DNA of 64,000 nt from Olleya sp. YS. Its GTDB lineage: Bacteria; Bacteroidota; Bacteroidia; Flavobacteriales; Flavobacteriaceae. The DNA lies in contig NZ_CP121685.1 in assembly GCF_029760915.1 (NCBI RefSeq), forward strand, positions 2,443,001-2,507,000, given 5' to 3'. The translations under genes were made by a program, and so were the position numbers. Positions 1-64,000 of this stretch are shown piece by piece; position 1 is the first letter of the stretch, and each line of letters starts with the position of its first letter. Below the pieces are notes generated by a model, which saw only the letters and a list, made by a program, of their open reading frames with translations, had not been told where the DNA came from and made no database searches.

Positions 1-623
1 CGTAGTTTTTGCTTAAGATTAGATCCATTGACGTGCGATAAATCATTAATTGGATACGCGTAAACGCTACTAACTAAAGGTTTTTTAGAGTCCTTAACTT
101 TTAAACCAAATAACAAGGGATTAATGGGTCTTTCTTGATTGTCTCTGATTTCAAAATGGAGGTGAGGACCACCAGAACCACCAGTATTTCCAGAATAAGC
201 AATGACTTCGCCTTTTGTAACAATTAGATCATTTAAATCAGGAAATAATTCAATTTCAAAACTTTCTTTTTCATATTGATGCTTTTTAACATAGGCTTCA
301 ATCTTATCAGAAAATTTTTGTAGATGACCATGAACAGTTACATAACCATTTGGATGCGTTATATAAACCGCTTTTCCGTAACCGTAATGTGACACCTTGA
401 TTCTACTAACATAACCACTAGCAGTCGCATAGACATTTAATCCTACGCGTTGTTTTGTTTTAATATCTAATCCAGAGTGGAAGTGATTACTTCTAAGCTC
501 AGCAAAAGTACCAGATAATACTAGCTCTATATCTAAAGGAGATCTAAAATAATCTTGAGGATAAATGTCTTGGGCTTGACTAAAAAAAGTAAATAAAAAG
601 AAAAAAATAAGTGTATATCGCAT
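1..623 (-). CDS. M23 family metallopeptidase, N-terminal part (runs off the window)
   Basis: Partial gene whose ATG is the complement of 621-623 and whose 3' part lies left of base 1. The translation starts with a signal peptide (MRYTLIFFFLFTFFSQAQ) and then reads as a LytM/M23 zinc endopeptidase domain. The metal-binding H-x(3)-D motif is visible in HSGLDI and the second motif in HLHFEIRD. Such enzymes cut peptide cross-links in peptidoglycan, in the periplasm or at the outer membrane. The C-terminal portion, often a long beta-rich region in flavobacterial members, cannot be seen. It is divergent from the coiled-coil/zapA operon, with a roughly 175-base spacer holding the promoter of that operon. 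Confidence 0.9.
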   Translation of the reverse strand, partial: MRYTLIFFFLFTFFSQAQDIYPQDYFRSPLDIELVLSGTFAELRSNHFHSGLDIKTKQRVGLNVYATASGYVSRIKVSHYGYGKAVYITHPNGYVTVHGHLQKFSDKIEAYVKKHQYEKESFEIELFPDLNDLIVTKGEVIAYSGNTGGSGGPHLHFEIRDNQERPINPLLFGLKVKDSKKPLVSSVYAYPINDLSHVNGSNLKQKL

Positions 624-745
624 AAATCAATGGTTACTGCTAAAATAGAAATAAGCTTTTAAATACCAAAGTAAAATCAAAGACTAAGCCATACTGTTGA
701 AAATGAGATATATTAAAATGTATTTAAAATTTTATGAAAAATTAA

Positions 746-775
746 TTGTAAAGTATTATGGTTTGATTAACTTTG
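746..775 (+). promoter_or_regulatory. Bacteroidota-type promoter of the coiled-coil/zapA unit
   Basis: TTG at 746-748 and TAACTTTG at 768-775 are separated by 19 bases. This matches the known Bacteroidota primary-sigma consensus TTG-N19-TAnnTTTG exactly. It would start transcription near 782, about 18 bases before the ATG at 800. Confidence 0.75.
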
Positions 776-799
776 TAAGATAAGTATTAGTATTAGTTC

Positions 800-1090
800 A
801 TGAGTAAGATTGAAACCATTGTTGATGCTCTAGAAAATAAAATTAGTAAAGTCTTACATAGACAACAAGTTTTAAAACTAGAAAACGCAAAGCTTAAAGA
901 AGCTCTAGAACAATCTCAATCTAAAATCGTTGCAAAGGATTTAGAATTAGAGACTTGGCACGAAAAGTATAACACTTTAAAAATGGCTAATACCATACTA
1001 GGCAGTGACAACGATAAACGAGAAACAAAGCTCAAAATAAATACATTAATTAGAGACATAGACCATTGCATAAGTCAGTTGTCAAGTTAA
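800..1090 (+). CDS. small coiled-coil protein upstream of ZapA (ZapB-like by context)
   Basis: A 96-residue, highly charged, helix-forming protein with heptad-like Leu/Ile spacing over most of its length (about residues 1-65) and no signal peptide or membrane segment. It sits 15 bases upstream of zapA behind its own good promoter, so the two are very likely co-transcribed. No catalytic motif is present. By position, size and coiled-coil character it could be a structural partner of ZapA at the Z-ring, analogous to ZapB of enterobacteria. That is inference; no sequence identity to ZapB is claimed. Confidence 0.8.
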   Translation: MSKIETIVDALENKISKVLHRQQVLKLENAKLKEALEQSQSKIVAKDLELETWHEKYNTLKMANTILGSDNDKRETKLKINTLIRDIDHCISQLSS

Positions 1091-1105
1091 TGTTACATAG
1101 TTTTT

Positions 1106-1399
1106 ATGGCAGACACGCTTAAAATAAAATTATCTATAGCAAATAGAGTCTACCCATTAACTATTGCACCTAGTCAAGAAGAAGGATTGCGTTTAGCAGC
1201 TAAGAAGATTGAGGCTATGATTACACAATTTGAGCAAAGCTATTCTGTTAGAGATAAGCAAGATGTATTAGCTATGTGTGCTTTACAATTTGCAAGTCAA
1301 GTAGAGCAGAAAGCGATAGATAATAACCAAGTGACAGAGCATGTTCAGGATAAGCTAGAAGCTTTGAATGATATGTTACAATCACATCTTAGTTTATAA
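1106..1399 (+). CDS. zapA: cell division protein ZapA
   Basis: A 97-residue protein with the ZapA layout: an N-terminal beta-rich part with the family-typical LKIKLSIANRVYPLTI opening, followed by a helix that would form the dimer/tetramer coiled coil (ending DKLEALNDML). ZapA binds FtsZ and bundles its filaments at midcell. Length is normal for the family (about 95-110). It is the second gene of the unit begun by the coiled-coil ORF, and its stop lies just upstream of the 6S-like RNA. zapA next to ssrS is a recurring bacterial arrangement. Confidence 0.88.
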   Translation: MADTLKIKLSIANRVYPLTIAPSQEEGLRLAAKKIEAMITQFEQSYSVRDKQDVLAMCALQFASQVEQKAIDNNQVTEHVQDKLEALNDMLQSHLSL

Positions 1400-1430
1400 T
1401 ACGTTCTTATAACATAACAATATTAGGTTA

Positions 1431-1617
1431 CTGCCTACATTAATTATTTTTTTGATAAACTCAACGTTAATTCTTTAAAAAGGGTGAGTTTTAAGCTGTA
1501 AAAGCGTGCTGCTAATAGTAATTTATTGCTATTTAGGCAGATTATTGATCAGCTTGTTAGCCCTAAACTTGTTTTTAAGGAGTTTATACAAAACCAAAAT
1601 TAGTGTAGGCTTTTTTT
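1431..1617 (+). ncRNA. ssrS: 6S-like RNA (ssrS) between zapA and rny
   Basis: The roughly 240-base gap between zapA and rny folds as a long rod. Bases 1433-1444 pair with 1599-1610 (12 pairs, one G-T). Inside are AGGGT 1481-1485 with GCCCT 1559-1563, AAGCTG 1493-1498 with CAGCTT 1550-1555, and a terminal arm of CTGC near 1508 with GCAG 1537-1540 plus AATAG with CTATT. The closing stem is followed by seven T (1611-1617), like an intrinsic terminator. A closing stem, an open centre and a terminal stem in about 180 nt fit 6S RNA, which binds RNA polymerase holoenzyme, and the location beside zapA supports it. A flavobacterial 6S family is known; assignment here is by structure and context only. 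Confidence 0.72.
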
Positions 1618-1637
1618 ATATATATAAACAATCAAAA

Positions 1638-3209
1638 ATGGATAATACAATTTTAATAATTGCAGGTATTGCAATAGGAGCCATAATTGGATTTATAATA
1701 GCTAAAGTGTTAGAGCGCAATAACGCATCAAAGCTTATTAAAAGTGCAAAAAAATCTGCAGCTGGTATCATCAAAGAGGCTAATGTAGAAGGAGAGGGTA
1801 TCAAAAAAGACAAAATACTTCAAGCAAAAGAAAAGTTTTTAGAGCTTAAAGCAGAGCATGAAAAGGTCATTTTATCTCGTGATAAAAAAATGGCAGATGC
1901 CGAAAAAAGAATAAGAGATAAAGAATCTCAAATATCTAGTGAGTTATCTAAAAACAAAAAGCTAAACGTCGATATTGAAGACAAAGTAAAAGACTACAAT
2001 CATAGATTAGATGTTTTAGAAAAAAAGCAAGAAGAGCTAGATAGATTACATAAAAGTCAAGTAGAACAATTAGAAGTTATTTCTAGTTTATCTGCTGAAG
2101 AAGCAAAAACACAATTAGTTGAATCTTTAAAAGGAGAAGCTAAAAGTGATGCTATGGCTTACATCCAAGACAAAATGGAAGAAGCTAAATTAACTGCTCA
2201 ACAAGATGCTAAAAAGATTATTATAAATACCATCCAACGTATTGGTACTGAAGAAGCAGTAGATAACTGTGTGTCTGTATTTAATATTGAAAGCGATGAT
2301 GTAAAAGGACGTATAATTGGTCGTGAAGGACGTAATATTAGAGCAATTGAAGCAGCAACAGGAGTAGAGATTATCGTAGACGATACACCTGAAGCTATTA
2401 TATTATCTTGTTTTGATTCGGTTAGAAGAGAGGTTGCACGTTTATCGCTTCATAAATTAGTCACAGATGGTCGTATCCATCCAGCACGTATTGAAGAAGT
2501 AGTTAAAAAGACGCAAAAACAAATAGAACAAGAAATAATCGAAGTTGGTAAACGTACAGTTATCGATTTAGGAATTCATGGATTACATCCAGAATTGATA
2601 AAAATGGTAGGTCGTATGAAATATCGCTCTTCTTATGGACAAAATTTATTGCAGCACTCACGTGAAGTAGCAAAACTTTGTGGCGTTATGGCTGCAGAGT
2701 TAGGCTTAAATCCTAAATTAGCTAAGCGTGCAGGACTATTGCATGATATAGGAAAAGTACCAGATGCTGAAGCTGATATGGAAACACCTCACGCTATTTT
2801 AGGTATGCAATGGGCAGAAAAATTTGGCGAAAAGCCAGATGTTTGTAACGCGATTGGAGCACACCACGATGAGATTGAAATGAAATCTTTATTATCACCA
2901 ATTATACAAGTATGTGATGCGATTTCTGGAGCACGTCCTGGAGCTAGACGACAAGTTTTAGATAGTTACATACAACGTTTAAAAGATCTAGAAGACATTG
3001 CATTTGGGTTTAATGGAGTTAAAAAAGCGTATGCTATACAAGCAGGTAGAGAATTACGTGTGATTGTAGAAAGTGAAAAAGTTAGTGACCAAAATGCTGC
3101 GGATTTATCATTTAGTATTTCACAAAAAATCCAGACAGATATGACGTATCCTGGACAAGTTAAAGTAACAGTAATTAGAGAAACTAGAGCAGTTAATATT
3201 GCAAAATAA
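1638..3209 (+). CDS. rny: ribonuclease Y
   Basis: Membrane-anchored endoribonuclease that starts mRNA decay. Starting at 1638 gives 523 residues, the usual family length. An upstream in-frame start at 1506 would put 44 extra residues inside the 6S RNA and before the normal N-terminal anchor, so it is rejected. Order: one transmembrane helix (about residues 4-24), a long coiled coil (about 30-200), a KH RNA-binding domain (about 215-280, with [12 protein letters not shown]), and an HD phosphohydrolase domain with the metal-binding pair H369-D370 in LLHDIGK. It ends at a bidirectional terminator shared with the histidine kinase on the other strand. Confidence 0.96.
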
Positions 3210-3228
3210 TTTCTAAAAAGTATATATT

Positions 3229-3258
3229 AAAAAATCCAGCTTACTGCTGGATTTTTTT
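3229..3258. terminator. bidirectional terminator between rny and the histidine kinase
   Basis: TCCAGC (3235-3240), a 5-base loop and GCTGGA (3246-3251), flanked by an A-run on the left and a seven-T run on the right. It can therefore act on both strands. It overlaps the stop codon of the minus-strand kinase gene. Confidence 0.85.
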
Positions 3259-4389
3259 GTTAGGTATCGTGATAATAAATGTCGTGCCTTTATTGACTTT
3301 ACTGTCAATATCAATGTGACCATTAAAGGCTTCAATTTGACTTTTGACTAAATATAATCCCACACCTTCCGCTTCTGGATTATTATGAAAGGTTTTATAA
3401 AGCTCAAAAATAGAATTACCATATTTTTCTAAATCAATACCAATACCATTATCTTCTACTGTAATAATTAGCTCATTATTAGCTTGTTCTAAATTAACAT
3501 TGATAATGGGATCACGATTTGGATGCTTGTACTTTATGGCATTAGACAGTAAGTTTTGAAAAATACTCTCAAAATAAGAATGGTTATAATAAATATAATA
3601 CTTTGGGTCTATATTGTTATTTATTGTTGCGTTGTTTTTAGTAATAACAAAGTTTAAGCTTTGTATAATACTATTTAATTCTTTGGCGAGATAAAGTTTA
3701 GAAATTTCGGTGTTTTTGTTATATTGAACTGAAACAATTTCTTTTAAGCTATTAATCGTTTTTGTTAAAGAATCTGATAACGTATTTAGATAATCTATAA
3801 CTTCTTCTTTATCATTTATTGATTCAGCATCTTTATAAAAGCCTAACAAACTTTCAAAATTACCTGCATGTTGTTTTAGATTATGGGTAACTATATGTGC
3901 AAAATTTTGTAGCTTATTATTTTGTCTAACCACTAAATCTAGTGTTTGTTGGACTTTTTGTTCATTCTCTGCATATTCAGTAATGTCTACATGCGTTCCA
4001 ATAATTCTAGTTGCTTCACCAGATGTGTCCTTTTCTATAATTTGACCTCTATCTAGAATCCATCGGTAAGATCCATTTTTATGTTGCACTCTATGCTTAT
4101 TTTCATAAATAGGATTTAAACCATTTAAATGATCTTTAAAGTCTTGAAAATATTTATCTCTGTCTTCAGGATGTACACGATCATTCCAATCGTTTGGGTT
4201 TTTTCCAAAATCAGCATCATCTTCAAAGCCAATAATAGCTTTGGAGGGTTTAGAAAAGAAAACTTGATTATTAGTAGCACTATAGTCCCAAATACCAACT
4301 TTAGATATTTCTAAAGCCAATTGCCATTTTACATTTTCAAAATGTGGTGCATTTGGGTTGAAGTGAAAACCATCAAATAACTCTGACAT
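3241..4389 (-). CDS. PAS domain sensor histidine kinase
   Basis: Soluble 382-residue kinase with no transmembrane segment. A PAS/PAC sensory domain covers about residues 20-140 (HPEDRDKY and the closing GTHVDITEY are typical PAS_3/PAC features). A dimerisation helix follows with the likely phospho-acceptor H169 in THNLKQ, and then an HATPase_c domain with N-box NLLSNAIKYK, G1 DNGIGID and G2 EGVGLYLVK. The residue normally Pro after the phospho-His is missing, since the motif continues KQHAGN. I take the ATG at 4389; a TTG at 4407 would add six residues. No response regulator gene is adjacent, so it is an orphan kinase with unknown signal and partner. Confidence 0.88.
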   Translation of the reverse strand: MSELFDGFHFNPNAPHFENVKWQLALEISKVGIWDYSATNNQVFFSKPSKAIIGFEDDADFGKNPNDWNDRVHPEDRDKYFQDFKDHLNGLNPIYENKHRVQHKNGSYRWILDRGQIIEKDTSGEATRIIGTHVDITEYAENEQKVQQTLDLVVRQNNKLQNFAHIVTHNLKQHAGNFESLLGFYKDAESINDKEEVIDYLNTLSDSLTKTINSLKEIVSVQYNKNTEISKLYLAKELNSIIQSLNFVITKNNATINNNIDPKYYIYYNHSYFESIFQNLLSNAIKYKHPNRDPIINVNLEQANNELIITVEDNGIGIDLEKYGNSIFELYKTFHNNPEAEGVGLYLVKSQIEAFNGHIDIDSKVNKGTTFIITIPNKKIQQ

Positions 4390-4490
4390 AAGTAAGTTTT
4401 TAATCAAGTTAGTTTAGGGATTCAGTCTAATAGACAAAGCAAATATAGTTAAATATGCCGATTAAAAACAAATAAATCCGATAAAAAGAG

Positions 4491-5387
4491 CTACTTTCTA
4501 GGATGAAAATGGTTAATAACTGTTGTTAAATGACTTCTATCTAGATGCGTATATATTTCTGTAGTTGTTATACTTTCATGACCTAACATAAGCTGTATGG
4601 CTCTTAAATCGGCACCATTTTCTAGCAAATGTGTAGCAAATGAATGTCTAAACGTATGAGGAGAAATAGTCTTATTTAAATTAATTTTTATTGCTAAATT
4701 CTTAATTATTGTAAAGATCATCGCTCTTGTTAATTGTTTTCCTCTTCTGTTTAAAAACAAAATATCTTGATGATCTGGATAAATATTTAGATGTACTCTA
4801 ACTTGATTTTTATAAATACTTATATATTTTTGAGTGTCATCTATAATGGGTACAAAGCGCTGTTTATGTCCTTTTCCAGTTACTTTTATAAACCCTTCAT
4901 CAAAATATAAATCTGAAATTTTGAGATTAATTAGTTCGCTAACACGTAATCCGCAACTATATAATACTTCCAATATAGCTCTATTACGTTCGCCTTGCGG
5001 ATGGCTTAAATCTATAGCGTTTATAAGTTGGTTTATTTCTACTTCACTTAAAGTATCAGGTAATTTTCTACCAATTTTTGGCGAATCTATTGTGTCCAAA
5101 GGGTTGTCATTTCTGTAATCCTCAAAAACTAAATAACTAAAAAATCCTTTAAGTCCAGATATTAAACGCGATTGCGACCTAGCACTTAAAGTTTTTGCAA
5201 CATGATAAACAAATTGTTTAATATTGTTGCTGTTTACCGTAATTGGTGTAGCAATTATGTTGTTAGCATCTATATATTCAATAAGCTTATTAACATCTAA
5301 CACATAGCTTTTAATAGTATTGTCCGATAAACCTCTTTCAATTTTAAGATATAAAGTGTAATCTGTTATTGCCTGTTTCCACGTCAT
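4491..5387 (-). CDS. xerD: tyrosine recombinase XerD/XerC type
   Basis: 298 residues, the typical length of the chromosome-dimer recombinase. An N-terminal SAM-like core-binding domain (about 1-100) precedes the catalytic domain. The full catalytic set is visible: R148 in GLRVSEL, K172, H244 and R247 in HTFRHSF, H270 in LGHES and nucleophile Y279. It resolves chromosome dimers at dif. It lies beside the aroQ region rather than any integrated element, and no attachment-site repeat was seen, so a housekeeping role is more likely than a phage or island integrase. XerC versus XerD cannot be decided from sequence reading alone. Confidence 0.9.
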   Translation of the reverse strand: MTWKQAITDYTLYLKIERGLSDNTIKSYVLDVNKLIEYIDANNIIATPITVNSNNIKQFVYHVAKTLSARSQSRLISGLKGFFSYLVFEDYRNDNPLDTIDSPKIGRKLPDTLSEVEINQLINAIDLSHPQGERNRAILEVLYSCGLRVSELINLKISDLYFDEGFIKVTGKGHKQRFVPIIDDTQKYISIYKNQVRVHLNIYPDHQDILFLNRRGKQLTRAMIFTIIKNLAIKINLNKTISPHTFRHSFATHLLENGADLRAIQLMLGHESITTTEIYTHLDRSHLTTVINHFHPRK

Positions 5388-5565
5388 ATAAGTATAAAGA
5401 TAATATTTTAAGAGCAGAAAAAATAAATGATTTTATAATATATTGAAAACCAAACATTAAGAAAATTTATGTTGATAAAATTGTTAATAACTTGTTAACA
5501 ACCTTAAATTAATATTAAATTATTGCTTAGCTTCGTTCTATTAATCAAATAAACTTAATTTAATT

Positions 5566-6096
5566 ATGAAAAAATTATTAATGATTGCTGCAGTAGCAGT
5601 ATTTGGATTGACTTCTGTCAATGCTCAAGATTCAGACTCAGGACAAACTGCTGAAGGTAAGTGGTTAATTGAAGCTAACACTGGTAATGCAATGTTAGGT
5701 AACACGGGGTTTTATTTATCTACTTCAGACGGAGTTACCTCTTACAACATCGGTTTAGATGGAGGTTATTTTGTTATTGATGATTTAGCTATTAAAGCTG
5801 GTTTAGGTTATGGTGGTGTGTCTACAGATTTAGGTGATACTTCTACTTTTTCTTACAGAATTGGAGGTAAGTATTATGTAAATAGCATGATTCCTGTAAC
5901 ACTAGATTTAACTGGTGCTTCAATAAAAGATGCTACAGAAAACCCAATGTGGTTAGGAATCGGAGCAGGTTATGCTTGGTTTATTGGAAATAATGTTTCT
6001 ATAGAGCCTGGATTACGTTATAACCACTCTTTAAATGAAGATTTTACAGATGAAGGTATTTTTCAATTTAATGTAGGATTTGCACTATATTTCTAG
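5566..6096 (+). CDS. outer membrane beta-barrel protein, tandem paralog 1
   Basis: 176 residues: a cleavable signal peptide (MKKLLMIAAVAVFGLTSVNAQ) and then alternating strands rich in Gly, Tyr and aromatic residues, ending in F-A-L-Y-F, the usual C-terminal aromatic of outer-membrane barrels. It looks like an eight-strand OmpX/OmpW-sized barrel. Function unknown; such barrels serve in adhesion, porin-like or structural roles. Its signal peptide is nearly identical at DNA level to that of the next gene (start 6303), and both genes end in hairpins with the same stem, which points to an old tandem duplication followed by divergence of the mature part. Confidence 0.85.
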   Translation: MKKLLMIAAVAVFGLTSVNAQDSDSGQTAEGKWLIEANTGNAMLGNTGFYLSTSDGVTSYNIGLDGGYFVIDDLAIKAGLGYGGVSTDLGDTSTFSYRIGGKYYVNSMIPVTLDLTGASIKDATENPMWLGIGAGYAWFIGNNVSIEPGLRYNHSLNEDFTDEGIFQFNVGFALYF

Positions 6097-6113
6097 TATT
6101 TAAATATTTTATT

Positions 6114-6148
6114 AAAAAAACCGAAGCTTAATAGCTTCGGTTTTTTTT
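6114..6148 (+). terminator. intrinsic terminator after barrel paralog 1
   Basis: Stem CCGAAGCT (6121-6128) / AGCTTCGG (6133-6140) with loop TAAT, preceded by seven A and followed by eight T. Same core stem as the terminator of the next gene. Confidence 0.92.
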
Positions 6149-6302
6149 ATGACATAACTTTAAAATGGATGTTTTAAACAGGTTAAGTATTTGATTTTTA
6201 GATTATTACTAGTGTTTGGTTTTGTTTTATTAAATTTTACTTGTTTAAACTCTTTATTGGTGCTAATTTTACTATCATATATAAACTTAACTTATTTAAA
6301 TT

Positions 6303-6953
6303 ATGAAAAAATTATTAATGATTGCTGCAGTTGCAGTATTTGGATTAACTAGTGCTAATGCACAAGATGTAAATTTTGGTGCTAAAGCTGGTGTCAATTT
6401 TGCAACTATTACTGGAGATGATACTGATGGTATAGAATCGAAAATTGGTATTCATATTGGACTTGTTGCCGAAATAGAAATTTCAGAGAATTTTTCATTT
6501 CAACCTGAATTATTATATTCTGCACAAGGAGCTCAGGATGACTATTCTGAATCAGAAAACATTAACGGTTTCACATATTCTTACACGGAAGAAGCAAAAG
6601 CAAAATTAGACTACATTATCTTACCTCTAATGGCTAAATATTATGTTGCAGACGGTTTTAGTATAGAAGCTGGTCCACAAATAGGTTTCTTAGTTAAATC
6701 TGAAGAAGAGGTTAGTTTTAGTGAAACTATAAATGGTCAAACGGAATCTGGAACAGAATCAGCAGATACTGATGATTTTACAAGTGGTGTTGATTTTGGT
6801 TTAAATTTTGGACTAGGATACAAATTAGATAGTGGACTTAACTTTAGCGCTAGATACAACTTAGGATTATCTAACATTAATGATGGAGAAGGTTCAGATG
6901 AATTTGAAAATCAAAATGCAGTATTTCAGGTTTCTGTAGGCTTTTTCTTTTAA
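6303..6953 (+). CDS. outer membrane beta-barrel (PorT-like) protein, tandem paralog 2
   Basis: 216 residues with signal peptide MKKLLMIAAVAVFGLTSANAQ. The mature protein reads like the PorT/OMP_b-brl_2 family common in Bacteroidota: the opening NFGAKAGVNFATI, an 'FQPELLYSAQG' strand, 'YIILPLMAKYY', 'EAGPQIGFLV', and a terminal strand ending in FFF. Acidic Ser/Glu/Thr-rich loops lie between strands. It should be an integral outer-membrane barrel of unknown role. It is monocistronic between two terminators. The mature part resembles the barrel gene at 7465 more than its immediate neighbour, although it shares its signal peptide with that neighbour. Confidence 0.87.
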   Translation: MKKLLMIAAVAVFGLTSANAQDVNFGAKAGVNFATITGDDTDGIESKIGIHIGLVAEIEISENFSFQPELLYSAQGAQDDYSESENINGFTYSYTEEAKAKLDYIILPLMAKYYVADGFSIEAGPQIGFLVKSEEEVSFSETINGQTESGTESADTDDFTSGVDFGLNFGLGYKLDSGLNFSARYNLGLSNINDGEGSDEFENQNAVFQVSVGFFF

Positions 6954-6976
6954 TATATAATATTCTTAAAGAATCT

Positions 6977-7005
6977 AACCGAAGCTTTTTGCTTCGGTTT
7001 TTTTA
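6977..7005 (+). terminator. intrinsic terminator after barrel paralog 2
   Basis: Stem ACCGAAGC (6978-6985) / GCTTCGGT (6991-6998) with a T5 loop and a following T-run. The stem is the same sequence as in the terminator at 6114-6148. Confidence 0.92.
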
Positions 7006-7031
7006 TACCATAACTTTTGTATTTTTACACT

Positions 7032-7448
7032 ATGAAAAAATTAATCATCATAAACGGACCTAATCTCAATTTATTAGGAAAACGAGAACCTAATATTTAT
7101 GGAAGTTTAAGTTTTACTGAATTTTTAGATACAATAAAAGAAAAATATAAGACAGTTAGTATCGAGCATTTTCAATCTAATATTGAAGGCGAATTGATAG
7201 ATAAAATACAAGAAGTTGGATTTTGCTATGATGGTATTATTTTAAACGCTGCTGCATATACACATACTTCAGTTGGTATAGGAGATACAGTTAAAGCTAT
7301 TGAAACTCCTGTAGTAGAAGTACATATATCTAATACCTTTGGTAGAGAAGAGTATAGACATCATTCTTTTATTGCGCCTAATGCCAAAGGGATTATTCTT
7401 GGTTTCGGTTTGCAAAGTTATGAATTGGCAATTCAAAGCTTTTTGTAA
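7032..7448 (+). CDS. aroQ: type II 3-dehydroquinate dehydratase
   Basis: Third step of the shikimate pathway: 3-dehydroquinate to 3-dehydroshikimate. 138 residues from the ATG at 7032 (an upstream ATG at 7017 would lie in the promoter-like stretch and lengthen the protein beyond the family norm). All type II motifs are present: NGPNLNLLGKREPNIYG with the catalytic Tyr, NAAAYTHTSVGI, and EVHISNTFGREEYRHHS with the catalytic His region. Cytosolic dodecamer in the known family. Short leader preceded by TTTTGTATTTTTACACTA, a stretch almost repeated before menD. The next gene starts 16 bases downstream and is probably co-transcribed. Confidence 0.95.
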   Translation: MKKLIIINGPNLNLLGKREPNIYGSLSFTEFLDTIKEKYKTVSIEHFQSNIEGELIDKIQEVGFCYDGIILNAAAYTHTSVGIGDTVKAIETPVVEVHISNTFGREEYRHHSFIAPNAKGIILGFGLQSYELAIQSFL

Positions 7449-7464
7449 TAACTTTTAATTTTTT

Positions 7465-7941
7465 ATGAAATATTACTTATTTATTATAACTGTATTTGTT
7501 TCTTCAATATCAATAGCTCAAAATCAAGTTGATTTTGGAGTTAAAGGAGGAGTAAATGCTACTTTTTTTAAAGTAACAGAAGCTAATTTTGGTGAGGACC
7601 CAGAAACAGATTTTGGATTTTTTGGAGGTGTTTTTGTTGATTTTAAAATAGATAAAGGTTTTCACTTTCAACCAGAAATATTATATAAAGGAATTAATGA
7701 CTTTAAGTTTTTGAATGCACCTATGTATTTAAAGTATGATGTAGACAATAACTTTCATCTTCTTTTGGGACCAAGTTTAAATTATTTTTTTGATTTTTTC
7801 ACTAATAAATTTAAGGTCAGAGCAGATGTAAGTTTAGAGTATGATTTATTTTCTCGATTAAATATAAATATTAAATATGCCTTAGGTTTTGAAGAACTCT
7901 CTCCAAACATATTATTTTTTGGTGTTGGTTATAAACTATAA
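7465..7941 (+). CDS. outer membrane beta-barrel protein (PorT-like)
   Basis: 158 residues: signal peptide (MKYYLFIITVFVSSISIAQ) and a short PorT-like barrel with the recurring 'DFGVKGGVNATFF' opening, 'FHFQPEILYKG', 'MYLKYDVDNNFHLLLGPSLNY' strands and a C-terminal 'FFGVGYKL'. It is smaller than most family members, with short loops. It follows aroQ by 16 bases and its stop codon runs into a bidirectional terminator, so it is the last gene of that unit. Function unknown; it is the third small barrel in 2.4 kb. Confidence 0.82.
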   Translation: MKYYLFIITVFVSSISIAQNQVDFGVKGGVNATFFKVTEANFGEDPETDFGFFGGVFVDFKIDKGFHFQPEILYKGINDFKFLNAPMYLKYDVDNNFHLLLGPSLNYFFDFFTNKFKVRADVSLEYDLFSRLNINIKYALGFEELSPNILFFGVGYKL

Positions 7942-7975
7942 AAAAAAGACGACTCAGTTAAGAATCGTCTTTTTT
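7942..7975. terminator. bidirectional terminator between barrel gene and lpdA
   Basis: AAAAAAGACGA (7942-7952) pairs with TCGTCTTTTTT (7965-7975) around a 12-base loop. A-rich on one side and T-rich on the other, so it serves both convergent genes. Confidence 0.88.
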
Positions 7976-7995
7976 AATGTTCTTTATATTATTTC

Positions 7996-9372
7996 CTATA
8001 AATGTATCACTTCATCGTAAGCAGCTGCTACCGCTTCCATAACTGCTTCACTCATTGTAGGATGAGGATGTACTGCTTTTAATACTTCATGTCCAGTAGT
8101 TTCTAGTTTACGACCTAAAACCGCTTCGGCAATCATGTCTGTTACTCCTGCACCAATCATATGGCACCCTAACCATTCGCCATATTTAGCATCAAAAATA
8201 ACTTTTACAAATCCATCTTTAGTTCCAGAAGCACTTGCTTTTCCTGAAGCCGAGAACGGAAATTTTCCGACTTTAATCTCATAACCTTGATCTTTTGCTT
8301 GTTGTTCAGTTAAACCAACAGATGCAATTTCTGGTGCACAATAGGTACAACCAGGAATGTTTCCATAATCTAAAGCTTCAACATGGTGTCCTGCAATTTT
8401 CTCGACACATAATATACCTTCTGCAGAAGCAACGTGTGCTAATGCTTGACCAGGTGTTACATCTCCAATTGCATAGTAACCAGGTATATTAGTTTGGTAA
8501 TAGTCATTGACCAAGATTTTGTCTCTATCTACAGCAATACCAACGTCTTCCAAGCCTATGTTTTCGATATTAGTTTTAATACCAACAGCGCTTAAAATAA
8601 TATCAGCTTCTAAAACTTCTTCACCATTACTGGTTTTTACAGTTGCTTTTACACCTTTTCCAGAAGTATCTACTTTAGTAACCTCAGATGATGTCATGAT
8701 TTTGATACCAGATTTTTTAAACGATTTTTCTAATTGCTTAGACACGTCAATATCTTCAACAGGTACTATATTTGGTAAATACTCTACAACAGTAACTTCC
8801 GTTCCCATAGAGTTATAAACATAAGCAAACTCAACACCAATAGCTCCAGAACCTACAACAATCATCTTTTTTGGCTGATCTTTTAAAGTCATAGCTTCAC
8901 GATAGCCAATTACTTTTTTACCATCCTGTGGTAAACTTGGTAACTCTCTAGATCTTGCGCCAGTTGCAACTATTATATGGTCAGCACTGTATTCTTTTCC
9001 TTCAACCTCTACCTTTTTACCAGGTTTAAGTTTTCCAAAACCTTCGATAATGTCAATTTTGTTCTTTTTCATTAAAAACTGAACCCCTTTACTCATCCCA
9101 TCAGCTACATTTCTGCTTCGTTGGATAACAGCATCAAAATCATGAGTGGCTTCTTTGACCTTTAACCCGTAGTCTTCAGCATGTTTTAAATAATCAAAAA
9201 CCTGAGCACTTTTAATTAAGGCTTTAGTTGGGATGCAACCCCAATTTAAACAAACACCACCTAGGCTTTCTTTTTCTACTACAGCTGTTTTAAATCCTAA
9301 TTGCGAAGCTCTAATAGCAGTAACATAACCACCAGGTCCACTTCCAAGAACAATAATATCGTATTTACTCAT
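7996..9372 (-). CDS. lpdA: dihydrolipoyl dehydrogenase (E3)
   Basis: FAD-dependent enzyme that reoxidises dihydrolipoamide in the pyruvate and 2-oxoglutarate dehydrogenase complexes, passing electrons to NAD+. 458 residues, normal length. Visible features: FAD-binding GSGPGG at residues 10-15, redox disulfide C41/C46 in GGVCLNWGCIPTK, NAD-binding GSGAIGVEF near 175, the AIGDVTPGQALAH FAD motif near 300-315, and the active-site HPHPTMSE of the dimerisation domain near the C-terminus. Monocistronic; no E1/E2 genes are adjacent. Confidence 0.96.
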   Translation of the reverse strand: MSKYDIIVLGSGPGGYVTAIRASQLGFKTAVVEKESLGGVCLNWGCIPTKALIKSAQVFDYLKHAEDYGLKVKEATHDFDAVIQRSRNVADGMSKGVQFLMKKNKIDIIEGFGKLKPGKKVEVEGKEYSADHIIVATGARSRELPSLPQDGKKVIGYREAMTLKDQPKKMIVVGSGAIGVEFAYVYNSMGTEVTVVEYLPNIVPVEDIDVSKQLEKSFKKSGIKIMTSSEVTKVDTSGKGVKATVKTSNGEEVLEADIILSAVGIKTNIENIGLEDVGIAVDRDKILVNDYYQTNIPGYYAIGDVTPGQALAHVASAEGILCVEKIAGHHVEALDYGNIPGCTYCAPEIASVGLTEQQAKDQGYEIKVGKFPFSASGKASASGTKDGFVKVIFDAKYGEWLGCHMIGAGVTDMIAEAVLGRKLETTGHEVLKAVHPHPTMSEAVMEAVAAAYDEVIHL

Positions 9373-9599
9373 CGTTAAATGTTTAGTCGTTTTTAAGAGG
9401 TTACGAATTTACAAAACAAAGCCGAAATAATAAATCGAAGTTTCATTTTTATTTAGCATACCTTAAAGATCAAGATATCAATACTTACTCTGTTTGAGGA
9501 ACTCTAACAGACAGTTCAAATATGTGGTAACGATTAATTGACTATAAACAAATGTTTAATCCTTTTTGTGTAAATAGTACGGAAATAGATGATAAGAAA

Positions 9600-10004
9600 T
9601 TATTTATCGTCTTTAGACGAAAAATCTACACTTGCAGAGTTTACACAATAGCGCGTACCTGTTTCAGTTGGTCCATCATTAAAAACATGACCTAAATGAC
9701 CACCACAGTTGGAACAAACAATTTCTGTTCTAATCATACCGTGTGACTTATCTAGTACATTGTTTACTGTACCTTTAATAGCATCATCAAAACTTGGCCA
9801 ACCGCAACCGGATTCAAATTTGCTGTTACTTTCAAAAAGTTGTTGATTACAACCAGCACAATGGTAAGTTCCATCTTCAAAATGAAGATTGTACTTTCCT
9901 GTGTGTGGCATTTCTGTGCCTTTTTTTCGAAGAATTCTATATTGCTCGTCAGTTAACTCTTGACGCCACTCATCTTCAGTTTTGTAGATTTTATAATTAC
10001 TCAT
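9600..10004 (-). CDS. msrB: peptide-methionine (R)-S-oxide reductase, cytosolic
   Basis: Repairs methionine-R-sulfoxide in proteins. 134 residues, no signal peptide. Structural zinc is held by C49/C52 (CAGC) and C97/C100 (CSNC); the catalytic Cys is C120 in RYCVNS. C67 in SGCGWPSF is available as a recycling cysteine. It overlaps the 3' end of the upstream msrB copy by 8 bases (9997-10004), so the two are translationally coupled, giving the cell the same repair chemistry in two compartments. Confidence 0.95.
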
Positions 10005-10485
10005 TTCTAGGTTTAAAATTTAAAGCAACTCCGTTAATACAATGTCTTTTTCCAGTAGTAGCACTTGGACCATCGTTAAAGACATGTCCTAAATGTCCAC
10101 CACAAGTAGCGCAATGTTCTTCGGTTCTGGTATATCCTAAATCGTTATCAGTAGAATAAGCAACATTGTTATCAATACATCTATCAAAACTTGGCCATCC
10201 AGTACCAGAATCAAATTTATTTTCACTTTTAAATAATGGTGTATCACATCCAGCGCAATGGTAAGTTCCAGGTCTGTATTCTTTATTTAAAGGACTTGAA
10301 AACGCACGCTCTGTGCCTGCTTCACGCAAAACATAATACTCCTTTTTACTTAATATTTTTTTCCACTCTGCTTCTGTTTTTGAAACTTCGTAGGTTGTAT
10401 TTTCTGTTTTTTCTGGAGTGTCTTGAGCATTAGATTTACAATTAAAAAATGCTAAAACCAGTAATAATAATGCTAAGTTTTTCAT
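9997..10485 (-). CDS. msrB: peptide-methionine (R)-S-oxide reductase, lipoprotein form
   Basis: 162 residues with a lipoprotein signal (lipobox FFNC, lipidated Cys 16), followed by a Glu/Thr-rich linker and a complete MsrB domain: zinc ligands C77/C80 and C125/C128, catalytic C149 in RHCING. The segment SGTGWPSF has Thr where the cytosolic neighbour has Cys, so recycling of the catalytic sulfenic acid probably uses another partner. Expected to act in the periplasm on oxidised envelope proteins. First gene of a two-gene msrB operon. Confidence 0.94.
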
Positions 10486-10618
10486 AATTTTCTTTTTCTT
10501 AAAGATAATTTAAAATGTTTACACTGTTAATTTTTAGTCGTATTTTTAAGTTAATAATAACATTTTAGTATTCGGTAATTATAATGTAACTTTTCAACTT
10601 GAAAGAATTATTCGTTTT

Positions 10619-12022
10619 ATGAGAATTATACATATTAGTGCAGAATGTTATCCTATTGCTAAAGTTGGAGGATTAGCAGATGTTGTTGGAGCTTTACCCA
10701 AATACCAAAATAAATTAGGGCATCCAACGTCTGTGGTAATGCCTTTTTATAATAACGAATTTACACAATCATATGCATTTTATAAGATTTACGAAGCACC
10801 TTTGCTTTTAGGTGATTCTGAAATAACTTTTAAAGTTTTAAAAACAAAAGATCCAGTTTTAGATGTTGACGTCTATTTTATTGACATTCCGGAGCTTTTA
10901 CACAAAGATTATGTTTACTCTTCAGACGATACAGTAAGGTTTTTAGCATTCCAAATTGCAGTTTTAGATTGGGTTTTAGAGCTTAAAGATAAACCAGATA
11001 TTATCCATTGTCATGATCATCACACAGGATTGATACCCTTTATGCTTCAAGAAAGCTATAAGTATGAATCATTAAACAAGATTCCAGTAATTACCACTAT
11101 ACATAATGCGCAATACCAAGGTTGGTTTGGGTATGATAAATTACATTTAATACCAGAATTTGATAGCTCAAATACAGGACTGTTAGACTGGAACAATACT
11201 ATCAATCCTCTAGCTGCTGCAATTAAGTGTGCTTGGCGAGTAACGACAGTATCACCAAGTTATATGGAAGAACTTAAAGAACACGCAAACGGATTAGAAG
11301 CTTTATTAGGACATGAAAGCAACAAATGTATTGGTATTTTAAACGGAATTGATACTAATGTATGGAATCCAGAAACGGATAGCTATATAATAAAAAATTA
11401 TAGCAGTAAAACTGTTCAATCTGGACGGAAAGCTAATAAAAAATGGTTATGCGACCAATTTAATCTGGATGTAACCAAGCCATTATTTGCATTTATTGGT
11501 AGATTAGTAGGTGAGAAAGGTGTAGATGTATTTCCTGAAGTGTTTAAAAATAGCCTACAAAATAAGGCTATATCAATTTTAGTTTTAGGATCTGGACAAT
11601 CCGATACCGAAGACGCTTTAAATAATTTAAAACCGCTTTTTCAAGGACAATATAATGCGTATATTGGTTATGACGAAAAACTCTCGCACATCATTTACGC
11701 TGGAGCGGATTTTTTATTAATGCCATCAAGAGTAGAGCCTTGTGGATTAAACCAGATGTACGCCTTACGATACGGAACCATACCAATAGTAAGACGAATA
11801 GGAGGATTAAAAGATACTGTTATCGATATAACTAATAATGGTTTTGGACTATGTCACGATAATGTTAGTGCAGCAGAAGTAGAACATGCTATAGACAGAG
11901 CAACTTTACTTTATAACAATCAAGCAAAATTTAAAACTATTAGACAACATATAATGACTATTGACCATTCTTGGGATATGTCAGCTCAAGCATATATAAA
12001 TTTATACCAATCCATAAACTAA
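10619..12022 (+). CDS. glgA: glycogen synthase (ADP-glucose type)
   Basis: GT5 glycosyltransferase that extends alpha-1,4-glucan from ADP-glucose. 467 residues, usual length. The ADP-glucose-binding KVGGLADV lies at about residues 15-22 and the C-terminal GT-B half has 'FIGRLVGEKGVDVF' and 'MPSRVEPCGLNQMYALRYG' (the E-x7-E-like catalytic region). First gene of a glgA-glgC-glgB-GH31 series on the plus strand, with only 6 bases to glgC. Confidence 0.95.
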   Translation: MRIIHISAECYPIAKVGGLADVVGALPKYQNKLGHPTSVVMPFYNNEFTQSYAFYKIYEAPLLLGDSEITFKVLKTKDPVLDVDVYFIDIPELLHKDYVYSSDDTVRFLAFQIAVLDWVLELKDKPDIIHCHDHHTGLIPFMLQESYKYESLNKIPVITTIHNAQYQGWFGYDKLHLIPEFDSSNTGLLDWNNTINPLAAAIKCAWRVTTVSPSYMEELKEHANGLEALLGHESNKCIGILNGIDTNVWNPETDSYIIKNYSSKTVQSGRKANKKWLCDQFNLDVTKPLFAFIGRLVGEKGVDVFPEVFKNSLQNKAISILVLGSGQSDTEDALNNLKPLFQGQYNAYIGYDEKLSHIIYAGADFLLMPSRVEPCGLNQMYALRYGTIPIVRRIGGLKDTVIDITNNGFGLCHDNVSAAEVEHAIDRATLLYNNQAKFKTIRQHIMTIDHSWDMSAQAYINLYQSIN

Positions 12023-12028
12023 AAAAAT

Positions 12029-13294
12029 ATGATTAATAACGATGTATTATCCATTATACTAGGCGGAGGACAAGGTTCTAGACTATACCCTTTAACAGCA
12101 GATAGATCTAAACCTGCAGTACCAATAGCAGGTAAATACAGGCTAGTTGATATACCAATTTCTAATTGTATAAATTCGGATATCAAACGCATGTATGTTT
12201 TAACCCAGTTTAATTCTGCATCATTAAATAAACATATTAAAAATACTTATCATTTCAGTTTTTTTAGTTCTGCTTTTGTAGACGTTCTAGCAGCAGAACA
12301 AACAATGCAAAGTGACAAATGGTTTCAAGGAACAGCAGACGCAGTTAGACAGAGCATGCATCATTTTTTGAGTCATGATTTTAAATATGCGTTAATACTT
12401 TCTGGAGATCAGCTTTATAACATGGATTTCCAAGACATGATTAATAACCATGTAAAAAGTAATGCAGAAATATCTATAGCAACGTATCCAGTTACTGCTA
12501 AAGAAGCAACTGGTTTTGGATTATTAAAAACTGATAACAACAATACTATAACTTCGTTTATAGAAAAACCAGCAGCTGATTTGTTACCAGACTGGACATC
12601 GGATGTTAGTGACGATATGAAAAAACAAGGTAGGCACTATCTAGCATCTATGGGTATATATATATTTAATAGAGAACTTTTAATGCAATTAATGGATAAT
12701 CCAGATACAATAGATTTTGGAAAAGAAATCATACCTCAATCCATTCATAAACACAAAACTACTAGCTATCAATATGAAGGGTATTGGACAGATATTGGTA
12801 CCATAGATTCTTTTTTTGAAGCTAATTTAGGTCTAACTGATGATATACCTAAATTTAATTTATATGATGAAGACAGAGTATTTACAAGAGCTAGAATATT
12901 ACCAACATCAAAAATTTCTGGTACTTTATTAAATAAAACAGTCATTGCTGATGGTTGCATAATTCACGCTGCTAAAATTGAAAGAAGTGTCATTGGTATT
13001 AGATCTAGAATAGGTAAGGAGTCTGTGATATTAAATACATATATGATGGGAAGTGATTCTTACGAGTCTTTAAAGTTTATTGAAGAAAACAAGATAATTA
13101 ATCTTTTGGGTATTGGTGATCGATGTTACATAAATAATTGTATTGTAGATAAAAATTGTAGAATTGGAGATGATGTTAAAATAGAAGGCGGTAAGCATCT
13201 TAAAGATACAGAAACTGAAACCTATCTTATAAAAGATGGTATAGTAGTTATTAAAAAAGGTGCTACAATACCAAAAGGAACTATAATTAAATAA
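12029..13294 (+). CDS. glgC: glucose-1-phosphate adenylyltransferase
   Basis: Makes ADP-glucose from ATP and glucose-1-phosphate, the committed step of bacterial glycogen synthesis. 421 residues. N-terminal nucleotidyltransferase signature GGGQGSRLYPLT with SKPAVPIAGKYRLVDIPISNC, the substrate segment 'GYWTDIGTIDSF', and a C-terminal left-handed beta-helix ending in a run of GD/IK hexapeptide-like repeats. It lies between glgA and glgB with short spacers, so supply and use of ADP-glucose are co-expressed. Confidence 0.96.
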   Translation: MINNDVLSIILGGGQGSRLYPLTADRSKPAVPIAGKYRLVDIPISNCINSDIKRMYVLTQFNSASLNKHIKNTYHFSFFSSAFVDVLAAEQTMQSDKWFQGTADAVRQSMHHFLSHDFKYALILSGDQLYNMDFQDMINNHVKSNAEISIATYPVTAKEATGFGLLKTDNNNTITSFIEKPAADLLPDWTSDVSDDMKKQGRHYLASMGIYIFNRELLMQLMDNPDTIDFGKEIIPQSIHKHKTTSYQYEGYWTDIGTIDSFFEANLGLTDDIPKFNLYDEDRVFTRARILPTSKISGTLLNKTVIADGCIIHAAKIERSVIGIRSRIGKESVILNTYMMGSDSYESLKFIEENKIINLLGIGDRCYINNCIVDKNCRIGDDVKIEGGKHLKDTETETYLIKDGIVVIKKGATIPKGTIIK

Positions 13295-13324
13295 CCCAAT
13301 TTATTTTATCCAAAAAAGCAATAT

Positions 13325-15238
13325 ATGTCCAAAGTAATAGCGCATAGCTTATTCACAGATTTTGATATCAATCTTTTTAAGGCAGGAAAACACTATAAGT
13401 TGTACGAGAAGTTTGGCTCGCATATCACTTCTGTAAATGGAGTAGAGGGTACTTATTTTGCAGTTTGGGCACCAAGTGCAAAACAAGTATCAGTAATTGG
13501 TGACTTTAATTTTTGGAACGAGGATGAGCACCTATTAAATGTACGTTGGGACGAAAGCGGTATTTGGGAAGGATTTATACCTCATGTTGGTAAAGGCACC
13601 ATTTATAAATATAAAATTCAAAGTCATAATAATGGTATTGTTACAGAAAAAGCAGATCCTTACGCTAGACGTTATGAACATAATCCCAAAACAGCATCAA
13701 TTGTATGGGAAGACGATTATAAGTGGAAAGATTCCAAATGGATGAAATCCAGAAAAAAGTACAATGCGTTAGATGCTCCATTTTCTGTATACGAAGTCCA
13801 TTTAGGTTCTTGGAAAAAACAAATAGAAGAAAATCGTTTTTTGTCTTATGTCGAGTTAGCTGATGATTTAGCTAATTACGTCAAAGAGATGAATTTTACA
13901 CATGTAGAGTTGATGCCAATAATGGAGTTTCCGTACGACCCAAGTTGGGGTTATCAGGTAACTGGTTATTTTGCGCCAACATCGCGATTTGGATATCCAG
14001 AAGAATTTAAACTTTTAGTCGACAAACTACATGAAAATAATATTGGAATTATCTTAGATTGGGTTCCATCACATTTCCCTGAAGATGCACATGGTTTAGG
14101 CTTTTTTGATGGTTCATGTTTGTATGAACATCCTGATAAACGTAAAGGATATCATCAAGATTGGAAAAGTTTAATTTTTAACTACGGTCGTAATGAAGTT
14201 AAATCTTTTTTAATTAGTAACGCTTTATTCTGGTTAGATCAATTTCATGCAGATGGATTACGTGTTGATGCTGTAGCCTCTATGTTGTTTTTAGACTATT
14301 CTAGAGAGGAAGGCGAGTGGGAACCTAATATTTATGGCGGAAGAGAAAATTTAGAAGCAATTGCTTTTATGAAAGAATTAAACGAAGCTATTTATGGAAG
14401 TTTTCCAGATGTGCAATCTATTGCTGAAGAATCTACAGCATTTCCAGGTGTATCAAAACCTGTGTTTTTAGGAGGATTAGGCTTTGGTATGAAATGGATG
14501 ATGGGTTGGATGCATGATACATTACAATATTTTGGTAAAGAACCTATTTATAGAAAACACCATCAAAACGATATTACCTTTTCCTTGACGTATGCTTTTA
14601 CTGAAAATTTTATGTTGCCTTTAAGTCACGACGAAGTTGTTTATGGTAAAAAATCTATTTTAAACAGGATGCCTGGAGACGAGTGGCAAAAATTTGCAAA
14701 TTTACGCGTTTTATATGGTTATATGTTTACACATCCAGGCACAAAACTCTTATTTCAAGGTGCAGAATTTGGACAAAGTGAAGAGTGGGATTTTCAAACT
14801 AGTTTAGACTGGCATTTATTGCAATACAAGCCACATAAAGGTATCCAAGAGTATATTAAAGCTATCAATGCATTATACAAATCTGAGCCTGCATTACACG
14901 AAAAACAATTCTCTCATGACGGTTTTGAGTGGATAGATTATGGAGATGCTGAGCATTCAGTTTTAGTGTATATTAGAAAAGGAAACAAGCCAAAAGATAA
15001 TGTTATTGTAGCTTGTAATATGACACCTGTTCCGTTAGTAAATTATAGAATAGGTTTGCCAAAAAAAGGAACACTTACCGAGATTTTTAATAGCGATAAC
15101 GCTTCATTTTATGGTAGTAGTAATTTTGAAAACAAACCATTAACAAGTCAAACCAAATTGTGGCACGCTAGAAAAAATTCAACAGAAATTACTATTCCAC
15201 CTCTTGGGATGGTAGTACTTAAATATGGTACTAAATAA
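13325..15238 (+). CDS. glgB: 1,4-alpha-glucan branching enzyme
   Basis: Introduces alpha-1,6 branches into glycogen. 637 residues: an N-terminal CBM48/E-set domain (about 25-125, GTYFAVWAPSAKQVSVIGDFNFW), then a GH13 barrel with DLRVDAV-type nucleophile region (GLRVDAVASML near residue 310), acid/base region 'SIAEESTAFPG' and 'LPLSHDEVVYGK' as the third catalytic segment, and a C-terminal beta domain. It lacks the extra N-terminal module of longer (about 730-residue) forms. Third gene of the glycogen series; the next gene follows after about 170 bases. Confidence 0.96.
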   Translation: MSKVIAHSLFTDFDINLFKAGKHYKLYEKFGSHITSVNGVEGTYFAVWAPSAKQVSVIGDFNFWNEDEHLLNVRWDESGIWEGFIPHVGKGTIYKYKIQSHNNGIVTEKADPYARRYEHNPKTASIVWEDDYKWKDSKWMKSRKKYNALDAPFSVYEVHLGSWKKQIEENRFLSYVELADDLANYVKEMNFTHVELMPIMEFPYDPSWGYQVTGYFAPTSRFGYPEEFKLLVDKLHENNIGIILDWVPSHFPEDAHGLGFFDGSCLYEHPDKRKGYHQDWKSLIFNYGRNEVKSFLISNALFWLDQFHADGLRVDAVASMLFLDYSREEGEWEPNIYGGRENLEAIAFMKELNEAIYGSFPDVQSIAEESTAFPGVSKPVFLGGLGFGMKWMMGWMHDTLQYFGKEPIYRKHHQNDITFSLTYAFTENFMLPLSHDEVVYGKKSILNRMPGDEWQKFANLRVLYGYMFTHPGTKLLFQGAEFGQSEEWDFQTSLDWHLLQYKPHKGIQEYIKAINALYKSEPALHEKQFSHDGFEWIDYGDAEHSVLVYIRKGNKPKDNVIVACNMTPVPLVNYRIGLPKKGTLTEIFNSDNASFYGSSNFENKPLTSQTKLWHARKNSTEITIPPLGMVVLKYGTK

Positions 15239-15259
15239 TACATATTAATCTTTAATTAT

Positions 15260-15285
15260 TTGATTTTTTAAGGTCTAAAAATCAA
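15260..15285. promoter_or_regulatory. inverted repeat in the glgB-GH31 spacer
   Basis: TTGATTTTT (15260-15268) and AAAAATCAA (15277-15285) form a perfect 9-base inverted repeat with an 8-base centre. No T-run follows, so it is not a classic terminator. It could be an operator or an mRNA stem between glgB and the alpha-glucosidase gene. Confidence 0.4.
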
Positions 15286-15407
15286 GGATCTAATAATTTA
15301 CAATCCCGAAAACGTTATAGTTAATAATTCGTGATAATATATAGTACCAATGCTTTCGTAACAGTTTTATTTTCCGTTTTTTTACTTTAAATTATTTATA
15401 TACAATT

Positions 15408-17813
15408 ATGATTGTAAATACAGAACTAGAACAAAAGGGAAACCTATTTCCTTCGCAAATAATACAATTTAAAAAGGACGTTGACACCTTATATTTCTAT
15501 ACAGAAAACAATGTTGTTCTTCAACTTACAGTGCTAAGAGATAGTGTGTTAAGGTTTAGATACACAACTACTGGCACATTTGATAACGATTTTTCTTATG
15601 CAATAACCAAATATGCAAGTACTGGTTATAACAAGCTAGAGATAAGTGAAAACAATGAAAATTTTATCATAACAACTTCAAAATTGAGATGTGAGGTGTC
15701 TAAGAAAGATGCAAGAGTTTCTCTTTATGATGTTAAAACAGACGAGCTAATCAATGAAGACGAAATTGGTTTTCATTGGGAAGAAAGCTACGAGTATGGT
15801 GGTAACATTGTAAAAATGAGTAAGGTTGTAAACGAGCGCGAAAGCTACTTTGGTTTAGGTGATAAACCAGAACATTTAAATTTAAAAGGAAAACGATTTC
15901 AAAATTGGGTAACAGATTCTTACGCCTACGGAAAAGAAACAGATCCAATCTATAAAGCTATACCATTTTTTACTGGATTACATCATGGTAAAGCTTATGG
16001 TATTTTCTTTGATAATACATTTCGATCGTATTTTGATTTTGGTCAAGAACGACGTAATGTCACAAGCTTTTGGGCTCAAGGAGGAGAAATGAATTACTAT
16101 TTTATTTATGGGCCTCAAATGCAAGATGTCGTAGAAAGTTATACAGATTTAACAGGTAAACCACATCAACTTCCACCATTATGGGCTTTAGGATTTCATC
16201 AATGCAAATGGAGTTATTATCCAGAAGCAGAAGTTAAAGCTGTGACCTCTAAGTTTAGAGAATTACAAATACCATGTGATGCTATTTATTTAGACATTGA
16301 TTATATGGATGGATTTAGATGTTTTACGTGGAATAAAGAGCATTTTCCAGACCCAAAACGCATGGTGCAAGAGTTATATGACGATGGGTTTAAAACCGTA
16401 GCTATTATAGATCCAGGGATTAAAATAGATAACGAATACGATGTTTTTAAAGAAGCTTTAGATAAAGATTATTTCTGTAAGCGTGCAGATGGACCTTACA
16501 TGAAAGGTAAGGTATGGCCAGGAGAGTGTTATTTTCCAGATTTTACAAAACCAGAAGTTAGAGATTGGTGGTCTGGGTTATTTAAAGAATTAGTAGAAGA
16601 AATAGGTGTGCGAGGCGTTTGGAATGATATGAACGAGCCAGCAGTTATGGAAGTACCAAATAAAACGTTTCCAGACGATGTACGTCATGATTATGATGGT
16701 AATCCATGTAGCCACAGAAAAGCACACAATGTGTATGGTATGCAAATGGCTAGAGCGACCTACCATGGTATGAAAAAATTTAACTACCCTAAACGTCCAT
16801 TTGTAATTACTCGTGCAGCTTATTCTGGTACGCAACGATACACATCTACTTGGACAGGAGACAATGTTGCTACTTGGGAGCATTTATGGATTGCTAATGT
16901 ACAAGCGCAACGTATGGCAATGTCGGGATTTAGTTTTGCAGGAAGCGATATTGGTGGATTTGCTGAGCAACCACAAGGCGAATTGTTTACTCGATGGATT
17001 CAATTAGGAATTTTCCATCCATTTTGTCGTGTACATTCATCTGGTGACCATGGAGATCAAGAACCTTGGGCATTTGATGAAGATGTTACAGATGTAGTAC
17101 GTAAGTTTATTGAAATTAGATATCAATTATTACCCTATTTATACACAGCATTTTGGAATTTGGTAGAGCATGGGACGCCAATTTTAAAATCGTTAGTGAT
17201 GTTTGATCAAGAAGATAATCAAACGCACTACAGAACAGACGAGTTTGTTTTTGGTAACCAAATACTTGTGTGCCCAATCCAAGAACCCAATGCAAAAGGT
17301 CGAAGAATGTACATTCCTAGAGGAACCTGGTATAATTACTGGACAGATGAAGTAGTTGAAGGTGGAAAAGAAAAGTGGGTGGATGCAGAAATAGATAGTA
17401 TGCCAATATTTATTAAAGAAGGAGCTGTAATCCCTAAATTTCCTATTCAACAATATGTAGGCGAAAAAAATATTGACGAGCTAGTTTTAGACGTGTATTT
17501 TAAACACGGTAAAGAATCGTCTCAACTTTTTGATGATGCTCATGATGGTTATGATTATACTAAGGGACGCTATAGCTTTAGAACTTTTAAATTAACAGGA
17601 AAGTCTAACGAGTTAATACTACAACAACATAAAGAAGGAAAGTACGAAGCCTCTTATCAAACCTTCAAATTAAATATTCATGGATTACCTTTTGAAATTA
17701 ATGAAATTCAATTGGATAACGAAACCATCTCTATTGAGCAATTAAAAGTTAATGGCACAGTCGCTATGGTAGTAAATAAAAACTTTAGTGAAATTCATTT
17801 AATCGGAAAATAA
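15408..17813 (+). CDS. glycoside hydrolase family 31 alpha-glucosidase
   Basis: 801 residues, no signal peptide, so cytosolic. Order: N-terminal beta-sandwich (galactose-mutarotase-like, about 1-240), a (beta/alpha)8 barrel with the GH31 signature WNDMNEP (nucleophile D407), 'GSDIGGF' and 'HSSGDHGDQEPW' (acid/base region near 550), then C-terminal beta domains. Likely releases glucose from alpha-1,4-linked malto-oligosaccharides, which fits its place directly after glgB. Exact specificity (alpha-glucosidase versus alpha-xylosidase or transglucosidase) is not decided by the motifs; context favours alpha-glucosidase. Confidence 0.9.
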   Translation: MIVNTELEQKGNLFPSQIIQFKKDVDTLYFYTENNVVLQLTVLRDSVLRFRYTTTGTFDNDFSYAITKYASTGYNKLEISENNENFIITTSKLRCEVSKKDARVSLYDVKTDELINEDEIGFHWEESYEYGGNIVKMSKVVNERESYFGLGDKPEHLNLKGKRFQNWVTDSYAYGKETDPIYKAIPFFTGLHHGKAYGIFFDNTFRSYFDFGQERRNVTSFWAQGGEMNYYFIYGPQMQDVVESYTDLTGKPHQLPPLWALGFHQCKWSYYPEAEVKAVTSKFRELQIPCDAIYLDIDYMDGFRCFTWNKEHFPDPKRMVQELYDDGFKTVAIIDPGIKIDNEYDVFKEALDKDYFCKRADGPYMKGKVWPGECYFPDFTKPEVRDWWSGLFKELVEEIGVRGVWNDMNEPAVMEVPNKTFPDDVRHDYDGNPCSHRKAHNVYGMQMARATYHGMKKFNYPKRPFVITRAAYSGTQRYTSTWTGDNVATWEHLWIANVQAQRMAMSGFSFAGSDIGGFAEQPQGELFTRWIQLGIFHPFCRVHSSGDHGDQEPWAFDEDVTDVVRKFIEIRYQLLPYLYTAFWNLVEHGTPILKSLVMFDQEDNQTHYRTDEFVFGNQILVCPIQEPNAKGRRMYIPRGTWYNYWTDEVVEGGKEKWVDAEIDSMPIFIKEGAVIPKFPIQQYVGEKNIDELVLDVYFKHGKESSQLFDDAHDGYDYTKGRYSFRTFKLTGKSNELILQQHKEGKYEASYQTFKLNIHGLPFEINEIQLDNETISIEQLKVNGTVAMVVNKNFSEIHLIGK

Positions 17814-17942
17814 TGCTATTAGAAATACAGTTTAAAGACTTTTTTTGAATATTGTCGATAAATTACTACAAGGTAAATGATGTCAATTGTTAATTTTTGG
17901 CTAAGTTTTTGTAGATTTATAGATGAAAAAATTATAATAATT

Positions 17943-18773
17943 ATGAAATTTAAAAACACAGTGGTTGTAACATTAACATTAATCATGTTTTTGTCTTGTG
18001 CAACCAATCCATTTACAGGAAAGAAAACCTTAGCGTTTATTCCAAACGCACAGCTGTTTCCTACTGCATTTGCACAATATAATCAAGTTCTTACAGAAAG
18101 TAATGTAGAAACGGGAACAACTAGAGCTAACATGATTCAACGTGTAGGGCAACGTATAGCTGTAGCTGCAGAACGTTGGTTAAATGCTAACGGACAACAG
18201 GGTTATTTAAGCGATTATAAATGGGAGTACAATTTAATTGCAGAGGATATCGTCAATGCTTGGTGTATGCCTGGAGGTAAAATTGTATTCTACACAGGTA
18301 TTTTACCAGTTGCAGAAAATGAAACTGCTATTGCAGCCATTATGGGTCATGAAGTCGCACATGCTTTGGCTAACCATGGTCAACAACGTATGAGTGCTGG
18401 AATGTTACAGCAAGGATTAGCAATTGCTGGTAATATTGCCATTAAAGATGAACAAAGTAGAAATGCATTTAATCAATATTATGGTGTTGGTTCTAACGTT
18501 TTAGGAATGTTACCATTTAGTAGAAGTCATGAGAACGAAGCTGACCGTATTGGATTATATTTAACAGCAATAGCTGGTTACAATCCGGATGAAGCTGCAG
18601 AATTATGGAAGCGTATGGCAAAAGCAAGTGGAGGTCAAGCACCACCAGAATTTTTGAGTACACATCCTGCAAATCAGACAAGAATAGATAATTTAACAGC
18701 CTTAGCACCAGCTGCTAAAGCAGAAGCTAGAAAATTTGGAGTGTCTAGTTTTAGACCTTTAGGTAAATACTAA
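17943..18773 (+). CDS. M48 family metalloprotease, lipoprotein
   Basis: 276 residues from the ATG at 17943; a longer frame from 17877 lacks a signal at its N-terminus and is rejected. The N-terminus is a lipoprotein signal (MFLSC, lipidated C19). The M48 zinc motif HEVAH starts at H136, and the third ligand lies in the ENEAD motif near residue 198. Such proteins (LoiP/BepA-like, Oma1 relatives) are envelope quality-control proteases. It has no TPR domain, so it is closer to LoiP than BepA. Monocistronic with its own terminator. Confidence 0.92.
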   Translation: MKFKNTVVVTLTLIMFLSCATNPFTGKKTLAFIPNAQLFPTAFAQYNQVLTESNVETGTTRANMIQRVGQRIAVAAERWLNANGQQGYLSDYKWEYNLIAEDIVNAWCMPGGKIVFYTGILPVAENETAIAAIMGHEVAHALANHGQQRMSAGMLQQGLAIAGNIAIKDEQSRNAFNQYYGVGSNVLGMLPFSRSHENEADRIGLYLTAIAGYNPDEAAELWKRMAKASGGQAPPEFLSTHPANQTRIDNLTALAPAAKAEARKFGVSSFRPLGKY

Positions 18774-18803
18774 GTCTGTTTTAAAATTATTTAGTTATTT
18801 TCG

Positions 18804-18831
18804 AAGCTGCTCTTTATAAAGAGCAGCTTTT
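18804..18831 (+). terminator. terminator after the M48 protease gene
   Basis: A near-perfect 26-base palindrome (AAGCTGCTCTTT / AAAGAGCAGCTT, 18804-18829) followed by a short T stretch. Confidence 0.8.
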
Positions 18832-18861
18832 GTATTTTATACTCTAACTAACTATTAATAC

Positions 18862-20208
18862 ATGTCAAAACTAGAAAAAGGAAGTAAAAAGCTTCTTAAC
18901 GCTTGGGCGTTTTACGATTGGGCTAATTCTGTATATACCTTAACTATAGCATCATCTATATTTCCAATATTTTACTCGGCACTTTTTATATCACAAGTAG
19001 AAAAAACAGTACCAGCTTTTGGGTTTGTTTTTAAAAGTACAGCATTAATTACTTATGTTACAGCTTTTACATTTTTAGTGGTTGCTTTTACATCGCCAAT
19101 ATTATCTGGTATTGCAGATTATGTTGGCAACAAGAAAAACTTTATGAAATTTTTCTGTTATGTTGGTGGACTTGGTTGTATTGGCTTGTATTGGTTTAGT
19201 TTAGAGAGTATTCATTTAAGCTTGCTATTTTACTTTATGGGATTAATAGGGTATTGGGGAAGTCTAGTATTTTACAACTCATATTTACCAGACATAGCGT
19301 ATCCAGAGCAACAAGATAGTGTTAGTGCCAAAGGGTTTAGCTTAGGTTATGTTGGAAGTGTATTATTATTAGTAATTAATCTTTTTATGGTGTTGTATCC
19401 TGAACTATTATCCATTAAAGATAACATAGCAGAAAATGGAGAAGTTATAGAAACTGCAGCTCAAGTAGCTATGCGTTATTCTTTTGTAATGGTTGGTTTA
19501 TGGTGGATTGGGTTTAGCCAATATTCATTTTATATATTACCAAAAGGAGTGTCTTCTGGTCATAAAGTCACTAAAGCAATTGTGTTTAATGGTTTAAAAG
19601 AACTAAAGTTAGTATGGATTCAATTAAAACAAAACTTAAGATTAAAACGCTATTTGGTTGCATTTTTTGTATTTAGTATGGCTGTACAAACCATAATGTT
19701 GGTTGCAGTGTATTTTGGGGAAGAAGAAATTGCTTGGGGAGGAGAAGATGCCAAAACAATGGGCTTAATAGGTAGTATTTTAATCATACAGTTAATAGCT
19801 ATTTTAGGAGCTGTTTTGACCTCTAAAGCTTCAGCTAAATATGGAAATATTAAAACGCTTATCATTGTTAATATTATATGGATGCTGCTTTGTTTTTACG
19901 CCTATTTTATGGTAACACCAATACAATTTTATTTGGCAGCAGGATTTGTTGGATTTGTAATGGGAGGTGTACAGTCTTTAGCTAGATCGACGTATTCTAA
20001 GTTTTTGCCAGAAACAGAAGACACAACATCTTACTTCAGTTTTTATGATGTAGCAGAAAAAATAGGTATCGTCATAGGTATGGTGATTTTTGCCACTATA
20101 GACCAAATAACTGGTAGTATGCGCAATGCAATTTTGTTTTTATTCATCTTCTTTTTAATAGGAATAGTATTACTATTTAGAGTACCAAAACAAGATGAGT
20201 TAAATTAA
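18862..20208 (+). CDS. MFS transporter, UMF1/Atg22-like
   Basis: 448 residues with about 11-12 hydrophobic helices. The N-terminal WAFYDWANSVYTLTI and the long internal loop are typical of the UMF1 (Atg22-like) branch of the major facilitator superfamily. Eukaryotic Atg22 exports amino acids from the vacuole; the substrate of bacterial members is not established, so none is given here. The next gene starts 34 bases downstream and may be co-transcribed. Confidence 0.88.
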   Translation: MSKLEKGSKKLLNAWAFYDWANSVYTLTIASSIFPIFYSALFISQVEKTVPAFGFVFKSTALITYVTAFTFLVVAFTSPILSGIADYVGNKKNFMKFFCYVGGLGCIGLYWFSLESIHLSLLFYFMGLIGYWGSLVFYNSYLPDIAYPEQQDSVSAKGFSLGYVGSVLLLVINLFMVLYPELLSIKDNIAENGEVIETAAQVAMRYSFVMVGLWWIGFSQYSFYILPKGVSSGHKVTKAIVFNGLKELKLVWIQLKQNLRLKRYLVAFFVFSMAVQTIMLVAVYFGEEEIAWGGEDAKTMGLIGSILIIQLIAILGAVLTSKASAKYGNIKTLIIVNIIWMLLCFYAYFMVTPIQFYLAAGFVGFVMGGVQSLARSTYSKFLPETEDTTSYFSFYDVAEKIGIVIGMVIFATIDQITGSMRNAILFLFIFFLIGIVLLFRVPKQDELN

Positions 20209-20242
20209 TTTGCTATGTTTGTTACTATCTAACTTGTTAAAA

Positions 20243-21415
20243 ATGAAAAAATTGCACTTACCTTTTTTGTCATTATTTATTTTACTGACAGCTTTTACTT
20301 GCGAAAATGAGCCACTTGATGGTGAATTTGTTCCTGAAGATTCTGCTACTGATTGTTTGACTGCAACTCAAGCATATTTAGAAGCTGCAGAAAACTTTGT
20401 AGATGCAACAGATGCAAATTACACGGTTCTTTGTAACGCATATAAAACTGCATTGGAGAATCAAATTATTGCTTGTGGTGACCCAACAGGAGGCTTTCAG
20501 ACTTTAATTTATAGTTTAGGAGATTGTACTTCAAATAATCCTGATACTTGCGCATCTGCTACTGCTGCAGCAAATGTGGCATTGTTTAATTTAAATAATG
20601 CGCCTGCAGATCAATATACTACTTTTTGTAATGTATATGTAATGGCTCTGGAAAATAAAATTGACTTATGTGGTGACGCTGATGGAAGCATTCAACAAGA
20701 GATTAATGATTTAGGAGATTGTAGCAATCAAAATTTAATTTTACTAAAAAAGACTATTTGGACCTACAGTGATGGATCTACTGTTACAACAGATTACGCT
20801 TACAACGGAAATCGATTGATAAGTATAGCTGATTCTGAAGGAGAAACTGAAACTTACACCTACGAAAATAATTTACTAACTAGAATAGACACGGTTATCA
20901 ATGATCCAACAGGTAATCCAGATGCTGAATATACCTTACTTGAATATGATAGTCAAAATAGATTAATAAATGAAATATTATTTATAGACGACGGAGTACA
21001 AAGTCAAAGATGGGCATATACATATAATACAGATGGAACTATTACTGAAACAGCTTACTTTACTGATACAGTAACTGGAGTAGAATCCTTAGATTACACT
21101 GGTACTGTAGTAATTAGTAATGGCAATTATATAAGTTGGACAGATGGGAATTATTCTGATCAATATACTTACGATAACAGCAATGGAGCTTTAAAAAATG
21201 TTTATGCTTTTGATACTTTGTTACTTTTAAATGGCTTGTATATTTCTAATAATAATGAAATAGCTAATAACTCAACTATTGGAGGAGTTTCTAATCCTGA
21301 TGATAGTTATTCTGTAACATATACTTATAATAATGATGATTATCCATTAACATCTAATTATGATTACGAAAGTGGTACAGTTGATGATTACTCTGTTGAA
21401 TACTTTTATGACTAA
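20243..21415 (+). CDS. repeat-containing lipoprotein, function unknown
   Basis: 390 residues from ATG 20243. Lipoprotein signal with lipidated C20 (LLTAFTC). Residues about 33-92 and 98-158 are a tandem repeat of about 60 residues, each with an N-terminal and a central Cys and the shared pattern 'YxxxCNxYxxALENxIxxCG' followed by 'xxLGDC'. This suggests two disulfide-stabilised helical modules. The remainder is Tyr/Asp/Asn/Thr-rich with YD-like strands (YEYDSQNRL-like, YTYNTDG, YTYDNSNG, YTYNNDD), as in RHS/YD-repeat sheets. Likely surface or periplasmic and possibly binding; no enzymatic motif seen. I do not recognise a named family for the N-terminal repeat. Confidence 0.8.
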   Translation: MKKLHLPFLSLFILLTAFTCENEPLDGEFVPEDSATDCLTATQAYLEAAENFVDATDANYTVLCNAYKTALENQIIACGDPTGGFQTLIYSLGDCTSNNPDTCASATAAANVALFNLNNAPADQYTTFCNVYVMALENKIDLCGDADGSIQQEINDLGDCSNQNLILLKKTIWTYSDGSTVTTDYAYNGNRLISIADSEGETETYTYENNLLTRIDTVINDPTGNPDAEYTLLEYDSQNRLINEILFIDDGVQSQRWAYTYNTDGTITETAYFTDTVTGVESLDYTGTVVISNGNYISWTDGNYSDQYTYDNSNGALKNVYAFDTLLLLNGLYISNNNEIANNSTIGGVSNPDDSYSVTYTYNNDDYPLTSNYDYESGTVDDYSVEYFYD

Positions 21416-21434
21416 TTAATAATCTAGACTAAAT

Positions 21435-21467
21435 TAAAAAATCCCTATTCAAAATAGGGACTTTTTA
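21435..21467. terminator. bidirectional terminator after the repeat lipoprotein
   Basis: TCCCTATT (21442-21449) / AATAGGGA (21453-21460), A-run before and T-run after. It serves the plus-strand lipoprotein gene and the minus-strand GIN-domain operon. Confidence 0.85.
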
Positions 21468-21484
21468 ATTTATATAATTTTATT

Positions 21485-22270
21485 TTAATTACTTATATCT
21501 CCGGATCCTGTGACTTTAGTATCTACTTTCTCAGGATTTCCTTTATATTCAATATCTCCAGAACCTGTGACTCTTGCTTTCAAATTCTTTTTAGCATAAA
21601 CCACAATATCTCCAGAACCTGTGACTTTTGCTTCTGTATTATCTGCTTGCAGACGCTCGCCATGAAAATCTCCAGAACCTGTTACATTAACTTGTAAATT
21701 AGTTGTATTACCAGTCAAGGTTAAATCTCCAGAACCTGTTACTTTAGCTTCTGTGTTTTTTGAATTTATATCTAATTCAATATCTCCTGATCCAGATATG
21801 CTTGCCCTAAAATTGTTAGAATTTATAGTTGTATTAGAAGTAACATCACCAGATCCAGCTAAAGACACTTTTTCAATATCTTCAAATGGAATGGTAATTT
21901 TGATTGTTTTATTACCACTTGGTTTAAGGTTGACGTTTTTTTCTGTTTTAATTACTAATCCTCCATATTCTATTTCTGTTATTATGTATTCTAAAAGATT
22001 TTCTTCACCTTCAATAGTTATTGTACCTTCTGTACCTTTTACCAATTCAAAGTCCATCCAACCAGAAAGTCTTAAAGCGTCATAATCTGCAGTAGTTCTG
22101 GTTATGGTAGTTACGTTTCCGTTTCCTTTTATGGTTTTTCCATTTCCCCATTGTGCATTACATGAAGTAAATGTTGTAAGTGCTAATACAAGTAAAAAGG
22201 TGCTTTTTACAATAGTAGTTACACTATTTTTAGCACTTAGTAATCTTTGATTTTTTGTTGAATGATTCAT
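21485..22270 (-). CDS. GIN-domain (DUF2807) lipoprotein, putative surface adhesin
   Basis: 261 residues with a lipoprotein signal (TSC, lipidated C37). After it come one globular strand-rich part and seven repeats with the core GSGD (AGSGDV, SGSGDI, then five TGSGD), spaced 13-22 residues apart (mostly about 20), building a right-handed beta-helix as in 'head GIN' putative autotransporter adhesins. The DNA repeat units are visible as recurrent CCAGAACCTGT. Last gene of the operon begun by the ECF sigma factor at 24472, 24 bases after its neighbour. The role is inferred as cell-surface adhesion or envelope structure; no partner is known from the sequence. Confidence 0.85.
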   Translation of the reverse strand: MNHSTKNQRLLSAKNSVTTIVKSTFLLVLALTTFTSCNAQWGNGKTIKGNGNVTTITRTTADYDALRLSGWMDFELVKGTEGTITIEGEENLLEYIITEIEYGGLVIKTEKNVNLKPSGNKTIKITIPFEDIEKVSLAGSGDVTSNTTINSNNFRASISGSGDIELDINSKNTEAKVTGSGDLTLTGNTTNLQVNVTGSGDFHGERLQADNTEAKVTGSGDIVVYAKKNLKARVTGSGDIEYKGNPEKVDTKVTGSGDISN

Positions 22271-22294
22271 GATGATTGTTTTATTATTAATAGC

Positions 22295-23377
22295 TTATTT
22301 TTTGTCAAAAGTAACGCTTCCGTACTCCGAGTTTATTTTAATTAAATTTCCTGAATTGTTTTTATAATGGTAACCAGAATAGTACTTGTCTGAATGTTGC
22401 ACTTTACGCGTTTCTATTTCAAAATCGTCTTCTCCATTAAGTCCACCATATTCTAAATCTATTTCAAAATCAAATGCATATTCTGGGTCTATTCCAATTT
22501 TTATGCCAACATAATCAGACTCAATGGTTACATCACCAGCATTTTTAGTCATTTTACCAATTTTAATAGATCCATAATCAGCATTAAGACTTACATTTTT
22601 GTAAACATCTCCAAGAACCACTGTTAGATAATCGCCATTACCATTAATATTATTTAATTGGTTAACTCGTAAACTACCATAGTCACAATTATATTCTATG
22701 TTTTCTGCAACTTCAATAAGTGATTTTGTATAGTCAGCAACAATACCTAGTGTTTTGGTCTTAGCAACTGTAAAACCACTGTAATCAGCGTTAATTTTTC
22801 CATTTTTAATGTATTCAAAATAACAGTTATTAGAGTAATCAAAATTAAGACTGTTATTATCACCTAATAATTCTTTAGTGGTAATTTTACCGTAGTCACA
22901 ATAAATTTCGGCACGTCCTTCTAAAGTACCAAGTGTAATGTTACCATAGTCGTTATTCAATTTAACGTTATTAGTAATTGGCATCTTAACAATGTAATTT
23001 ATTTTCATATTTACATTATCGTTATTAGACCAATTCCACCAAGAGTTCTTTTTCTTTTTACCAATTATGGTCTCTGCAGAAACAAAACTGCTGGTAGCAG
23101 AAAATTCTACGTCTATCTCATTCAATTTTTTTTCAACTTCATCTTCATCGTTTCCATTAGTCGTTATGGTAACTTCAATATTAATTGTGTTTCCTGTCCA
23201 AGTGACCACATCTAAGTTACCATATTTATTAGAAATTTTAAGCGTTGCATCTTTGTTAACTGTAAACTCTTTTTTAATCGTTTTCTTTTTGGTGTGTTTG
23301 CCATCCCAATTACCATTATTAGAAAAAGCAAATAGTGGGAGTAATATGCAAAGTGTTAGTTTATAAAGTAGTTTCAT
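22295..23377 (-). CDS. DUF4097-like repetitive beta-helix protein, exported
   Basis: 360 residues with a signal peptide (MKLLYKLTLCILLPLFAFS). The mature part carries recurrent YGN/DYG/DYS/DYV turns about every 18-20 residues (NKYGNL, NDYGNI, CDYGKI, ADYSGF, ADYTKS, CDYGSL, ADYGSI, SDYVGI, SEYGSV), a solenoid of short strands like the DUF4097 and GIN families. Its start overlaps the 3' end of the anti-sigma-like gene by 17 bases. The acidic/Tyr repeat differs from the GSGD repeat of the downstream gene, so the operon codes for two different solenoid surface proteins. Confidence 0.82.
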   Translation of the reverse strand: MKLLYKLTLCILLPLFAFSNNGNWDGKHTKKKTIKKEFTVNKDATLKISNKYGNLDVVTWTGNTINIEVTITTNGNDEDEVEKKLNEIDVEFSATSSFVSAETIIGKKKKNSWWNWSNNDNVNMKINYIVKMPITNNVKLNNDYGNITLGTLEGRAEIYCDYGKITTKELLGDNNSLNFDYSNNCYFEYIKNGKINADYSGFTVAKTKTLGIVADYTKSLIEVAENIEYNCDYGSLRVNQLNNINGNGDYLTVVLGDVYKNVSLNADYGSIKIGKMTKNAGDVTIESDYVGIKIGIDPEYAFDFEIDLEYGGLNGEDDFEIETRKVQHSDKYYSGYHYKNNSGNLIKINSEYGSVTFDKK

Positions 23378-23912
23378 AATTGTTTTGTTTTAAGGTTTTT
23401 AACTCTTCTATTTGTAAAAGTGTACTTTGTAGTAGATCTATTCTGTTTTGAAAATTGGTAATCATTGCATAAATAACACGTTGATCTTCACCACTTTCTT
23501 TTAAATTGAGCTTAAGAGTTTGGTATTCATGTTCTAATTGTTCTAACCGTAATAAAGCATCATTAACTAATTTTTCGGTTTCTGGACTTTTTACGGTATT
23601 CAATTTTTTTAATTCATAATTAATAGTGTTTGAGAAAAAGTGTTGTGTTTCTGCCATTTCTGGTGATACACTTGCTAAATCTTTTTCAATAGTATCTGGC
23701 TTTAAATTAAAAGTGAGGGTTACTATTAAAGCTATAGATGCTGCTACTGCCAATAGTGGTTTCCAATAACTAGTGTTTATACTAGCTACATTGTTTTGGG
23801 TTTTGGAACTGTTTAGTTTATCCAAAAAACGTTGTTGATGTCCAATATTTGGCTCATTCACATCGAATTGATCTTGTAAATCACTAAATTTTTTTTCTAT
23901 ATTATCATTCAT
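23361..23912 (-). CDS. putative membrane anti-sigma factor
   Basis: 183 residues: a short acidic cytosolic N-terminus (about 1-46), one transmembrane helix (about 48-68, [17 protein letters not shown]) and an extracytoplasmic coiled-coil part (about 85-175). It lies 5 bases downstream of the ECF sigma gene and overlaps the next surface-protein gene. Position and topology are those of an anti-sigma factor or membrane regulator. There is no clear zinc-binding H-x3-C-x2-C anti-sigma motif, so the call rests on context. Confidence 0.72.
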   Translation of the reverse strand: MNDNIEKKFSDLQDQFDVNEPNIGHQQRFLDKLNSSKTQNNVASINTSYWKPLLAVAASIALIVTLTFNLKPDTIEKDLASVSPEMAETQHFFSNTINYELKKLNTVKSPETEKLVNDALLRLEQLEHEYQTLKLNLKESGEDQRVIYAMITNFQNRIDLLQSTLLQIEELKTLKQNNYETTL

Positions 23913-23917
23913 AACAA

Positions 23918-24472
23918 TTAGTTTAATTGTTTTAATTTTTGTCTTAAACTGTCTTTTGCTCTAGAGATAGTTGTCCTACAATTAGCATGGCTAATCTTCA
24001 TGATTTGACTAATTTCTTCATTATCATACCCTTCAATTAAATTTAGGGTTAATGCAATTCTGTAATTAGATTTTAAAGTATTTAAACCCTCTAAAATTTG
24101 TTTTGCTTTAACCGAAGTTAATTCGGTACATGTATCAATACCTTGTTGGTCTTCAATTTTATATAGTACATCGTCTAAAGCTACTTCGCCATTTTTTTTG
24201 TTTTTATTAAAAGCATGGATGCTATTATTAACTACAATACGCTTTAACCATGCACTAAAAGTACTTTTCTCTTTAAGCTTGTCTAGCTTAGTAAAAGCAG
24301 TCAAGAACGATTCTTGCATAATATCTTCTGCTTCAAAACTATTATTTACAATTCTAAACGAGGTATTGTACATAGCTTTGTAGTATCTATTATAGATTTC
24401 CAATTGCGCCAATTGGTTACCAGATAGACAAAGCGCAACAAGTTGCTCGATATTGTGATGGGTTAGTGTCAA
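23918..24472 (-). CDS. ECF-type RNA polymerase sigma factor
   Basis: 184 residues. Region 2 (about 20-90) has the conserved EAEDIMQESFLTAF and FSAWLKRIVVN segments; region 4 (about 125-180) has a helix-turn-helix ending YDNEEISQIMKISHANCRTTISRAK. No region 1 or 3, hence ECF class. No in-frame ATG lies near the N-terminus, so TTG at 24472 (complement of 24470-24472) is used as the start. First gene of a four-gene operon with a membrane regulator and two exported solenoid proteins, which it probably controls. Confidence 0.92.
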   Translation of the reverse strand: MTLTHHNIEQLVALCLSGNQLAQLEIYNRYYKAMYNTSFRIVNNSFEAEDIMQESFLTAFTKLDKLKEKSTFSAWLKRIVVNNSIHAFNKNKKNGEVALDDVLYKIEDQQGIDTCTELTSVKAKQILEGLNTLKSNYRIALTLNLIEGYDNEEISQIMKISHANCRTTISRAKDSLRQKLKQLN

Positions 24473-24732
24473 AAAAATGGTTTGTTATTATAAAGAGGAA
24501 AGTTAAAACAGTTTGTTACACTTTAATGAAAAAAAATACCGATTTTTTAATGTATAAGAATAATTCATAATCAAAAAGTGGCACATTAATTGAATTTTTA
24601 ATATTTAATTACAATAGCTATGTAGCGTTATTTGCAAGTATATCAGTGTAATAGCTAAGATTGAATATAAATATTAAAAAATAAAAGTCTTTAATGTCTC
24701 ATTTAAAGTGACATTTTGGCTCATATAAACAT

Positions 24733-27180
24733 ATGAAAAAATCAAACTTTATATCATTTGACAGTTTGTCATTACAGGATTTTGATGAAAATTCTGAATT
24801 AATCCCATTAATGACACCTGAAGATGAAGAAAAAATAGAAAACGAAGCACTTCCTGAAACATTACCGATTTTATCTTTGAGAAATACCGTATTGTTTCCA
24901 GGAGTAGTTATTCCAATTACTGCAGGACGCGATAAGTCTATTAAATTAATAAATGACGCCAATAATGGTGTAAAGGTTATTGGTGTAGTCTCTCAAATAG
25001 ATGAAGCTGTTGAAGATCCAAAAGCTGAAGATTTGCATCAAATAGGTACAGTTGCTAGAATACTAAAAGTATTAAAAATGCCAGATGGCAATACGACTGT
25101 GATTATACAAGGTAAAAAGCGTTTTGAAATAGACCAAGTCATCACAGAGGAACCATATATCAAAGCAACCGTTAAAGAAGTACCTCAAGCTAAGCCTGCA
25201 GCTAAAAACAAAGAATTTGGAGCTATAATTGAGTCTATTAAAGATTTAGCAGTACAAATTATAAAGGATAGTCCAAACATCCCAACAGAGGCTACATTTG
25301 CAATTAAAAATATTGAAAGCGATTCATTTTTAATCAACTTTGTATCGTCCAACATGAACTTAAATGTGGACGAAAAACAATCGCTTCTAGAAATGAATCA
25401 TCTTAAGGATCGTGCTCTAGAGACATTACGTTACATGAATATCGAGTTTCAAAAATTAGAACTTAAAAACGATATTCAGTCTAAAGTTCAAAGTGATTTA
25501 AACCAGCAGCAACGTGAATATTTCTTAAACCAGCAATTAAAAACTATTCAAGAAGAACTTGGAGGTGGTAATGCTGAAGAAATTGACGAAATGAAACAAC
25601 GTGCTAAGTCTAAACAATGGGATAAAAAAGTCGCTAAGCATTTTGAAAAAGAATTATCTAAAATGCAACGTATGAATCCTCAAGTTGCTGAATATTCTAT
25701 ACAACGTAACTACTTAGATTTATTTTTAGATTTACCTTGGAATAAGTTTAGCAAAGATAAATTTGATTTAAAACGTGCAGAAAAAATATTAGATCGTGAC
25801 CATTACGGTTTAGATGATGTTAAAAAACGTATTATCGAGCATCTTGCAGTATTAAAACTACGTAACGATATGAAATCTCCAATTATATGTCTGTATGGTC
25901 CTCCAGGAGTTGGAAAAACCTCTTTGGGTAAATCCATAGCAGAAGCTTTAGGACGTGAATATGTGCGAATGAGTTTAGGTGGATTACGTGACGAAGCAGA
26001 GATACGTGGACATCGTAAAACCTATATAGGTGCAATGCCAGGACGTATTATTCAAAGCCTTAAAAAAGCAGGTACTTCAAATCCAGTATTTGTATTAGAT
26101 GAGATTGATAAGTTGTCTAATTCGCATCAAGGTGACCCTTCGTCTGCGTTGTTAGAAGTCTTAGATCCAGAGCAGAATAGCGAGTTTCACGATAACTTCT
26201 TAGAAATGGGCTATGACTTATCAAAAGTCATGTTTATTGCTACTTCTAATAGTTTAAATACCATTCAGCCAGCTTTACGTGACCGAATGGAAATTATCAA
26301 CGTAACTGGTTATACTATTGAGGAAAAAGTAGAGATTGCAAAGCGTCACTTATTGCCAAAGCAATTAAAAGAACATGGTTTAGAAGACAAGCACTTAAAA
26401 ATTGGCAAACCGCAATTAGAAAAAATTGTCGAAGGTTATACACGCGAATCTGGTGTACGAGGTCTAGAAAAACAATTAGCAAAGATGGTGCGTTATGCTG
26501 CTAAAAACATAGCAATGGACGAGGCATATGATGTAAAAGTGACTAATGATATTATAGTTGAAGTGCTTGGCGGACCAAAACTAGAACGTGATAAATATGA
26601 AAACAATAATGTCGCAGGAGTGGTTACTGGATTGGCATGGACTAGAGTGGGTGGTGATATATTGTTTATAGAATCTATTTTATCTAAAGGTAAAGGCGCT
26701 TTAAATATTACAGGTAACTTAGGTAAAGTTATGAAAGAGTCGTCTACCATCGCAATGGAGTTTATTAAAGCTCATGCAGATCAACTTAATATTAATCCAG
26801 AAGTCTTTGAGAAATATAACGTCCATATTCATGTTCCTGAAGGTGCAACACCAAAGGATGGACCAAGTGCTGGTGTGACTATGTTAACTTCTTTAGTCTC
26901 TTTATTTACACAACGTAAAGTTAAGAAAAGCTTAGCAATGACAGGAGAGATTACCTTACGTGGTAAAGTATTACCAGTTGGTGGAATTAAAGAAAAAATT
27001 CTAGCTGCAAAACGTGCTAGAATAAAAGAAATCTTGCTATGTGAGGATAATAGACGCGATATAGAAGAGATTAAACCAGAGTATTTAAAAGGATTAACGT
27101 TTCATTACGTGTCAGATATGATGGATGTTGTTAACATTGCCATCACTAATCAAAAAGTTAAAAACCCCAAAAAATTATAA
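24733..27180 (+). CDS. lon: ATP-dependent protease Lon
   Basis: 815 residues, normal for LonA. Order: N-terminal LAN substrate-binding domain (about 40-240, opening [14 protein letters not shown]), coiled coil, AAA+ module with Walker A GPPGVGKT (about 388-396) and Walker [10 protein letters not shown], and a C-terminal protease domain with the catalytic dyad S712 (DGPSAGVTM) and K755. Degrades damaged and regulatory proteins in the cytosol. Compared with E. coli it has a roughly 35-residue acidic N-terminal extension. The following LysM gene starts 8 bases after its stop. Confidence 0.97.
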
Positions 27181-27187
27181 TATTAAA

Positions 27188-27676
27188 ATGAAAAAACTAA
27201 TTGTCCTAATTATGGTGTTCAATTCTTTTGTAGCACTAGCTCAAGATCATATAGTAGAGATAATGTTAGACGGTAAACCAGCATTTTTAAACACTAAAAC
27301 AGGTGAAACTAAATATACTAACGGAAAATCTACAGTTAGCTATTCGACTACGGTAAACAGTGGTGATATCATTGATAAACACACAGTAGAAAAAGGAGAT
27401 ACTTTATATTCCATATCTAAAAAGTATGGAATAAGTATGGCTCATATCAAGTCTATTAATAATCTAAAATCAAATGTGTTAAAAGTTAATCAAGTACTTA
27501 ACATTGGCTATGCAGCTTCTGCTCAAACAAGAAACACTTCAACATGGACAGTGGTTAAAGGTGATACCTTGTATTCAATATCAAAAAAGACGGGAGTTTC
27601 AGTTTCAGAAATTAAAAAATTGAATAGTTTGGATAATAATATCATAGTTATTGGACAACAACTTACATTAAAATAG
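27188..27676 (+). CDS. exported protein with two LysM domains
   Basis: 162 residues from the ATG at 27188 (the frame is open further upstream inside lon, but only this start gives a signal peptide, MKKLIVLIMVFNSFVALAQ). Two LysM domains cover about residues 57-100 and 118-162, both with the VxKGDTLYSISKK core. LysM binds N-acetylglucosamine chains of peptidoglycan. There is no catalytic domain, so it is a cell-wall-binding or scaffold protein. It shares the N-terminal 'DGKPAFLNTKTGE' type segment with the next gene (start 27722), which has 'EDKEAFMSTKTGE', so the two are paralogs. Confidence 0.88.
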   Translation: MKKLIVLIMVFNSFVALAQDHIVEIMLDGKPAFLNTKTGETKYTNGKSTVSYSTTVNSGDIIDKHTVEKGDTLYSISKKYGISMAHIKSINNLKSNVLKVNQVLNIGYAASAQTRNTSTWTVVKGDTLYSISKKTGVSVSEIKKLNSLDNNIIVIGQQLTLK

Positions 27677-27701
27677 TTAAAATCAATAGTTTATATTTGT
27701 T

Positions 27702-27709
27702 AAAATTAA
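27702..27709 (+). promoter_or_regulatory. possible -7 promoter element before the second LysM gene
   Basis: TATATTTG fits TAnnTTTG, 13 bases upstream of the ATG at 27722. No TTG lies at the matching -33 distance, so support is weak. Confidence 0.35.
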
Positions 27710-27721
27710 TCCATTATTAAA

Positions 27722-28825
27722 ATGAAAAATCTACTATTAATTTTGATGATTTTTTGTGCTAATCTTAGTTTCGCACAAGAGTTAGAAGAAGAGTTTTTAC
27801 CAATAGTTGTAGAAGATAAAGAAGCTTTTATGTCTACTAAAACTGGAGAATATGTTTATCGCTCACATGCAGATACTAATCCGGAAGAACTACACACCAC
27901 AGCAAGTGGAGTAGTGTATAATGACATTTCAATTCATAAAGTTGTTAAAGGGGAAACCTTATCTTCAATAGCTAAAAAACATAAATTGGATATTGGCCAG
28001 CTTAAAAAAGATAATACATTAAAATCTAATAATTTAAGTTTAGGGCAAGAATTAAAAATTATTAATCGTGTTTTGGTACCATCTAGTAGTCCAGTAATTA
28101 GTTATGCAGGAGAAGAACGAATTATAGCCAAATTACGACCAGGACAATCACCATCTACATTAGCTCCACCACCACCTGATGTTATGCCAACACCTATTGA
28201 AGCGCCTCAAAAAACGACAAGTCCTGATGCTAAAAAGCCAGTGTCTAGAAACAGTACCTACTATAAACCAATGATAGTTCCAAGCTCTAATGATGTTACT
28301 GAAGAGAAAGAAAAAGTTACGGAACTTGAAGAATCTGAAGAAGTACTAGCAGCAAGAAAACAACTAGAAGAAGCACAGCGACAACTTGAATTAGCAAAAC
28401 TAAAAGCGACTAAAAAAGAAGAAGCTAAACAAGCTGAAGAAGAATACCCAGACGAAATAGAAGTTATTGAATCAGAGGAGCAAGTTCTTAAGGTTGAAGA
28501 AAAAAATGATGATGCTAAAGCAAAATATGATGCTATTCAGGAAAAACTTAAAAAAGTACAAGCATCTAATAATGAGGTTGTAAAAGAAGTGTCTAAAAGG
28601 GAAGCACAAGTTGAAATTTCTGAAGAAGTTATAGAAGAAACTGAAGTAAAAACAGAAACTAAAACAAAAAAGCCAGTCGAAGGAGTTGACTACCACGTCA
28701 TTGTTAAAGGTGATAACCTATATAATTTATCAAAAAAGTATAATACTACAGTAGAAAAATTAACGAAGTTAAACGATGTTAAATTCAATAATTTAAAAAT
28801 TGGACAAAAGCTTAAATTAAAGTAA
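27722..28825 (+). CDS. LysM domain protein with charged coiled-coil linker
   Basis: 367 residues: signal peptide (MKNLLLILMIFCANLSFAQ), a short segment shared with the preceding LysM paralog, LysM 1 (about 77-120, VKGETLSSIAKKH), a Pro-rich stretch (APPPPDVMPTP), a long Glu/Lys/Ala coiled coil (about 195-310) and LysM 2 at the C-terminus (about 322-367, VKGDNLYNLSKKY). No enzyme motif. It looks like a periplasmic spacer or tether that holds peptidoglycan at both ends. 45 bases after the preceding gene. Confidence 0.86.
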   Translation: MKNLLLILMIFCANLSFAQELEEEFLPIVVEDKEAFMSTKTGEYVYRSHADTNPEELHTTASGVVYNDISIHKVVKGETLSSIAKKHKLDIGQLKKDNTLKSNNLSLGQELKIINRVLVPSSSPVISYAGEERIIAKLRPGQSPSTLAPPPPDVMPTPIEAPQKTTSPDAKKPVSRNSTYYKPMIVPSSNDVTEEKEKVTELEESEEVLAARKQLEEAQRQLELAKLKATKKEEAKQAEEEYPDEIEVIESEEQVLKVEEKNDDAKAKYDAIQEKLKKVQASNNEVVKEVSKREAQVEISEEVIEETEVKTETKTKKPVEGVDYHVIVKGDNLYNLSKKYNTTVEKLTKLNDVKFNNLKIGQKLKLK

Positions 28826-28879
28826 AAAATAAATTTGCTTTATCTACGTTTTAAAGTAGATTTATTTACTTTGCAAACT

Positions 28880-29902
28880 ATGTTTAAAAATAAAATTGTC
28901 CCATTTATTATGCTACTAGTTGGCACTACTTGCTTTGCGCAATTAGGTGGACAATCGACTTATCAATTTTTAAACTTAGTATCCTCTCCACGTCAAGCTG
29001 CTTTAGGTGGTAAAGTATTAACTAATATAGATTACGACGTAACTCAAGCAATATATAATCCATCTGCAATTAATCCAGAAATGGATAATCAATTTGCTCT
29101 AAATTTTAGTAACTACTTAGGTGGTATTACCTATGGTACAGCAGCATACGCCTATACATGGGATAGACGTACACAAACTATTCATGCAGGTATGACTTAT
29201 ATAAATTATGGCGATTTTGATGGTTATGACGAAAATGGAATCTCAACTGGTACATTTACTGGTACAGAAGCAGCATTATCGATTGGTTACGCATTGCAAA
29301 TTGGGTATTCAGATTTTTATTTTGGATCTAATGTTAAGTTTATTACATCAAGTTTAGAGCAATACAGTTCTTTAGGGATTGCAACAGACTTAGGTTTAAT
29401 GTACATAGATGAAAAATTAGAATTTCAAGCAGCATTAGTTGTTCGTAACTTGGGTACTCAAATAACAACTTACGCTGGACAGCGAGAAAGTTTACCTTTA
29501 GATATAACTTTAGGTTTATCACAGACTCTAGAGCATATACCATTACGTTGGCACCTAACCTTCGAAAATTTGCAACAGTGGCCAATAGGCGTGTCCAATC
29601 CAGCAAGAGCAACTACAGATTTAGAAGGTAACCAAACTCAAGAAAAAGTTGGTTTTTTAAGTAACGTCATACGTCATACAATTATAGGTGCAGAGTTATT
29701 TCCAGACAAAGGATTTAATATTAGATTAGGTTATAACTTTAGACGTGCAGAAGAACTGCGTATAGTAGACCAACGTAACTTTTCTGGGCTATCTGCAGGA
29801 TTTGCTATCAAAATAAATAATCTTCGCTTTAGTTATACCCATGCTAAATATACTGCAGCTAGTAATGCTAACTTTTTTGGATTGCACATAAATTTGCAAT
29901 AA
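28880..29902 (+). CDS. porQ: type IX secretion system protein PorQ
   Basis: 340 residues from the ATG at 28880 (the longer frame from 28835 has no signal at its start). Signal peptide (MFKNKIVPFIMLLVGTTCFAQ), then an outer-membrane barrel with the PorQ/PorV-type opening 'FLNLVSSPRQAALGGK', 'AIYNPSAINPEMDNQ' and 'YGTAAYAYTW'. PorQ is one of the outer-membrane components of the type IX secretion system that exports gliding and surface proteins in Bacteroidota. Fits the presence of a T9SS-sorted enzyme at 52051. I recall porQ near cmk and lon in related genomes; cmk is not seen here. Confidence 0.8.
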   Translation: MFKNKIVPFIMLLVGTTCFAQLGGQSTYQFLNLVSSPRQAALGGKVLTNIDYDVTQAIYNPSAINPEMDNQFALNFSNYLGGITYGTAAYAYTWDRRTQTIHAGMTYINYGDFDGYDENGISTGTFTGTEAALSIGYALQIGYSDFYFGSNVKFITSSLEQYSSLGIATDLGLMYIDEKLEFQAALVVRNLGTQITTYAGQRESLPLDITLGLSQTLEHIPLRWHLTFENLQQWPIGVSNPARATTDLEGNQTQEKVGFLSNVIRHTIIGAELFPDKGFNIRLGYNFRRAEELRIVDQRNFSGLSAGFAIKINNLRFSYTHAKYTAASNANFFGLHINLQ

Positions 29903-29995
29903 TTTTTTAATTGGTACAGCTTGTTTTAAAAGTGTTTTAAGATTAACAAGATAAAACTTTTGTAACTTGCAAGTAACTATCCAAAGCCACTTACA

Positions 29996-31279
29996 TTGAT
30001 TAAAAAACTAGTTTACTTTATCGTATTAGTACTCATTATTTTTACAGTGTTAATGTATTGGTCTGTATCTTCCACTAAAAAAACGTTTATAAAATCAGAT
30101 TTAGTTAATTATGATAATGTTAATGCTGTAAATTTTAAGTCTTTAGATTCCGTAATGGTTACTGCTAGCTCTTTGTATAAGGCAGATGAGATTAAAACTT
30201 TAATACAAGGGGAACAATATAGACAAGCATGGTCAACACCTATTAAAGTTCCTGTTATGTTTTTAGATACATTGTTTGGAGGTGTAGTTATTTTAAAAGA
30301 AGGAGGTGGTAAACAAACTCATTCTTTAAAATTAATGACTAAAGATAGTATAGAGTTAACACTTAGAGGTGTTAATAAAGATCCTAAAAAACTTATTCCA
30401 GAAGTAGTTAAAACTTTAGGATTAGAAAATTTAATCGTTGATGGAATTTCTGCACAACATCCTTATGGTGCTATTTTAGCAGCAGAATTAGCTGATAAAG
30501 CAAACCTTTTAAATACGAAACCAAAAGTAGTGTTTGTTCCAAAGCAGGAATCCTTAGGACGGTATGCTGATAAATATAGTAATAGGTTGTATTTACTTGA
30601 ATATGAAACAGAAAGTAAAACCAATTGGACCAATTTAGAAAATGTTGTTAACACAATTGATACAGAAGACTTACAAGAATTAAAATTAAAATATCCAGAT
30701 AAAGTTTTTATCAATAAATCAGAATTAATTAGAGCAAGACTATTTGATTTATTGATAGGTGACTGGGATAGGCACACAAAACAATGGGGTTGGGCAGTTC
30801 AAAAAGTTAATGGTAAGTATATTGCTAATCCAATTGCTGGAGACAGAGATAATGCTTTTTTTAATCTTGAAGGACTTATTCCAACTTTACTATCTAATAA
30901 ATATGTTGTTGAAGAATTGCGACCTTTTGAGAATGACATCGACTTTATGCCAGGTTTAGTTTATCCATTTGATAGATATTTTTTAATAAACACACCAAAA
31001 GCTTTATTTATAGAACAAGCAAAACAACTTCAAATTATGCTTAATGATTCTGTATTAGAAGATGCATTAAACGTTTGGCCTGATAGTATTTCAGAATTGG
31101 ATGGTAAGGAGATTATTAATAAAATAAAATCCAGAAGAGATGATTTAGTGGACTATGCTATAGCATTTAAAATTTCAATTGATGAGAAAGGAAAACTAAA
31201 AGAACGCTTGAAAGGATCTGAAGATTTGGATATTGATTCAAAATTATTGGAGTGTTTTGAGTGTTTGGATAGTAATTAA
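29996..31279 (+). CDS. membrane-anchored HipA/Fam20-like kinase-fold protein, uncharacterised
   Basis: 427 residues from a TTG start at 29996; no in-frame ATG precedes the hydrophobic N-terminus (about 4-24), which is a single anchor with the rest outside the membrane. Conserved-looking pieces: GGGKQTHSLKL with the following 'TLRGVNKDPKK' (candidate ATP-binding loop and Lys), 'AQHPYGAILAAELADKA', then GDWDRHTKQWGW and AGDRDNAFF, resembling the catalytic Asp and metal-binding Asp motifs of HipA/Fam20C/CotH-like kinases. The same segments occur, as I recall, in the C-terminal part of certain Bacteroidota metallophosphoesterase/BamA fusions. Activity is inferred. Its stop overlaps the end of the convergent acetyltransferase gene. 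Confidence 0.75.
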   Translation: MIKKLVYFIVLVLIIFTVLMYWSVSSTKKTFIKSDLVNYDNVNAVNFKSLDSVMVTASSLYKADEIKTLIQGEQYRQAWSTPIKVPVMFLDTLFGGVVILKEGGGKQTHSLKLMTKDSIELTLRGVNKDPKKLIPEVVKTLGLENLIVDGISAQHPYGAILAAELADKANLLNTKPKVVFVPKQESLGRYADKYSNRLYLLEYETESKTNWTNLENVVNTIDTEDLQELKLKYPDKVFINKSELIRARLFDLLIGDWDRHTKQWGWAVQKVNGKYIANPIAGDRDNAFFNLEGLIPTLLSNKYVVEELRPFENDIDFMPGLVYPFDRYFLINTPKALFIEQAKQLQIMLNDSVLEDALNVWPDSISELDGKEIINKIKSRRDDLVDYAIAFKISIDEKGKLKERLKGSEDLDIDSKLLECFECLDSN

Positions 31280-31848
31280 AAGTTTTTAAATACACTGTCT
31301 TTAATATTATTCCATTCACGTTTCAATATTCCATAACAACACGTACTACGTCTAAAACCATCAAGCATTACAGTGTCTTCACGCAGAATACCTTCTAGGG
31401 TTGCACCTAATTTTTCTACCGCTTTTCTAGATTTTTGATTGCGCTTGTCAATCCTAAATTCAACTTTTTCAAAATTTAAGGTTTCAAATGCATATTGTAG
31501 CATTAAAAACTTCACATTTTTATTTAAACCAGTCCCTTGAAAATGGTGTCCTATCCATGTCCAACCAATATGTAATACTTTATTTTTAGGATTGATTAAT
31601 CCAAAACGTGTACTTCCAGCATAAGCTTGTTTTAATTTATCGTAAATAATAAATGGTAGTGTAGTGTTGTGGTATAGACCATCTACAGCAATTTGTACAT
31701 AGTCTTTTAATGCTTCTGGAGTAGAAATGTTACTTGGCGAATAATAAATTAAATCCTTTTCTTGAGCAATGTCTATTAAATGCTTGTAATTACTTAAATC
31801 TAAAGGTATTAGTTTTGCATGTTGGTTTTCAAGTGTAGGAGCAGTCAT
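31276..31848 (-). CDS. GNAT family N-acetyltransferase (RimJ/RimL-like)
   Basis: 190 residues from the ATG at 31848; an upstream in-frame start at 31914 would run through the neighbour's 5' region. Acetyl-CoA-binding loop region 'HHFQGTGLNKNVKFLML' and the RimJ/RimL-type C-terminal 'DKRNQKSRKAVEKLGATLEGILRED' are present. It transfers an acetyl group to a protein N-terminus or small amine; substrate unknown. Divergent from the menI-like gene with a 45-base spacer and convergent, overlapping by 4 bases, with the kinase-like gene. Confidence 0.88.
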   Translation of the reverse strand: MTAPTLENQHAKLIPLDLSNYKHLIDIAQEKDLIYYSPSNISTPEALKDYVQIAVDGLYHNTTLPFIIYDKLKQAYAGSTRFGLINPKNKVLHIGWTWIGHHFQGTGLNKNVKFLMLQYAFETLNFEKVEFRIDKRNQKSRKAVEKLGATLEGILREDTVMLDGFRRSTCCYGILKREWNNIKDSVFKNF

Positions 31849-31866
31849 TGTAAGCAGTATGTTTTG

Positions 31867-31874
31867 TATTTTTG
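31867..31874 (+). promoter_or_regulatory. possible -7 promoter element of the menI-menF-menD unit
   Basis: TATTTTTG fits TAnnTTTG, 19 bases before the ATG at 31894. A TTG lies at 31848-31850, giving 16 bases of spacing, shorter than the consensus 19. Confidence 0.45.
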
Positions 31875-31893
31875 TAATCAAAATTAAAGATAC

Positions 31894-32319
31894 ATGAACT
31901 ATTCTAAAGCTCAACTATTAGAAACAGCAAATAAAGCCAGTAAAAATACTTTAATGGAAACCTTAGAGATTGAAATGATTGATTACGGTCAAGATTTTTT
32001 AGTCGCTAAAATGCCTGTTACTCCTAGAGTGCATCAACCAGATGGTGTATTGCATGGTGGTGCGACTGCTGCTTTAGCAGAAAGTGTGGGTAGTTTTGCA
32101 TCTCATATTTTTTTAGATGCCGATAAGCTAATGATAAGAGGTTTAGAAATAACTGCTAACCACTTAAAAAGTGTGTCTTCAGGGTTTATTTATGCTAAAG
32201 CAACCTTTATTCATAAAGGTCGTACAACACAATTATTGGATATTCGTGTTACAGATGAACAGGATAATCTAATTTCTGTGTGTAAGTTATCAACCATTTC
32301 TTTACCCAAAAAGAAATAA
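31894..32319 (+). CDS. menI: hotdog-fold thioesterase, likely DHNA-CoA hydrolase (MenI)
   Basis: 141 residues, a hotdog-fold (PaaI/YdiI type) thioesterase with VLHGGATAALAES and GLEITANHLKS. From memory E. coli MenI (YdiI) has nearly the same pattern (LHGGASVVLAES, GLEINANHVRS), with the Glu of the AES segment acting in catalysis. It lies 3 bases upstream of menF and starts the menF-menD unit, so hydrolysis of 1,4-dihydroxy-2-naphthoyl-CoA in menaquinone synthesis is the best-supported role. A general acyl-CoA thioesterase is the alternative. Confidence 0.82.
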   Translation: MNYSKAQLLETANKASKNTLMETLEIEMIDYGQDFLVAKMPVTPRVHQPDGVLHGGATAALAESVGSFASHIFLDADKLMIRGLEITANHLKSVSSGFIYAKATFIHKGRTTQLLDIRVTDEQDNLISVCKLSTISLPKKK

Positions 32320-32322
32320 AAC

Positions 32323-33435
32323 ATGACAGCTTCAGATTTCTTTAATCAGCTTTCCACTCAACTATCAACTAAATTACCATTTGTAGCTTATAGAAAACCA
32401 AATAGTTTAGAGATTAAGGCATTGCTTCAGAAGGATGCAAATCTACATTATGCAAAGGATTTTGAAGAAAGTGGTTTTGTGTTTTCACCATTTGATAGTA
32501 TTTCAAAAACAATTTTATTTCCTTTAAATCAATGTCATAGTATTTCTTTAGTCGAAAACATTGAAAACATAGATAATGGTAATATTACTGTCGATAATAT
32601 TGAAATAAACGCAAAACAAAATCACATAGCATTAGTCCAAAACGCTATATATGAGATTGAAAGTGGTAGCTTCAAAAAAGTAGTATTGTCTAGAGTGCAA
32701 ATTCAAAATTTTGATAATGAGATTATTGTTCTATTTAAAAAATTATTAGCTAACTATAAAACTGCAATGGTATATTGTTGGTATCATCCAAAAGTCGGAT
32801 TATGGTTGGGTGCCACTCCAGAAACATTACTGCAAGTAGAAGGAAATAGGTTTAAAACAATGTCTTTAGCAGGTACGCAATCTTACACTAACACAACTGA
32901 GGTTGTTTGGAAACCTAAAGAATTAGAAGAACAACAATTAGTGACCGACTTTATAGTTAATAGTTTAAATTCTTCTGTTAGTAGCCTAAAAGTTGGTCAA
33001 ACAGAAACGGTTAAAGCTGGTAAGTTACTACATCTAAAAACAAAAATATCTGCTGTTTTAAAACCTGAAAACGGTTTACTTTCAGTAATTAATATACTGC
33101 ATCCAACACCTGCAGTTTGTGGATTACCAAAAGAAGCTGCAAAAGATTTTATACTAAAAAACGAAGGTTATAATCGTGAGTTTTACACTGGTTTTTTTGG
33201 TGAAATTAATGTTAAACAAACCAAATCCAGAAACACCAACCGAAGAAATGTAGAAAATAATGCTTATGCTTCTGTAAAATCAGTTTCACATCTGTTTGTA
33301 AACTTAAGATGCTTACAAATTAAAGATAATCAAGCGTATATTTATGTCGGTGGTGGCATAACTAAAGATTCTGTCCCAGAACAAGAATGGGAAGAAACTG
33401 TAGCAAAAACTAAAACTGTTAAAAACCTCTTATAA
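32323..33435 (+). CDS. menF: isochorismate synthase MenF
   Basis: 370 residues, chorismate-binding (ADC synthase/anthranilate synthase I fold). The catalytic region is complete: 'FKKVVLSRVQ', 'WLGATPETLLQV', 'MSLAGTQ', 'HPTPAVCGLPKEAA' and the C-terminal 'YVGGGITKDSVPEQEWEET'. Converts chorismate to isochorismate, first step of menaquinone synthesis. It sits between menI and menD, which fits menaquinone rather than siderophore use; no other siderophore genes are near. Confidence 0.94.
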   Translation: MTASDFFNQLSTQLSTKLPFVAYRKPNSLEIKALLQKDANLHYAKDFEESGFVFSPFDSISKTILFPLNQCHSISLVENIENIDNGNITVDNIEINAKQNHIALVQNAIYEIESGSFKKVVLSRVQIQNFDNEIIVLFKKLLANYKTAMVYCWYHPKVGLWLGATPETLLQVEGNRFKTMSLAGTQSYTNTTEVVWKPKELEEQQLVTDFIVNSLNSSVSSLKVGQTETVKAGKLLHLKTKISAVLKPENGLLSVINILHPTPAVCGLPKEAAKDFILKNEGYNREFYTGFFGEINVKQTKSRNTNRRNVENNAYASVKSVSHLFVNLRCLQIKDNQAYIYVGGGITKDSVPEQEWEETVAKTKTVKNLL

Positions 33436-33474
33436 TGGTTTAAAATAGGCTATAGGTTTTGTATTTTTACACTA

Positions 33475-35226
33475 ATGATTAAGTACCCAAAAATTCCGTT
33501 AGCGCAAACCGTTATTCAGCTTTGTAAAGCTAAGAATGTTCAGCATATTATAATCTCTCCAGGAAGCAGAAATGCACCTTTAACCATTGGGTTTACTCAT
33601 GATCCGTTTTTTAAATGCTATAGTATTGTGGACGAGCGTTGCGCTGCTTTTTTCGCTTTAGGAATTGCCCAACAAATCAAACATCCAGTAGCTGTAGTAT
33701 GTACATCTGGTAGTGCGTTACTTAATTATTACCCAGCAGTTTCAGAAGCTTTTTATAGTCATATTCCACTAGTAGTTTTAAGTGCAGATAGACCTAAATA
33801 TTTAGTCGGAATTGGTGATGGACAAACTATAAATCAAGACAATGTTTACCAGAATCACATTCATTATTCAGCAAATTTAAAGCAAGACTTGCATCCAGAT
33901 AAGGATAACGCTTTCGCGGAAGACTTGCCGATTATGAAGAGTATTGAGAATAAAATTGAAAAATATTTAGGTTTACAAGAAAGTATCCAACAACAAAACG
34001 AAACAGAAATTAACAAAGCACTAAATATAGCTATTACAGTAGAAGGTCCTGTACATATCAATATACCGTTTGACGAACCGTTATATGACATGGTTGAAGA
34101 ACTATCAGTCAATCCAAAGATAATTCCTATAACAACTAATGAAGTTAATGAAGAGTATAAAGAATATGTTGACATTTGGAACAACTCATCTAAAAAGCTA
34201 GTATTGGTTGGTGTTTTACCACCAAATAGTGTGGAGCAAAACTATTTAAACAGTCTTGCAAACGATGAAAGTGTACTAGTATTAACAGAAACCACATCCA
34301 ATTTGCACCATGATAAATTTTGTTCAAGTATTGATAAATTAATTGGTGCTTTAACTGAGGAAGAATTTAAAACATTACAACCCGAAATACTTTTAACTTT
34401 TGGAGGTTTGGTTGTATCAAAAAAAATCAAAAAATTTTTAAGAACATACAAGCCTAAACACCATTGGCATATTGCGGAGCAAGGTGCTAATGATACGTTT
34501 TTTGTGTTAAATAAAGTCTTTAAACAGTCTGTAAATTCGTTTTTTAAGCAATTTTTACCACTAACACAACACGTAAAAAGTAATTATAATCCGTTTTGGA
34601 GTCATCAAATGGATACGCGAAATAAAAAGCATGATCAATACATGCAACGTATATCGTTTTCAGATTTTAAAGCTTTTGATATTATTTTAAATAGTATACC
34701 TAATTATAGTCAACTTCAGGTTGGTAATAGTTCTGCAATACGTTACACACAACTGTTTAATATTAATAAAACAGTTGAGGTTTTTTGTAATAGAGGAACA
34801 AGCGGAATTGATGGTAGTACAAGCACAGCAATTGGAGCTGCTTTGGCTAATCCTAAACCGACAGTTTTTATTACTGGAGATTTAAGTTTTTTCTATGATA
34901 GTAATGCATTATGGAATAATTATATACCTAAAACCTTCAGAATAATTCTTATTAACAATCAAGGTGGAGGTATTTTTAGAATTCTTCCAGGACATAAAAA
35001 CACAGAAAATTTTGATCAATATTTTGAAACTAAACATCAACTTACAGCCCAACATTTATGTAGTATGTTTAATTTTGATTATGTAGTTGCTAGTAATGAA
35101 AATGAGTTAACAACTGCATTATCAACTTTTTATAATGACAATGATTCGCCCAAATTATTAGAAATTATGACACCATCAACTGATAATGATTCTATATTAT
35201 TAGATTATTTTCAATTTGTGAAATAA
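33475..35226 (+). CDS. menD: MenD, SEPHCHC synthase
   Basis: 2-succinyl-5-enolpyruvyl-6-hydroxy-3-cyclohexene-1-carboxylate synthase, a thiamine-diphosphate enzyme joining isochorismate and 2-oxoglutarate. 583 residues. N-terminal PYR domain with 'ISPGSRNAPLTIGF' and 'VDERCAAFFALG' (catalytic Glu), central domain, and C-terminal PP domain with 'NRGTSGIDGSTSTAIGAA' and the ThDP/Mg motif GDLSFFYDSNALWNN. 39 bases after menF, preceded by TTTTGTATTTTTACACTA, which nearly repeats the stretch upstream of aroQ and may give an extra internal promoter. Confidence 0.95.
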   Translation: MIKYPKIPLAQTVIQLCKAKNVQHIIISPGSRNAPLTIGFTHDPFFKCYSIVDERCAAFFALGIAQQIKHPVAVVCTSGSALLNYYPAVSEAFYSHIPLVVLSADRPKYLVGIGDGQTINQDNVYQNHIHYSANLKQDLHPDKDNAFAEDLPIMKSIENKIEKYLGLQESIQQQNETEINKALNIAITVEGPVHINIPFDEPLYDMVEELSVNPKIIPITTNEVNEEYKEYVDIWNNSSKKLVLVGVLPPNSVEQNYLNSLANDESVLVLTETTSNLHHDKFCSSIDKLIGALTEEEFKTLQPEILLTFGGLVVSKKIKKFLRTYKPKHHWHIAEQGANDTFFVLNKVFKQSVNSFFKQFLPLTQHVKSNYNPFWSHQMDTRNKKHDQYMQRISFSDFKAFDIILNSIPNYSQLQVGNSSAIRYTQLFNINKTVEVFCNRGTSGIDGSTSTAIGAALANPKPTVFITGDLSFFYDSNALWNNYIPKTFRIILINNQGGGIFRILPGHKNTENFDQYFETKHQLTAQHLCSMFNFDYVVASNENELTTALSTFYNDNDSPKLLEIMTPSTDNDSILLDYFQFVK

Positions 35227-35349
35227 TTTTGTCGATAAAATCTGGCGTTAATCGGAAACTTAATATAATTAGATTAAGCCTAAACAAGCAATACAAAAAA
35301 TTTGTACCTTTAAAAAGCTAAAAATTATTAATTTAAAATATTTAAAATT

Positions 35350-35691
35350 ATGAGTAAACGTGATGAGTTAATCGCAAAGTACGCTTCAGATTTAAAAGAC
35401 AAATGTGGCGTTAATGCAGACATGGATTTATTAACTAAAGTTACCATTGGGTGTGGTCCTTCAATATATAATAAAGATGCTGCAACAGTTTCTGGAAGTG
35501 ACCAGTCGGAATTAGATACAGTGAAAAATAATTTTTTAATCAAAAAATTAGGATTAAAAAATAGTGCTGATTTAGATAAAGCAATTGATTCTGTTATGGA
35601 TACTTATGGAAGATCTAACAAAAATAAATATAGAGCAGTAGTCTATTATTTGTTAACTAAGCACTTTAAAAAAGAGTCAGTTTACAAATAG
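35350..35691 (+). CDS. DUF2853 family protein
   Basis: 113-residue, all-helical, Lys/Asp-rich cytosolic protein with no signal peptide. The pattern 'SKRDELIAKYASDLKDKCG' and 'IGCGPSIYNKDAATVSGSDQSEL' and the C-terminal 'KYRAVVYYLLTKHF' are those of the DUF2853 family, which is widespread in Bacteroidota and Proteobacteria and without known function. Monocistronic: 124 bases after menD and closed by its own terminator. Confidence 0.88.
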   Translation: MSKRDELIAKYASDLKDKCGVNADMDLLTKVTIGCGPSIYNKDAATVSGSDQSELDTVKNNFLIKKLGLKNSADLDKAIDSVMDTYGRSNKNKYRAVVYYLLTKHFKKESVYK

Positions 35692-35705
35692 AATAAAAAA
35701 AATAT

Positions 35706-35739
35706 AAAAAAAGCGTTACACTTAAGTAACGCTTTTTTT
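35706..35739 (+). terminator. intrinsic terminator after the DUF2853 gene
   Basis: AAGCGTTAC (35711-35719) / GTAACGCTT (35726-35734) with a 6-base loop, A-run before and T-run after. Confidence 0.92.
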
Positions 35740-35746
35740 ATATGCT

Positions 35747-35754
35747 TACATTTG
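35747..35754 (+). promoter_or_regulatory. -7 promoter element directly before cvfB
   Basis: TACATTTG fits TAnnTTTG exactly and ends 4 bases before the ATG at 35759. Transcription would begin at or within a few bases of the start codon, so the transcript would be leaderless. No clear -33 TTG is present. Confidence 0.5.
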
Positions 35755-35758
35755 CAAA

Positions 35759-36598
35759 ATGATACAAATAGGAGACTACAATACACTTGAAATATTAAGA
35801 GATACAGAGCCTGGTTTATTTTTAGGTGATGAAGATAATAACGAAGTATTATTGCCCAACAGATATGTTCCAGAACATTTTGAAATTGGCAATAAACTTA
35901 AAGTTTTTGTCTATTTAGATAATGAAGAGCGCATCATAGCAACAACTGACGAGCCTTATATTAAACGTGGAGAATTTGCTATGTTGCGATGTAATGAAGT
36001 TACTAAATTTGGTGCTTTTTTAGATTTTGGATTAGTTAAAGAATTATTCTGCCCATTTAAAGAGCAGGCTTTTCCAATGAAAAAAGGAGGTTGGTATTTA
36101 GTGCATTGTTATTTAGACGAAATAACTGAACGTCTCGTGGCTTCAAGTAAGACTAATAGGTTTTTAGACAATAAAGACTTAACAGTATCTCAATTTGATC
36201 AAGTAGAAATTATAGTATCGCACCCAAGTGATTTAGGAATGAATGTTATTGTTAATAATAAACATTCTGGATTAATCTATAAGGATAATATTTTTCAAGA
36301 CATTAGTGTAGGTGATAAACTTAAAGGGATAGTTAAAAAAATAAGACCAGGAAATAAACTAGATATTAGCTTAGGTCAAATAGGTTACAGAAATATAGAG
36401 CCTAATGCTGATAAAATTTTGCAAGAGCTAGAAGATAATAATGGGTATTTATCTTTAACAGACAAGTCTAATCCAGATTTGATTAAAGACCAGTTGCAAA
36501 TGAGTAAAAAAACGTTTAAAAAAGCAATTGGAACGCTCTATAAAAAGAAATTAATAGAAATTAAGGACGACGGAATATATCTTAAGAAGCAAGATTAG
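35759..36598 (+). CDS. cvfB: CvfB-type S1 RNA-binding protein
   Basis: 279 residues with the CvfB layout: tandem S1-like OB domains (about 1-65, 70-135 with GAFLDFGLVKELFCPFKEQ, and 145-215 with HSGLIYKDNIFQDI) and a C-terminal winged helix (about 225-279, KKTFKKAIGTLYKKKLI). CvfB binds RNA and affects virulence-gene expression in Staphylococcus; its target in Bacteroidota is unknown. Cytosolic. Its 3' end overlaps the convergent small ORF by 17 bases. Confidence 0.88.
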   Translation: MIQIGDYNTLEILRDTEPGLFLGDEDNNEVLLPNRYVPEHFEIGNKLKVFVYLDNEERIIATTDEPYIKRGEFAMLRCNEVTKFGAFLDFGLVKELFCPFKEQAFPMKKGGWYLVHCYLDEITERLVASSKTNRFLDNKDLTVSQFDQVEIIVSHPSDLGMNVIVNNKHSGLIYKDNIFQDISVGDKLKGIVKKIRPGNKLDISLGQIGYRNIEPNADKILQELEDNNGYLSLTDKSNPDLIKDQLQMSKKTFKKAIGTLYKKKLIEIKDDGIYLKKQD

Positions 36599-37013
36599 AC
36601 GACCCTTTTTTAGAATTTGTATGTCTAGCCCATTTTATAGCTTCATATAAATCTTCAAAACGTTCAATCTCTACTTTAGAGAATAATTTTTCCATTAAAG
36701 CATTAAACCAACTATTTTCACTTTTAGTCACAACAGCATATCCATTAAGATTATTCTCATTTCTATAAAATTTTAACCAATCTGAAGGCTTAACAGAGTA
36801 TTTATTAACTCGGTTTGAAATATAACAAACACTTATATTAGGACCATAAAACTCTTTAGCAGCTTCAATTGCTTTTTCTGCTTCTTCCCAAGTATATGTG
36901 ACGCCTTCATTGATTTCTGAAATAACAATACCATCCATAAAGTAAAAATTACCAAAATCAGAAACATACACATCTTTGATTTCGTTTGCGAGAGTTGAAT
37001 CAATTATTTTCAT
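36582..37013 (-). CDS. small STAS-like protein, function unknown (paralog 1)
   Basis: 143 residues, cytosolic, no recognised catalytic motif. It shares layout and motifs with the gene at 37213-37638: both begin M[KN]IIDS, have an 'L/INEG' strand near residue 35, and the core YISNR[VI]NKYS[VI] near residue 70. The predicted alternation of strands and helices resembles small STAS/SpoIIAA-like domains, but I cannot confirm a named family. It overlaps the cvfB 3' end by 17 bases on the opposite strand. Confidence 0.75.
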   Translation of the reverse strand: MKIIDSTLANEIKDVYVSDFGNFYFMDGIVISEINEGVTYTWEEAEKAIEAAKEFYGPNISVCYISNRVNKYSVKPSDWLKFYRNENNLNGYAVVTKSENSWFNALMEKLFSKVEIERFEDLYEAIKWARHTNSKKGSSNLAS

Positions 37014-37090
37014 AGAATTAATAGCTTTACATCTAAAGTATACTAGAAACTATATTTAAAGTAAATTTAGTTAAACTTTAATTGCATTTT

Positions 37091-37112
37091 CGATAAAAAT
37101 GAGTTTTTATCG
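37091..37112. repeat. inverted repeat between the two small paralogs
   Basis: CGATAAAAA (37091-37099) / TTTTTATCG (37104-37112) with a 4-base loop and an A-run after. It lies in the promoter region of the 36582-37013 gene and could be an operator or a weak terminator. Confidence 0.45.
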
Positions 37113-37120
37113 TTAAAAAA

Positions 37121-37168
37121 CAAAAAAAGCTACCTAAAAAAGAGGTTAGGGCTCTTTTAAGGTAGCTG
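37121..37168 (-). terminator. terminator of small paralog 2
   Basis: Read on the minus strand, AGCTACCT ... AGGTAGCT (arms near 37160-37167 and 37128-37135) with an extended A/T stem, ending in seven T. It closes the 37213-37638 gene. Confidence 0.82.
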
Positions 37169-37212
37169 TTTGCTAACTATTAACTAGTAGCTTAGGGAAT
37201 ATTAAATAATCA

Positions 37213-37638
37213 TCACGCTATCGTTTGTGATTTACTTAATATGTATTTGTTGGTATAAGTATAAGCCTCATTAATATTTTCAAATTCTATAAATGGCATT
37301 TTACAAAATTGTCTTTCTATATCAATACTCATTTCTGTAAAGTGAGAGTATCCGATAACACCATACATTTTTAAATTAGGAAATAAGGTACTATGTTTTG
37401 GGTAATCTAACACCTCTATCGAGTACTTATTTATCCTATTAGAGATGTATCCAAAGGATTTGTCGTTACCAAAAAAATCATATATAGCTTTAAAACAATC
37501 TTGAGCAGTGTCAATTCCTACGTGCATTCCTTCATTAACTTGAGCAACAACTAAGTTTTCAAAAAAATATAATTCACCTAAAGAAAATGTTTGTCTTTTG
37601 ATTACATAATTGAAAATGTCTGAATCTATAATATTCAT
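37213..37638 (-). CDS. small STAS-like protein, function unknown (paralog 2)
   Basis: 141 residues from the ATG at 37638; an ATG at 37680 would add 14 residues, but the chosen start aligns with the paralog's M[KN]IIDS opening. Shares the YISNRINKYSI core and the strand order with the neighbour at 36582-37013. Divergence is large outside the core, so the duplication is old. No signal peptide or membrane segment. I do not recognise the family. Confidence 0.75.
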   Translation of the reverse strand: MNIIDSDIFNYVIKRQTFSLGELYFFENLVVAQVNEGMHVGIDTAQDCFKAIYDFFGNDKSFGYISNRINKYSIEVLDYPKHSTLFPNLKMYGVIGYSHFTEMSIDIERQFCKMPFIEFENINEAYTYTNKYILSKSQTIA

Positions 37639-37939
37639 TATCAAGGGATTAATTAAATTCTTTACAAAAGTATTATGCATGCATAGTTTATAGGTAATCT
37701 ATTAATTATTAGATTTTAATATTCGTTTAAAAGCATATTTAATCGATTAAGTAAATTTTTTTAAAGTTTTTTCTTACATAAAAAATGCTGATTTTCAATG
37801 CGTTACTGTATATAATCTTTTGAATGCTCGTAGTTTGAATTAAAGAAGACTAAAATAGTAGTATAAATGAAAAGTGATTAGTAACCGCAAAATATAATTA
37901 TTGTGTATTTTTATGAACTGAATTAATTAATAATATTAT
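37639..37939. other. AT-rich intergenic region upstream of menB
   Basis: About 300 bases without a supported gene. It holds an imperfect palindrome with arms AATCTA / TAGATT (37696-37715) near the start of the minus-strand small gene, an ATGCATGCAT palindrome around 37674-37683, and the probable promoter of menB near the right edge (TTGTGTATTTTTATG around 37902). No RNA gene or terminator was seen. Confidence 0.6.
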
Positions 37940-38779
37940 ATGGATGTAATTAATTGGCAAAAAGCTAAAGATTATGAAGACATTACTTATAGCAAATGTA
38001 ATGGTGTAGCAAGAATAGCGTTTAATAGGCCAAATGTTAGAAATGCTTTTAGACCAAAAACTACAAAAGAATTATATGATGCATTTTATGATGCTGGTGA
38101 AGATACTAGTATAGGTGTGGTATTACTTTCTGCAGAAGGTCCTTCAACCAAAGATGGTGTCTATAGTTTTTGTTCTGGAGGCGACCAAAAGGCTAGAGGA
38201 CATCAAGGATATGTTGGAGAAGACGGTTACCATAGGCTAAATATATTAGAAGTACAACGCTTAATTCGTTTTATGCCAAAAGCTGTTATAGCAGTCGTAC
38301 CTGGTTGGGCAGTAGGAGGAGGACACAGTTTACATGTGGTTTGCGATTTAACTTTAGCAAGTAAAGAACATGCTGTTTTTAAACAAACAGATGCAGATGT
38401 CACTAGTTTTGATGGTGGTTATGGATCTGCATACTTAGCCAAAATGGTAGGTCAAAAAAAAGCAAGAGAGATTTTTTTCTTAGGAAGAAATTATACAGCA
38501 CAAGAAGCTTATGAGATGGGAATGGTAAATGCAGTAATCCCACACGCAGAGCTTGAATCAACCGCTTACCAATGGGCTCAAGAGATATTAGAAAAATCGC
38601 CAACCTCAATAAAGATGCTTAAATTTGCCATGAATCTAACAGATGATGGTATGGTTGGTCAACAAGTATTTGCTGGAGAAGCTACCAGATTAGCATATAT
38701 GACAGATGAAGCTAAAGAAGGTCGTGATGCGTTTTTAGAAAAACGTAAGCCTAACTTTCCTAAAAAATGGATACCATAA
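37940..38779 (+). CDS. menB: 1,4-dihydroxy-2-naphthoyl-CoA synthase
   Basis: 279 residues, crotonase fold. Closes the naphthoate ring of o-succinylbenzoyl-CoA. MenB-specific features are visible: 'ARIAFNRPNVRNAFRPKT', 'FCSGGDQKARGHQGY' (oxyanion hole region and mobile loop), 'GWAVGGGHSLHVVCDLTLAS', 'DGGYGSAYLAKMVG' and the C-terminal 'FLEKRKPNF'. Length fits the family (about 280). Four bases separate it from menA. Confidence 0.96.
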   Translation: MDVINWQKAKDYEDITYSKCNGVARIAFNRPNVRNAFRPKTTKELYDAFYDAGEDTSIGVVLLSAEGPSTKDGVYSFCSGGDQKARGHQGYVGEDGYHRLNILEVQRLIRFMPKAVIAVVPGWAVGGGHSLHVVCDLTLASKEHAVFKQTDADVTSFDGGYGSAYLAKMVGQKKAREIFFLGRNYTAQEAYEMGMVNAVIPHAELESTAYQWAQEILEKSPTSIKMLKFAMNLTDDGMVGQQVFAGEATRLAYMTDEAKEGRDAFLEKRKPNFPKKWIP

Positions 38780-38783
38780 TTGT

Positions 38784-39686
38784 ATGACAAATATAACCAC
38801 TTGGGTGTCAGCAATGCGTTTAAGGACCTTGCCATTATCAATTTCAGGAATAATAATAGGTTCCTGCTTGGCAGAGTATAATGGTGTTTTTGATATCAGA
38901 ATTTTTATTTTCGCCATATTAACAACGTTGAGTTATCAAATACTATCTAATCTAGCTAACGATTTTGGAGATGGTGTAAAAGGTACAGATAACGACCAAC
39001 GCATTGGTCCAACCAGAGCCTTACAATCTGGTGCAATAACTAAAGAGGAATTATTTAAAGCTATTAGAATAAACATTTTAATTTGCATTGCATTAACCGT
39101 AGGACTAATTTATTTTTCATTTAAAGCCAAGCACTTTTTATTAGCCTTATTGTTTTTTATTCTTGCTGGAATTGCCATAAAATCTGCAATAAAGTATACT
39201 ATTGGCGAATCTGCTTATGGTTATAAAGGTAAAGGAGATATTTATGTCTTTTTATTTTTTGGACTTGTTAGTGTTATAGGTAGTTATGTATTATATGCTA
39301 AACAATTGGATCATGTTACCATTTTGCCAGCAATCACGATTGGACTACTAAGTACTGCTGTGTTAAATTTAAACAATATGCGAGATATCCAATCGGATGT
39401 AAATGCAAACAAAATAACTTTAGCAGTAAAATTAGGTGCAGAAAAAGCTAAGAAGTATCACTTTATGCTTATAATTTCTGCTATAGTTTTATCTTTTTTA
39501 TTTGGTATATTATACTATACCTCACCTTATAATTTTATCTTTTTTATAGCATATATACCTTTGTTATTGCATCTTAAAAAGGTCAAATCTATAACTAATC
39601 CCAAAGACTTTGATCCAGAATTGAAAAAGTTGGCTTTAACTACGGTCTTATTAAGTGTTTTATTAGGAATTGGACATTTGATTTAA
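38784..39686 (+). CDS. menA: 1,4-dihydroxy-2-naphthoate polyprenyltransferase
   Basis: 300 residues with about eight or nine transmembrane helices. UbiA-family motifs: first Asp-rich loop in 'NLANDFGDGVKGTDND' with RIGPTRALQSG, second in 'NNMRDIQSDVNANKITLAVKLG'. Attaches the polyprenyl chain to 1,4-dihydroxy-2-naphthoate in the inner membrane. Directly downstream of menB (4 bases). Confidence 0.95.
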   Translation: MTNITTWVSAMRLRTLPLSISGIIIGSCLAEYNGVFDIRIFIFAILTTLSYQILSNLANDFGDGVKGTDNDQRIGPTRALQSGAITKEELFKAIRINILICIALTVGLIYFSFKAKHFLLALLFFILAGIAIKSAIKYTIGESAYGYKGKGDIYVFLFFGLVSVIGSYVLYAKQLDHVTILPAITIGLLSTAVLNLNNMRDIQSDVNANKITLAVKLGAEKAKKYHFMLIISAIVLSFLFGILYYTSPYNFIFFIAYIPLLLHLKKVKSITNPKDFDPELKKLALTTVLLSVLLGIGHLI

Positions 39687-39766
39687 TTGAAATAGTATTT
39701 AATGTTAAAAATTGGTTAATTAAAAGTATTTTGTTTTTTATTAATAGTAATACTATTATTTTTGCG

Positions 39767-39774
39767 ATATAAAT
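39767..39774 (+). promoter_or_regulatory. possible -7 promoter element of the DUF2490 gene
   Basis: TATTTTTG fits TAnnTTTG, 10 bases before the ATG at 39785. No TTG at the expected -33 distance. Confidence 0.4.
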
Positions 39775-39784
39775 TTTTATACTC

Positions 39785-40471
39785 ATGAAAAAAACATTAA
39801 TTATTTTAACATTATTTGTATCAACTCTATCTTTTAGTCAAGTAAATGAGTCACAAACTGGAGCTTGGTATATGTATTTTTTTAACCACCAGTTTAAAGA
39901 TAGTCAATTTGGTGTTCAGGGAGATATTCAATATCGTAACTGGAATATCGCAGGAGATTTAGAGCAACTGTTGTTAAGATCTGGATTAACATATTCTCCA
40001 AAAGATAGTAATATTATGTTTACTTTAGGATATGCCAACATTACTACAGGAGCATTTGGAGACAATGATGACACAAGTGGAGAAAATAGAATTTATCAAG
40101 AAGCCTTGATTCCTCAAAAAATATTAAATCGTGTGTTTTTAACACATCGTTTTAGATATGAGCAACGATTTGTTGAAAATCAAGATTTTAGAACTAGATA
40201 TCGTTACAATCTATTCATTAATATTCCTTTAAATAAGCCAACCTTAGAAAAAAATGCCATTTATACTGCCTTTTATAATGAGTTGTTTATAAACGGTCAG
40301 CAAGATATTGGTAATAATAATACTGTAGAGCTTTTTGACAGAAACAGAACCTATTTAGGTCTTGGTTATGTTTTAAAACCATCTATGCGATTTCAGTTTG
40401 GATGGATGAATCAAAAAACTAATACTTGGGGTAAAGGGCAATTACAATTTAGTTTCCACCACAACTTTTAA
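39785..40471 (+). CDS. DUF2490 outer membrane protein
   Basis: 228 residues: signal peptide (MKKTLIILTLFVSTLSFSQ), then an antiparallel barrel with the DUF2490 features 'TGAWYMYFFNHQF', 'IQYRNWNIAGDLEQLLLRSGLTY', 'LTHRFRYEQRFV' and a C-terminal 'WGKGQLQFSFHHNF'. It should be an outer-membrane barrel of unknown function. 37 bases upstream of the carbonic anhydrase gene, probably co-transcribed, so it may form a channel linked to it (inference). Confidence 0.85.
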   Translation: MKKTLIILTLFVSTLSFSQVNESQTGAWYMYFFNHQFKDSQFGVQGDIQYRNWNIAGDLEQLLLRSGLTYSPKDSNIMFTLGYANITTGAFGDNDDTSGENRIYQEALIPQKILNRVFLTHRFRYEQRFVENQDFRTRYRYNLFINIPLNKPTLEKNAIYTAFYNELFINGQQDIGNNNTVELFDRNRTYLGLGYVLKPSMRFQFGWMNQKTNTWGKGQLQFSFHHNF

Positions 40472-40508
40472 AATAAATATTAAACACAAACTATTAAATT
40501 TAACCAAA

Positions 40509-41273
40509 ATGAAAAAGAATTTTAAAATTTTTGCAATTACAATTTTACTAATGGGATCTTTCTCTTGTAAAGAAGCTACTAAGGAAGCACCTCAGGAAAG
40601 CACTAATCAGACAGCAGATACTACATCTGTAGCTATTAAAAGTGTCTTAACAGCTGCTGAACAAGAAGATATGACACCAGACGAAATTATAGGTCGTTTA
40701 AAAAAAGGTAATGAAAACTTTGTAAATAATAATTTAACGCAACGTGATCATTCTGCACAACGTAGAAAAGCGACAATGGGACAATATCCAAAAGCAATTG
40801 TGTTATCATGTGTAGATAGTCGTGTACCAGTAGAAGATGTTTTTGATCTAGGAATTGGTGATATATTTGTAGCTCGAGTTGCTGGAAACATAGAAAATAA
40901 AGATATCGTTGGCTCTATGGAATTTGCTACAGCAGTAGCTGGATCTAAACTAGTTATAGTTATGGGTCATACTTCATGTGGAGCTGTTAAGCATGCTATA
41001 GATAATACAGATGCTGCTTCTATGAATATGAATGCTTTGTCTGACTTACTAGCAGAGATTAAGCCATCAGTAGAGATGACAGAAAAAAATGGAGAAGTAT
41101 CGTCTAAAAATATTGAATTTACTAATAGCGTTATTAACAAAAATGCATTAGTAACTGTAGAAGACATCAAAAAACAATCACCAAAAATGGCTGAATTAGA
41201 AAAGGAAGGAAAAATAAAAATTGTGGCAGCTGTTTATGACATGGAGACTGGTAAAGTGAAGTTTTTAGATTAA
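40509..41273 (+). CDS. beta-class carbonic anhydrase, lipoprotein
   Basis: Interconverts CO2 and bicarbonate. 254 residues with a lipoprotein signal (GSFSC, lipidated C20), so it acts outside the cytoplasm. Beta-class zinc ligands are C101, H154 and C157 (in SCVDSR and HTSCG), and the Asp103/Arg105 catalytic dyad is intact. A linker of about 45 residues precedes the domain. Beta enzymes are more often cytosolic; a lipid-anchored form next to a barrel protein suggests CO2/bicarbonate exchange in the periplasm. Ends at a clear terminator. Confidence 0.93.
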   Translation: MKKNFKIFAITILLMGSFSCKEATKEAPQESTNQTADTTSVAIKSVLTAAEQEDMTPDEIIGRLKKGNENFVNNNLTQRDHSAQRRKATMGQYPKAIVLSCVDSRVPVEDVFDLGIGDIFVARVAGNIENKDIVGSMEFATAVAGSKLVIVMGHTSCGAVKHAIDNTDAASMNMNALSDLLAEIKPSVEMTEKNGEVSSKNIEFTNSVINKNALVTVEDIKKQSPKMAELEKEGKIKIVAAVYDMETGKVKFLD

Positions 41274-41296
41274 TAAACAAAAAGTTTTTAAATTTT

Positions 41297-41332
41297 AAGT
41301 AGGTGCTTGTTTCTAAAGCACCTACTTTTTTA
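41297..41332 (+). terminator. terminator after the carbonic anhydrase gene
   Basis: AAGTAGGTGCTT (41297-41308) / AAGCACCTACTT (41316-41327) with a 7-base loop and a T-run. The minus-strand SDR gene ends just to the right and may share it. Confidence 0.9.
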
Positions 41333-41344
41333 TTTAAATCATAA

Positions 41345-42136
41345 TTACCTCACTTGACTTCTTAATACATATTTATGTAATAGTTTTGGAAAGAAACGCT
41401 TTAAATACACACCAAAAACTTCTTTTTTACCAATATAGGCTTCAAACTTTTCTTTTTTTATCGCTTTAATCATTTTCTCAGTAAAATCAGAAATTGATAA
41501 CCCATTTTCAGTAGCAGCGTCCTGACTATTCTGTTTTGAGCCATCACCAACTAAAGCATTTTTAGCAACATTTGTATTAACAAAGCCAGGACAAATCATA
41601 GTTACTTTTATATTGTCTTTGTCGTGTTCCATACGTAACGCATCAAAAAATCCATGTAAGGCGTGTTTTGCGCCACAATATCCAGAGCGATAAGGCGAAC
41701 TAAACTTACCCATCAAACTACTAACCACAACATAATGTCCAGTTTTATTTTTAATAAAATGTGGTAATAAGGCTTTACTTAAAGCAACTGTGCCTAAATA
41801 ATCAATATCCATTAATTTTTTATCAACACTAATAGCTGTATCAACAATTAAAGCGCGTTGACTAACACCTCCATTATTAATTAATACATCTACCTTTCCA
41901 AAACAATTAATAGCTTGTTCTGCAATAGGTGACATAGCATCATAATTTACTAAATCAAAGGGTAAAACTGCAATGACTTCTGGATTGGGTAAACTGTATT
42001 TAATGTCATCTAAATCTGATTGATTTCTAGATGAAATTATTAACTGGCAATCCATTTTGGACAACGCTAGTACTAAACCTTTACCAATACCACTTGATGC
42101 TCCAGTAATCCATATTACTTTATTTTTGAAGGTCAT
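41345..42136 (-). CDS. short-chain dehydrogenase/reductase
   Basis: 263 residues, classical SDR. Cofactor loop TGASSGIG at about residues 11-18, NNGG near 87, catalytic Ser in 'VVSSLMGK' and the Tyr/Lys pair in YCGAKHAL. Closest in layout to the DHRS7B/YqjQ-type oxidoreductases. NAD(P)-dependent; substrate unknown. Monocistronic, divergent from menC. Confidence 0.92.
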   Translation of the reverse strand: MTFKNKVIWITGASSGIGKGLVLALSKMDCQLIISSRNQSDLDDIKYSLPNPEVIAVLPFDLVNYDAMSPIAEQAINCFGKVDVLINNGGVSQRALIVDTAISVDKKLMDIDYLGTVALSKALLPHFIKNKTGHYVVVSSLMGKFSSPYRSGYCGAKHALHGFFDALRMEHDKDNIKVTMICPGFVNTNVAKNALVGDGSKQNSQDAATENGLSISDFTEKMIKAIKKEKFEAYIGKKEVFGVYLKRFFPKLLHKYVLRSQVR

Positions 42137-42197
42137 GTAATCGTATATTTTAAAGTGAAATTACAAAATTAATTGAGTATTTTTGAAATCGTTAAAA

Positions 42198-43232
42198 ATG
42201 AAAGCAACTTACCACAAACATATTTTAGAATTTAAAAGACCTAGCGGAACCTCTAGAGGTGTTTTAAAAACAAAAGAAACTTGGTTTATTACTATTGAGA
42301 ATAATGGAAAACGTGGCATAGGCGAATGTGGTATCCTGAGAGGGTTGAGCATCGATGATAGGCCAGATTACGAGAATCAGCTAAAAAAAACTTGCGATAG
42401 TATAAATATGGGATTTGATTGGCTTTATATATTCAATATAAAGTTTCCGAGTATACAAATAGGACTAGAAATGGCTTTTAAAAGTTTTGAAAGCGATAAC
42501 CAATTCATTTTATTCCCATCAAAATTTACAAAAGGAAAAGCTGCAATACCAATTAATGGATTAATCTGGATGGGAGATAAGGCTTTTATGAAACAACAAA
42601 TTAAAGACAAGATATCATCTGGGTTTAATTGTATAAAATTGAAAATTGGAGCTTTAGATTTTCAAACTGAATTAGATATTTTAAAGGGAATCAGGCAAAA
42701 TTTCAGCGAAAGCGATATAGAATTACGCGTCGATGCCAATGGTGCTTTTAAGCCAGAAGACGCTTTAGAAAAATTAAAACGATTGTCAGATTATCAACTG
42801 CACTCCATAGAACAGCCAATTAAAGCAGGACAATTTCAAGAAATGGCTAAACTTTGTGAGCTAACACCTTTACCAATTGCTTTGGATGAAGAGCTAATAG
42901 GTGTTTTTACTCAGCAGAAAAAAGAAGCTTTATTAAAAGGGATTAAACCACAATACATTATATTAAAACCTAGTTTTATAGGTGGATTTAAAGGAAGTAA
43001 TGCATGGATTAATTTAGCTAAAAAACAGAATATTGGTTGGTGGATTACTAGTGCTTTAGAAAGTAATATTGGGCTTAATGCAATTGCACAATACACTTAC
43101 TTAAAACAAAGTAAATTGCCTCAAGGACTAGGTACTGGTAGCTTGTTTACAAATAATATTAAGTCACCATTACAAGTAAAAAATGGTACATTGCAATACA
43201 ATACTAATACTAATTGGGAATTTAATTTTTAG
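42198..43232 (+). CDS. menC: o-succinylbenzoate synthase
   Basis: 344 residues, enolase superfamily (mandelate-racemase/muconate-lactonizing group). ATG at 42198 is preferred to an in-frame TTG at 42183. Motifs: catalytic Lys pair in IKLKIG, metal ligands in ELRVDANGAF, SIEQPI and IALDEEL, and the second Lys in YIILKPSF. Dehydrates SHCHC to o-succinylbenzoate. Dipeptide epimerases have a similar fold, but the position three genes from menE and close to menB/menA favours MenC. Three bases to the next gene. Confidence 0.93.
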   Translation: MKATYHKHILEFKRPSGTSRGVLKTKETWFITIENNGKRGIGECGILRGLSIDDRPDYENQLKKTCDSINMGFDWLYIFNIKFPSIQIGLEMAFKSFESDNQFILFPSKFTKGKAAIPINGLIWMGDKAFMKQQIKDKISSGFNCIKLKIGALDFQTELDILKGIRQNFSESDIELRVDANGAFKPEDALEKLKRLSDYQLHSIEQPIKAGQFQEMAKLCELTPLPIALDEELIGVFTQQKKEALLKGIKPQYIILKPSFIGGFKGSNAWINLAKKQNIGWWITSALESNIGLNAIAQYTYLKQSKLPQGLGTGSLFTNNIKSPLQVKNGTLQYNTNTNWEFNF

Positions 43233-43235
43233 ATT

Positions 43236-44192
43236 ATGAATTTTATAAAACAAGCGTTTTATGTTAAACACGAATTTTGGCGCTATCTAGTAGGCTCACT
43301 AATAATTGCGGTTTTTGCCATTATTGGTCAATTTCCGTTTGCTATTGCTGCAATGGTAAAATATGTTCGTGAAGGCGGATCTATAGCTACTATGGAAGAA
43401 CAAGATTTGATGACCGTTTTAGAACCAAATTTAAACTTGTTTTTAATGTTGCTGTCTTTTGCTATTGGCTTTATAGGGTTGATTATAGTAGTTAAATACT
43501 TGCATAACCAAACTATGAGGTCTGTAACTACTGCTAGACCAAAAATAGATTGGAACCGTATTTTATTTGCATTTGTATTTTGGGGAATTGTATCCTCTAG
43601 TATGATATTGATAGATTATTTTGCTAATCCAGAAGACTATGTTTTAAATTTTAAGCTCAATCGCTTTTTAATTTTAGCCTTAATTGCAGTGTTACTAATC
43701 CCAATACAAACCAGTTTAGAAGAATATATTTTTAGAGGCTATTTGATGCAAGGGTTTGGTGTGCTTGCTAAAAACAGATGGTTTCCACTAATCATGACGT
43801 CTGTAATCTTTGGTGGATTACACGTATTTAATCCAGAAGTTGGTAAACTAGGTTATGGTGTAATGGTGTATTACATTGGTACAGGATTGTTTTTAGGTAT
43901 TATTACGCTTATGGACGAAGGTACAGAACTAGCGTTAGGGTTTCATGCTGCTAACAATTTATTTGGAGCCTTATTAGTATCTGCAGATTGGACGGTATTG
44001 CAAACACACTCTGTTTTAAAAGATATCTCTGAGCCAGGACAAGGATTTGGAGATATCGTAATTCCAGTGTTCATTGTATTTCCAATCTTATTATTCATTT
44101 TTGCAAAAAAATATAATTGGTCCAATTGGAAAGATAAATTGTTTGGTGATATAGAAGAACCCATAGTAGAAGATTTAGAAGCAATAGATTAA
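43236..44192 (+). CDS. CPBP family intramembrane protease (CAAX-like)
   Basis: 318 residues with about seven or eight transmembrane helices. The CPBP/Abi motifs are visible: EEYIFRG (paired Glu and Arg), FGGLHVFNPE (motif His) and FHAANNLFG (second His). These are intramembrane metal-dependent or glutamate-type proteases; the substrate is unknown. Here it is inserted between menC and menE with spacers of 3 and 2 bases, so it is translated together with menaquinone genes, though no direct link to the pathway is known. Confidence 0.9.
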   Translation: MNFIKQAFYVKHEFWRYLVGSLIIAVFAIIGQFPFAIAAMVKYVREGGSIATMEEQDLMTVLEPNLNLFLMLLSFAIGFIGLIIVVKYLHNQTMRSVTTARPKIDWNRILFAFVFWGIVSSSMILIDYFANPEDYVLNFKLNRFLILALIAVLLIPIQTSLEEYIFRGYLMQGFGVLAKNRWFPLIMTSVIFGGLHVFNPEVGKLGYGVMVYYIGTGLFLGIITLMDEGTELALGFHAANNLFGALLVSADWTVLQTHSVLKDISEPGQGFGDIVIPVFIVFPILLFIFAKKYNWSNWKDKLFGDIEEPIVEDLEAID

Positions 44193-44194
44193 CA

Positions 44195-45274
44195 ATGACG
44201 CCAACTTTTGATAAAGTCCACAACAGATTTAAGTTAAATGGAAACTATTTTTCTTTTGAAGATTTAAAAGAAGTAGCTTATAGTTTAGTTAAAGAAGGAG
44301 AACCTTTTGAGAAAGACTTAGGTAACTTTTTACTAGATTGGTTGGATGACAAAGACTCTATTTTAGTCAAAACCTCAGGATCTACAGGTCAGCCTAAAAC
44401 CATAGCTTTAAGTAAACAAGCAATGGTAAATTCTGCAATTGCTACTGGCGATTTTTTTAAATTACAACCAGGTGATTCTGCGTTGTTATGTTTGCCCGCA
44501 ACCTACATAGCTGGAAAAATGATGCTAGTTCGTGCAATAGTACTAGGTTTAGAAATTGATAATGTAAAGCCTACAACCAATCCGATTTTTGATCCTGAAA
44601 AGCAGTATGATTTTTGTGCAATGATTCCTGCACAAGTTGAAAAAACATTACACAGAATTAATAATATAAAAATCCTTATTGTAGGAGGTGCTCCAGTATC
44701 TTATCAATTAAAAGTCAAGCTTCAAGATTTAAAAACTAAAGTTTTTGAAACCTATGGTATGACAGAAACCATTACACATATTGCTGTCAAACCATTAAAT
44801 GCTTCTACTGTCTCCTCGAGCGCAGTCGAGAGGTCACACTTCCAAACCCTACCAAATATTACTATCTCACAAAATAAAAATGACTGTTTGGTTATTGAAG
44901 CACCACAATTAACAGCCTTTAAAATCGAAACTAATGATATTGTCAAGCTTCATTCCAAAACCAGTTTCCAGTGGTTGGGACGACTAGATAACGTTATCAA
45001 TTCTGGAGGAGTCAAGTTGTTTCCGGAGCAAATAGAGGCAAAGCTTCAATCAACAATTAATTCGCGATTTTTTATTTCTTCAGAAAAAGATAACACCTTC
45101 GGGGAAGTTGCTATTTTAGTTATTGAAGCAGAAGGTAATACACTAAAACCAAACGTGTTTTCTAAGCTAACAGCTATAGAAACCCCTAAAAACGTGTATG
45201 CTATATCTCCATTTTCAGAAACATCTTCAGGAAAAATAGACAGAAATAAAACATTAGCACGACTTAAAAAGTAG
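44195..45274 (+). CDS. menE: o-succinylbenzoate-CoA ligase, short form
   Basis: 359 residues, ANL adenylate-forming family: ATP loop 'VKTSGSTGQPKTIALS', 'FETYGMTETITHIAVK', 'FQWLGRLDNVINSGGVKLFPEQIE' and the C-terminal Lys in 'SSGKIDRNKT'. Activates o-succinylbenzoate with CoA. It is shorter than the 450-490 residues of enterobacterial MenE because the N-terminal part is reduced, as in other Bacteroidota. Between the TYGMTET motif and the next core segment it carries an in-frame palindromic repeat (44807-44838), giving an Ala/Ser/Val-rich insert with no expected counterpart. Confidence 0.9.
   Translation: MTPTFDKVHNRFKLNGNYFSFEDLKEVAYSLVKEGEPFEKDLGNFLLDWLDDKDSILVKTSGSTGQPKTIALSKQAMVNSAIATGDFFKLQPGDSALLCLPATYIAGKMMLVRAIVLGLEIDNVKPTTNPIFDPEKQYDFCAMIPAQVEKTLHRINNIKILIVGGAPVSYQLKVKLQDLKTKVFETYGMTETITHIAVKPLNASTVSSSAVERSHFQTLPNITISQNKNDCLVIEAPQLTAFKIETNDIVKLHSKTSFQWLGRLDNVINSGGVKLFPEQIEAKLQSTINSRFFISSEKDNTFGEVAILVIEAEGNTLKPNVFSKLTAIETPKNVYAISPFSETSSGKIDRNKTLARLKK
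44807..44838 (+). repeat. palindromic repeat element inside menE
   Basis: CTCGA (44815-44819), loop GCGCAG centred on 44822, TCGAG (44826-44830), flanked by short imperfect complements (GTCT/GGTCAC). It is more GC-rich than its surroundings and read in frame as STVSSSAVERSH. Its reverse complement holds CTCGACTGCGCTCGAG, which I recall as a core of dispersed intergenic repeats in flavobacteria. Confidence 0.6.
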
Positions 45275-45367
45275 AGTTTACTCATTCAAAAGTCTACTTC
45301 ACTCAATATCAGTTTTATAATCTTTTATTTGGTTATAGGTTTGTTTTAAACTTTAAAACTAGCCATT

Positions 45368-48300
45368 ATGAAACTTTTTAGATTATTCTTTTTCTTGATT
45401 TCAATTAACCTTATTGCACAAGAAGTACCAAGAATTAAATTGCAAGATTCCACATTTTTAGCATTAAAAGAATTAGACGTTAAAACAGAGGTTGTTGGTA
45501 ATATTGCAACAACCACATATACTATGAAGTTTTTTAATGGAACAGATCGCGTATTGGAAGGCGAACTTGCTTTTCCGTTAGGACAAGGTCAATCTGTTAC
45601 TAATTTTGCAATGGATGTTAATGGTAAAATGCGAGATGCTGTTATCGTAGAAAAAGAGCTAGGTCGAGTGGCTTACGAGTCTACAATACGTCAAACCATA
45701 GATCCAGGATTATTAGAAATTACAAAAGGTAATAATTATAAGGCTAGAGTATATCCAATTCCTGCTAATGATTATAAATTATTAAGCATAACTTTTGAGC
45801 AAGAAATGAATGCTAGCGATGGGAAACACGTCTATGAAATTCCGTTTAACTTTTCAGACCCACTAGATTTCAACTTAGATATTTTAGTATATAATACTAA
45901 TCAGCAACCGGAAATTAAAAATAAGAATCCGTACAAATTAAAGTTTAAAAATAGTGACGGTGTTTTAAAGGCATCAGTAAATAAAAAAAATACTAAAGTC
46001 GACACATCGGTAGTTTTAGAGTTTCTAGTTGGTAATTCTGAAAGTGTAACCACCTACAACAACTATTTTAATGTGTATAAGTTATTTACTCCAAAAACAA
46101 GAATTAAGGAAAAGCCTAGTGACATCACTATATATTGGGATGCATCATACTCTATGAAGTTCAGAAATTTGGATGCAGAATTAAAACTTTTAGAATTGTA
46201 TTTTGAATATTTAGATAATGTTAATGTCAATTTTGTAACCTTTAGTAACAAAATGTCTAAGTCTAAACAATTCAATATTAAAAATGGACATTGGAAAGCG
46301 CTTAAAAAGGATATTGAGTCAATAGTTTATGATGGAGGAACGTCTTATTTAGAATTAAAAAACGACACAAATAACGAAATCCTATTTTTTAGTGATGGTA
46401 TGTTTAATTTAGGACAATTACAAGATACATTTAGAGGGCGATTATATGCTATTAACTCAGTTAAATCAGCTAATCATCAGTTTTTAGAATACACATCAAA
46501 TCAAAATAATGGAAAATACATCAATTTAAATTTTACTAATCATGATCAGGCTTTACATGCATTAAAAACTGAAGCGTTTAAATTTTTAGGTATTAAAGAT
46601 AACGACCTAATATCTGAGGTTTTCCCTTTGCCAAATACAACTATTACTAGTGATTTTTCAGTTTCAGGACAGTTTGAAAAAAACACAGATATACAATTAA
46701 ATTTTGGATATGGAAATCAAGTCACAGAAAGTATTAAGATTACTTTAGAACAATCAAGTTTTAATAGCTTGGTTAAACGTTTGTGGGCAAAGAAAAAGCT
46801 TCAAGTATTAAATAATGATAAGGAGGTCAATAAAGATGAAATCATTAAACTTGCCAAAAAAAATCATCTTATTTCAGAGTTTACCTCACTAATCATTTTA
46901 GATAGGATTGAAGATTACGTGCGTTATAAAATAGAACCACCTGCAGAATTAAAAGCAGAATACAAACAACGTTTAGCAAATAGGGCATATGAAGACGAAG
47001 AGAGGTTTGAAAACATTCAAGATAGAAAAAATCAGCTTGTAGAAGATTATCAAGAATTAATAAAGTGGTATAACACTGTTTACCCAATAGTAACAGTTAT
47101 TAGCGAACCAAAAAAAATAAACGATACTACAGTAACTGTAACAGAAACTAAAACTTGGGTTGTAGATACTTTACCAGAAATAACACCAACAGTTGCTCCA
47201 AATCTACCAACAGTTGCTCCAAGTCCACCAATAGTGAATACTCCAAAATCACAAACAAATTTAGATACTAACAAACGAATTGTATCTGGAGTCATTTCTG
47301 ATGAAAACGGATTGCCACTTCCTGGTGCATATGTATTAATCAAAGGTACATCAAATGGTACTTCTACAGATTTTGACGGAAACTTTAGTATTAATGCTGA
47401 AGTAGGAGATGTTATTGAAGTAGGTTATATTGGGTATGGAACCAAAATAATAACTATTGGTGGCTCAAATAATATTAATTTTTCTCTAGAACCAGACAAC
47501 AGTTTAGACGAAGTGGTAATTGTTGGTTACGGTACAACAACTACAAAAGCCTTTACAGGTGTAGCATCTACTGTTATTGCAGAAAATATTGAAGTAAAAT
47601 CATTTACTAACGTAACTCAAGCATTAGCGGGTGAGGTTGCAGGTGTATCAGTTATTAATACTTCTGGACAACCAGGTTCTGTTAATACTGTACGTGTAAG
47701 AGGATATGGTTCCCCAATTGGTAATACCTCTCCTTTATATATTGTTGATGGAGTTCCAGTTAATGAATCAGAATTTAAAACTATAGCAACCGATGATATA
47801 AACAATATGACTATATTAAAAGATGCTTCCGCCACTTCTCTCTTTGGTAGTAGAGCTGCAAACGGAGTAATTGTTATCACTACTAAAGAAGGTTTAAATA
47901 CTAATGCTGAGCAAATTCAAGAATTAGATAAAAAAATTAGAGAAGATATAAACTTTAAACCATGGTCGCCAGACAGCGATTACATTAAAATACTATTGGC
48001 ACAGTCGACTATAAAAGATGCTTATAATAAATATTTAGAACTTAGAATTAAATATAGAAATACGCCATCTTTTTTTATAGATGTCGCAGAGTTTTTCGAT
48101 TCTAAAAAGGATAAATCACTAGCTATTAAAGTGTTATCTAATTTAGCTGAAATAGATTTAGATAATCACGAAGTAATGCGAGCATTAGCTTATAAATTAG
48201 AATATTTTAAGCAATATGATTTAGCATTACACGTGTACAAAGAAGTATTAAAACTAAGACCAGAAGAACCACAATCTACTAGAGATTTAGCTTTGGCTTA

Positions 48301-48865
48301 TGAAAACTTAGGTGACTACCAAAAGGCTTTTGATTTGCTTTATTCGATAGTTGAAGGACAATTAGTTGAAAAAGATTTAGATAAGCGTTTTTATGGCATC
48401 GAGCATCTAGCTTTTGTAGAAGCTGGACATCTATTGAATAAATATAGTAAAAGTTTAAATCTTACAGATGCCCAAAGACAACTCATTAAACCAATAGAAG
48501 TCGATTTACGTGTCGTTGCAGACTGGAATCATAATGATACAGATTTAGATTTGTGGGTAGACACTCCAGAAGAATATGCTATTAGCTATAAAAACAAAAG
48601 ATCAGATTATGGAGATAGATTATCTGAAGACATGACTGAAGGGTATGGTCCAGAAGAGTTTATGATTAAAAAAGGACTAAAAGGTGACTACAATATTGAA
48701 GTCGATTATTTTGCTGACGAAGTCCAAAAAATATCAGGACCTACAACTTTAAAAATCACCATTTTTAAAAATTATGGTAGTAAAAACGAAACTAAAGAGG
48801 TGAGGATTTACAGATTAGACATTGAGAAAGATTTATTAGAAATAGGATCAATAAATTTTAAATAA
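45368..48865 (+). CDS. VIT/VWA protein with embedded SusC N-terminal (CTD-plug) module, TPRs and DUF2135
   Basis: 1165 residues, one open frame. Signal peptide (about 1-18); VIT domain (about 20-160); VWA-like domain from about 250 with the MIDAS-like DASYS; a Pro/Thr linker (about 605-630); a carboxypeptidase-D-like regulatory domain (about 637-705, SGVISDENGLPLPGAYV); a TonB-receptor plug of SusC type (about 710-841) with VVIVGYGT, VRVRGYG, YIVDGVP and ITTKEG; TPR-like helices (about 880-1010); and a C-terminal DUF2135-like domain (about 1030-1165, WNHNDTDLDLWVD). The roughly 800-residue barrel that follows the plug in SusC is absent. VIT/VWA/TPR/DUF2135 is a known surface-protein layout; the inserted SusC module is the odd part. 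Likely periplasmic or surface exposed; function unknown. Confidence 0.85.
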   Translation: MKLFRLFFFLISINLIAQEVPRIKLQDSTFLALKELDVKTEVVGNIATTTYTMKFFNGTDRVLEGELAFPLGQGQSVTNFAMDVNGKMRDAVIVEKELGRVAYESTIRQTIDPGLLEITKGNNYKARVYPIPANDYKLLSITFEQEMNASDGKHVYEIPFNFSDPLDFNLDILVYNTNQQPEIKNKNPYKLKFKNSDGVLKASVNKKNTKVDTSVVLEFLVGNSESVTTYNNYFNVYKLFTPKTRIKEKPSDITIYWDASYSMKFRNLDAELKLLELYFEYLDNVNVNFVTFSNKMSKSKQFNIKNGHWKALKKDIESIVYDGGTSYLELKNDTNNEILFFSDGMFNLGQLQDTFRGRLYAINSVKSANHQFLEYTSNQNNGKYINLNFTNHDQALHALKTEAFKFLGIKDNDLISEVFPLPNTTITSDFSVSGQFEKNTDIQLNFGYGNQVTESIKITLEQSSFNSLVKRLWAKKKLQVLNNDKEVNKDEIIKLAKKNHLISEFTSLIILDRIEDYVRYKIEPPAELKAEYKQRLANRAYEDEERFENIQDRKNQLVEDYQELIKWYNTVYPIVTVISEPKKINDTTVTVTETKTWVVDTLPEITPTVAPNLPTVAPSPPIVNTPKSQTNLDTNKRIVSGVISDENGLPLPGAYVLIKGTSNGTSTDFDGNFSINAEVGDVIEVGYIGYGTKIITIGGSNNINFSLEPDNSLDEVVIVGYGTTTTKAFTGVASTVIAENIEVKSFTNVTQALAGEVAGVSVINTSGQPGSVNTVRVRGYGSPIGNTSPLYIVDGVPVNESEFKTIATDDINNMTILKDASATSLFGSRAANGVIVITTKEGLNTNAEQIQELDKKIREDINFKPWSPDSDYIKILLAQSTIKDAYNKYLELRIKYRNTPSFFIDVAEFFDSKKDKSLAIKVLSNLAEIDLDNHEVMRALAYKLEYFKQYDLALHVYKEVLKLRPEEPQSTRDLALAYENLGDYQKAFDLLYSIVEGQLVEKDLDKRFYGIEHLAFVEAGHLLNKYSKSLNLTDAQRQLIKPIEVDLRVVADWNHNDTDLDLWVDTPEEYAISYKNKRSDYGDRLSEDMTEGYGPEEFMIKKGLKGDYNIEVDYFADEVQKISGPTTLKITIFKNYGSKNETKEVRIYRLDIEKDLLEIGSINFK

Positions 48866-48898
48866 CAAGTTTTTGGTTGTTTACTAGTTATTTAAAAT

Positions 48899-48933
48899 TA
48901 AAAAGGAACGTTTTATAACGTTCCTTTTTTTCC
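48899..48933. terminator. bidirectional terminator after the VIT/VWA chimera
   Basis: AAAAGGAACGTT / AACGTTCCTTTT around a TTAT loop (arms near 48901-48912 and 48917-48928) with T-runs on both strands. Serves the convergent OmpA gene too. Confidence 0.88.
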
Positions 48934-48947
48934 CTTTTAAATGTAAT

Positions 48948-50195
48948 TTAGATTTTTAAAAATTCTACTCGTCTGTTATTAGCTTTCTCTTCTGGATTAC
49001 TATTGGTGTTTAGTGGTTCACTTTCTCCTTTACCTAACGTGGATAACCGTGTTTCATTTATTCCTAGATTAATTAGTGCTTGTTTTACTGCTTCTGCACG
49101 TTGTTGCGAAAGACTTAAATTACTTTCTGTGGTCCCATCACTATCTGTATGACCAATAATTTGAAAACTCCAATCTGGATTCTCAGTCATTACTTCTGCT
49201 ATTTTATTGATAACACCCATTGATTGTGGTTGCATGTCTGCTTTACCAGAATCAAATAATATACCATTGGTAACATATTTTCCTTCAGAAGAAATGCGTT
49301 TGTACATTTGTCCTCCTCCATGTGCAATACGTATATTTTTTATTGGAGCATTAAGTTTTTGTTTATTATTAGAGTACCCTCTAAACTGAATAGCTACAAC
49401 ATCAGGCACTACATAAAATTTTGGTAAATTGGATATACGCTTTTCATCATAATACAATTTAAATTTTCCTTTATTGTAAGACATTGCTATATGATGCCAA
49501 GCATTCATTTTTCCTAGAGACACCTTTTCTAATGCAAAGCTACTATTAGAGGCATGTCCAGTAGTATTTTTACCATTGCTAAGCATTAATCTAACATCAT
49601 TGCTAGAAGAATATTTTAACTTTTTTGAGTCAAATATGATTTCTATTTCTGTCCAAAAGTTACTGGCATCAGCACTTTCGACATAAACATCAAATTCAAT
49701 AGTAAATTCATCTCCTAAATAGTTTGGATTATTAAATAAAGGTGTAATCCTGTTATTATATTCTGCTGTACCTATTATTACTTTTTCACCATTAAATCGT
49801 GCAATTTCTGCACCACCTTTAACCAAATCCCATCGTGAAGGAAACTCGCCAACTTCTTCATATCTTAAATCATCATAAAAAATAACTTTTTCGCCAGGAA
49901 TAAATTTGTAATTACGCCAAATCTCAGGAGTTTTTTGCTCTGAGGAATTATGATTTGGCGATTCTTTTTTATTTTCAGGTTCAGGAGCGTCTTCTTTTCT
50001 TTGTTGTTCCTCTTCTTGTTCTTCAGGTATTTTTTCGTCTTTTTTTTCTTCTAATATATCATCGATTTTTTCATCAGCTTTTTGCTCAATCTTTCTTTCA
50101 GCTTTTTTTTGAATTTTTTTCCAAATTTGAGCTTCGACAGATTGAAATGAAAAAACTAAAAAGCAAATCGATAAAATTGTAGTTAAGTATTTCAT
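48948..50195 (-). CDS. OmpA family protein with LamG-like middle domain
   Basis: 415 residues from ATG 50195 (an upstream in-frame start at 50228 is less likely). Signal peptide (MKYLTTILSICFLVFSFQSVEA), a Lys/Glu-rich coiled stretch (about 25-100), a concanavalin/LamG-like sandwich (about 110-300, with 'FTIEFDVYVES' and 'AWHHIAMSYNKGKFKLYYDEKRI') and a C-terminal OmpA peptidoglycan-binding domain (about 305-415) with IIGHTDSDGTTESNLSLSQQRAEAV and NNRRVEF. It should bind the cell wall from the outer membrane and may bind carbohydrate through the sandwich domain. No beta-barrel precedes the OmpA domain. Confidence 0.87.
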   Translation of the reverse strand: MKYLTTILSICFLVFSFQSVEAQIWKKIQKKAERKIEQKADEKIDDILEEKKDEKIPEEQEEEQQRKEDAPEPENKKESPNHNSSEQKTPEIWRNYKFIPGEKVIFYDDLRYEEVGEFPSRWDLVKGGAEIARFNGEKVIIGTAEYNNRITPLFNNPNYLGDEFTIEFDVYVESADASNFWTEIEIIFDSKKLKYSSSNDVRLMLSNGKNTTGHASNSSFALEKVSLGKMNAWHHIAMSYNKGKFKLYYDEKRISNLPKFYVVPDVVAIQFRGYSNNKQKLNAPIKNIRIAHGGGQMYKRISSEGKYVTNGILFDSGKADMQPQSMGVINKIAEVMTENPDWSFQIIGHTDSDGTTESNLSLSQQRAEAVKQALINLGINETRLSTLGKGESEPLNTNSNPEEKANNRRVEFLKI

Positions 50196-50267
50196 TTTTA
50201 ACGGATTAATTGTATCTCTAAAATACAAAAAAACGTTTTAAAATTGTTTCAATACCTAAATAAAAGT

Positions 50268-51896
50268 TTAAACCTGTAAAACTCCCATGTTAAAAGATTT
50301 TTCAATAGGAGCGTGGTTTGCAGCTTCAATACCCATACTAATCCATGTTCTGGTGTCTAATGGGTCAATAACAGCATCTGTCCAAATACGGGAAGCCGCA
50401 TAATAAGGTGATACTTGATTGTCATATCTAGCTTTAATTTTATTGAATAATTCGTCTTCCTTGTCCTTGGTAATGGTTTCGCCTTTCTTTTTTAAAGAAG
50501 CAGTTTCAATTTGTAATAGTACTTTTGCAGCACTATTACCACTCATTACAGCTAATTCTGCACTTGGCCAAGCAGCAATTAGTCTAGGATCATAAGCTTT
50601 CCCACACATTGCGTAATTACCAGCTCCATAACTATTACCTAAGATAATGGTGAATTTTGGTACCACACTATTACTCACAGCATTCACCATTTTTGCACCA
50701 TCTTTAATAATTCCAGAATGTTCACTTTTACTACCTACCATAAAACCGGTAACGTCTTGTAAAAACACTAACGGAATCTTTTTCTGGTTACAATTAGCAA
50801 TAAAGCGTGTGGCTTTATCTGCACTATCATTATAGATAACACCTCCAAATTGCATTTCACCTTTTTTGGTTTTCACTAATGTACGTTGGTTGGCAACAAT
50901 ACCTACAGCCCAACCATCTATTCTGGCATAAGCGGTAATAATGGTTTTTCCGTAACCTTCTTTATATTCATCAAATTCAGATCCATCAACTAAACGTTTG
51001 ATAATCTCTTTCATGTCATACTGATCTGCTCTAGATTTAGGTAGTATTCCGTAGATATCTTCTGGATTATCTTTTGGTTTTTTACTGTCAGCTCGATTAA
51101 AACCGGCTTTGTCATAATCGCCAATTTTATCCACGATGCGCTTAATTTTATTTAGTGCATCTTTATCGTCTTTGGCTTTATAATCGGTTACTCCACTAAT
51201 TTCGCAATGTGTTGTAGCACCACCCAAAGTTTCGTTATCTATCGTTTCTCCAATAGCAGCTTTAACTAAATAACTTCCAGCAAGGAAGATACTTCCGGTT
51301 TTATCAACTATTAATGCTTCGTCACTCATAATTGGTAAATAGGCTCCACCTGCAACACAACTACCCATAACTGCAGCAATTTGGGTAATTCCCATACTAC
51401 TCATTACCGCATTGTTTCTAAAAATGCGACCAAAATGTTCTTTATCAGGAAATATTTCATCCTGCATTGGTAAATAGACTCCTGCAGAATCCACAAGATA
51501 TATAATTGGTAATCTGTTCTCTATTGCAATTTCTTGAGCACGTAAATTCTTTTTTCCTGTAATTGGGAACCATGCTCCAGCTTTTACTGTTGCATCATTA
51601 GCTACGACAATACATTGTTTTCCTTTGATGTAACCCATTTTAACAACAACACCTCCAGAAGGACAACCACCATGCTCTTCATACATACCATCGCCTGCAA
51701 AAGCACCAATTTCTATACTTTTCTTTTTTGAATCTAGAAGATAGTTTATACGTTCTCTAGCAGTCATTTTTCCTTGTCCGTGTAACTTTTCAATACGTTT
51801 TTCTCCGCCACCAAGTTTTACTTTGGCTAATCTAGATTTAAGTTCAGAAAGGAGTAGTTTATTATGATCTTCGTTTTTATTGAAGTTAATATCCAT
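50268..51896 (-). CDS. acyl-CoA carboxylase beta (carboxyltransferase) subunit
   Basis: 542 residues, the carboxyltransferase half of a biotin-dependent acyl-CoA carboxylase. The family start 'GKMTARERINYLLD', the oxyanion-type glycines 'GSCVAGGAYLPIMSDEAL' and 'GNSYGAGNYAMCGKAYDPR' and the C-terminal 'RIWTDAVIDPLDTR' are all present. The length and the pattern suit methylcrotonoyl-CoA or propionyl-CoA carboxylase, and the substrate cannot be fixed here. No biotin carboxylase subunit lies nearby, so the alpha subunit must be encoded elsewhere. Confidence 0.93.
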   Translation of the reverse strand: MDINFNKNEDHNKLLLSELKSRLAKVKLGGGEKRIEKLHGQGKMTARERINYLLDSKKKSIEIGAFAGDGMYEEHGGCPSGGVVVKMGYIKGKQCIVVANDATVKAGAWFPITGKKNLRAQEIAIENRLPIIYLVDSAGVYLPMQDEIFPDKEHFGRIFRNNAVMSSMGITQIAAVMGSCVAGGAYLPIMSDEALIVDKTGSIFLAGSYLVKAAIGETIDNETLGGATTHCEISGVTDYKAKDDKDALNKIKRIVDKIGDYDKAGFNRADSKKPKDNPEDIYGILPKSRADQYDMKEIIKRLVDGSEFDEYKEGYGKTIITAYARIDGWAVGIVANQRTLVKTKKGEMQFGGVIYNDSADKATRFIANCNQKKIPLVFLQDVTGFMVGSKSEHSGIIKDGAKMVNAVSNSVVPKFTIILGNSYGAGNYAMCGKAYDPRLIAAWPSAELAVMSGNSAAKVLLQIETASLKKKGETITKDKEDELFNKIKARYDNQVSPYYAASRIWTDAVIDPLDTRTWISMGIEAANHAPIEKSFNMGVLQV

Positions 51897-52050
51897 TGTT
51901 AGAATTTTGTTTGACGTAAAAATACAAAAGATAATAGTCTAATGAAACATCTATTTAATTACTATTTTTTATTTTGAAAAAAAGACTTGTAAGTATCGAT
52001 TTAATTGAAAATTATTATATTTAGATACATTAAATTTAAATTAACCTACT

Positions 52051-53799
52051 ATGTATTCACTTAAACAGAAATTTACCCTATTGTTATTTCTGCTCTTTTC
52101 TGTTCAATTAACTATTGCACAAGAAGATCAATTACTACCCAAAGGATTATCAGCTAAAGAAAGATCCTTAGTTTCTCATTTTCAATTTAAAAGTTCAAGC
52201 TCTACTGCTGCACCTTCAGGACCTGTAAGGGCTGCTGCCGAATGGGAAGAAGTAGAATATTTAGTTATTAGATGGACTTCTAATTACCAAAACATATTAC
52301 GTCAGATTGTTGAAGTAGGTGTAACAGAATGTAAGGTGATAATTGTAACTCAAAACCAGACTTTGGTATCTAATTATTTATCCTCAAACGGAATAGATTT
52401 AACTAACGTTTCTTTTTTAAATGCAGCTTCAAATAGCATTTGGATTCGGGATTATGCAGGTAACACCATTTACAGCAATGATGTTGGTCAGCGTGCTTTG
52501 GTAGATTGGATTTACAATCGTCCAAGACCAGATGATGATGTTGTTCCTTCAGGACATGCTAGCATGTTAAGTTTACCAATTTATATAACAGATTCTGGGA
52601 CTAATGATTTAGTAAATACAGGAGGAAATTACATGTCTGATGGTTTAGGAAATGCATTTGCTTCTGAATTGATTTTAGAGGAAAATGAGTTAGGTAACCC
52701 ATATAACGTTAGTGCTAAAACAGAAATAGATATTGATAATATCATGTTTAATTACATGGGCATTGATAATTATATTAAAATGCCAACATTGCCTTATGAC
52801 GGTATACATCATATAGACATGCACATGAAACTACTGGATGAAGAGACTTTACTGGTTAGTAAATATCCTGCAGGAGTTGCAGATGGACCACAAATAGAGG
52901 CTAATATTCAATATGTTTTGAATAATTTTCAATCGCCTTTCGGGACACCTTATAAAGTAGAATGGATTGATGCACCACCAAGCACAAGTGGATTATATCC
53001 AGATAATGGAGGTTATTATCGTACCTATAGTAATTCATTAATATTAAATAAATCCATTCTTGTTCCAACATATAGACCATCTGTAGATGGACCAGCTCTA
53101 GCCAAGTATCAAGAGCTAATGCCAGGTTATAATGTTGTTGGGATTGATGTTGACAATTCTGGTGAAAACCTAATTGCTTCCAGTGGAGCAATCCATTGTA
53201 TTACACATACTATTGGAGTTTCAGAACCTTTATGGATTGTACATCAACCAGTAAATTTAGTAAATGCTGGTACCAATATAACCATTGATGCAATGGTTAA
53301 ACACGTTTCTGGAATCTCTAGTGCCAAAGTGTTTTGGAGAGAAGAAGGCACAACAACGTTTAATGAAACAAATATGTCATTAGTTAGTGGCGACAATTGG
53401 ACTGCAAATTTACCATTAGCTGCAAGTGCAACTAATATAGATTATTATATTTCAGCCCAAGCAGTATCTGGAAAAGTGTTAACTAGACCTTTAGTAGCAC
53501 CTTCTGGGTATTGGACTACAGAAGTCAATACGTTGTCTGCAGAAGAATGGGCAGAAAACAACATCTCTTTGCCTTATCCAAATCCTACAAGAAGTAATGT
53601 AACCTTTAATTTAAATAATATTAGTGGAGAAATTGATGTCACTATTTTTAACAGCTTAGGGCAAAGATTGTATTATAACACAATAGTATCTGGTAATGGT
53701 GTGATTAATCTAGAGTTGAATGATGATTGGCAAGGTATGCTTCATATTATTTTCGAAGGTGAATTTGGTACAATCAACCGTAAAATCATTAAAATTTAA
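52051..53799 (+). CDS. secreted peptidylarginine/agmatine deiminase family enzyme with T9SS sorting domain
   Basis: 582 residues. Signal peptide (about 1-23), a deiminase domain (about 60-395), an Ig-like domain (about 400-500) and a type IX sorting domain (about 505-582, opening LPYPNPTRSNVTF and ending in IIKI). Catalytic residues match those I recall for Porphyromonas PPAD: D134 (WIRDYAG), H254 and D256 (HHIDMH), N328 (YSNSLIL) and C383 (GAIHC). Two Arg in YNRPR (R157, R159) match the residues said to hold a C-terminal Arg substrate, so peptidylarginine deimination outside the cell is more likely than agmatine hydrolysis. Monocistronic with a terminator. Confidence 0.88.
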   Translation: MYSLKQKFTLLLFLLFSVQLTIAQEDQLLPKGLSAKERSLVSHFQFKSSSSTAAPSGPVRAAAEWEEVEYLVIRWTSNYQNILRQIVEVGVTECKVIIVTQNQTLVSNYLSSNGIDLTNVSFLNAASNSIWIRDYAGNTIYSNDVGQRALVDWIYNRPRPDDDVVPSGHASMLSLPIYITDSGTNDLVNTGGNYMSDGLGNAFASELILEENELGNPYNVSAKTEIDIDNIMFNYMGIDNYIKMPTLPYDGIHHIDMHMKLLDEETLLVSKYPAGVADGPQIEANIQYVLNNFQSPFGTPYKVEWIDAPPSTSGLYPDNGGYYRTYSNSLILNKSILVPTYRPSVDGPALAKYQELMPGYNVVGIDVDNSGENLIASSGAIHCITHTIGVSEPLWIVHQPVNLVNAGTNITIDAMVKHVSGISSAKVFWREEGTTTFNETNMSLVSGDNWTANLPLAASATNIDYYISAQAVSGKVLTRPLVAPSGYWTTEVNTLSAEEWAENNISLPYPNPTRSNVTFNLNNISGEIDVTIFNSLGQRLYYNTIVSGNGVINLELNDDWQGMLHIIFEGEFGTINRKIIKI

Positions 53800-53816
53800 A
53801 TAACTTTTTTCAACCT

Positions 53817-53848
53817 AAAAAGCACCTTAAAATAAGGTGTTTTTTTGT
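53817..53848 (+). terminator. terminator after the deiminase gene
   Basis: GCACCTTA / TAAGGTGT arms (about 53822-53829 and 53833-53840) with a G-T pair, A-run before and seven T after. Confidence 0.85.
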
Positions 53849-53865
53849 TTCATATTTAATATAAA

Positions 53866-53886
53866 ACAAGGAATTAGTTTCCTTGT
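53866..53886. promoter_or_regulatory. palindrome overlapping the -33 box: candidate MarR operator
   Basis: ACAAGGAA (53866-53873), a 5-base centre, TTCCTTGT (53879-53886): a perfect 8+8 inverted repeat. It contains the TTG (53883-53885) of the promoter next to it and lies upstream of an operon that codes for a MarR regulator. That is the standard layout of an autoregulatory operator. Confidence 0.7.
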
Positions 53887-53913
53887 AAAATAAATACATT
53901 TTTTGTATCTTTG
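53883..53913 (+). promoter_or_regulatory. promoter of the flavin reductase-marR-pirin unit
   Basis: TTG (53883-53885), 20 bases, TATCTTTG (53906-53913), matching the Bacteroidota consensus. Transcription would start about 8 bases before the ATG at 53929. Confidence 0.75.
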
Positions 53914-53928
53914 TAAAAAGTAAATATT

Positions 53929-54462
53929 ATGAAAAAAATTATCGCATTTGGAGCAAGTAATAGCTCATCATCTATAAACAAACAATTAGCAACTTACGCA
54001 TCAACTTTAGTAGAGAATGTTGAAACAGAAGTATTAGATCTAAACGATTTTGATGTGCCAACGTATAGCATAGATATCGAAAAACAATCAGGTATACCAG
54101 ATAAAGCCCAACAATTTTTTGATAGAATTGGTGCATCAGATGGTGTAATTATATCCTTAGCAGAACATAATGGCGCTTACACAGCAGCATTTAAAAGCTT
54201 GTTTGATTGGATGTCAAGAATTGATGTCAAATTATTTCAAGAAAAACCAATGTTATTAATGAGTACCGCTCCTGGACCTAGAGGTGGACTGTCGGTTTTT
54301 GAAATGGCAGAAGGTAGGTTTCCTAGGCATGATGCTACAATAGTAGCTAAGTTTAGATTGCCTTCTTTTAACGATAATTTTAAGGACGGAAAAATATCTA
54401 ACCCAGAATTAAACGATATGCTAAAAGAAGCAATAACCATTTTTAACGACAGTATTAAATAA
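53929..54462 (+). CDS. NADPH-dependent FMN reductase family protein
   Basis: 177 residues, flavodoxin-like fold. FMN-binding loop 'FGASNSSSSINKQLA' at about residues 5-19 and 'STAPGPRGG' near 110, with 'SLAEHNGAYTAAFKSLFDW' between. Reduces flavins, quinones or similar compounds with NAD(P)H. First gene of an operon with marR and pirin, so a role in response to quinones or oxidative stress is likely (inference). Ten bases before marR. Confidence 0.9.
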   Translation: MKKIIAFGASNSSSSINKQLATYASTLVENVETEVLDLNDFDVPTYSIDIEKQSGIPDKAQQFFDRIGASDGVIISLAEHNGAYTAAFKSLFDWMSRIDVKLFQEKPMLLMSTAPGPRGGLSVFEMAEGRFPRHDATIVAKFRLPSFNDNFKDGKISNPELNDMLKEAITIFNDSIK

Positions 54463-54471
54463 TTAAAATTT

Positions 54472-54918
54472 ATGGTCATGGGAAATTTTGCCAAAGACAT
54501 TAATTCTAAATTTGAAAATAACAGAATAAAAGCTATGCTTAATATTTTGTACACAGCAAATTACATTTCTAGTTTTCAAAATGAGTTTTTTAAACAATTC
54601 GGGTTATCTCCTCAACAGTATAATATTCTCAGAATTTTAAGAGGTGCAAAAAAGCCTATTAAAGTACAGACCATTAAAGACAGAATGGTAGAACGCGCGC
54701 CAAATTTAACACGTTTAACAGATAAATTGTGTGATAAAAATTTGATTGTTCGTATTCCATTTCCAGAGGATAGACGCGTGGTGTTAATAGAAATAACAAA
54801 GACAGGATTAGAGTTGTTAGACAAGATAAAACCCACAAATCCTACACATAATCTGTTAGACAATTTAACGGAAGAAGAAGCAGGTCAATTAAGTGATTTG
54901 CTAGATAAAATGAGATGA
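54472..54918 (+). CDS. MarR family transcriptional regulator
   Basis: 148 residues with a winged-helix domain (about 35-125): recognition helix region 'IKDRMVERAPNLTRLTDKLCDKNLI' and wing 'IPFPEDRRVVLIEITKTG'. The start could also be the ATG at 54478, six bases on. It is the likely binder of the palindrome at 53866-53886, repressing its own operon until a ligand or oxidant releases it. No Cys pair is evident, so the inducer is probably a small molecule (inference). Confidence 0.92.
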   Translation: MVMGNFAKDINSKFENNRIKAMLNILYTANYISSFQNEFFKQFGLSPQQYNILRILRGAKKPIKVQTIKDRMVERAPNLTRLTDKLCDKNLIVRIPFPEDRRVVLIEITKTGLELLDKIKPTNPTHNLLDNLTEEEAGQLSDLLDKMR

Positions 54919-54947
54919 TTTAAAAAAAGAAAGAAAGGAAAAAAATA

Positions 54948-55661
54948 ATGAAAACAATAGTACACAAAGCAACAGATCGTGGATATGCTAATCATGGTTG
55001 GTTACAAGCTAATCATAGTTTTAGCTTTGCACAGTTTTATAATCCAGATAAAATACAATTTGGAGCTTTACGAGTTTTAAACGATGACGTTATAGCGCCT
55101 AGTATGGGATTTAGCACACATCCTCATGATAATATGGAAATTATAACCATACCTTTAAAAGGGACGCTTAAGCACAAGGATTCTATGGGTAATAAATGGC
55201 AAACCATAGAAGCAGGTGAAGTACAAGTTATGAGTGCTGGTAGCGGTTTAATGCATTCAGAAATGAATGCAAAAACGGATGAGTATTTGAGCTTATTTCA
55301 AATTTGGATTTTACCAAATAAGCAAAATGTAGAACCACGATATGATCAACAGTTTTTTAAAGCTCAAGACCGTAAAGGACAATTACAAACCTTAGTGACA
55401 TCAATAGACAATCAAGCGGAAGGTTTGAAAATTCACCAAGATGCTAAAATATCTAGAATAGATTTAGATGAAGGCACTTCATTTACTTATCAATCTTTAA
55501 GTAAAAAGCATGGGACTTATGTTATGAATATTACAGGTGAAGTTTCAGTTGAAAATAACGTATTAGAGTCTCGTGATGCTATAGGAGTTTCAAATACTAC
55601 AGATTTTTCAATACAATCTAAAACTCCTTCACAGTTATTATTTATTGAAGTTCCGATGTAA
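54948..55661 (+). CDS. pirin family protein
   Basis: 237 residues, bicupin of the pirin family (YhhW-like quercetinase). Metal-binding residues lie in 'HPHDNMEII' and 'LMHSEMN' of the first cupin. The N-terminal 'GYANHGWLQANHSFSFAQFY' and 'ALRVLNDDVIAPSMGF' are typical. Known activities are quercetin 2,3-dioxygenase or redox sensing. Third gene of the marR unit and closed by a terminator. Together with the flavin reductase it suggests an aromatic/quinone response. Confidence 0.92.
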   Translation: MKTIVHKATDRGYANHGWLQANHSFSFAQFYNPDKIQFGALRVLNDDVIAPSMGFSTHPHDNMEIITIPLKGTLKHKDSMGNKWQTIEAGEVQVMSAGSGLMHSEMNAKTDEYLSLFQIWILPNKQNVEPRYDQQFFKAQDRKGQLQTLVTSIDNQAEGLKIHQDAKISRIDLDEGTSFTYQSLSKKHGTYVMNITGEVSVENNVLESRDAIGVSNTTDFSIQSKTPSQLLFIEVPM

Positions 55662-55682
55662 ACTTACAACTTGAATTATATT

Positions 55683-55714
55683 AAAAAAGCATCCTAATTA
55701 GGATGCTTTTTTTG
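55683..55714 (+). terminator. terminator after the pirin gene
   Basis: AAAAAAGCATCCTA (55683-55696) pairs with a complementary 3' arm (about 55700-55713) and a T-run follows. Confidence 0.9.
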
Positions 55715-55760
55715 TTAAAATACACGATATTTGTATTTCACATTTTATTAAAATAGGATT

Positions 55761-55943
55761 ATGGCAATGAATAAAAACACAGTGTTAGCTTGGGCTACCA
55801 CAATTATGGTAATAGTAGGATTAGGCTTAATAGCATTAGGTGCTTTTAGGTACGATGATGTTGCAGGATGGGGTTTTGCAGCTGTAGGTATTGGTTTTTT
55901 TGCTATTGCTTGGGTGTTTAATGCATTGAAAGGAAGGGTTTAA
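55761..55943 (+). CDS. small two-helix membrane protein, CAL67264 type
   Basis: 60 residues with two transmembrane helices (about 8-28 and 35-55) joined by a short loop with FRYDDV. The sequence matches a small membrane family I recall from Flavobacteriaceae as CAL67264. No function is known. It has its own upstream gap after a terminator and lies 92 bases before ettA. The start is the first ATG of the frame. Confidence 0.82.
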   Translation: MAMNKNTVLAWATTIMVIVGLGLIALGAFRYDDVAGWGFAAVGIGFFAIAWVFNALKGRV

Positions 55944-56035
55944 AAACCAAATAACAGGTGGCTTAAAACGTAAAGTTTTAAGCCATTTACATTTTAGACA
56001 TAAAAACATTAAAAATTAAAAGTTAGAGTATAGTT

Positions 56036-57727
56036 ATGAGCGATGATAAAAAAGTAATATTCTCAATGTCTGGGTTGACTAAAACGTTTCCTAGTGCACA
56101 AACTCCTGTACTTAAAAATATATATTTAAGTTTCTTTTATGGAGCTAAAATCGGAATCTTAGGTCTTAATGGTTCTGGTAAATCGACACTATTAAAAATA
56201 ATAGCAGGTGTTGATAAAAACTATCAAGGTGATGTTGTGTTTTCTCCAGGATATACGGTCGGCTACTTAGAACAAGATCCACAATTGGATAATGATAAAA
56301 CGGTTATGGAAATTGTACGTGAAGGTGCAGCAGAAACTGTTGCAATCCTTGACGAATATAATAGTATTAATGATCAATTTGGTTTAGAAGAAGTCTATAG
56401 CAATCCAGACAAAATGGAAAAGCTAATGAATCGTCAAGCTGAGCTACAAGATCAAATTGATGCTGCTAACGCATGGGAGTTAGATACCAAACTAGAAATA
56501 GCAATGGACGCCTTACGTACACCAGATGGCGACAAAAAAATAGGAGTATTATCTGGAGGAGAACGACGTCGTGTGGCTTTATGTCGCTTATTATTACAAG
56601 AACCAGATGTGTTATTGTTAGATGAGCCAACCAACCACTTAGATGCAGAGTCTGTACATTGGTTAGAGCATCATTTAGCTCAATATAAAGGAACGGTTAT
56701 AGCTGTAACGCACGATAGATACTTTTTAGATAATGTCGCAGGTTGGATTTTAGAATTAGATAGAGGTGAAGGTATTCCATGGAAAGGGAATTACTCATCT
56801 TGGTTGGACCAAAAATCTAAACGATTAGCTCAAGAAAGTAAAACAGCTTCTAAACGTCAAAAAACATTAGAACGAGAATTGGAATGGGTGCGTCAAGGTG
56901 CGAAAGGACGACAAACAAAGCAGAAAGCACGTTTGAAGAACTATGACAAGTTAATGAGTCAAGATCAAAAGCAATTAGATGAAAAACTTGAAATATACAT
57001 CCCAAATGGACCAAGATTAGGGACTAACGTTATTGAAGCTATTGGAGTTAGTAAAGCTTACGATGATAAATTATTATACGAAGATTTAAACTTCAACTTG
57101 CCACAAGCTGGAATTGTTGGTGTTATTGGTCCAAATGGAGCTGGTAAAACTACCATTTTCAGAATGATAATGGGAGAAGAAACACCTGATAAAGGCGAAT
57201 TTAAGATTGGAGAAACCGCTAAAGTCGCTTATGTCGATCAAGCACACTCTAACATAGATCCTGAAAAATCGATTTGGCAAAACTTTAGTGACGAGCAAGA
57301 ATTGGTATTAATGGGAGGAAAAGAAGTAAATTCTAGAGCCTATTTAAGTCGATTTAACTTTTCTGGTAGCGAACAAAATAAGAAAGTAAAATTACTATCT
57401 GGAGGAGAGCGTAACCGTTTACATCTAGCAATGACGCTTAAAGAAGAAGGTAATGTATTACTTTTAGATGAACCTACTAATGATTTAGATGTCAACACAT
57501 TACGTGCATTAGAAGAAGGTCTAGAAAACTTTGCTGGATGTGCAGTAGTAATCTCTCACGACAGATGGTTTTTAGATAGAATTTGTACACATATTTTAGC
57601 GTTTGAAGGCGATTCTCAAGTGTATTTCTTTGAAGGTGGATTTAGTGAATACGAAGAAAATAAGAAGAAACGTTTAGGTGGAGATTTAATGCCAAAACGA
57701 ATTAAGTATAAAAAGTTAGTAAGGTAA
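56036..57727 (+). CDS. ettA: energy-dependent translational throttle protein EttA
   Basis: 563 residues, ABC-F family with two ATPase domains. Walker A GLNGSGKST (about 45) and GPNGAGKTT (about 365), signature LSGGERRRVAL and LSGGERNRLHL, Walker B LLLDEPTNHLD and LLLDEPTNDLD, and an interdomain linker (about 250-330) rich in Lys/Arg/Gln. EttA binds the ribosomal E site and couples translation to ATP level. Very conserved, with no unusual insert. Confidence 0.96.
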   Translation: MSDDKKVIFSMSGLTKTFPSAQTPVLKNIYLSFFYGAKIGILGLNGSGKSTLLKIIAGVDKNYQGDVVFSPGYTVGYLEQDPQLDNDKTVMEIVREGAAETVAILDEYNSINDQFGLEEVYSNPDKMEKLMNRQAELQDQIDAANAWELDTKLEIAMDALRTPDGDKKIGVLSGGERRRVALCRLLLQEPDVLLLDEPTNHLDAESVHWLEHHLAQYKGTVIAVTHDRYFLDNVAGWILELDRGEGIPWKGNYSSWLDQKSKRLAQESKTASKRQKTLERELEWVRQGAKGRQTKQKARLKNYDKLMSQDQKQLDEKLEIYIPNGPRLGTNVIEAIGVSKAYDDKLLYEDLNFNLPQAGIVGVIGPNGAGKTTIFRMIMGEETPDKGEFKIGETAKVAYVDQAHSNIDPEKSIWQNFSDEQELVLMGGKEVNSRAYLSRFNFSGSEQNKKVKLLSGGERNRLHLAMTLKEEGNVLLLDEPTNDLDVNTLRALEEGLENFAGCAVVISHDRWFLDRICTHILAFEGDSQVYFFEGGFSEYEENKKKRLGGDLMPKRIKYKKLVR

Positions 57728-57748
57728 GTTAACTACATTATGACAATA

Positions 57749-57779
57749 AAAAAGACTGCAATTTACAGGCTTTTTTTTT
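57749..57779. terminator. weak terminator after ettA
   Basis: AAAGACTG / CAGGCTTT arms (one mismatch) around CAATTTA, followed by a nine-T run. The minus-strand lipoprotein gene ends inside the T-run. Confidence 0.65.
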
Positions 57780-58149
57780 AATCTATTTTAAAGATCTCAC
57801 CTGTTATTTCATAAACATCATCATATCCTCTGTATTTATAGCTGTTTTTTGAAGTTGATATAATATCTACTGTAAATGATGTTCCTATTAGATATTGGCT
57901 TTTTGGATTATTCACTTCTTTAAAAGTCAATGTATATTGGCAGTCAGACAACCAATCTATATATGCAGTTGCTTTGTATCCACTTTTTGAGTTAGATTCA
58001 ACTTGAATAGAGTCATTTCGTATAATAATAGAATCTTCATATTCTAGACCAACATATGCAAAAGTACCAGTTTTAAACTGTTTGCATTTATTATCTTGAG
58101 CATTACAACTCAAATTAAAAATTAGTAGAAAAAATAACAAATATTTCAT
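57778..58149 (-). CDS. small lipoprotein, function unknown
   Basis: 123 residues with a lipoprotein signal (FNLSC, lipidated C15). The mature part is mostly strand-forming, with three further Cys (near residues 22, 70 and in the signal) and 'YKYRGYDDVYEITGEIF' at its end. I do not recognise a family. Upstream, 77 bases away, is the tandem heptamer repeat (58226-58297), which may affect its expression. Confidence 0.75.
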   Translation of the reverse strand: MKYLLFFLLIFNLSCNAQDNKCKQFKTGTFAYVGLEYEDSIIIRNDSIQVESNSKSGYKATAYIDWLSDCQYTLTFKEVNNPKSQYLIGTSFTVDIISTSKNSYKYRGYDDVYEITGEIFKID

Positions 58150-58225
58150 TGACGTAAATTAATCATTAAAAACAAACATAAAAATAGTTAAAATGAATAT
58201 TTAAGTTTTCAAAAAATCTATTTTT

Positions 58226-58297
58226 ATTCACTATTCACTATTCACTATTCACTATTCACTATTCACTATTCACTATTCACTATTCACTATTCACTAT
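58226..58297. repeat. tandem heptamer repeat, ten copies of ATTCACT
   Basis: Ten perfect copies of the 7-base unit ATTCACT (58226-58295) plus two bases. The stop codon of the minus-strand hydrolase gene (58294-58296) lies in the last unit. A 7-base period is prone to slipped-strand copy-number change. Confidence 0.97.
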
Positions 58298-59073
58298 CTC
58301 TTAGGATACCAATCTAACTGTACCACTTCAATATCTGGATTGCCTTTATTAACTAAGGTTTTAAATCTTGCAACATCACTTAAGCCACCTTTTCCTCTGT
58401 AGTGAAACGGATAGACTTGTTTAGGTTTAAAATCTAAAACAGCACTAGCAGCACTATCGACTGTCATGGTGTAAGGCAAGTTCATACATACAAATGCTTT
58501 GTCAATGTTTTTAAGGTTTCGCATTTCTGGGATGTCTTCTGTATCGCCAGAAATATAAACGCGTTCTTCTCCGAGAGTTACTATATAACCATTTCCACGT
58601 CCTTTAGGATGTCTTGAGGTGTCATCCTCTGGTAAATTATACATTGGTATAGCTTCAATTGGAATATCTTTAACCACAGCACTTTGACCATTATTTAGAG
58701 CTCTAAACATCGGTTTAAAGTCTTCAGGAAATTTATCAATAACCGCTTGTGGAGCAACAATCAAGCTGTTTTTTAAATCTAATTCTTTTAACGTATCGAT
58801 ATTTAAATGGTCTCCATGGATATCTGTAATTAATATAATTGTTGGTGTTTTTTGGCCTTCAAACGCTTTTCCTCCACCAGTTGGATCAGCATAAATGGTA
58901 TGGTCTTCATAATTTAAAACCATTGTTGCATGAGATATTGGTATTATTTCTATATCATTTTGCGTGCTTAAGCTTTTGTTTTCTTCAAGTTTTGAGGTAT
59001 CAGTTTTAGTTTCATTTTTACAACTATTTAATACTAAAGTCATTGTAAATAAGGCTAGTGCTAATTTTTTCAT
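58294..59073 (-). CDS. MBL-fold metallo-hydrolase, lipoprotein
   Basis: 259 residues with a lipoprotein signal (LNSC, lipidated C18). Metallo-beta-lactamase fold of the UlaG-like branch: 'HATMVLNYEDHTIYADP' near residue 48, 'TDIHGDHLN' as the metal motif (the first His of H-x-H-x-D-H is Asp here), 'YISGDTED' and 'VYPFHYRG'. It should be a periplasmic hydrolase of unknown substrate. The gene ends in the heptamer repeat. Divergent from the AAA+ operon. Confidence 0.88.
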   Translation of the reverse strand: MKKLALALFTMTLVLNSCKNETKTDTSKLEENKSLSTQNDIEIIPISHATMVLNYEDHTIYADPTGGGKAFEGQKTPTIILITDIHGDHLNIDTLKELDLKNSLIVAPQAVIDKFPEDFKPMFRALNNGQSAVVKDIPIEAIPMYNLPEDDTSRHPKGRGNGYIVTLGEERVYISGDTEDIPEMRNLKNIDKAFVCMNLPYTMTVDSAASAVLDFKPKQVYPFHYRGKGGLSDVARFKTLVNKGNPDIEVVQLDWYPKR

Positions 59074-59273
59074 TTAAAATTAATTTTTTCATTTCCAAGA
59101 AGTTGGAAATCTAAGATTTGTTTTAAAGATAGTTACTTTTCAATTAAAAAATAAATTGTAACATTTTTATAAATAATAATACATATAATCACAGCATAAA
59201 TATTTCGAGAACTACTATTTTTTTCCGAAATTGCTTTACTAAAATTAGTCCAACCTTAAAAACAAGAATACAT

Positions 59274-60626
59274 ATGTCTGATGATTTTGATTTATTAGAA
59301 ACAAACTCTAACGAAAAAAATGCTAAAGTAGATGTCAATTGGGGAAAAGCAATTGATACCATGAAGTCTAAATTGGCGCAAGAAGACGATCCAGAAAGTC
59401 GTCAAAAAATACTTAATGCAACGTTAGACGATGTTGTTGGTATGGCAGAAAAAGACCGTACAACGCTTCTAGACGCGATTAAAGATTTAACGGATTATCA
59501 AGATGAAGTTGGTATTTTATTCGAGCGTTTTTCATCACTTAACGAAAAAGAACAAAAAGTTATTGACGATGCTCAAAAAGCATTAGAACGTGCTAAAATA
59601 GAATTGGAAGATGCTAAAAACAAACCAGATACTTGGTGGAATAACCTTTGGGGACGTAAAAGCAAAATCAAAAAAGCAGAGCAAGCTTTAGAAACAGCAG
59701 AAAAAACACGAGCTGCAGCAGATAACAAAGCCAAAGCCATGTTTCAAGAACGTATAGAAAGTGCAGATATTCAAACCCTTTTAGGCGAGCTGTCTTACAA
59801 ATCTCAAGCAGCTATTACACGTCTTAAAAATCGTGAAGTAGAAATTAAAGAAGTAGAGGATAAACTGCAAGATGCTATTGTTGAAGCTTCTAAAAATCAT
59901 ACAAAAGCACTAGAAAAGAAAAAGGAAACAGAAGACAAACTAGAAGAACAGTATGCTTTACTTAAACAAGCAAGACAAGCCTTAGAAGAAGTAGCAGATA
60001 AACAATCTACAGAGTATTCTGACGCGTTAGCTAAAGTAACACAGTTAGAACAAAAAGTCGAAGAGTTAGAAGGACTTAAAAACGCCTACACAACTCTCGC
60101 AGCATCTAAAGATAGCTTTGTGCACAAGCACAACTTGACTATCAAAGTACTAACCTCTTTACGTAGTAATTTACAAACGCATCGTGCCAAATTAAAGTCA
60201 GATACAGAAGAACGTTTAAAGTATTATGATGGTTACGTGGTGGCTTTAAAAGCGCGTACAGACCAAGAGTTTGCAGCTATTTTAGAGCATTTAGGAGTTA
60301 AAACAGATGAGCATATTGGAGAGACTTTAGCAGCAATGCATACAGCAAGTGCTAAAGCACGTCAAGAAATGATGGACAACATTCCAGTACACGAAAAAGT
60401 TATGCAAGGTGTATATCGTAGCTATGCTGAGGCTTTACAGGAAATCAGAGCTAAAGATGTAGATATTCAAAAGAATTTTGCAGACCGTTATGGCATCGAT
60501 ATGAAAGAGATTTTTGAAGAGTATTATAATTCAGATGCCAATGCGCCTTCAGGAGAAGATGATTCAACAGGAGGAGGTAATGGTACGCCAAAACCAGAAG
60601 CAGGAAACGACGACTTATTGTCTTAA
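59274..60626 (+). CDS. large coiled-coil protein, first gene of an unrecognised operon
   Basis: 450 residues, no signal peptide or membrane helix. Mostly helical: acidic N-terminus (about 1-90), coiled coil with a Trp-rich break (TWWNNLWGRK, about 118-128), long coiled coil (about 130-280), a helical domain (about 290-425) and an acidic/Gly-rich disordered tail. Glu/Lys/Ala content is high throughout, unlike the other proteins in the window. It resembles filament-, PspA- or TelA-like helical scaffolds in general character only. Followed on the same strand by the 353-residue protein and the AAA+ gene, so it is probably their substrate or scaffold (inference). Confidence 0.82.
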   Translation: MSDDFDLLETNSNEKNAKVDVNWGKAIDTMKSKLAQEDDPESRQKILNATLDDVVGMAEKDRTTLLDAIKDLTDYQDEVGILFERFSSLNEKEQKVIDDAQKALERAKIELEDAKNKPDTWWNNLWGRKSKIKKAEQALETAEKTRAAADNKAKAMFQERIESADIQTLLGELSYKSQAAITRLKNREVEIKEVEDKLQDAIVEASKNHTKALEKKKETEDKLEEQYALLKQARQALEEVADKQSTEYSDALAKVTQLEQKVEELEGLKNAYTTLAASKDSFVHKHNLTIKVLTSLRSNLQTHRAKLKSDTEERLKYYDGYVVALKARTDQEFAAILEHLGVKTDEHIGETLAAMHTASAKARQEMMDNIPVHEKVMQGVYRSYAEALQEIRAKDVDIQKNFADRYGIDMKEIFEEYYNSDANAPSGEDDSTGGGNGTPKPEAGNDDLLS

Positions 60627-60636
60627 CATAATTATA

Positions 60637-60719
60637 GCGTTACCACGCTTAAGGCGTGGTCAGGCTTTCACTACTCGCTCTCTGCGAGGAGCTCAGACAG
60701 ACCGTTCAATCCTTAACGC
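60637..60719. repeat. structured dispersed-type repeat (three-way junction) in the operon spacer
   Basis: Terminal arms GCGTTA (60637-60642) / TAACGC (60714-60719), an inner hairpin ACCACGC (60642-60648) / GCGTGGT (60654-60660) and a second CTCGC (60674-60678) / GCGAG (60684-60688). It ends with the TTCAATCC stretch. I recall similar GCGTTACC...GGTC(A/G)GGCTTTC...CAATCC(C/T)TAACGC elements scattered in Flavobacteriaceae. More GC-rich than the flanks. Confidence 0.75.
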
Positions 60720-60804
60720 GCTTACTCATGGACTTAATTATAATTAAATAATTCGTGAATTAGTGGTAACCTATAACTAATCACTAAAGATCATTTACTA
60801 GAAA

Positions 60805-61866
60805 ATGTCAATAAACCACATCGTAACACCTTTAGATTCTGCTTATTTAGATAGCAAAGAACAATATGTGTTTTATCACAAGAAGGTGGACTTTGCTTTG
60901 AAAGAATTAATAGTTGGTGTCCAACAAAACGGATTGTGCACACCTCAGGAAGTTATATTCTTTAAGCAATACTGTGACTTGTTATTATACTCTATTGAAG
61001 CGATGCGTATTAAGTACATGTATGATGAAGAAGATAACATGAAAGTGGATGTCACAGATTCTGGTTTTCCTAATTATTTGGAGTTTAGATACCTGTATAA
61101 CGATTTATCTTTACGTGATAATTACTTAAATAAACTAAAAGATGTATCTGTACTGCAAGACGAATTTTTAGATCAGTTACTACGAAAAAAGCAACCTGTT
61201 AGACGTGATAAGTTATTTCAAGCTGCATCCATAGTCTACTACACATCAGTAGAACAACAGTATATTTTTAATCGTTTTGTTCAAGGAAAAATTATTAAAG
61301 CACCAGAAGGAAGTCAAGCTAAATATATGACGAGTTGGAGTTTTTATGATGTGTCACTCAACAGGCCTTTTATATGCTTCATGTATTTTGACTATGATGG
61401 TAAAGATCCTTTAAAAGACAAAGATGATATTTACGACACTTTAAAAACGGTTGCAGATCGTAAAATGGATATGGATACTATGGCTTATGGTATTGATAGA
61501 CGTTTAAAAAATGTATTTCCTAAATATGTTAAACGATTGGATATAGGAGCATTTCATAACGTTTTTGCAAAAGACGATAACGATTTAACACATACAATAC
61601 TTGAAGCTATAAGTAAAAAAGAAGTGCCTTTAGAAGCTTACGCATTATCTTTTAAAATACATGAAGTATTTTCTGGAAGTACCTTTAAAGAAGGCGGCTA
61701 TTTTAGTAAACAAACGCTTCAAAATTGGAGTTCACCAATTAAGCAAGGTTATGTGTTTGCACCACACAGAATCATACAATTGCTATATAATAAAAATCCT
61801 GATATCATGAATAAGTTGGCAAAGCCACCTTTTCAAGTCTCTGATTTAAAAATTGATAAAATATAA
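60805..61866 (+). CDS. uncharacterised 353-residue protein of the AAA+ operon
   Basis: 353 residues, cytosolic, mixed helix/strand with no recognised motif. N-terminal helical half (about 1-165), then a strand-containing part (about 170-220, 'FICFMYFDYDGKDPL') and a C-terminal helical part with 'QGYVFAPHRIIQLLYNKNPD'. It lies 178 bases after the coiled-coil gene, across the structured repeat, and 66 bases before the AAA+ gene. I do not recognise the family. Confidence 0.82.
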   Translation: MSINHIVTPLDSAYLDSKEQYVFYHKKVDFALKELIVGVQQNGLCTPQEVIFFKQYCDLLLYSIEAMRIKYMYDEEDNMKVDVTDSGFPNYLEFRYLYNDLSLRDNYLNKLKDVSVLQDEFLDQLLRKKQPVRRDKLFQAASIVYYTSVEQQYIFNRFVQGKIIKAPEGSQAKYMTSWSFYDVSLNRPFICFMYFDYDGKDPLKDKDDIYDTLKTVADRKMDMDTMAYGIDRRLKNVFPKYVKRLDIGAFHNVFAKDDNDLTHTILEAISKKEVPLEAYALSFKIHEVFSGSTFKEGGYFSKQTLQNWSSPIKQGYVFAPHRIIQLLYNKNPDIMNKLAKPPFQVSDLKIDKI

Positions 61867-61894
61867 AATTAGTAGGTAGTCAATACAATAAAAA

Positions 61895-61929
61895 ACTGAA
61901 TACTGCCAACAGCATACTGAAGACTAAAA
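61895..61929. repeat. degenerate heptamer repeat before the AAA+ gene
   Basis: Five 7-base units, ACTGAAT, ACTGCCA, ACAGCAT, ACTGAAG, ACTAAAA. The period and the unit A-C/G-TGAAT match the minus-strand reading (AGTGAAT) of the perfect repeat at 58226-58297. Confidence 0.55.
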
Positions 61930-61932
61930 AAC

Positions 61933-63888
61933 ATGGAACATAACTCAACATTCCCAATAAAAAAATCAGAATTAGACGTTTTACGTGACGAAGCCTCATC
62001 ATATTTAAAAAGTATTAGTTGGGAGCAAGGCGCACGTGCAAAAAATAAAGATAAAGACGCTAAAGACGAATCTATTTTATTATATCTGTCCAAAGCCAAT
62101 AATGGATCATCGGTAGCAATTACTTCAGTATCAAAAACCATTTTAGCATTAAAAAAACGATTATTACCAGATTCTGTTGCTATTCCACTATTTTTAAATC
62201 AAACTTTATTTGCAGTACAAGAAGGACTAACTTTAGGGATTTGGATAAAAGATAGTTACTATGATGCGTCTGGTTTATCTAGTCTTAACGAGCGTAAATC
62301 CGCTTTAGATGCTAGTGGAAGACGCGAGTATGAAAGCAAAATGCAAACCGCAAGCGCCTTTATGCTATTTGCTTCAGCTTATAAAATTTTACATCTTTTA
62401 AAACCACATGCTTCAGATGATTTAAGTGTGATGAAGCAGAAATTTGCAGGTATTCCTGAAGTGTCTTTAATGACTCCTTTAAAAGGAGTGTCTTGTGCTT
62501 TATTTTACTATGACAAGTACTTAGCTCATCCAGAGATTATCAAAAGTGATAAAGACGTTGCCGATTTTACAGTTGTGTATTTTGAAGCGTTGATAGATGA
62601 AATTAATCTTCGTAGAAGTAGCCTAGAATATACAGAGACCATATTAGACAGAACCTATAAGCTTGAAAATAGTGATTTTGCTATTTCTGGTTGGGAAAAC
62701 ACCTTTCAGGGAACTGCTAAAAGTGTCGAGTTTAATAAAATACAATTCGACCAGATTGTTGGTAACAGAGATGCCAAGCATTTTGCACGTCGTTTAACTG
62801 AGCGTATGCTAAGCTACGACTTTGAAGCAAAGAAAAACCCATTTCAAGAATTAGGTGGTTTTATGCCAGTGTTTATGGGTTATGGTATTCCTGGAACAGG
62901 AAAAAGTATGCTGATTGCAGCAATAGCAACACGTTTAAAAGAGCATTGCGACCATTTAGATATTCCGTTTTTATTTCACCCAATGCCAGACACGTTGATT
63001 AGTACGTTTCAGGGTGGATCTGCGGAGAAAATGGTAGATTGGATGAAACCTTTACAAGATCCTAACAAGCTTATTTTTGCACCAATTGATGATGCAGAAA
63101 ATAACTTACAAGAGCGTACCACACAAGGTGTTTCTGCTGGAGTAAAAGAGGTAATTGGTGTGTTTTTAAGATACACAGAAGGTGCTTATGCAGTAAACTA
63201 TGGTAACAGTTCTATTGGGCTATTTACAAACTTACCTGAAATGTTAGACAAAGCAGTCATCTCTCGTGTACAAGGACGTTTTAAAATAGATGGTGCCAGA
63301 AACGAGCATGATTTTATAGATCAAGATCACTTATGGTGGCGAAAACTAGACAAGACTATGCCTAGTTTTGTGAACATGAGTAATCCAAACGATTATAACT
63401 ATTTAGATGCACAACAAGTGGCAAAAAACTTGGGCGAAATATTAGATAAAGTCGATAAGCCTACAGAACAACGCGTGTTAGATACGTTTAACAAAGTAGA
63501 GAGTAAATATAAAGATACAGAGCATATGTTTTATGCACATTTGTATACAGAGATTCAAAAGATATTTCCATTTTTCTCGTCTCGTGACGTGCGTAATATT
63601 CAAAAAGCAGTGTCTTTACGTTTAACCGATTTTGATTTAGAACCAGATTGGTTTGACAATCCAGACATCTACTTCAAAAAAGATTATGATACTAAATTTG
63701 GTATGTTGCAAGAGTTAATGCGTGCTAATATGAAAGGTTTAGACTTTTCAGACATAAGACGTCAAGAGGTTGTACGTTATTTAGATAATGTGGCAACTAT
63801 TGCAGATACCGACTTTAAACGAAAAGTAGATGCTAGAGTTAATCAATTAAACATTGAAACTGCTGCAAGAGAGCAGTTTGGTAAATAA
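61933..63888 (+). CDS. AAA+ ATPase of an unrecognised operon
   Basis: 651 residues. N-terminal helical domain (about 1-290), AAA+ module with Walker A GIPGTGKS (about 318-325), Walker B APIDDAEN (about 384-391), sensor-1 region 'NSSIGLFTNLPEM' and an Arg finger candidate in 'ISRVQGRFK' (about 444), then a C-terminal helical part (about 500-651). The Walker B D-D-A-E form and the GIPGTGKS loop place it among classic AAA+ proteins, but the N-terminus matches no family I know. No membrane segment. The next gene starts 12 bases downstream. Confidence 0.86.
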   Translation: MEHNSTFPIKKSELDVLRDEASSYLKSISWEQGARAKNKDKDAKDESILLYLSKANNGSSVAITSVSKTILALKKRLLPDSVAIPLFLNQTLFAVQEGLTLGIWIKDSYYDASGLSSLNERKSALDASGRREYESKMQTASAFMLFASAYKILHLLKPHASDDLSVMKQKFAGIPEVSLMTPLKGVSCALFYYDKYLAHPEIIKSDKDVADFTVVYFEALIDEINLRRSSLEYTETILDRTYKLENSDFAISGWENTFQGTAKSVEFNKIQFDQIVGNRDAKHFARRLTERMLSYDFEAKKNPFQELGGFMPVFMGYGIPGTGKSMLIAAIATRLKEHCDHLDIPFLFHPMPDTLISTFQGGSAEKMVDWMKPLQDPNKLIFAPIDDAENNLQERTTQGVSAGVKEVIGVFLRYTEGAYAVNYGNSSIGLFTNLPEMLDKAVISRVQGRFKIDGARNEHDFIDQDHLWWRKLDKTMPSFVNMSNPNDYNYLDAQQVAKNLGEILDKVDKPTEQRVLDTFNKVESKYKDTEHMFYAHLYTEIQKIFPFFSSRDVRNIQKAVSLRLTDFDLEPDWFDNPDIYFKKDYDTKFGMLQELMRANMKGLDFSDIRRQEVVRYLDNVATIADTDFKRKVDARVNQLNIETAAREQFGK

Positions 63889-63900
63889 TAATAAAACACA

Positions 63901-64000
63901 TGGAAGAACAATCAGACATCCCAATAGAAAAAAAAGAATCCAATCTTGGCATCCAAGATTATCTATCTTTAGGTTACGTATTCTTATTGGTTTTGGGTGT
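63901..64000 (+). CDS. membrane protein of the AAA+ operon, N-terminal part (runs off the window)
   Basis: ATG at 63901 followed by at least 33 codons to the window end. The first about 24 residues are polar and charged (MEEQSDIPIEKKESNLGIQD), and then a hydrophobic helix begins (YLSLGYVFLLVLGV). It is 12 bases after the AAA+ stop, so it belongs to the same operon and would tether it to the membrane. Only the start is visible. Confidence 0.7.

Follow-up and report, generated by a model that had tools for sequence, protein, structure and literature searches.

How does an intact gene come to carry the N-terminal module of a SusC-type receptor in its middle, with no barrel behind it, and what might the module do there? 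The question is raised by a gene at 45368-48865 on the forward strand of the window, the whole 64,000-nucleotide stretch of DNA from the marine bacterium Olleya sp. YS that was analysed. As the earlier note had claimed, the reading frame is continuous: it is a single intact open frame of 1165 amino acids with zero internal stops. The encoded domains are, in order, a signal peptide (by eye), VIT, VWA, the SusC-type N-terminal extension (NTE; CarbopepD_reg_2, PF13715), a Ton box, a plug, TPR-like helices and DUF2135; there is no barrel. The NTE, Ton box and plug lie in what we call the slot, between the VIT/VWA half and the TPR/DUF2135 half. No published description of such a protein was found in the open-licence literature. 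The features are listed here by window coordinates, with protein residues in brackets.

45368..48865, + strand: whole gene; 1165 aa, VIT/VWA, then NTE/Ton box/plug, then TPR, then DUF2135; barrel-less
45368..45421, + strand: putative signal peptide (1-18), by eye; lipobox Cys absent; modelled helix at 2-16
45464..45796, + strand: VIT (33-143); Pfam PF08487, E 1.9e-22
46115..46597, + strand: VWA (about 250-410), limits by eye; weak PF13519 match (E 0.035) and a fold match
47078..47275, + strand: disordered, fast-changing linker ahead of the slot (571-636); pLDDT <50 at 576-630, and alignment
47282..47500, + strand: NTE (639-711); PF13715 and a match to the NTE of SusCdex 9hfj
47438..47737, + strand: SusC-derived tract (about 691-790), from identity and tree conflict; limits by eye, post hoc
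47504..47521, + strand: Ton box LDEVVI (713-718), within 712-733, where pLDDT is <50
47555..47893, + strand: plug (730-842); PF07715, E 9.1e-17, and the SusC/RagA plug fold
47978..48484, + strand: TPR-like helices (about 871-1039); weak TPR models, helices in the structure model
48500..48862, + strand: C-terminal beta domain with DUF2135 (1045-1165); PF09906, E 3.7e-11, strands in the structure model

The first half is predicted to fold as an inter-alpha-trypsin-inhibitor heavy chain (VIT plus VWA). The best Foldseek match of the whole model is inter-alpha-inhibitor heavy chain 1 (6fpy, E 2.4e-23), with the likeness extending over 571 alignment columns; unlike the heavy chains, to which it is 12-13% identical, the window protein is bacterial and has a SusC module, TPR and DUF2135. 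Though the Pfam VWA match is weak, both the VWA fold and a DxSxS MIDAS motif are present. The motifs in this stretch (DASYS at 258-262, GGT at 323-325, and SDG) we take to be MIDAS-like, and D258, S260, S262 and G323 are invariant in the 74 rows of alignment A1. The gene product is probably secreted, and from its sequence we infer a periplasmic location.

The earlier note had placed SusC regulatory and plug domains at about residues 637-841, and on this Pfam, the SusC model and the solved chains agree. Residues 639-845 match positions 3-209 of the 981 in the NCBIfam SusC model TIGR04056 (E 2.2e-76), with NTE, Ton box and plug in SusC/RagA order, and solved SusC/RagA chains align with these residues only (best E 1.2e-39). 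Pfam puts CarbopepD_reg_2 at 639-718 (7.5e-16), Plug at 730-834 (9.1e-17), weak TPR matches at about 935-995 and DUF2135 at 1104-1150 (3.7e-11). The motifs previously singled out are also present (VVIVGYGT at 716-723, YIVDGVP and ITTKEG). Within the insert the NTE is modelled best, and it fits the NTE of SusCdex 9hfj closely (Foldseek TMt 0.90, rmsd 0.9); the plug is weakly modelled. Unlike SusC/RagA proteins, the window protein lacks a barrel, and its SusC segment begins at residue 639 rather than at the N terminus. Its TIGR04056 score of 258 bits falls below the cut-off of 368, so it does not qualify as a full-length SusC. The structure prediction that the earlier note proposed gives helices and the C-terminal beta domain downstream of residue 845, and no barrel.

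The same architecture, which was to be sought in other genomes, recurs: NTE and plug together are found in 68 of 95 family rows (63 of 90 once near-copies are removed). Zunongwangia is another marine flavobacterium that has the gene. Because of this, and because the genome is one 3.0-Mb contig, an assembly error is ruled out. The slot counts use 95 of 103 rows, after removal of 8 duplicates; five row pairs at least 95% alike remain, and six loci (L044, L048, L049, L080, L090 and L092) were dropped for broken, cut or short frames. Custom-profile searches of Aureibacter, Deinococcus and Sphingomonas revealed VIT-VWA-TPR-DUF2135 proteins with no insert in 3 of 3, and therefore the SusC part most likely entered a pre-existing protein of this kind, in a family tree that is not rooted with the insert-free proteins. 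The earlier description thus stands as regards the missing barrel and the TPR-like and DUF2135 parts after the plug, but probably not as history: a barrel is unlikely to have been replaced.

What occupies the slot varies among relatives. It can be NTE plus plug, either of these by itself, or a TonB C-terminal domain, with which Ton boxes pair; in some relatives the slot is empty. The NTE is present in 74 of the 95 rows, and the TonB C-terminal domain occupies the slot in 10 of 95 (the Pfam score passes the curated cut-off in L101 and L102 and falls short of it in L117; the others were called by custom profile). We rejected the idea that paralogues with a TonB domain and with a plug form an obligate pair, both being found in 6 of 10 genomes and 4 having no NTE-plus-plug copy (loci L106 and L120 excluded from the count).

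The Ton box is as conserved in relatives with NTE and plug as it is in SusCs, and the plug columns are relaxed. Residues 713-718 average 0.56 bits in the 68 VIT rows with NTE and plug, versus 0.59 in 29 SusCs (four non-SusC loci having been removed from that set), whereas the other regions are looser in the VIT rows: NTE body 1.71 versus 1.45 bits, plug N part 2.26 versus 1.99, plug middle 2.11 versus 1.54 and plug C part 1.76 versus 1.19. Columns near-fixed in SusCs but relaxed here include P769, D810, D819, A820 and R829; parts of the plug core are conserved. The box of the window protein corresponds to VDEVVV of Bt1763, and deletion of the Ton box cripples a SusC, according to excerpts of PMC7782687, whose authors propose the NTE as a possible determinant of TonB specificity. 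In our model the box lies in a segment that appears exposed or disordered.

A strict Ton box is found in the slot of 62 of 68 rows with NTE and plug, 5 of 6 with NTE only, 2 of 4 with plug only (positioned after the plug), 1 of 7 with an empty slot (L043) and 0 of 10 with a TonB domain; outside the slot there are 0 strict and 4 relaxed matches. Loci L043, L128 and L045 have a Ton box without an NTE. The contrast between box and TonB domain gives a Fisher p of 3e-7 over the 95 rows, but the rows are related and only 4 independent pairs are available (sign test not significant), and therefore we attach no significance to it.

In the textbook view, TonB works for outer-membrane transporters, and for bacteriocins and phages that take advantage of these. 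This genome has 10 matches to PF03544, the TonB C-terminal domain, 9 of them above the cut-off. A Ton box or a TonB domain in the slot suggests a link between this barrel-less protein and the TonB energy system of the cell. The reading we favour, while giving it somewhat less than an even chance, is that the slot docks the protein on the Ton system. Lying between the two halves, it would couple the protein to that system; its contents here are a SusC NTE that is modelled as folded, a Ton box that appears exposed, and a plug. The box would be the working part, bound by the TonB C-terminal domain as the Ton box of a transporter is, and the protein would then be brought to the Ton motor, or pulled by it, with no transport involved. 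Binding to a TonB C-terminal domain has been assayed for Oar (PMC6434023). Where the slot of a relative has a TonB C-terminal domain instead, docking would run the other way round, with that protein attaching to Ton boxes. The plug would be a passenger or scaffold. The general idea of a Ton-system adaptor or decoy, already present in the earlier note, gains support.

A possible complication is that the Ton box could be a general trait of NTE proteins. This proved partly true, and it weakens the case for TonB docking. In this genome (a control covering 30 of 44 NTE matches), seven NTE frames of <500 aa have no Pfam plug; an LDEVxI-like motif is strict in two (L306, L315), near in three (L312, L317, L319) and absent in two (L311, L324). 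Six longer frames without a Pfam plug have it strict in four (L300, L305, L313, L327), near in L320 and absent in L325, so that a strict or near motif follows the NTE in 5/7 short and 5/6 longer frames; among the latter there may be receptors whose plugs have diverged. A Ton box following an NTE is not in itself proof of TonB binding, and we therefore place weight on slots that have no NTE. No Ton box was seen in E. coli YfbK (by eye) or in the Deinococcus VIT slot.

The alpha-2-macroglobulin of this genome, a host protein unrelated to the VIT family, has the NTE/Ton box/plug module between its Pfam BRD and A2M domains, and flavobacterial members of its family hold the same module or parts of it. 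The E. coli bait region (PMC4498604) falls in the BRD-A2M interval; judged from Pfam domain order alone, the module is at the bait position. A profile comparison with E. coli YfhM (ECAM) left the bait region unaligned, a PDB profile search with the alpha-2-macroglobulin gave matches only upstream of it, and a model of the bait fragment was uninformative (pLDDT 50). YfhM itself, unlike the flavobacterial proteins, has no Plug or CarbopepD_reg_2 match at E 0.01.

Among 30 alpha-2-macroglobulin slots examined, 18 lack a strong full NTE match, yet a strict Ton box is present in 11 of the 18 (0.03 on average after shuffling; none elsewhere in these proteins). An ALSGRVAGV-like peptide is present in 11 of the 18 and an IRG-like peptide in 13 (patterns set post hoc). 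Where all three peptides are present, the box comes last in 8/8 NTE-less slots and first in 20/20 SusCs; with the order scrambled in this way, it is linear peptides that are kept, and not a fold.

Parallels extend to YfbK-type VWA proteins of Bacteroidota, where an N-terminal NTE is found in 20/20 and a strict Ton box in 14/20, and 9/20 are encoded near a VIT gene. Two sphingomonad VIT slots, with neither NTE nor plug, read NIVVTGS and NIVVSGQR, resembling ADIIVTGIRRS of the Ton receptor that adjoins one of the two genes. It is possible, though we would put it well short of even, that Bacteroidota (perhaps also sphingomonads) own a set of barrel-less Ton clients, namely VIT/VWA, YfbK and alpha-2-macroglobulin proteins with a Ton box in a fixed place, whether or not NTE and plug accompany it. 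The proton-driven motor would pull or recruit these periplasmic proteins, which resemble protease traps and adhesins, or they would guard the Ton gate; a VIT sub-lineage would have the TonB domain instead, and the motif would be renewed from transporters.

The window protein itself has a tract of SusC origin. Over residues 691-790 it is identical to the SusC L002 of its own genome at 83 of 100 positions, versus only 41 and 39 of 100 for the VIT orthologues L021 and L051 (Fisher p 1e-9, with limits picked after seeing the data), and the trees conflict at this tract, whose nearest neighbours are SusCs from this genus. By identity and tree placement, the Ton box and first half of the plug come from a SusC closely similar to those of this genome. 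Further VIT inserts cluster with SusCs, that of Kordia with L174 and those of L083 and L121 with L005 (starred branches), and related SusC N termini are abundant in these genomes. These findings would also fit a slot with no function, a loop tolerant of insertions, where pieces of SusC and TonB family proteins repeatedly arrive by recombination and then decay, as would the shortened or absent plugs and the out-of-order alpha-2-macroglobulin pieces; recurrent SusC copying can renew a Ton box without selection. We regard this as unlikely but a serious contender: the Ton box is what decay has spared most, the linker flanking the slot keeps no motif in the alignment (by eye), the same element occurs in three unrelated protein families, in one place each, and the two sphingomonad proteins, with no NTE or plug, bear a motif that resembles the Ton box of their own lineage.

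A SusC-derived tract is also what a decoy would need. The imitation Ton parts could be bait, diverting onto this protein the attack of invaders such as proteases or bacteriocins that would otherwise hit TonB or Ton receptors, which we think rather unlikely; similarly doubtful is the further step that in the alpha-2-macroglobulin a strike would trigger the trap, with copying from SusCs updating the imitation. The location of the alpha-2-macroglobulin module in the bait interval would suit this, as would the reordered linear SusC peptides of the NTE-less slots and the heavy-chain-like N half of the window protein. However, there is no known attacker, a TonB C-terminal domain is a folded domain rather than a bait peptide, no bait role is known for the VIT slot, and the mapping to the bait region is by domain order, across a stretch that profile comparison did not align. 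In the integrated decoys of plant NLRs, host target domains are fused into a defence protein; these are an analogy only, from another kingdom, for a decoy mechanism that is here putative.

The NTE could instead do the work, as an Ig-like domain through which proteins dock on one another, the box and plug being carried along. It is present in 74 of the 95 rows and is modelled better than the rest of the insert, but the alpha-2-macroglobulin and VIT slots that bear a box without it make this quite improbable. Least likely of all, and very improbable, is the earlier proposal of a plug that docks in trans into SusC-like barrels, gating or blocking them: identity of 38-45% to solved SusC/RagA plugs (Foldseek) and a partly conserved core favour it, but SusC-fixed columns are relaxed while the box is kept, 36 of 68 rows with NTE and plug fall short of the window protein by at least 10 residues between the NTE and the end of the plug, the plug is missing in 6 of 74 NTE-bearing rows, and among the 18 NTE-less alpha-2-macroglobulins a strong plug match is confined to L245, with a weak partial one in L244.

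If docking on the Ton system is correct, the Ton motor would have clients beyond import; otherwise, bacteria may embed imitations of Ton parts in trap proteins. Either could provide a way into three families of which little is understood (VIT/VWA/DUF2135, YfbK and the bacterial alpha-2-macroglobulins). A plug or NTE match alone is not enough to annotate a protein as a transporter. As excerpted, PMC12204202 reports a proposal that YfbK-like VWA folds are periplasmic force transducers; those are tethered to the inner membrane, unlike the proteins here, which look like Ton-box clients, and the excerpt mentions no Ton box for them. It also describes PorE, which is not a transporter but has an NTE-like domain, and which the authors suggested could receive force from a TolA/TonB-like protein; unlike the window protein, PorE has CpoB-, TolB- and Pal-like domains, and the excerpt mentions no plug (PMC12204202).

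Genes resembling menE, menC and CPBP lie near the VIT gene in 18-22 of 82 loci; these recurring neighbours are housekeeping genes and give no functional clue. In the window, the neighbours at 42183-50228 include a CPBP/Rce1-like protease and an OmpA protein (Pfam), and two further ones are presumably menC and menE, from their appearance.

The frame at window 45368-48865 (+), in which the earlier note had read the N-terminal module of a SusC receptor lacking its barrel, is a single open frame of 1165 residues. Pfam places the following features in it.

Residues 33-143: VIT domain
Residues 639-718: N-terminal extension (NTE) of SusC type
Residues 730-834: plug
TPRs: weak matches
Residues 1104-1150: DUF2135

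Residues 639-845 match the first 209 of the 981 positions of the SusC model TIGR04056, and matches to solved SusC/RagA structures are confined to these residues or parts of them. In an AlphaFold2 model with 74 family members as input (mean pLDDT 80.9), the NTE is folded, confidence in the plug is low in its N half and fair in its C half, and helices and then a beta domain follow the plug. The Ton box, LDEVVI at residues 713-718, assigned by comparison with VDEVVV of Bt1763 (PMC7782687), lies within a disordered stretch (residues 712-733, pLDDT <50). The best Foldseek match of the model, with E 2.4e-23 across 571 columns, is 6fpy, inter-alpha-inhibitor heavy chain 1. Foldseek also pairs parts of the model with the NTE of SusCdex, at a TMt of 0.90, and with SusC/RagA chains, at 38-45% identity over 110-130 columns. 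By eye, there is a signal peptide without a lipobox, and the protein is probably periplasmic.

The VIT/VWA half was matched in 66 of 299 family genomes, many via the VWA part of other proteins only. A profile search of genome contigs gave 98 confirmed stretches, and the best 80 of the 98 (79 loci) were retained; these are mostly from Flavobacteriaceae, plus Carboxylicivirga and Labilibaculum. The variable site between the VIT/VWA and TPR/DUF2135 halves, here called the slot, was classed in these 79 loci and in those among the 66 genome matches, using profiles built from four SusCs of the Olleya sp. YS genome and eight members with a TonB domain. After exclusion of 8 duplicates and of six loci whose frames are broken, cut or short, the slots of 95 rows hold NTE and plug (68), a TonB C-terminal domain (10), neither (7), NTE only (6) or plug only (4). 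Without five pairs that are at least 95% alike, the counts are 63, 10, 7, 6 and 4 of 90, in the same class order. Pfam scores TonB_C above its cut-off in members L101 and L102 and under it in L117. The tree of the 95 rows requires at least 12 changes of slot content. Our profiles match neither NTE nor plug nor TonB domain in VIT proteins from Aureibacter, Deinococcus and Sphingomonas (3/3), so the insert is probably a derived feature, on a family tree not rooted with these three. Three of the six excluded loci (L044, L090, L092) have a VIT-family gene that the assembly shows split by a stop or frame break.

Part of the window protein's slot appears to derive from a SusC. In a tree of the outer halves, the window protein groups with its orthologues L021 (same genus) and L051 (Olleya) with SH-aLRT 100, whereas in the NTE-plug tree it falls among same-genus SusCs (starred sets, 96 and 98), apart from both. 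Residues 691-790, limits chosen after inspecting the data, are 83% identical to the SusC L002 of the same genome, against 41% and 39% to L021 and L051; in the 140 flanking residues, 93 are identical to L021 and 68 to the SusC. The DNA is 77% identical to L002 across 483 bases, which would make the copying event not recent or its donor a relative of L002. Starred branches also join other members to SusCs: Kordia to L174, and L083 and L121 to L005.

Conservation within the slot is uneven. The six Ton-box columns have a mean entropy of 0.56 bits in the 68 NTE-plug rows and 0.59 in 29 SusCs, while the VIT rows are looser than SusC in the NTE body (1.71 vs 1.45) and in the N part (2.26 vs 1.99), middle (2.11 vs 1.54) and C part (1.76 vs 1.19) of the plug; the SusC set, from which four non-SusC loci had been removed, was picked by similarity to the window segment, and its entropy may be lowered. 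P769, D810, D819, A820 and R829 are among the plug columns near-fixed in SusC and relaxed in VIT rows, and in 36 of the 68 the stretch from NTE to plug end falls short of the window protein's by 10 residues or more. The strict box is found in 62 of these 68 slots (68 by a relaxed pattern), in 5/6 with NTE only, 2/4 with plug only (located after the plug), 1/7 empty slots and 0/10 with a TonB domain; beyond the slot the strict pattern is absent and the relaxed one matches 4 times. The contrast between box and TonB domain gives a Fisher p of 3e-7, but from few independent shifts (4 pairs, not significant).

Of 27 plug matches in the Olleya sp. YS genome, 24 are in frames that continue for 457 residues or more beyond the plug, enough for a barrel (barrels not individually checked). 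The other three, not transporter-like, are the window gene, an M56/BlaR1-type peptidase (L154, region of G000:C1:1908808-1908993) that ends in half a plug, the C-terminal one (24.7 bits by Pfam Plug against a cut-off of 23.9), and a 2195-residue alpha-2-macroglobulin (L156). An M56-plug gene (Pfam) also flanks L106, and a similar-looking gene at L109 has a plug match by profile only.

L156 carries an NTE (1198-1277) and a plug (1295-1382) between A2M_BRD (968-1085) and A2M (1407-1494). Judged from domain order, this module sits at the bait position, because the same interval in E. coli YfhM (A2M_BRD 759-905, A2M 976-1057, Pfam) holds bait residues 923-942, described as without density in cleaved ECAM (PMC4498604); a profile alignment of L156 with YfhM did not reach the bait region. 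In 30 alpha-2-macroglobulin loci, from the best matches among 80 genomes, strong matches give NTE and plug in 6 slots, NTE without a recognised plug in 6, plug only in 1 (L245) and neither in 17, with weak partial matches to the plug in L244 and to NTE ends in L255, L256 and L258. The strict box is present in 20 of the 30. By patterns devised after viewing the slots, the 18 without a strong NTE contain the strict box in 11 (shuffled mean 0.03), an ALSGRVAGV-like peptide in 11 (0.01) and an IRG-like peptide in 13 (0.58), and the 21,193 residues beyond the slot contain none of the three. All three are present in 8 of the 18, with the box last in 8/8; IRG is first in 5, and in 3 one LRGRVAG-like peptide fits both non-box patterns. 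In SusC the order is box, VAGV, RG in 20/20 carrying all three (29 examined). The NTE-less slots have retained SusC peptides and lost their fold and order.

We tentatively favour a slot that docks the protein on the Ton system, which would account for the box outlasting the plug, for TonB's own domain occupying the slot and for the box kept in NTE-less slots. Against docking, a box-like motif also follows the NTE in frames of the same genome without a Pfam plug, strict in 2/7 and near in 3/7 short frames, and strict in 4/6 and near in 1/6 longer ones (30 of 44 NTE matches covered); this motif may in part be an NTE feature, or flag further Ton clients. Recombination without function, which is rather unlikely, accounts for scrambling and renewal but leaves the selective survival of the box unaccounted for. 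A bait or decoy, a little less probable again, accounts better than docking for the SusC-derived tract and for SusC peptides lying in scrambled order at the bait position. The earlier note's suggestion that the plug serves a barrel in trans is disfavoured and seems very improbable.

Genes near the VIT genes carry related modules. In nine loci (flanks of L070, L083, L085, L086, L091, L099, L107, L110 and L120), a gene for a YfbK-type VWA protein that has an NTE at its N terminus, and in some cases a plug, lies no more than 6 kb from the VIT gene. In a sample of 20 YfbK-type sequences (the nine above, nine more from 60 family genomes and two from plasmids), the NTE is present in 20/20 and the box is strict in 14, near by eye in 5 and absent in 1; E. 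coli YfbK has no Ton box by eye. In a 2025 paper (PMC12204202), inner-membrane-tethered proteins whose VWA fold resembles that of YfbK are proposed to transduce force, and PorE's NTE-like domain to have a TolA/TonB-like link; the paper's examined text contains no plug, Ton-box or alpha-2-macroglobulin cases.

Directly downstream of the VIT gene, L083:9434-11104, L099:7480-9132 and L110:5605-7257 encode NTE, plug and the TPR/DUF2135 half without the VIT/VWA half (by Pfam for L099), and directly upstream, L050:5935-7383 encodes a ~482-residue protein that combines an NTE, a Ton box and a VWA domain. Two sphingomonad VIT slots (L263 and L265, Sphingomonas and Novosphingobium plasmids), with no NTE or plug by profile in L263 or by eye only in L265, contain NIVVTGS and NIVVSGQR. 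These motifs, two cases only, resemble a sphingomonad Ton box and are close to ADIIVTGIRRS, from the start of a Ton receptor encoded next to one of the two VIT genes. Directly upstream of the window gene (window 42183-45274) are genes which we take to be menC- and menE-like, with a CPBP protease gene, Rce1-like by Pfam; such genes adjoin the VIT gene in 18-22 of 82 loci. Two long open frames of the same genome, L193 (616 aa) and L194 (744 aa), match the TonB C-terminal domain and are perhaps further fusions.
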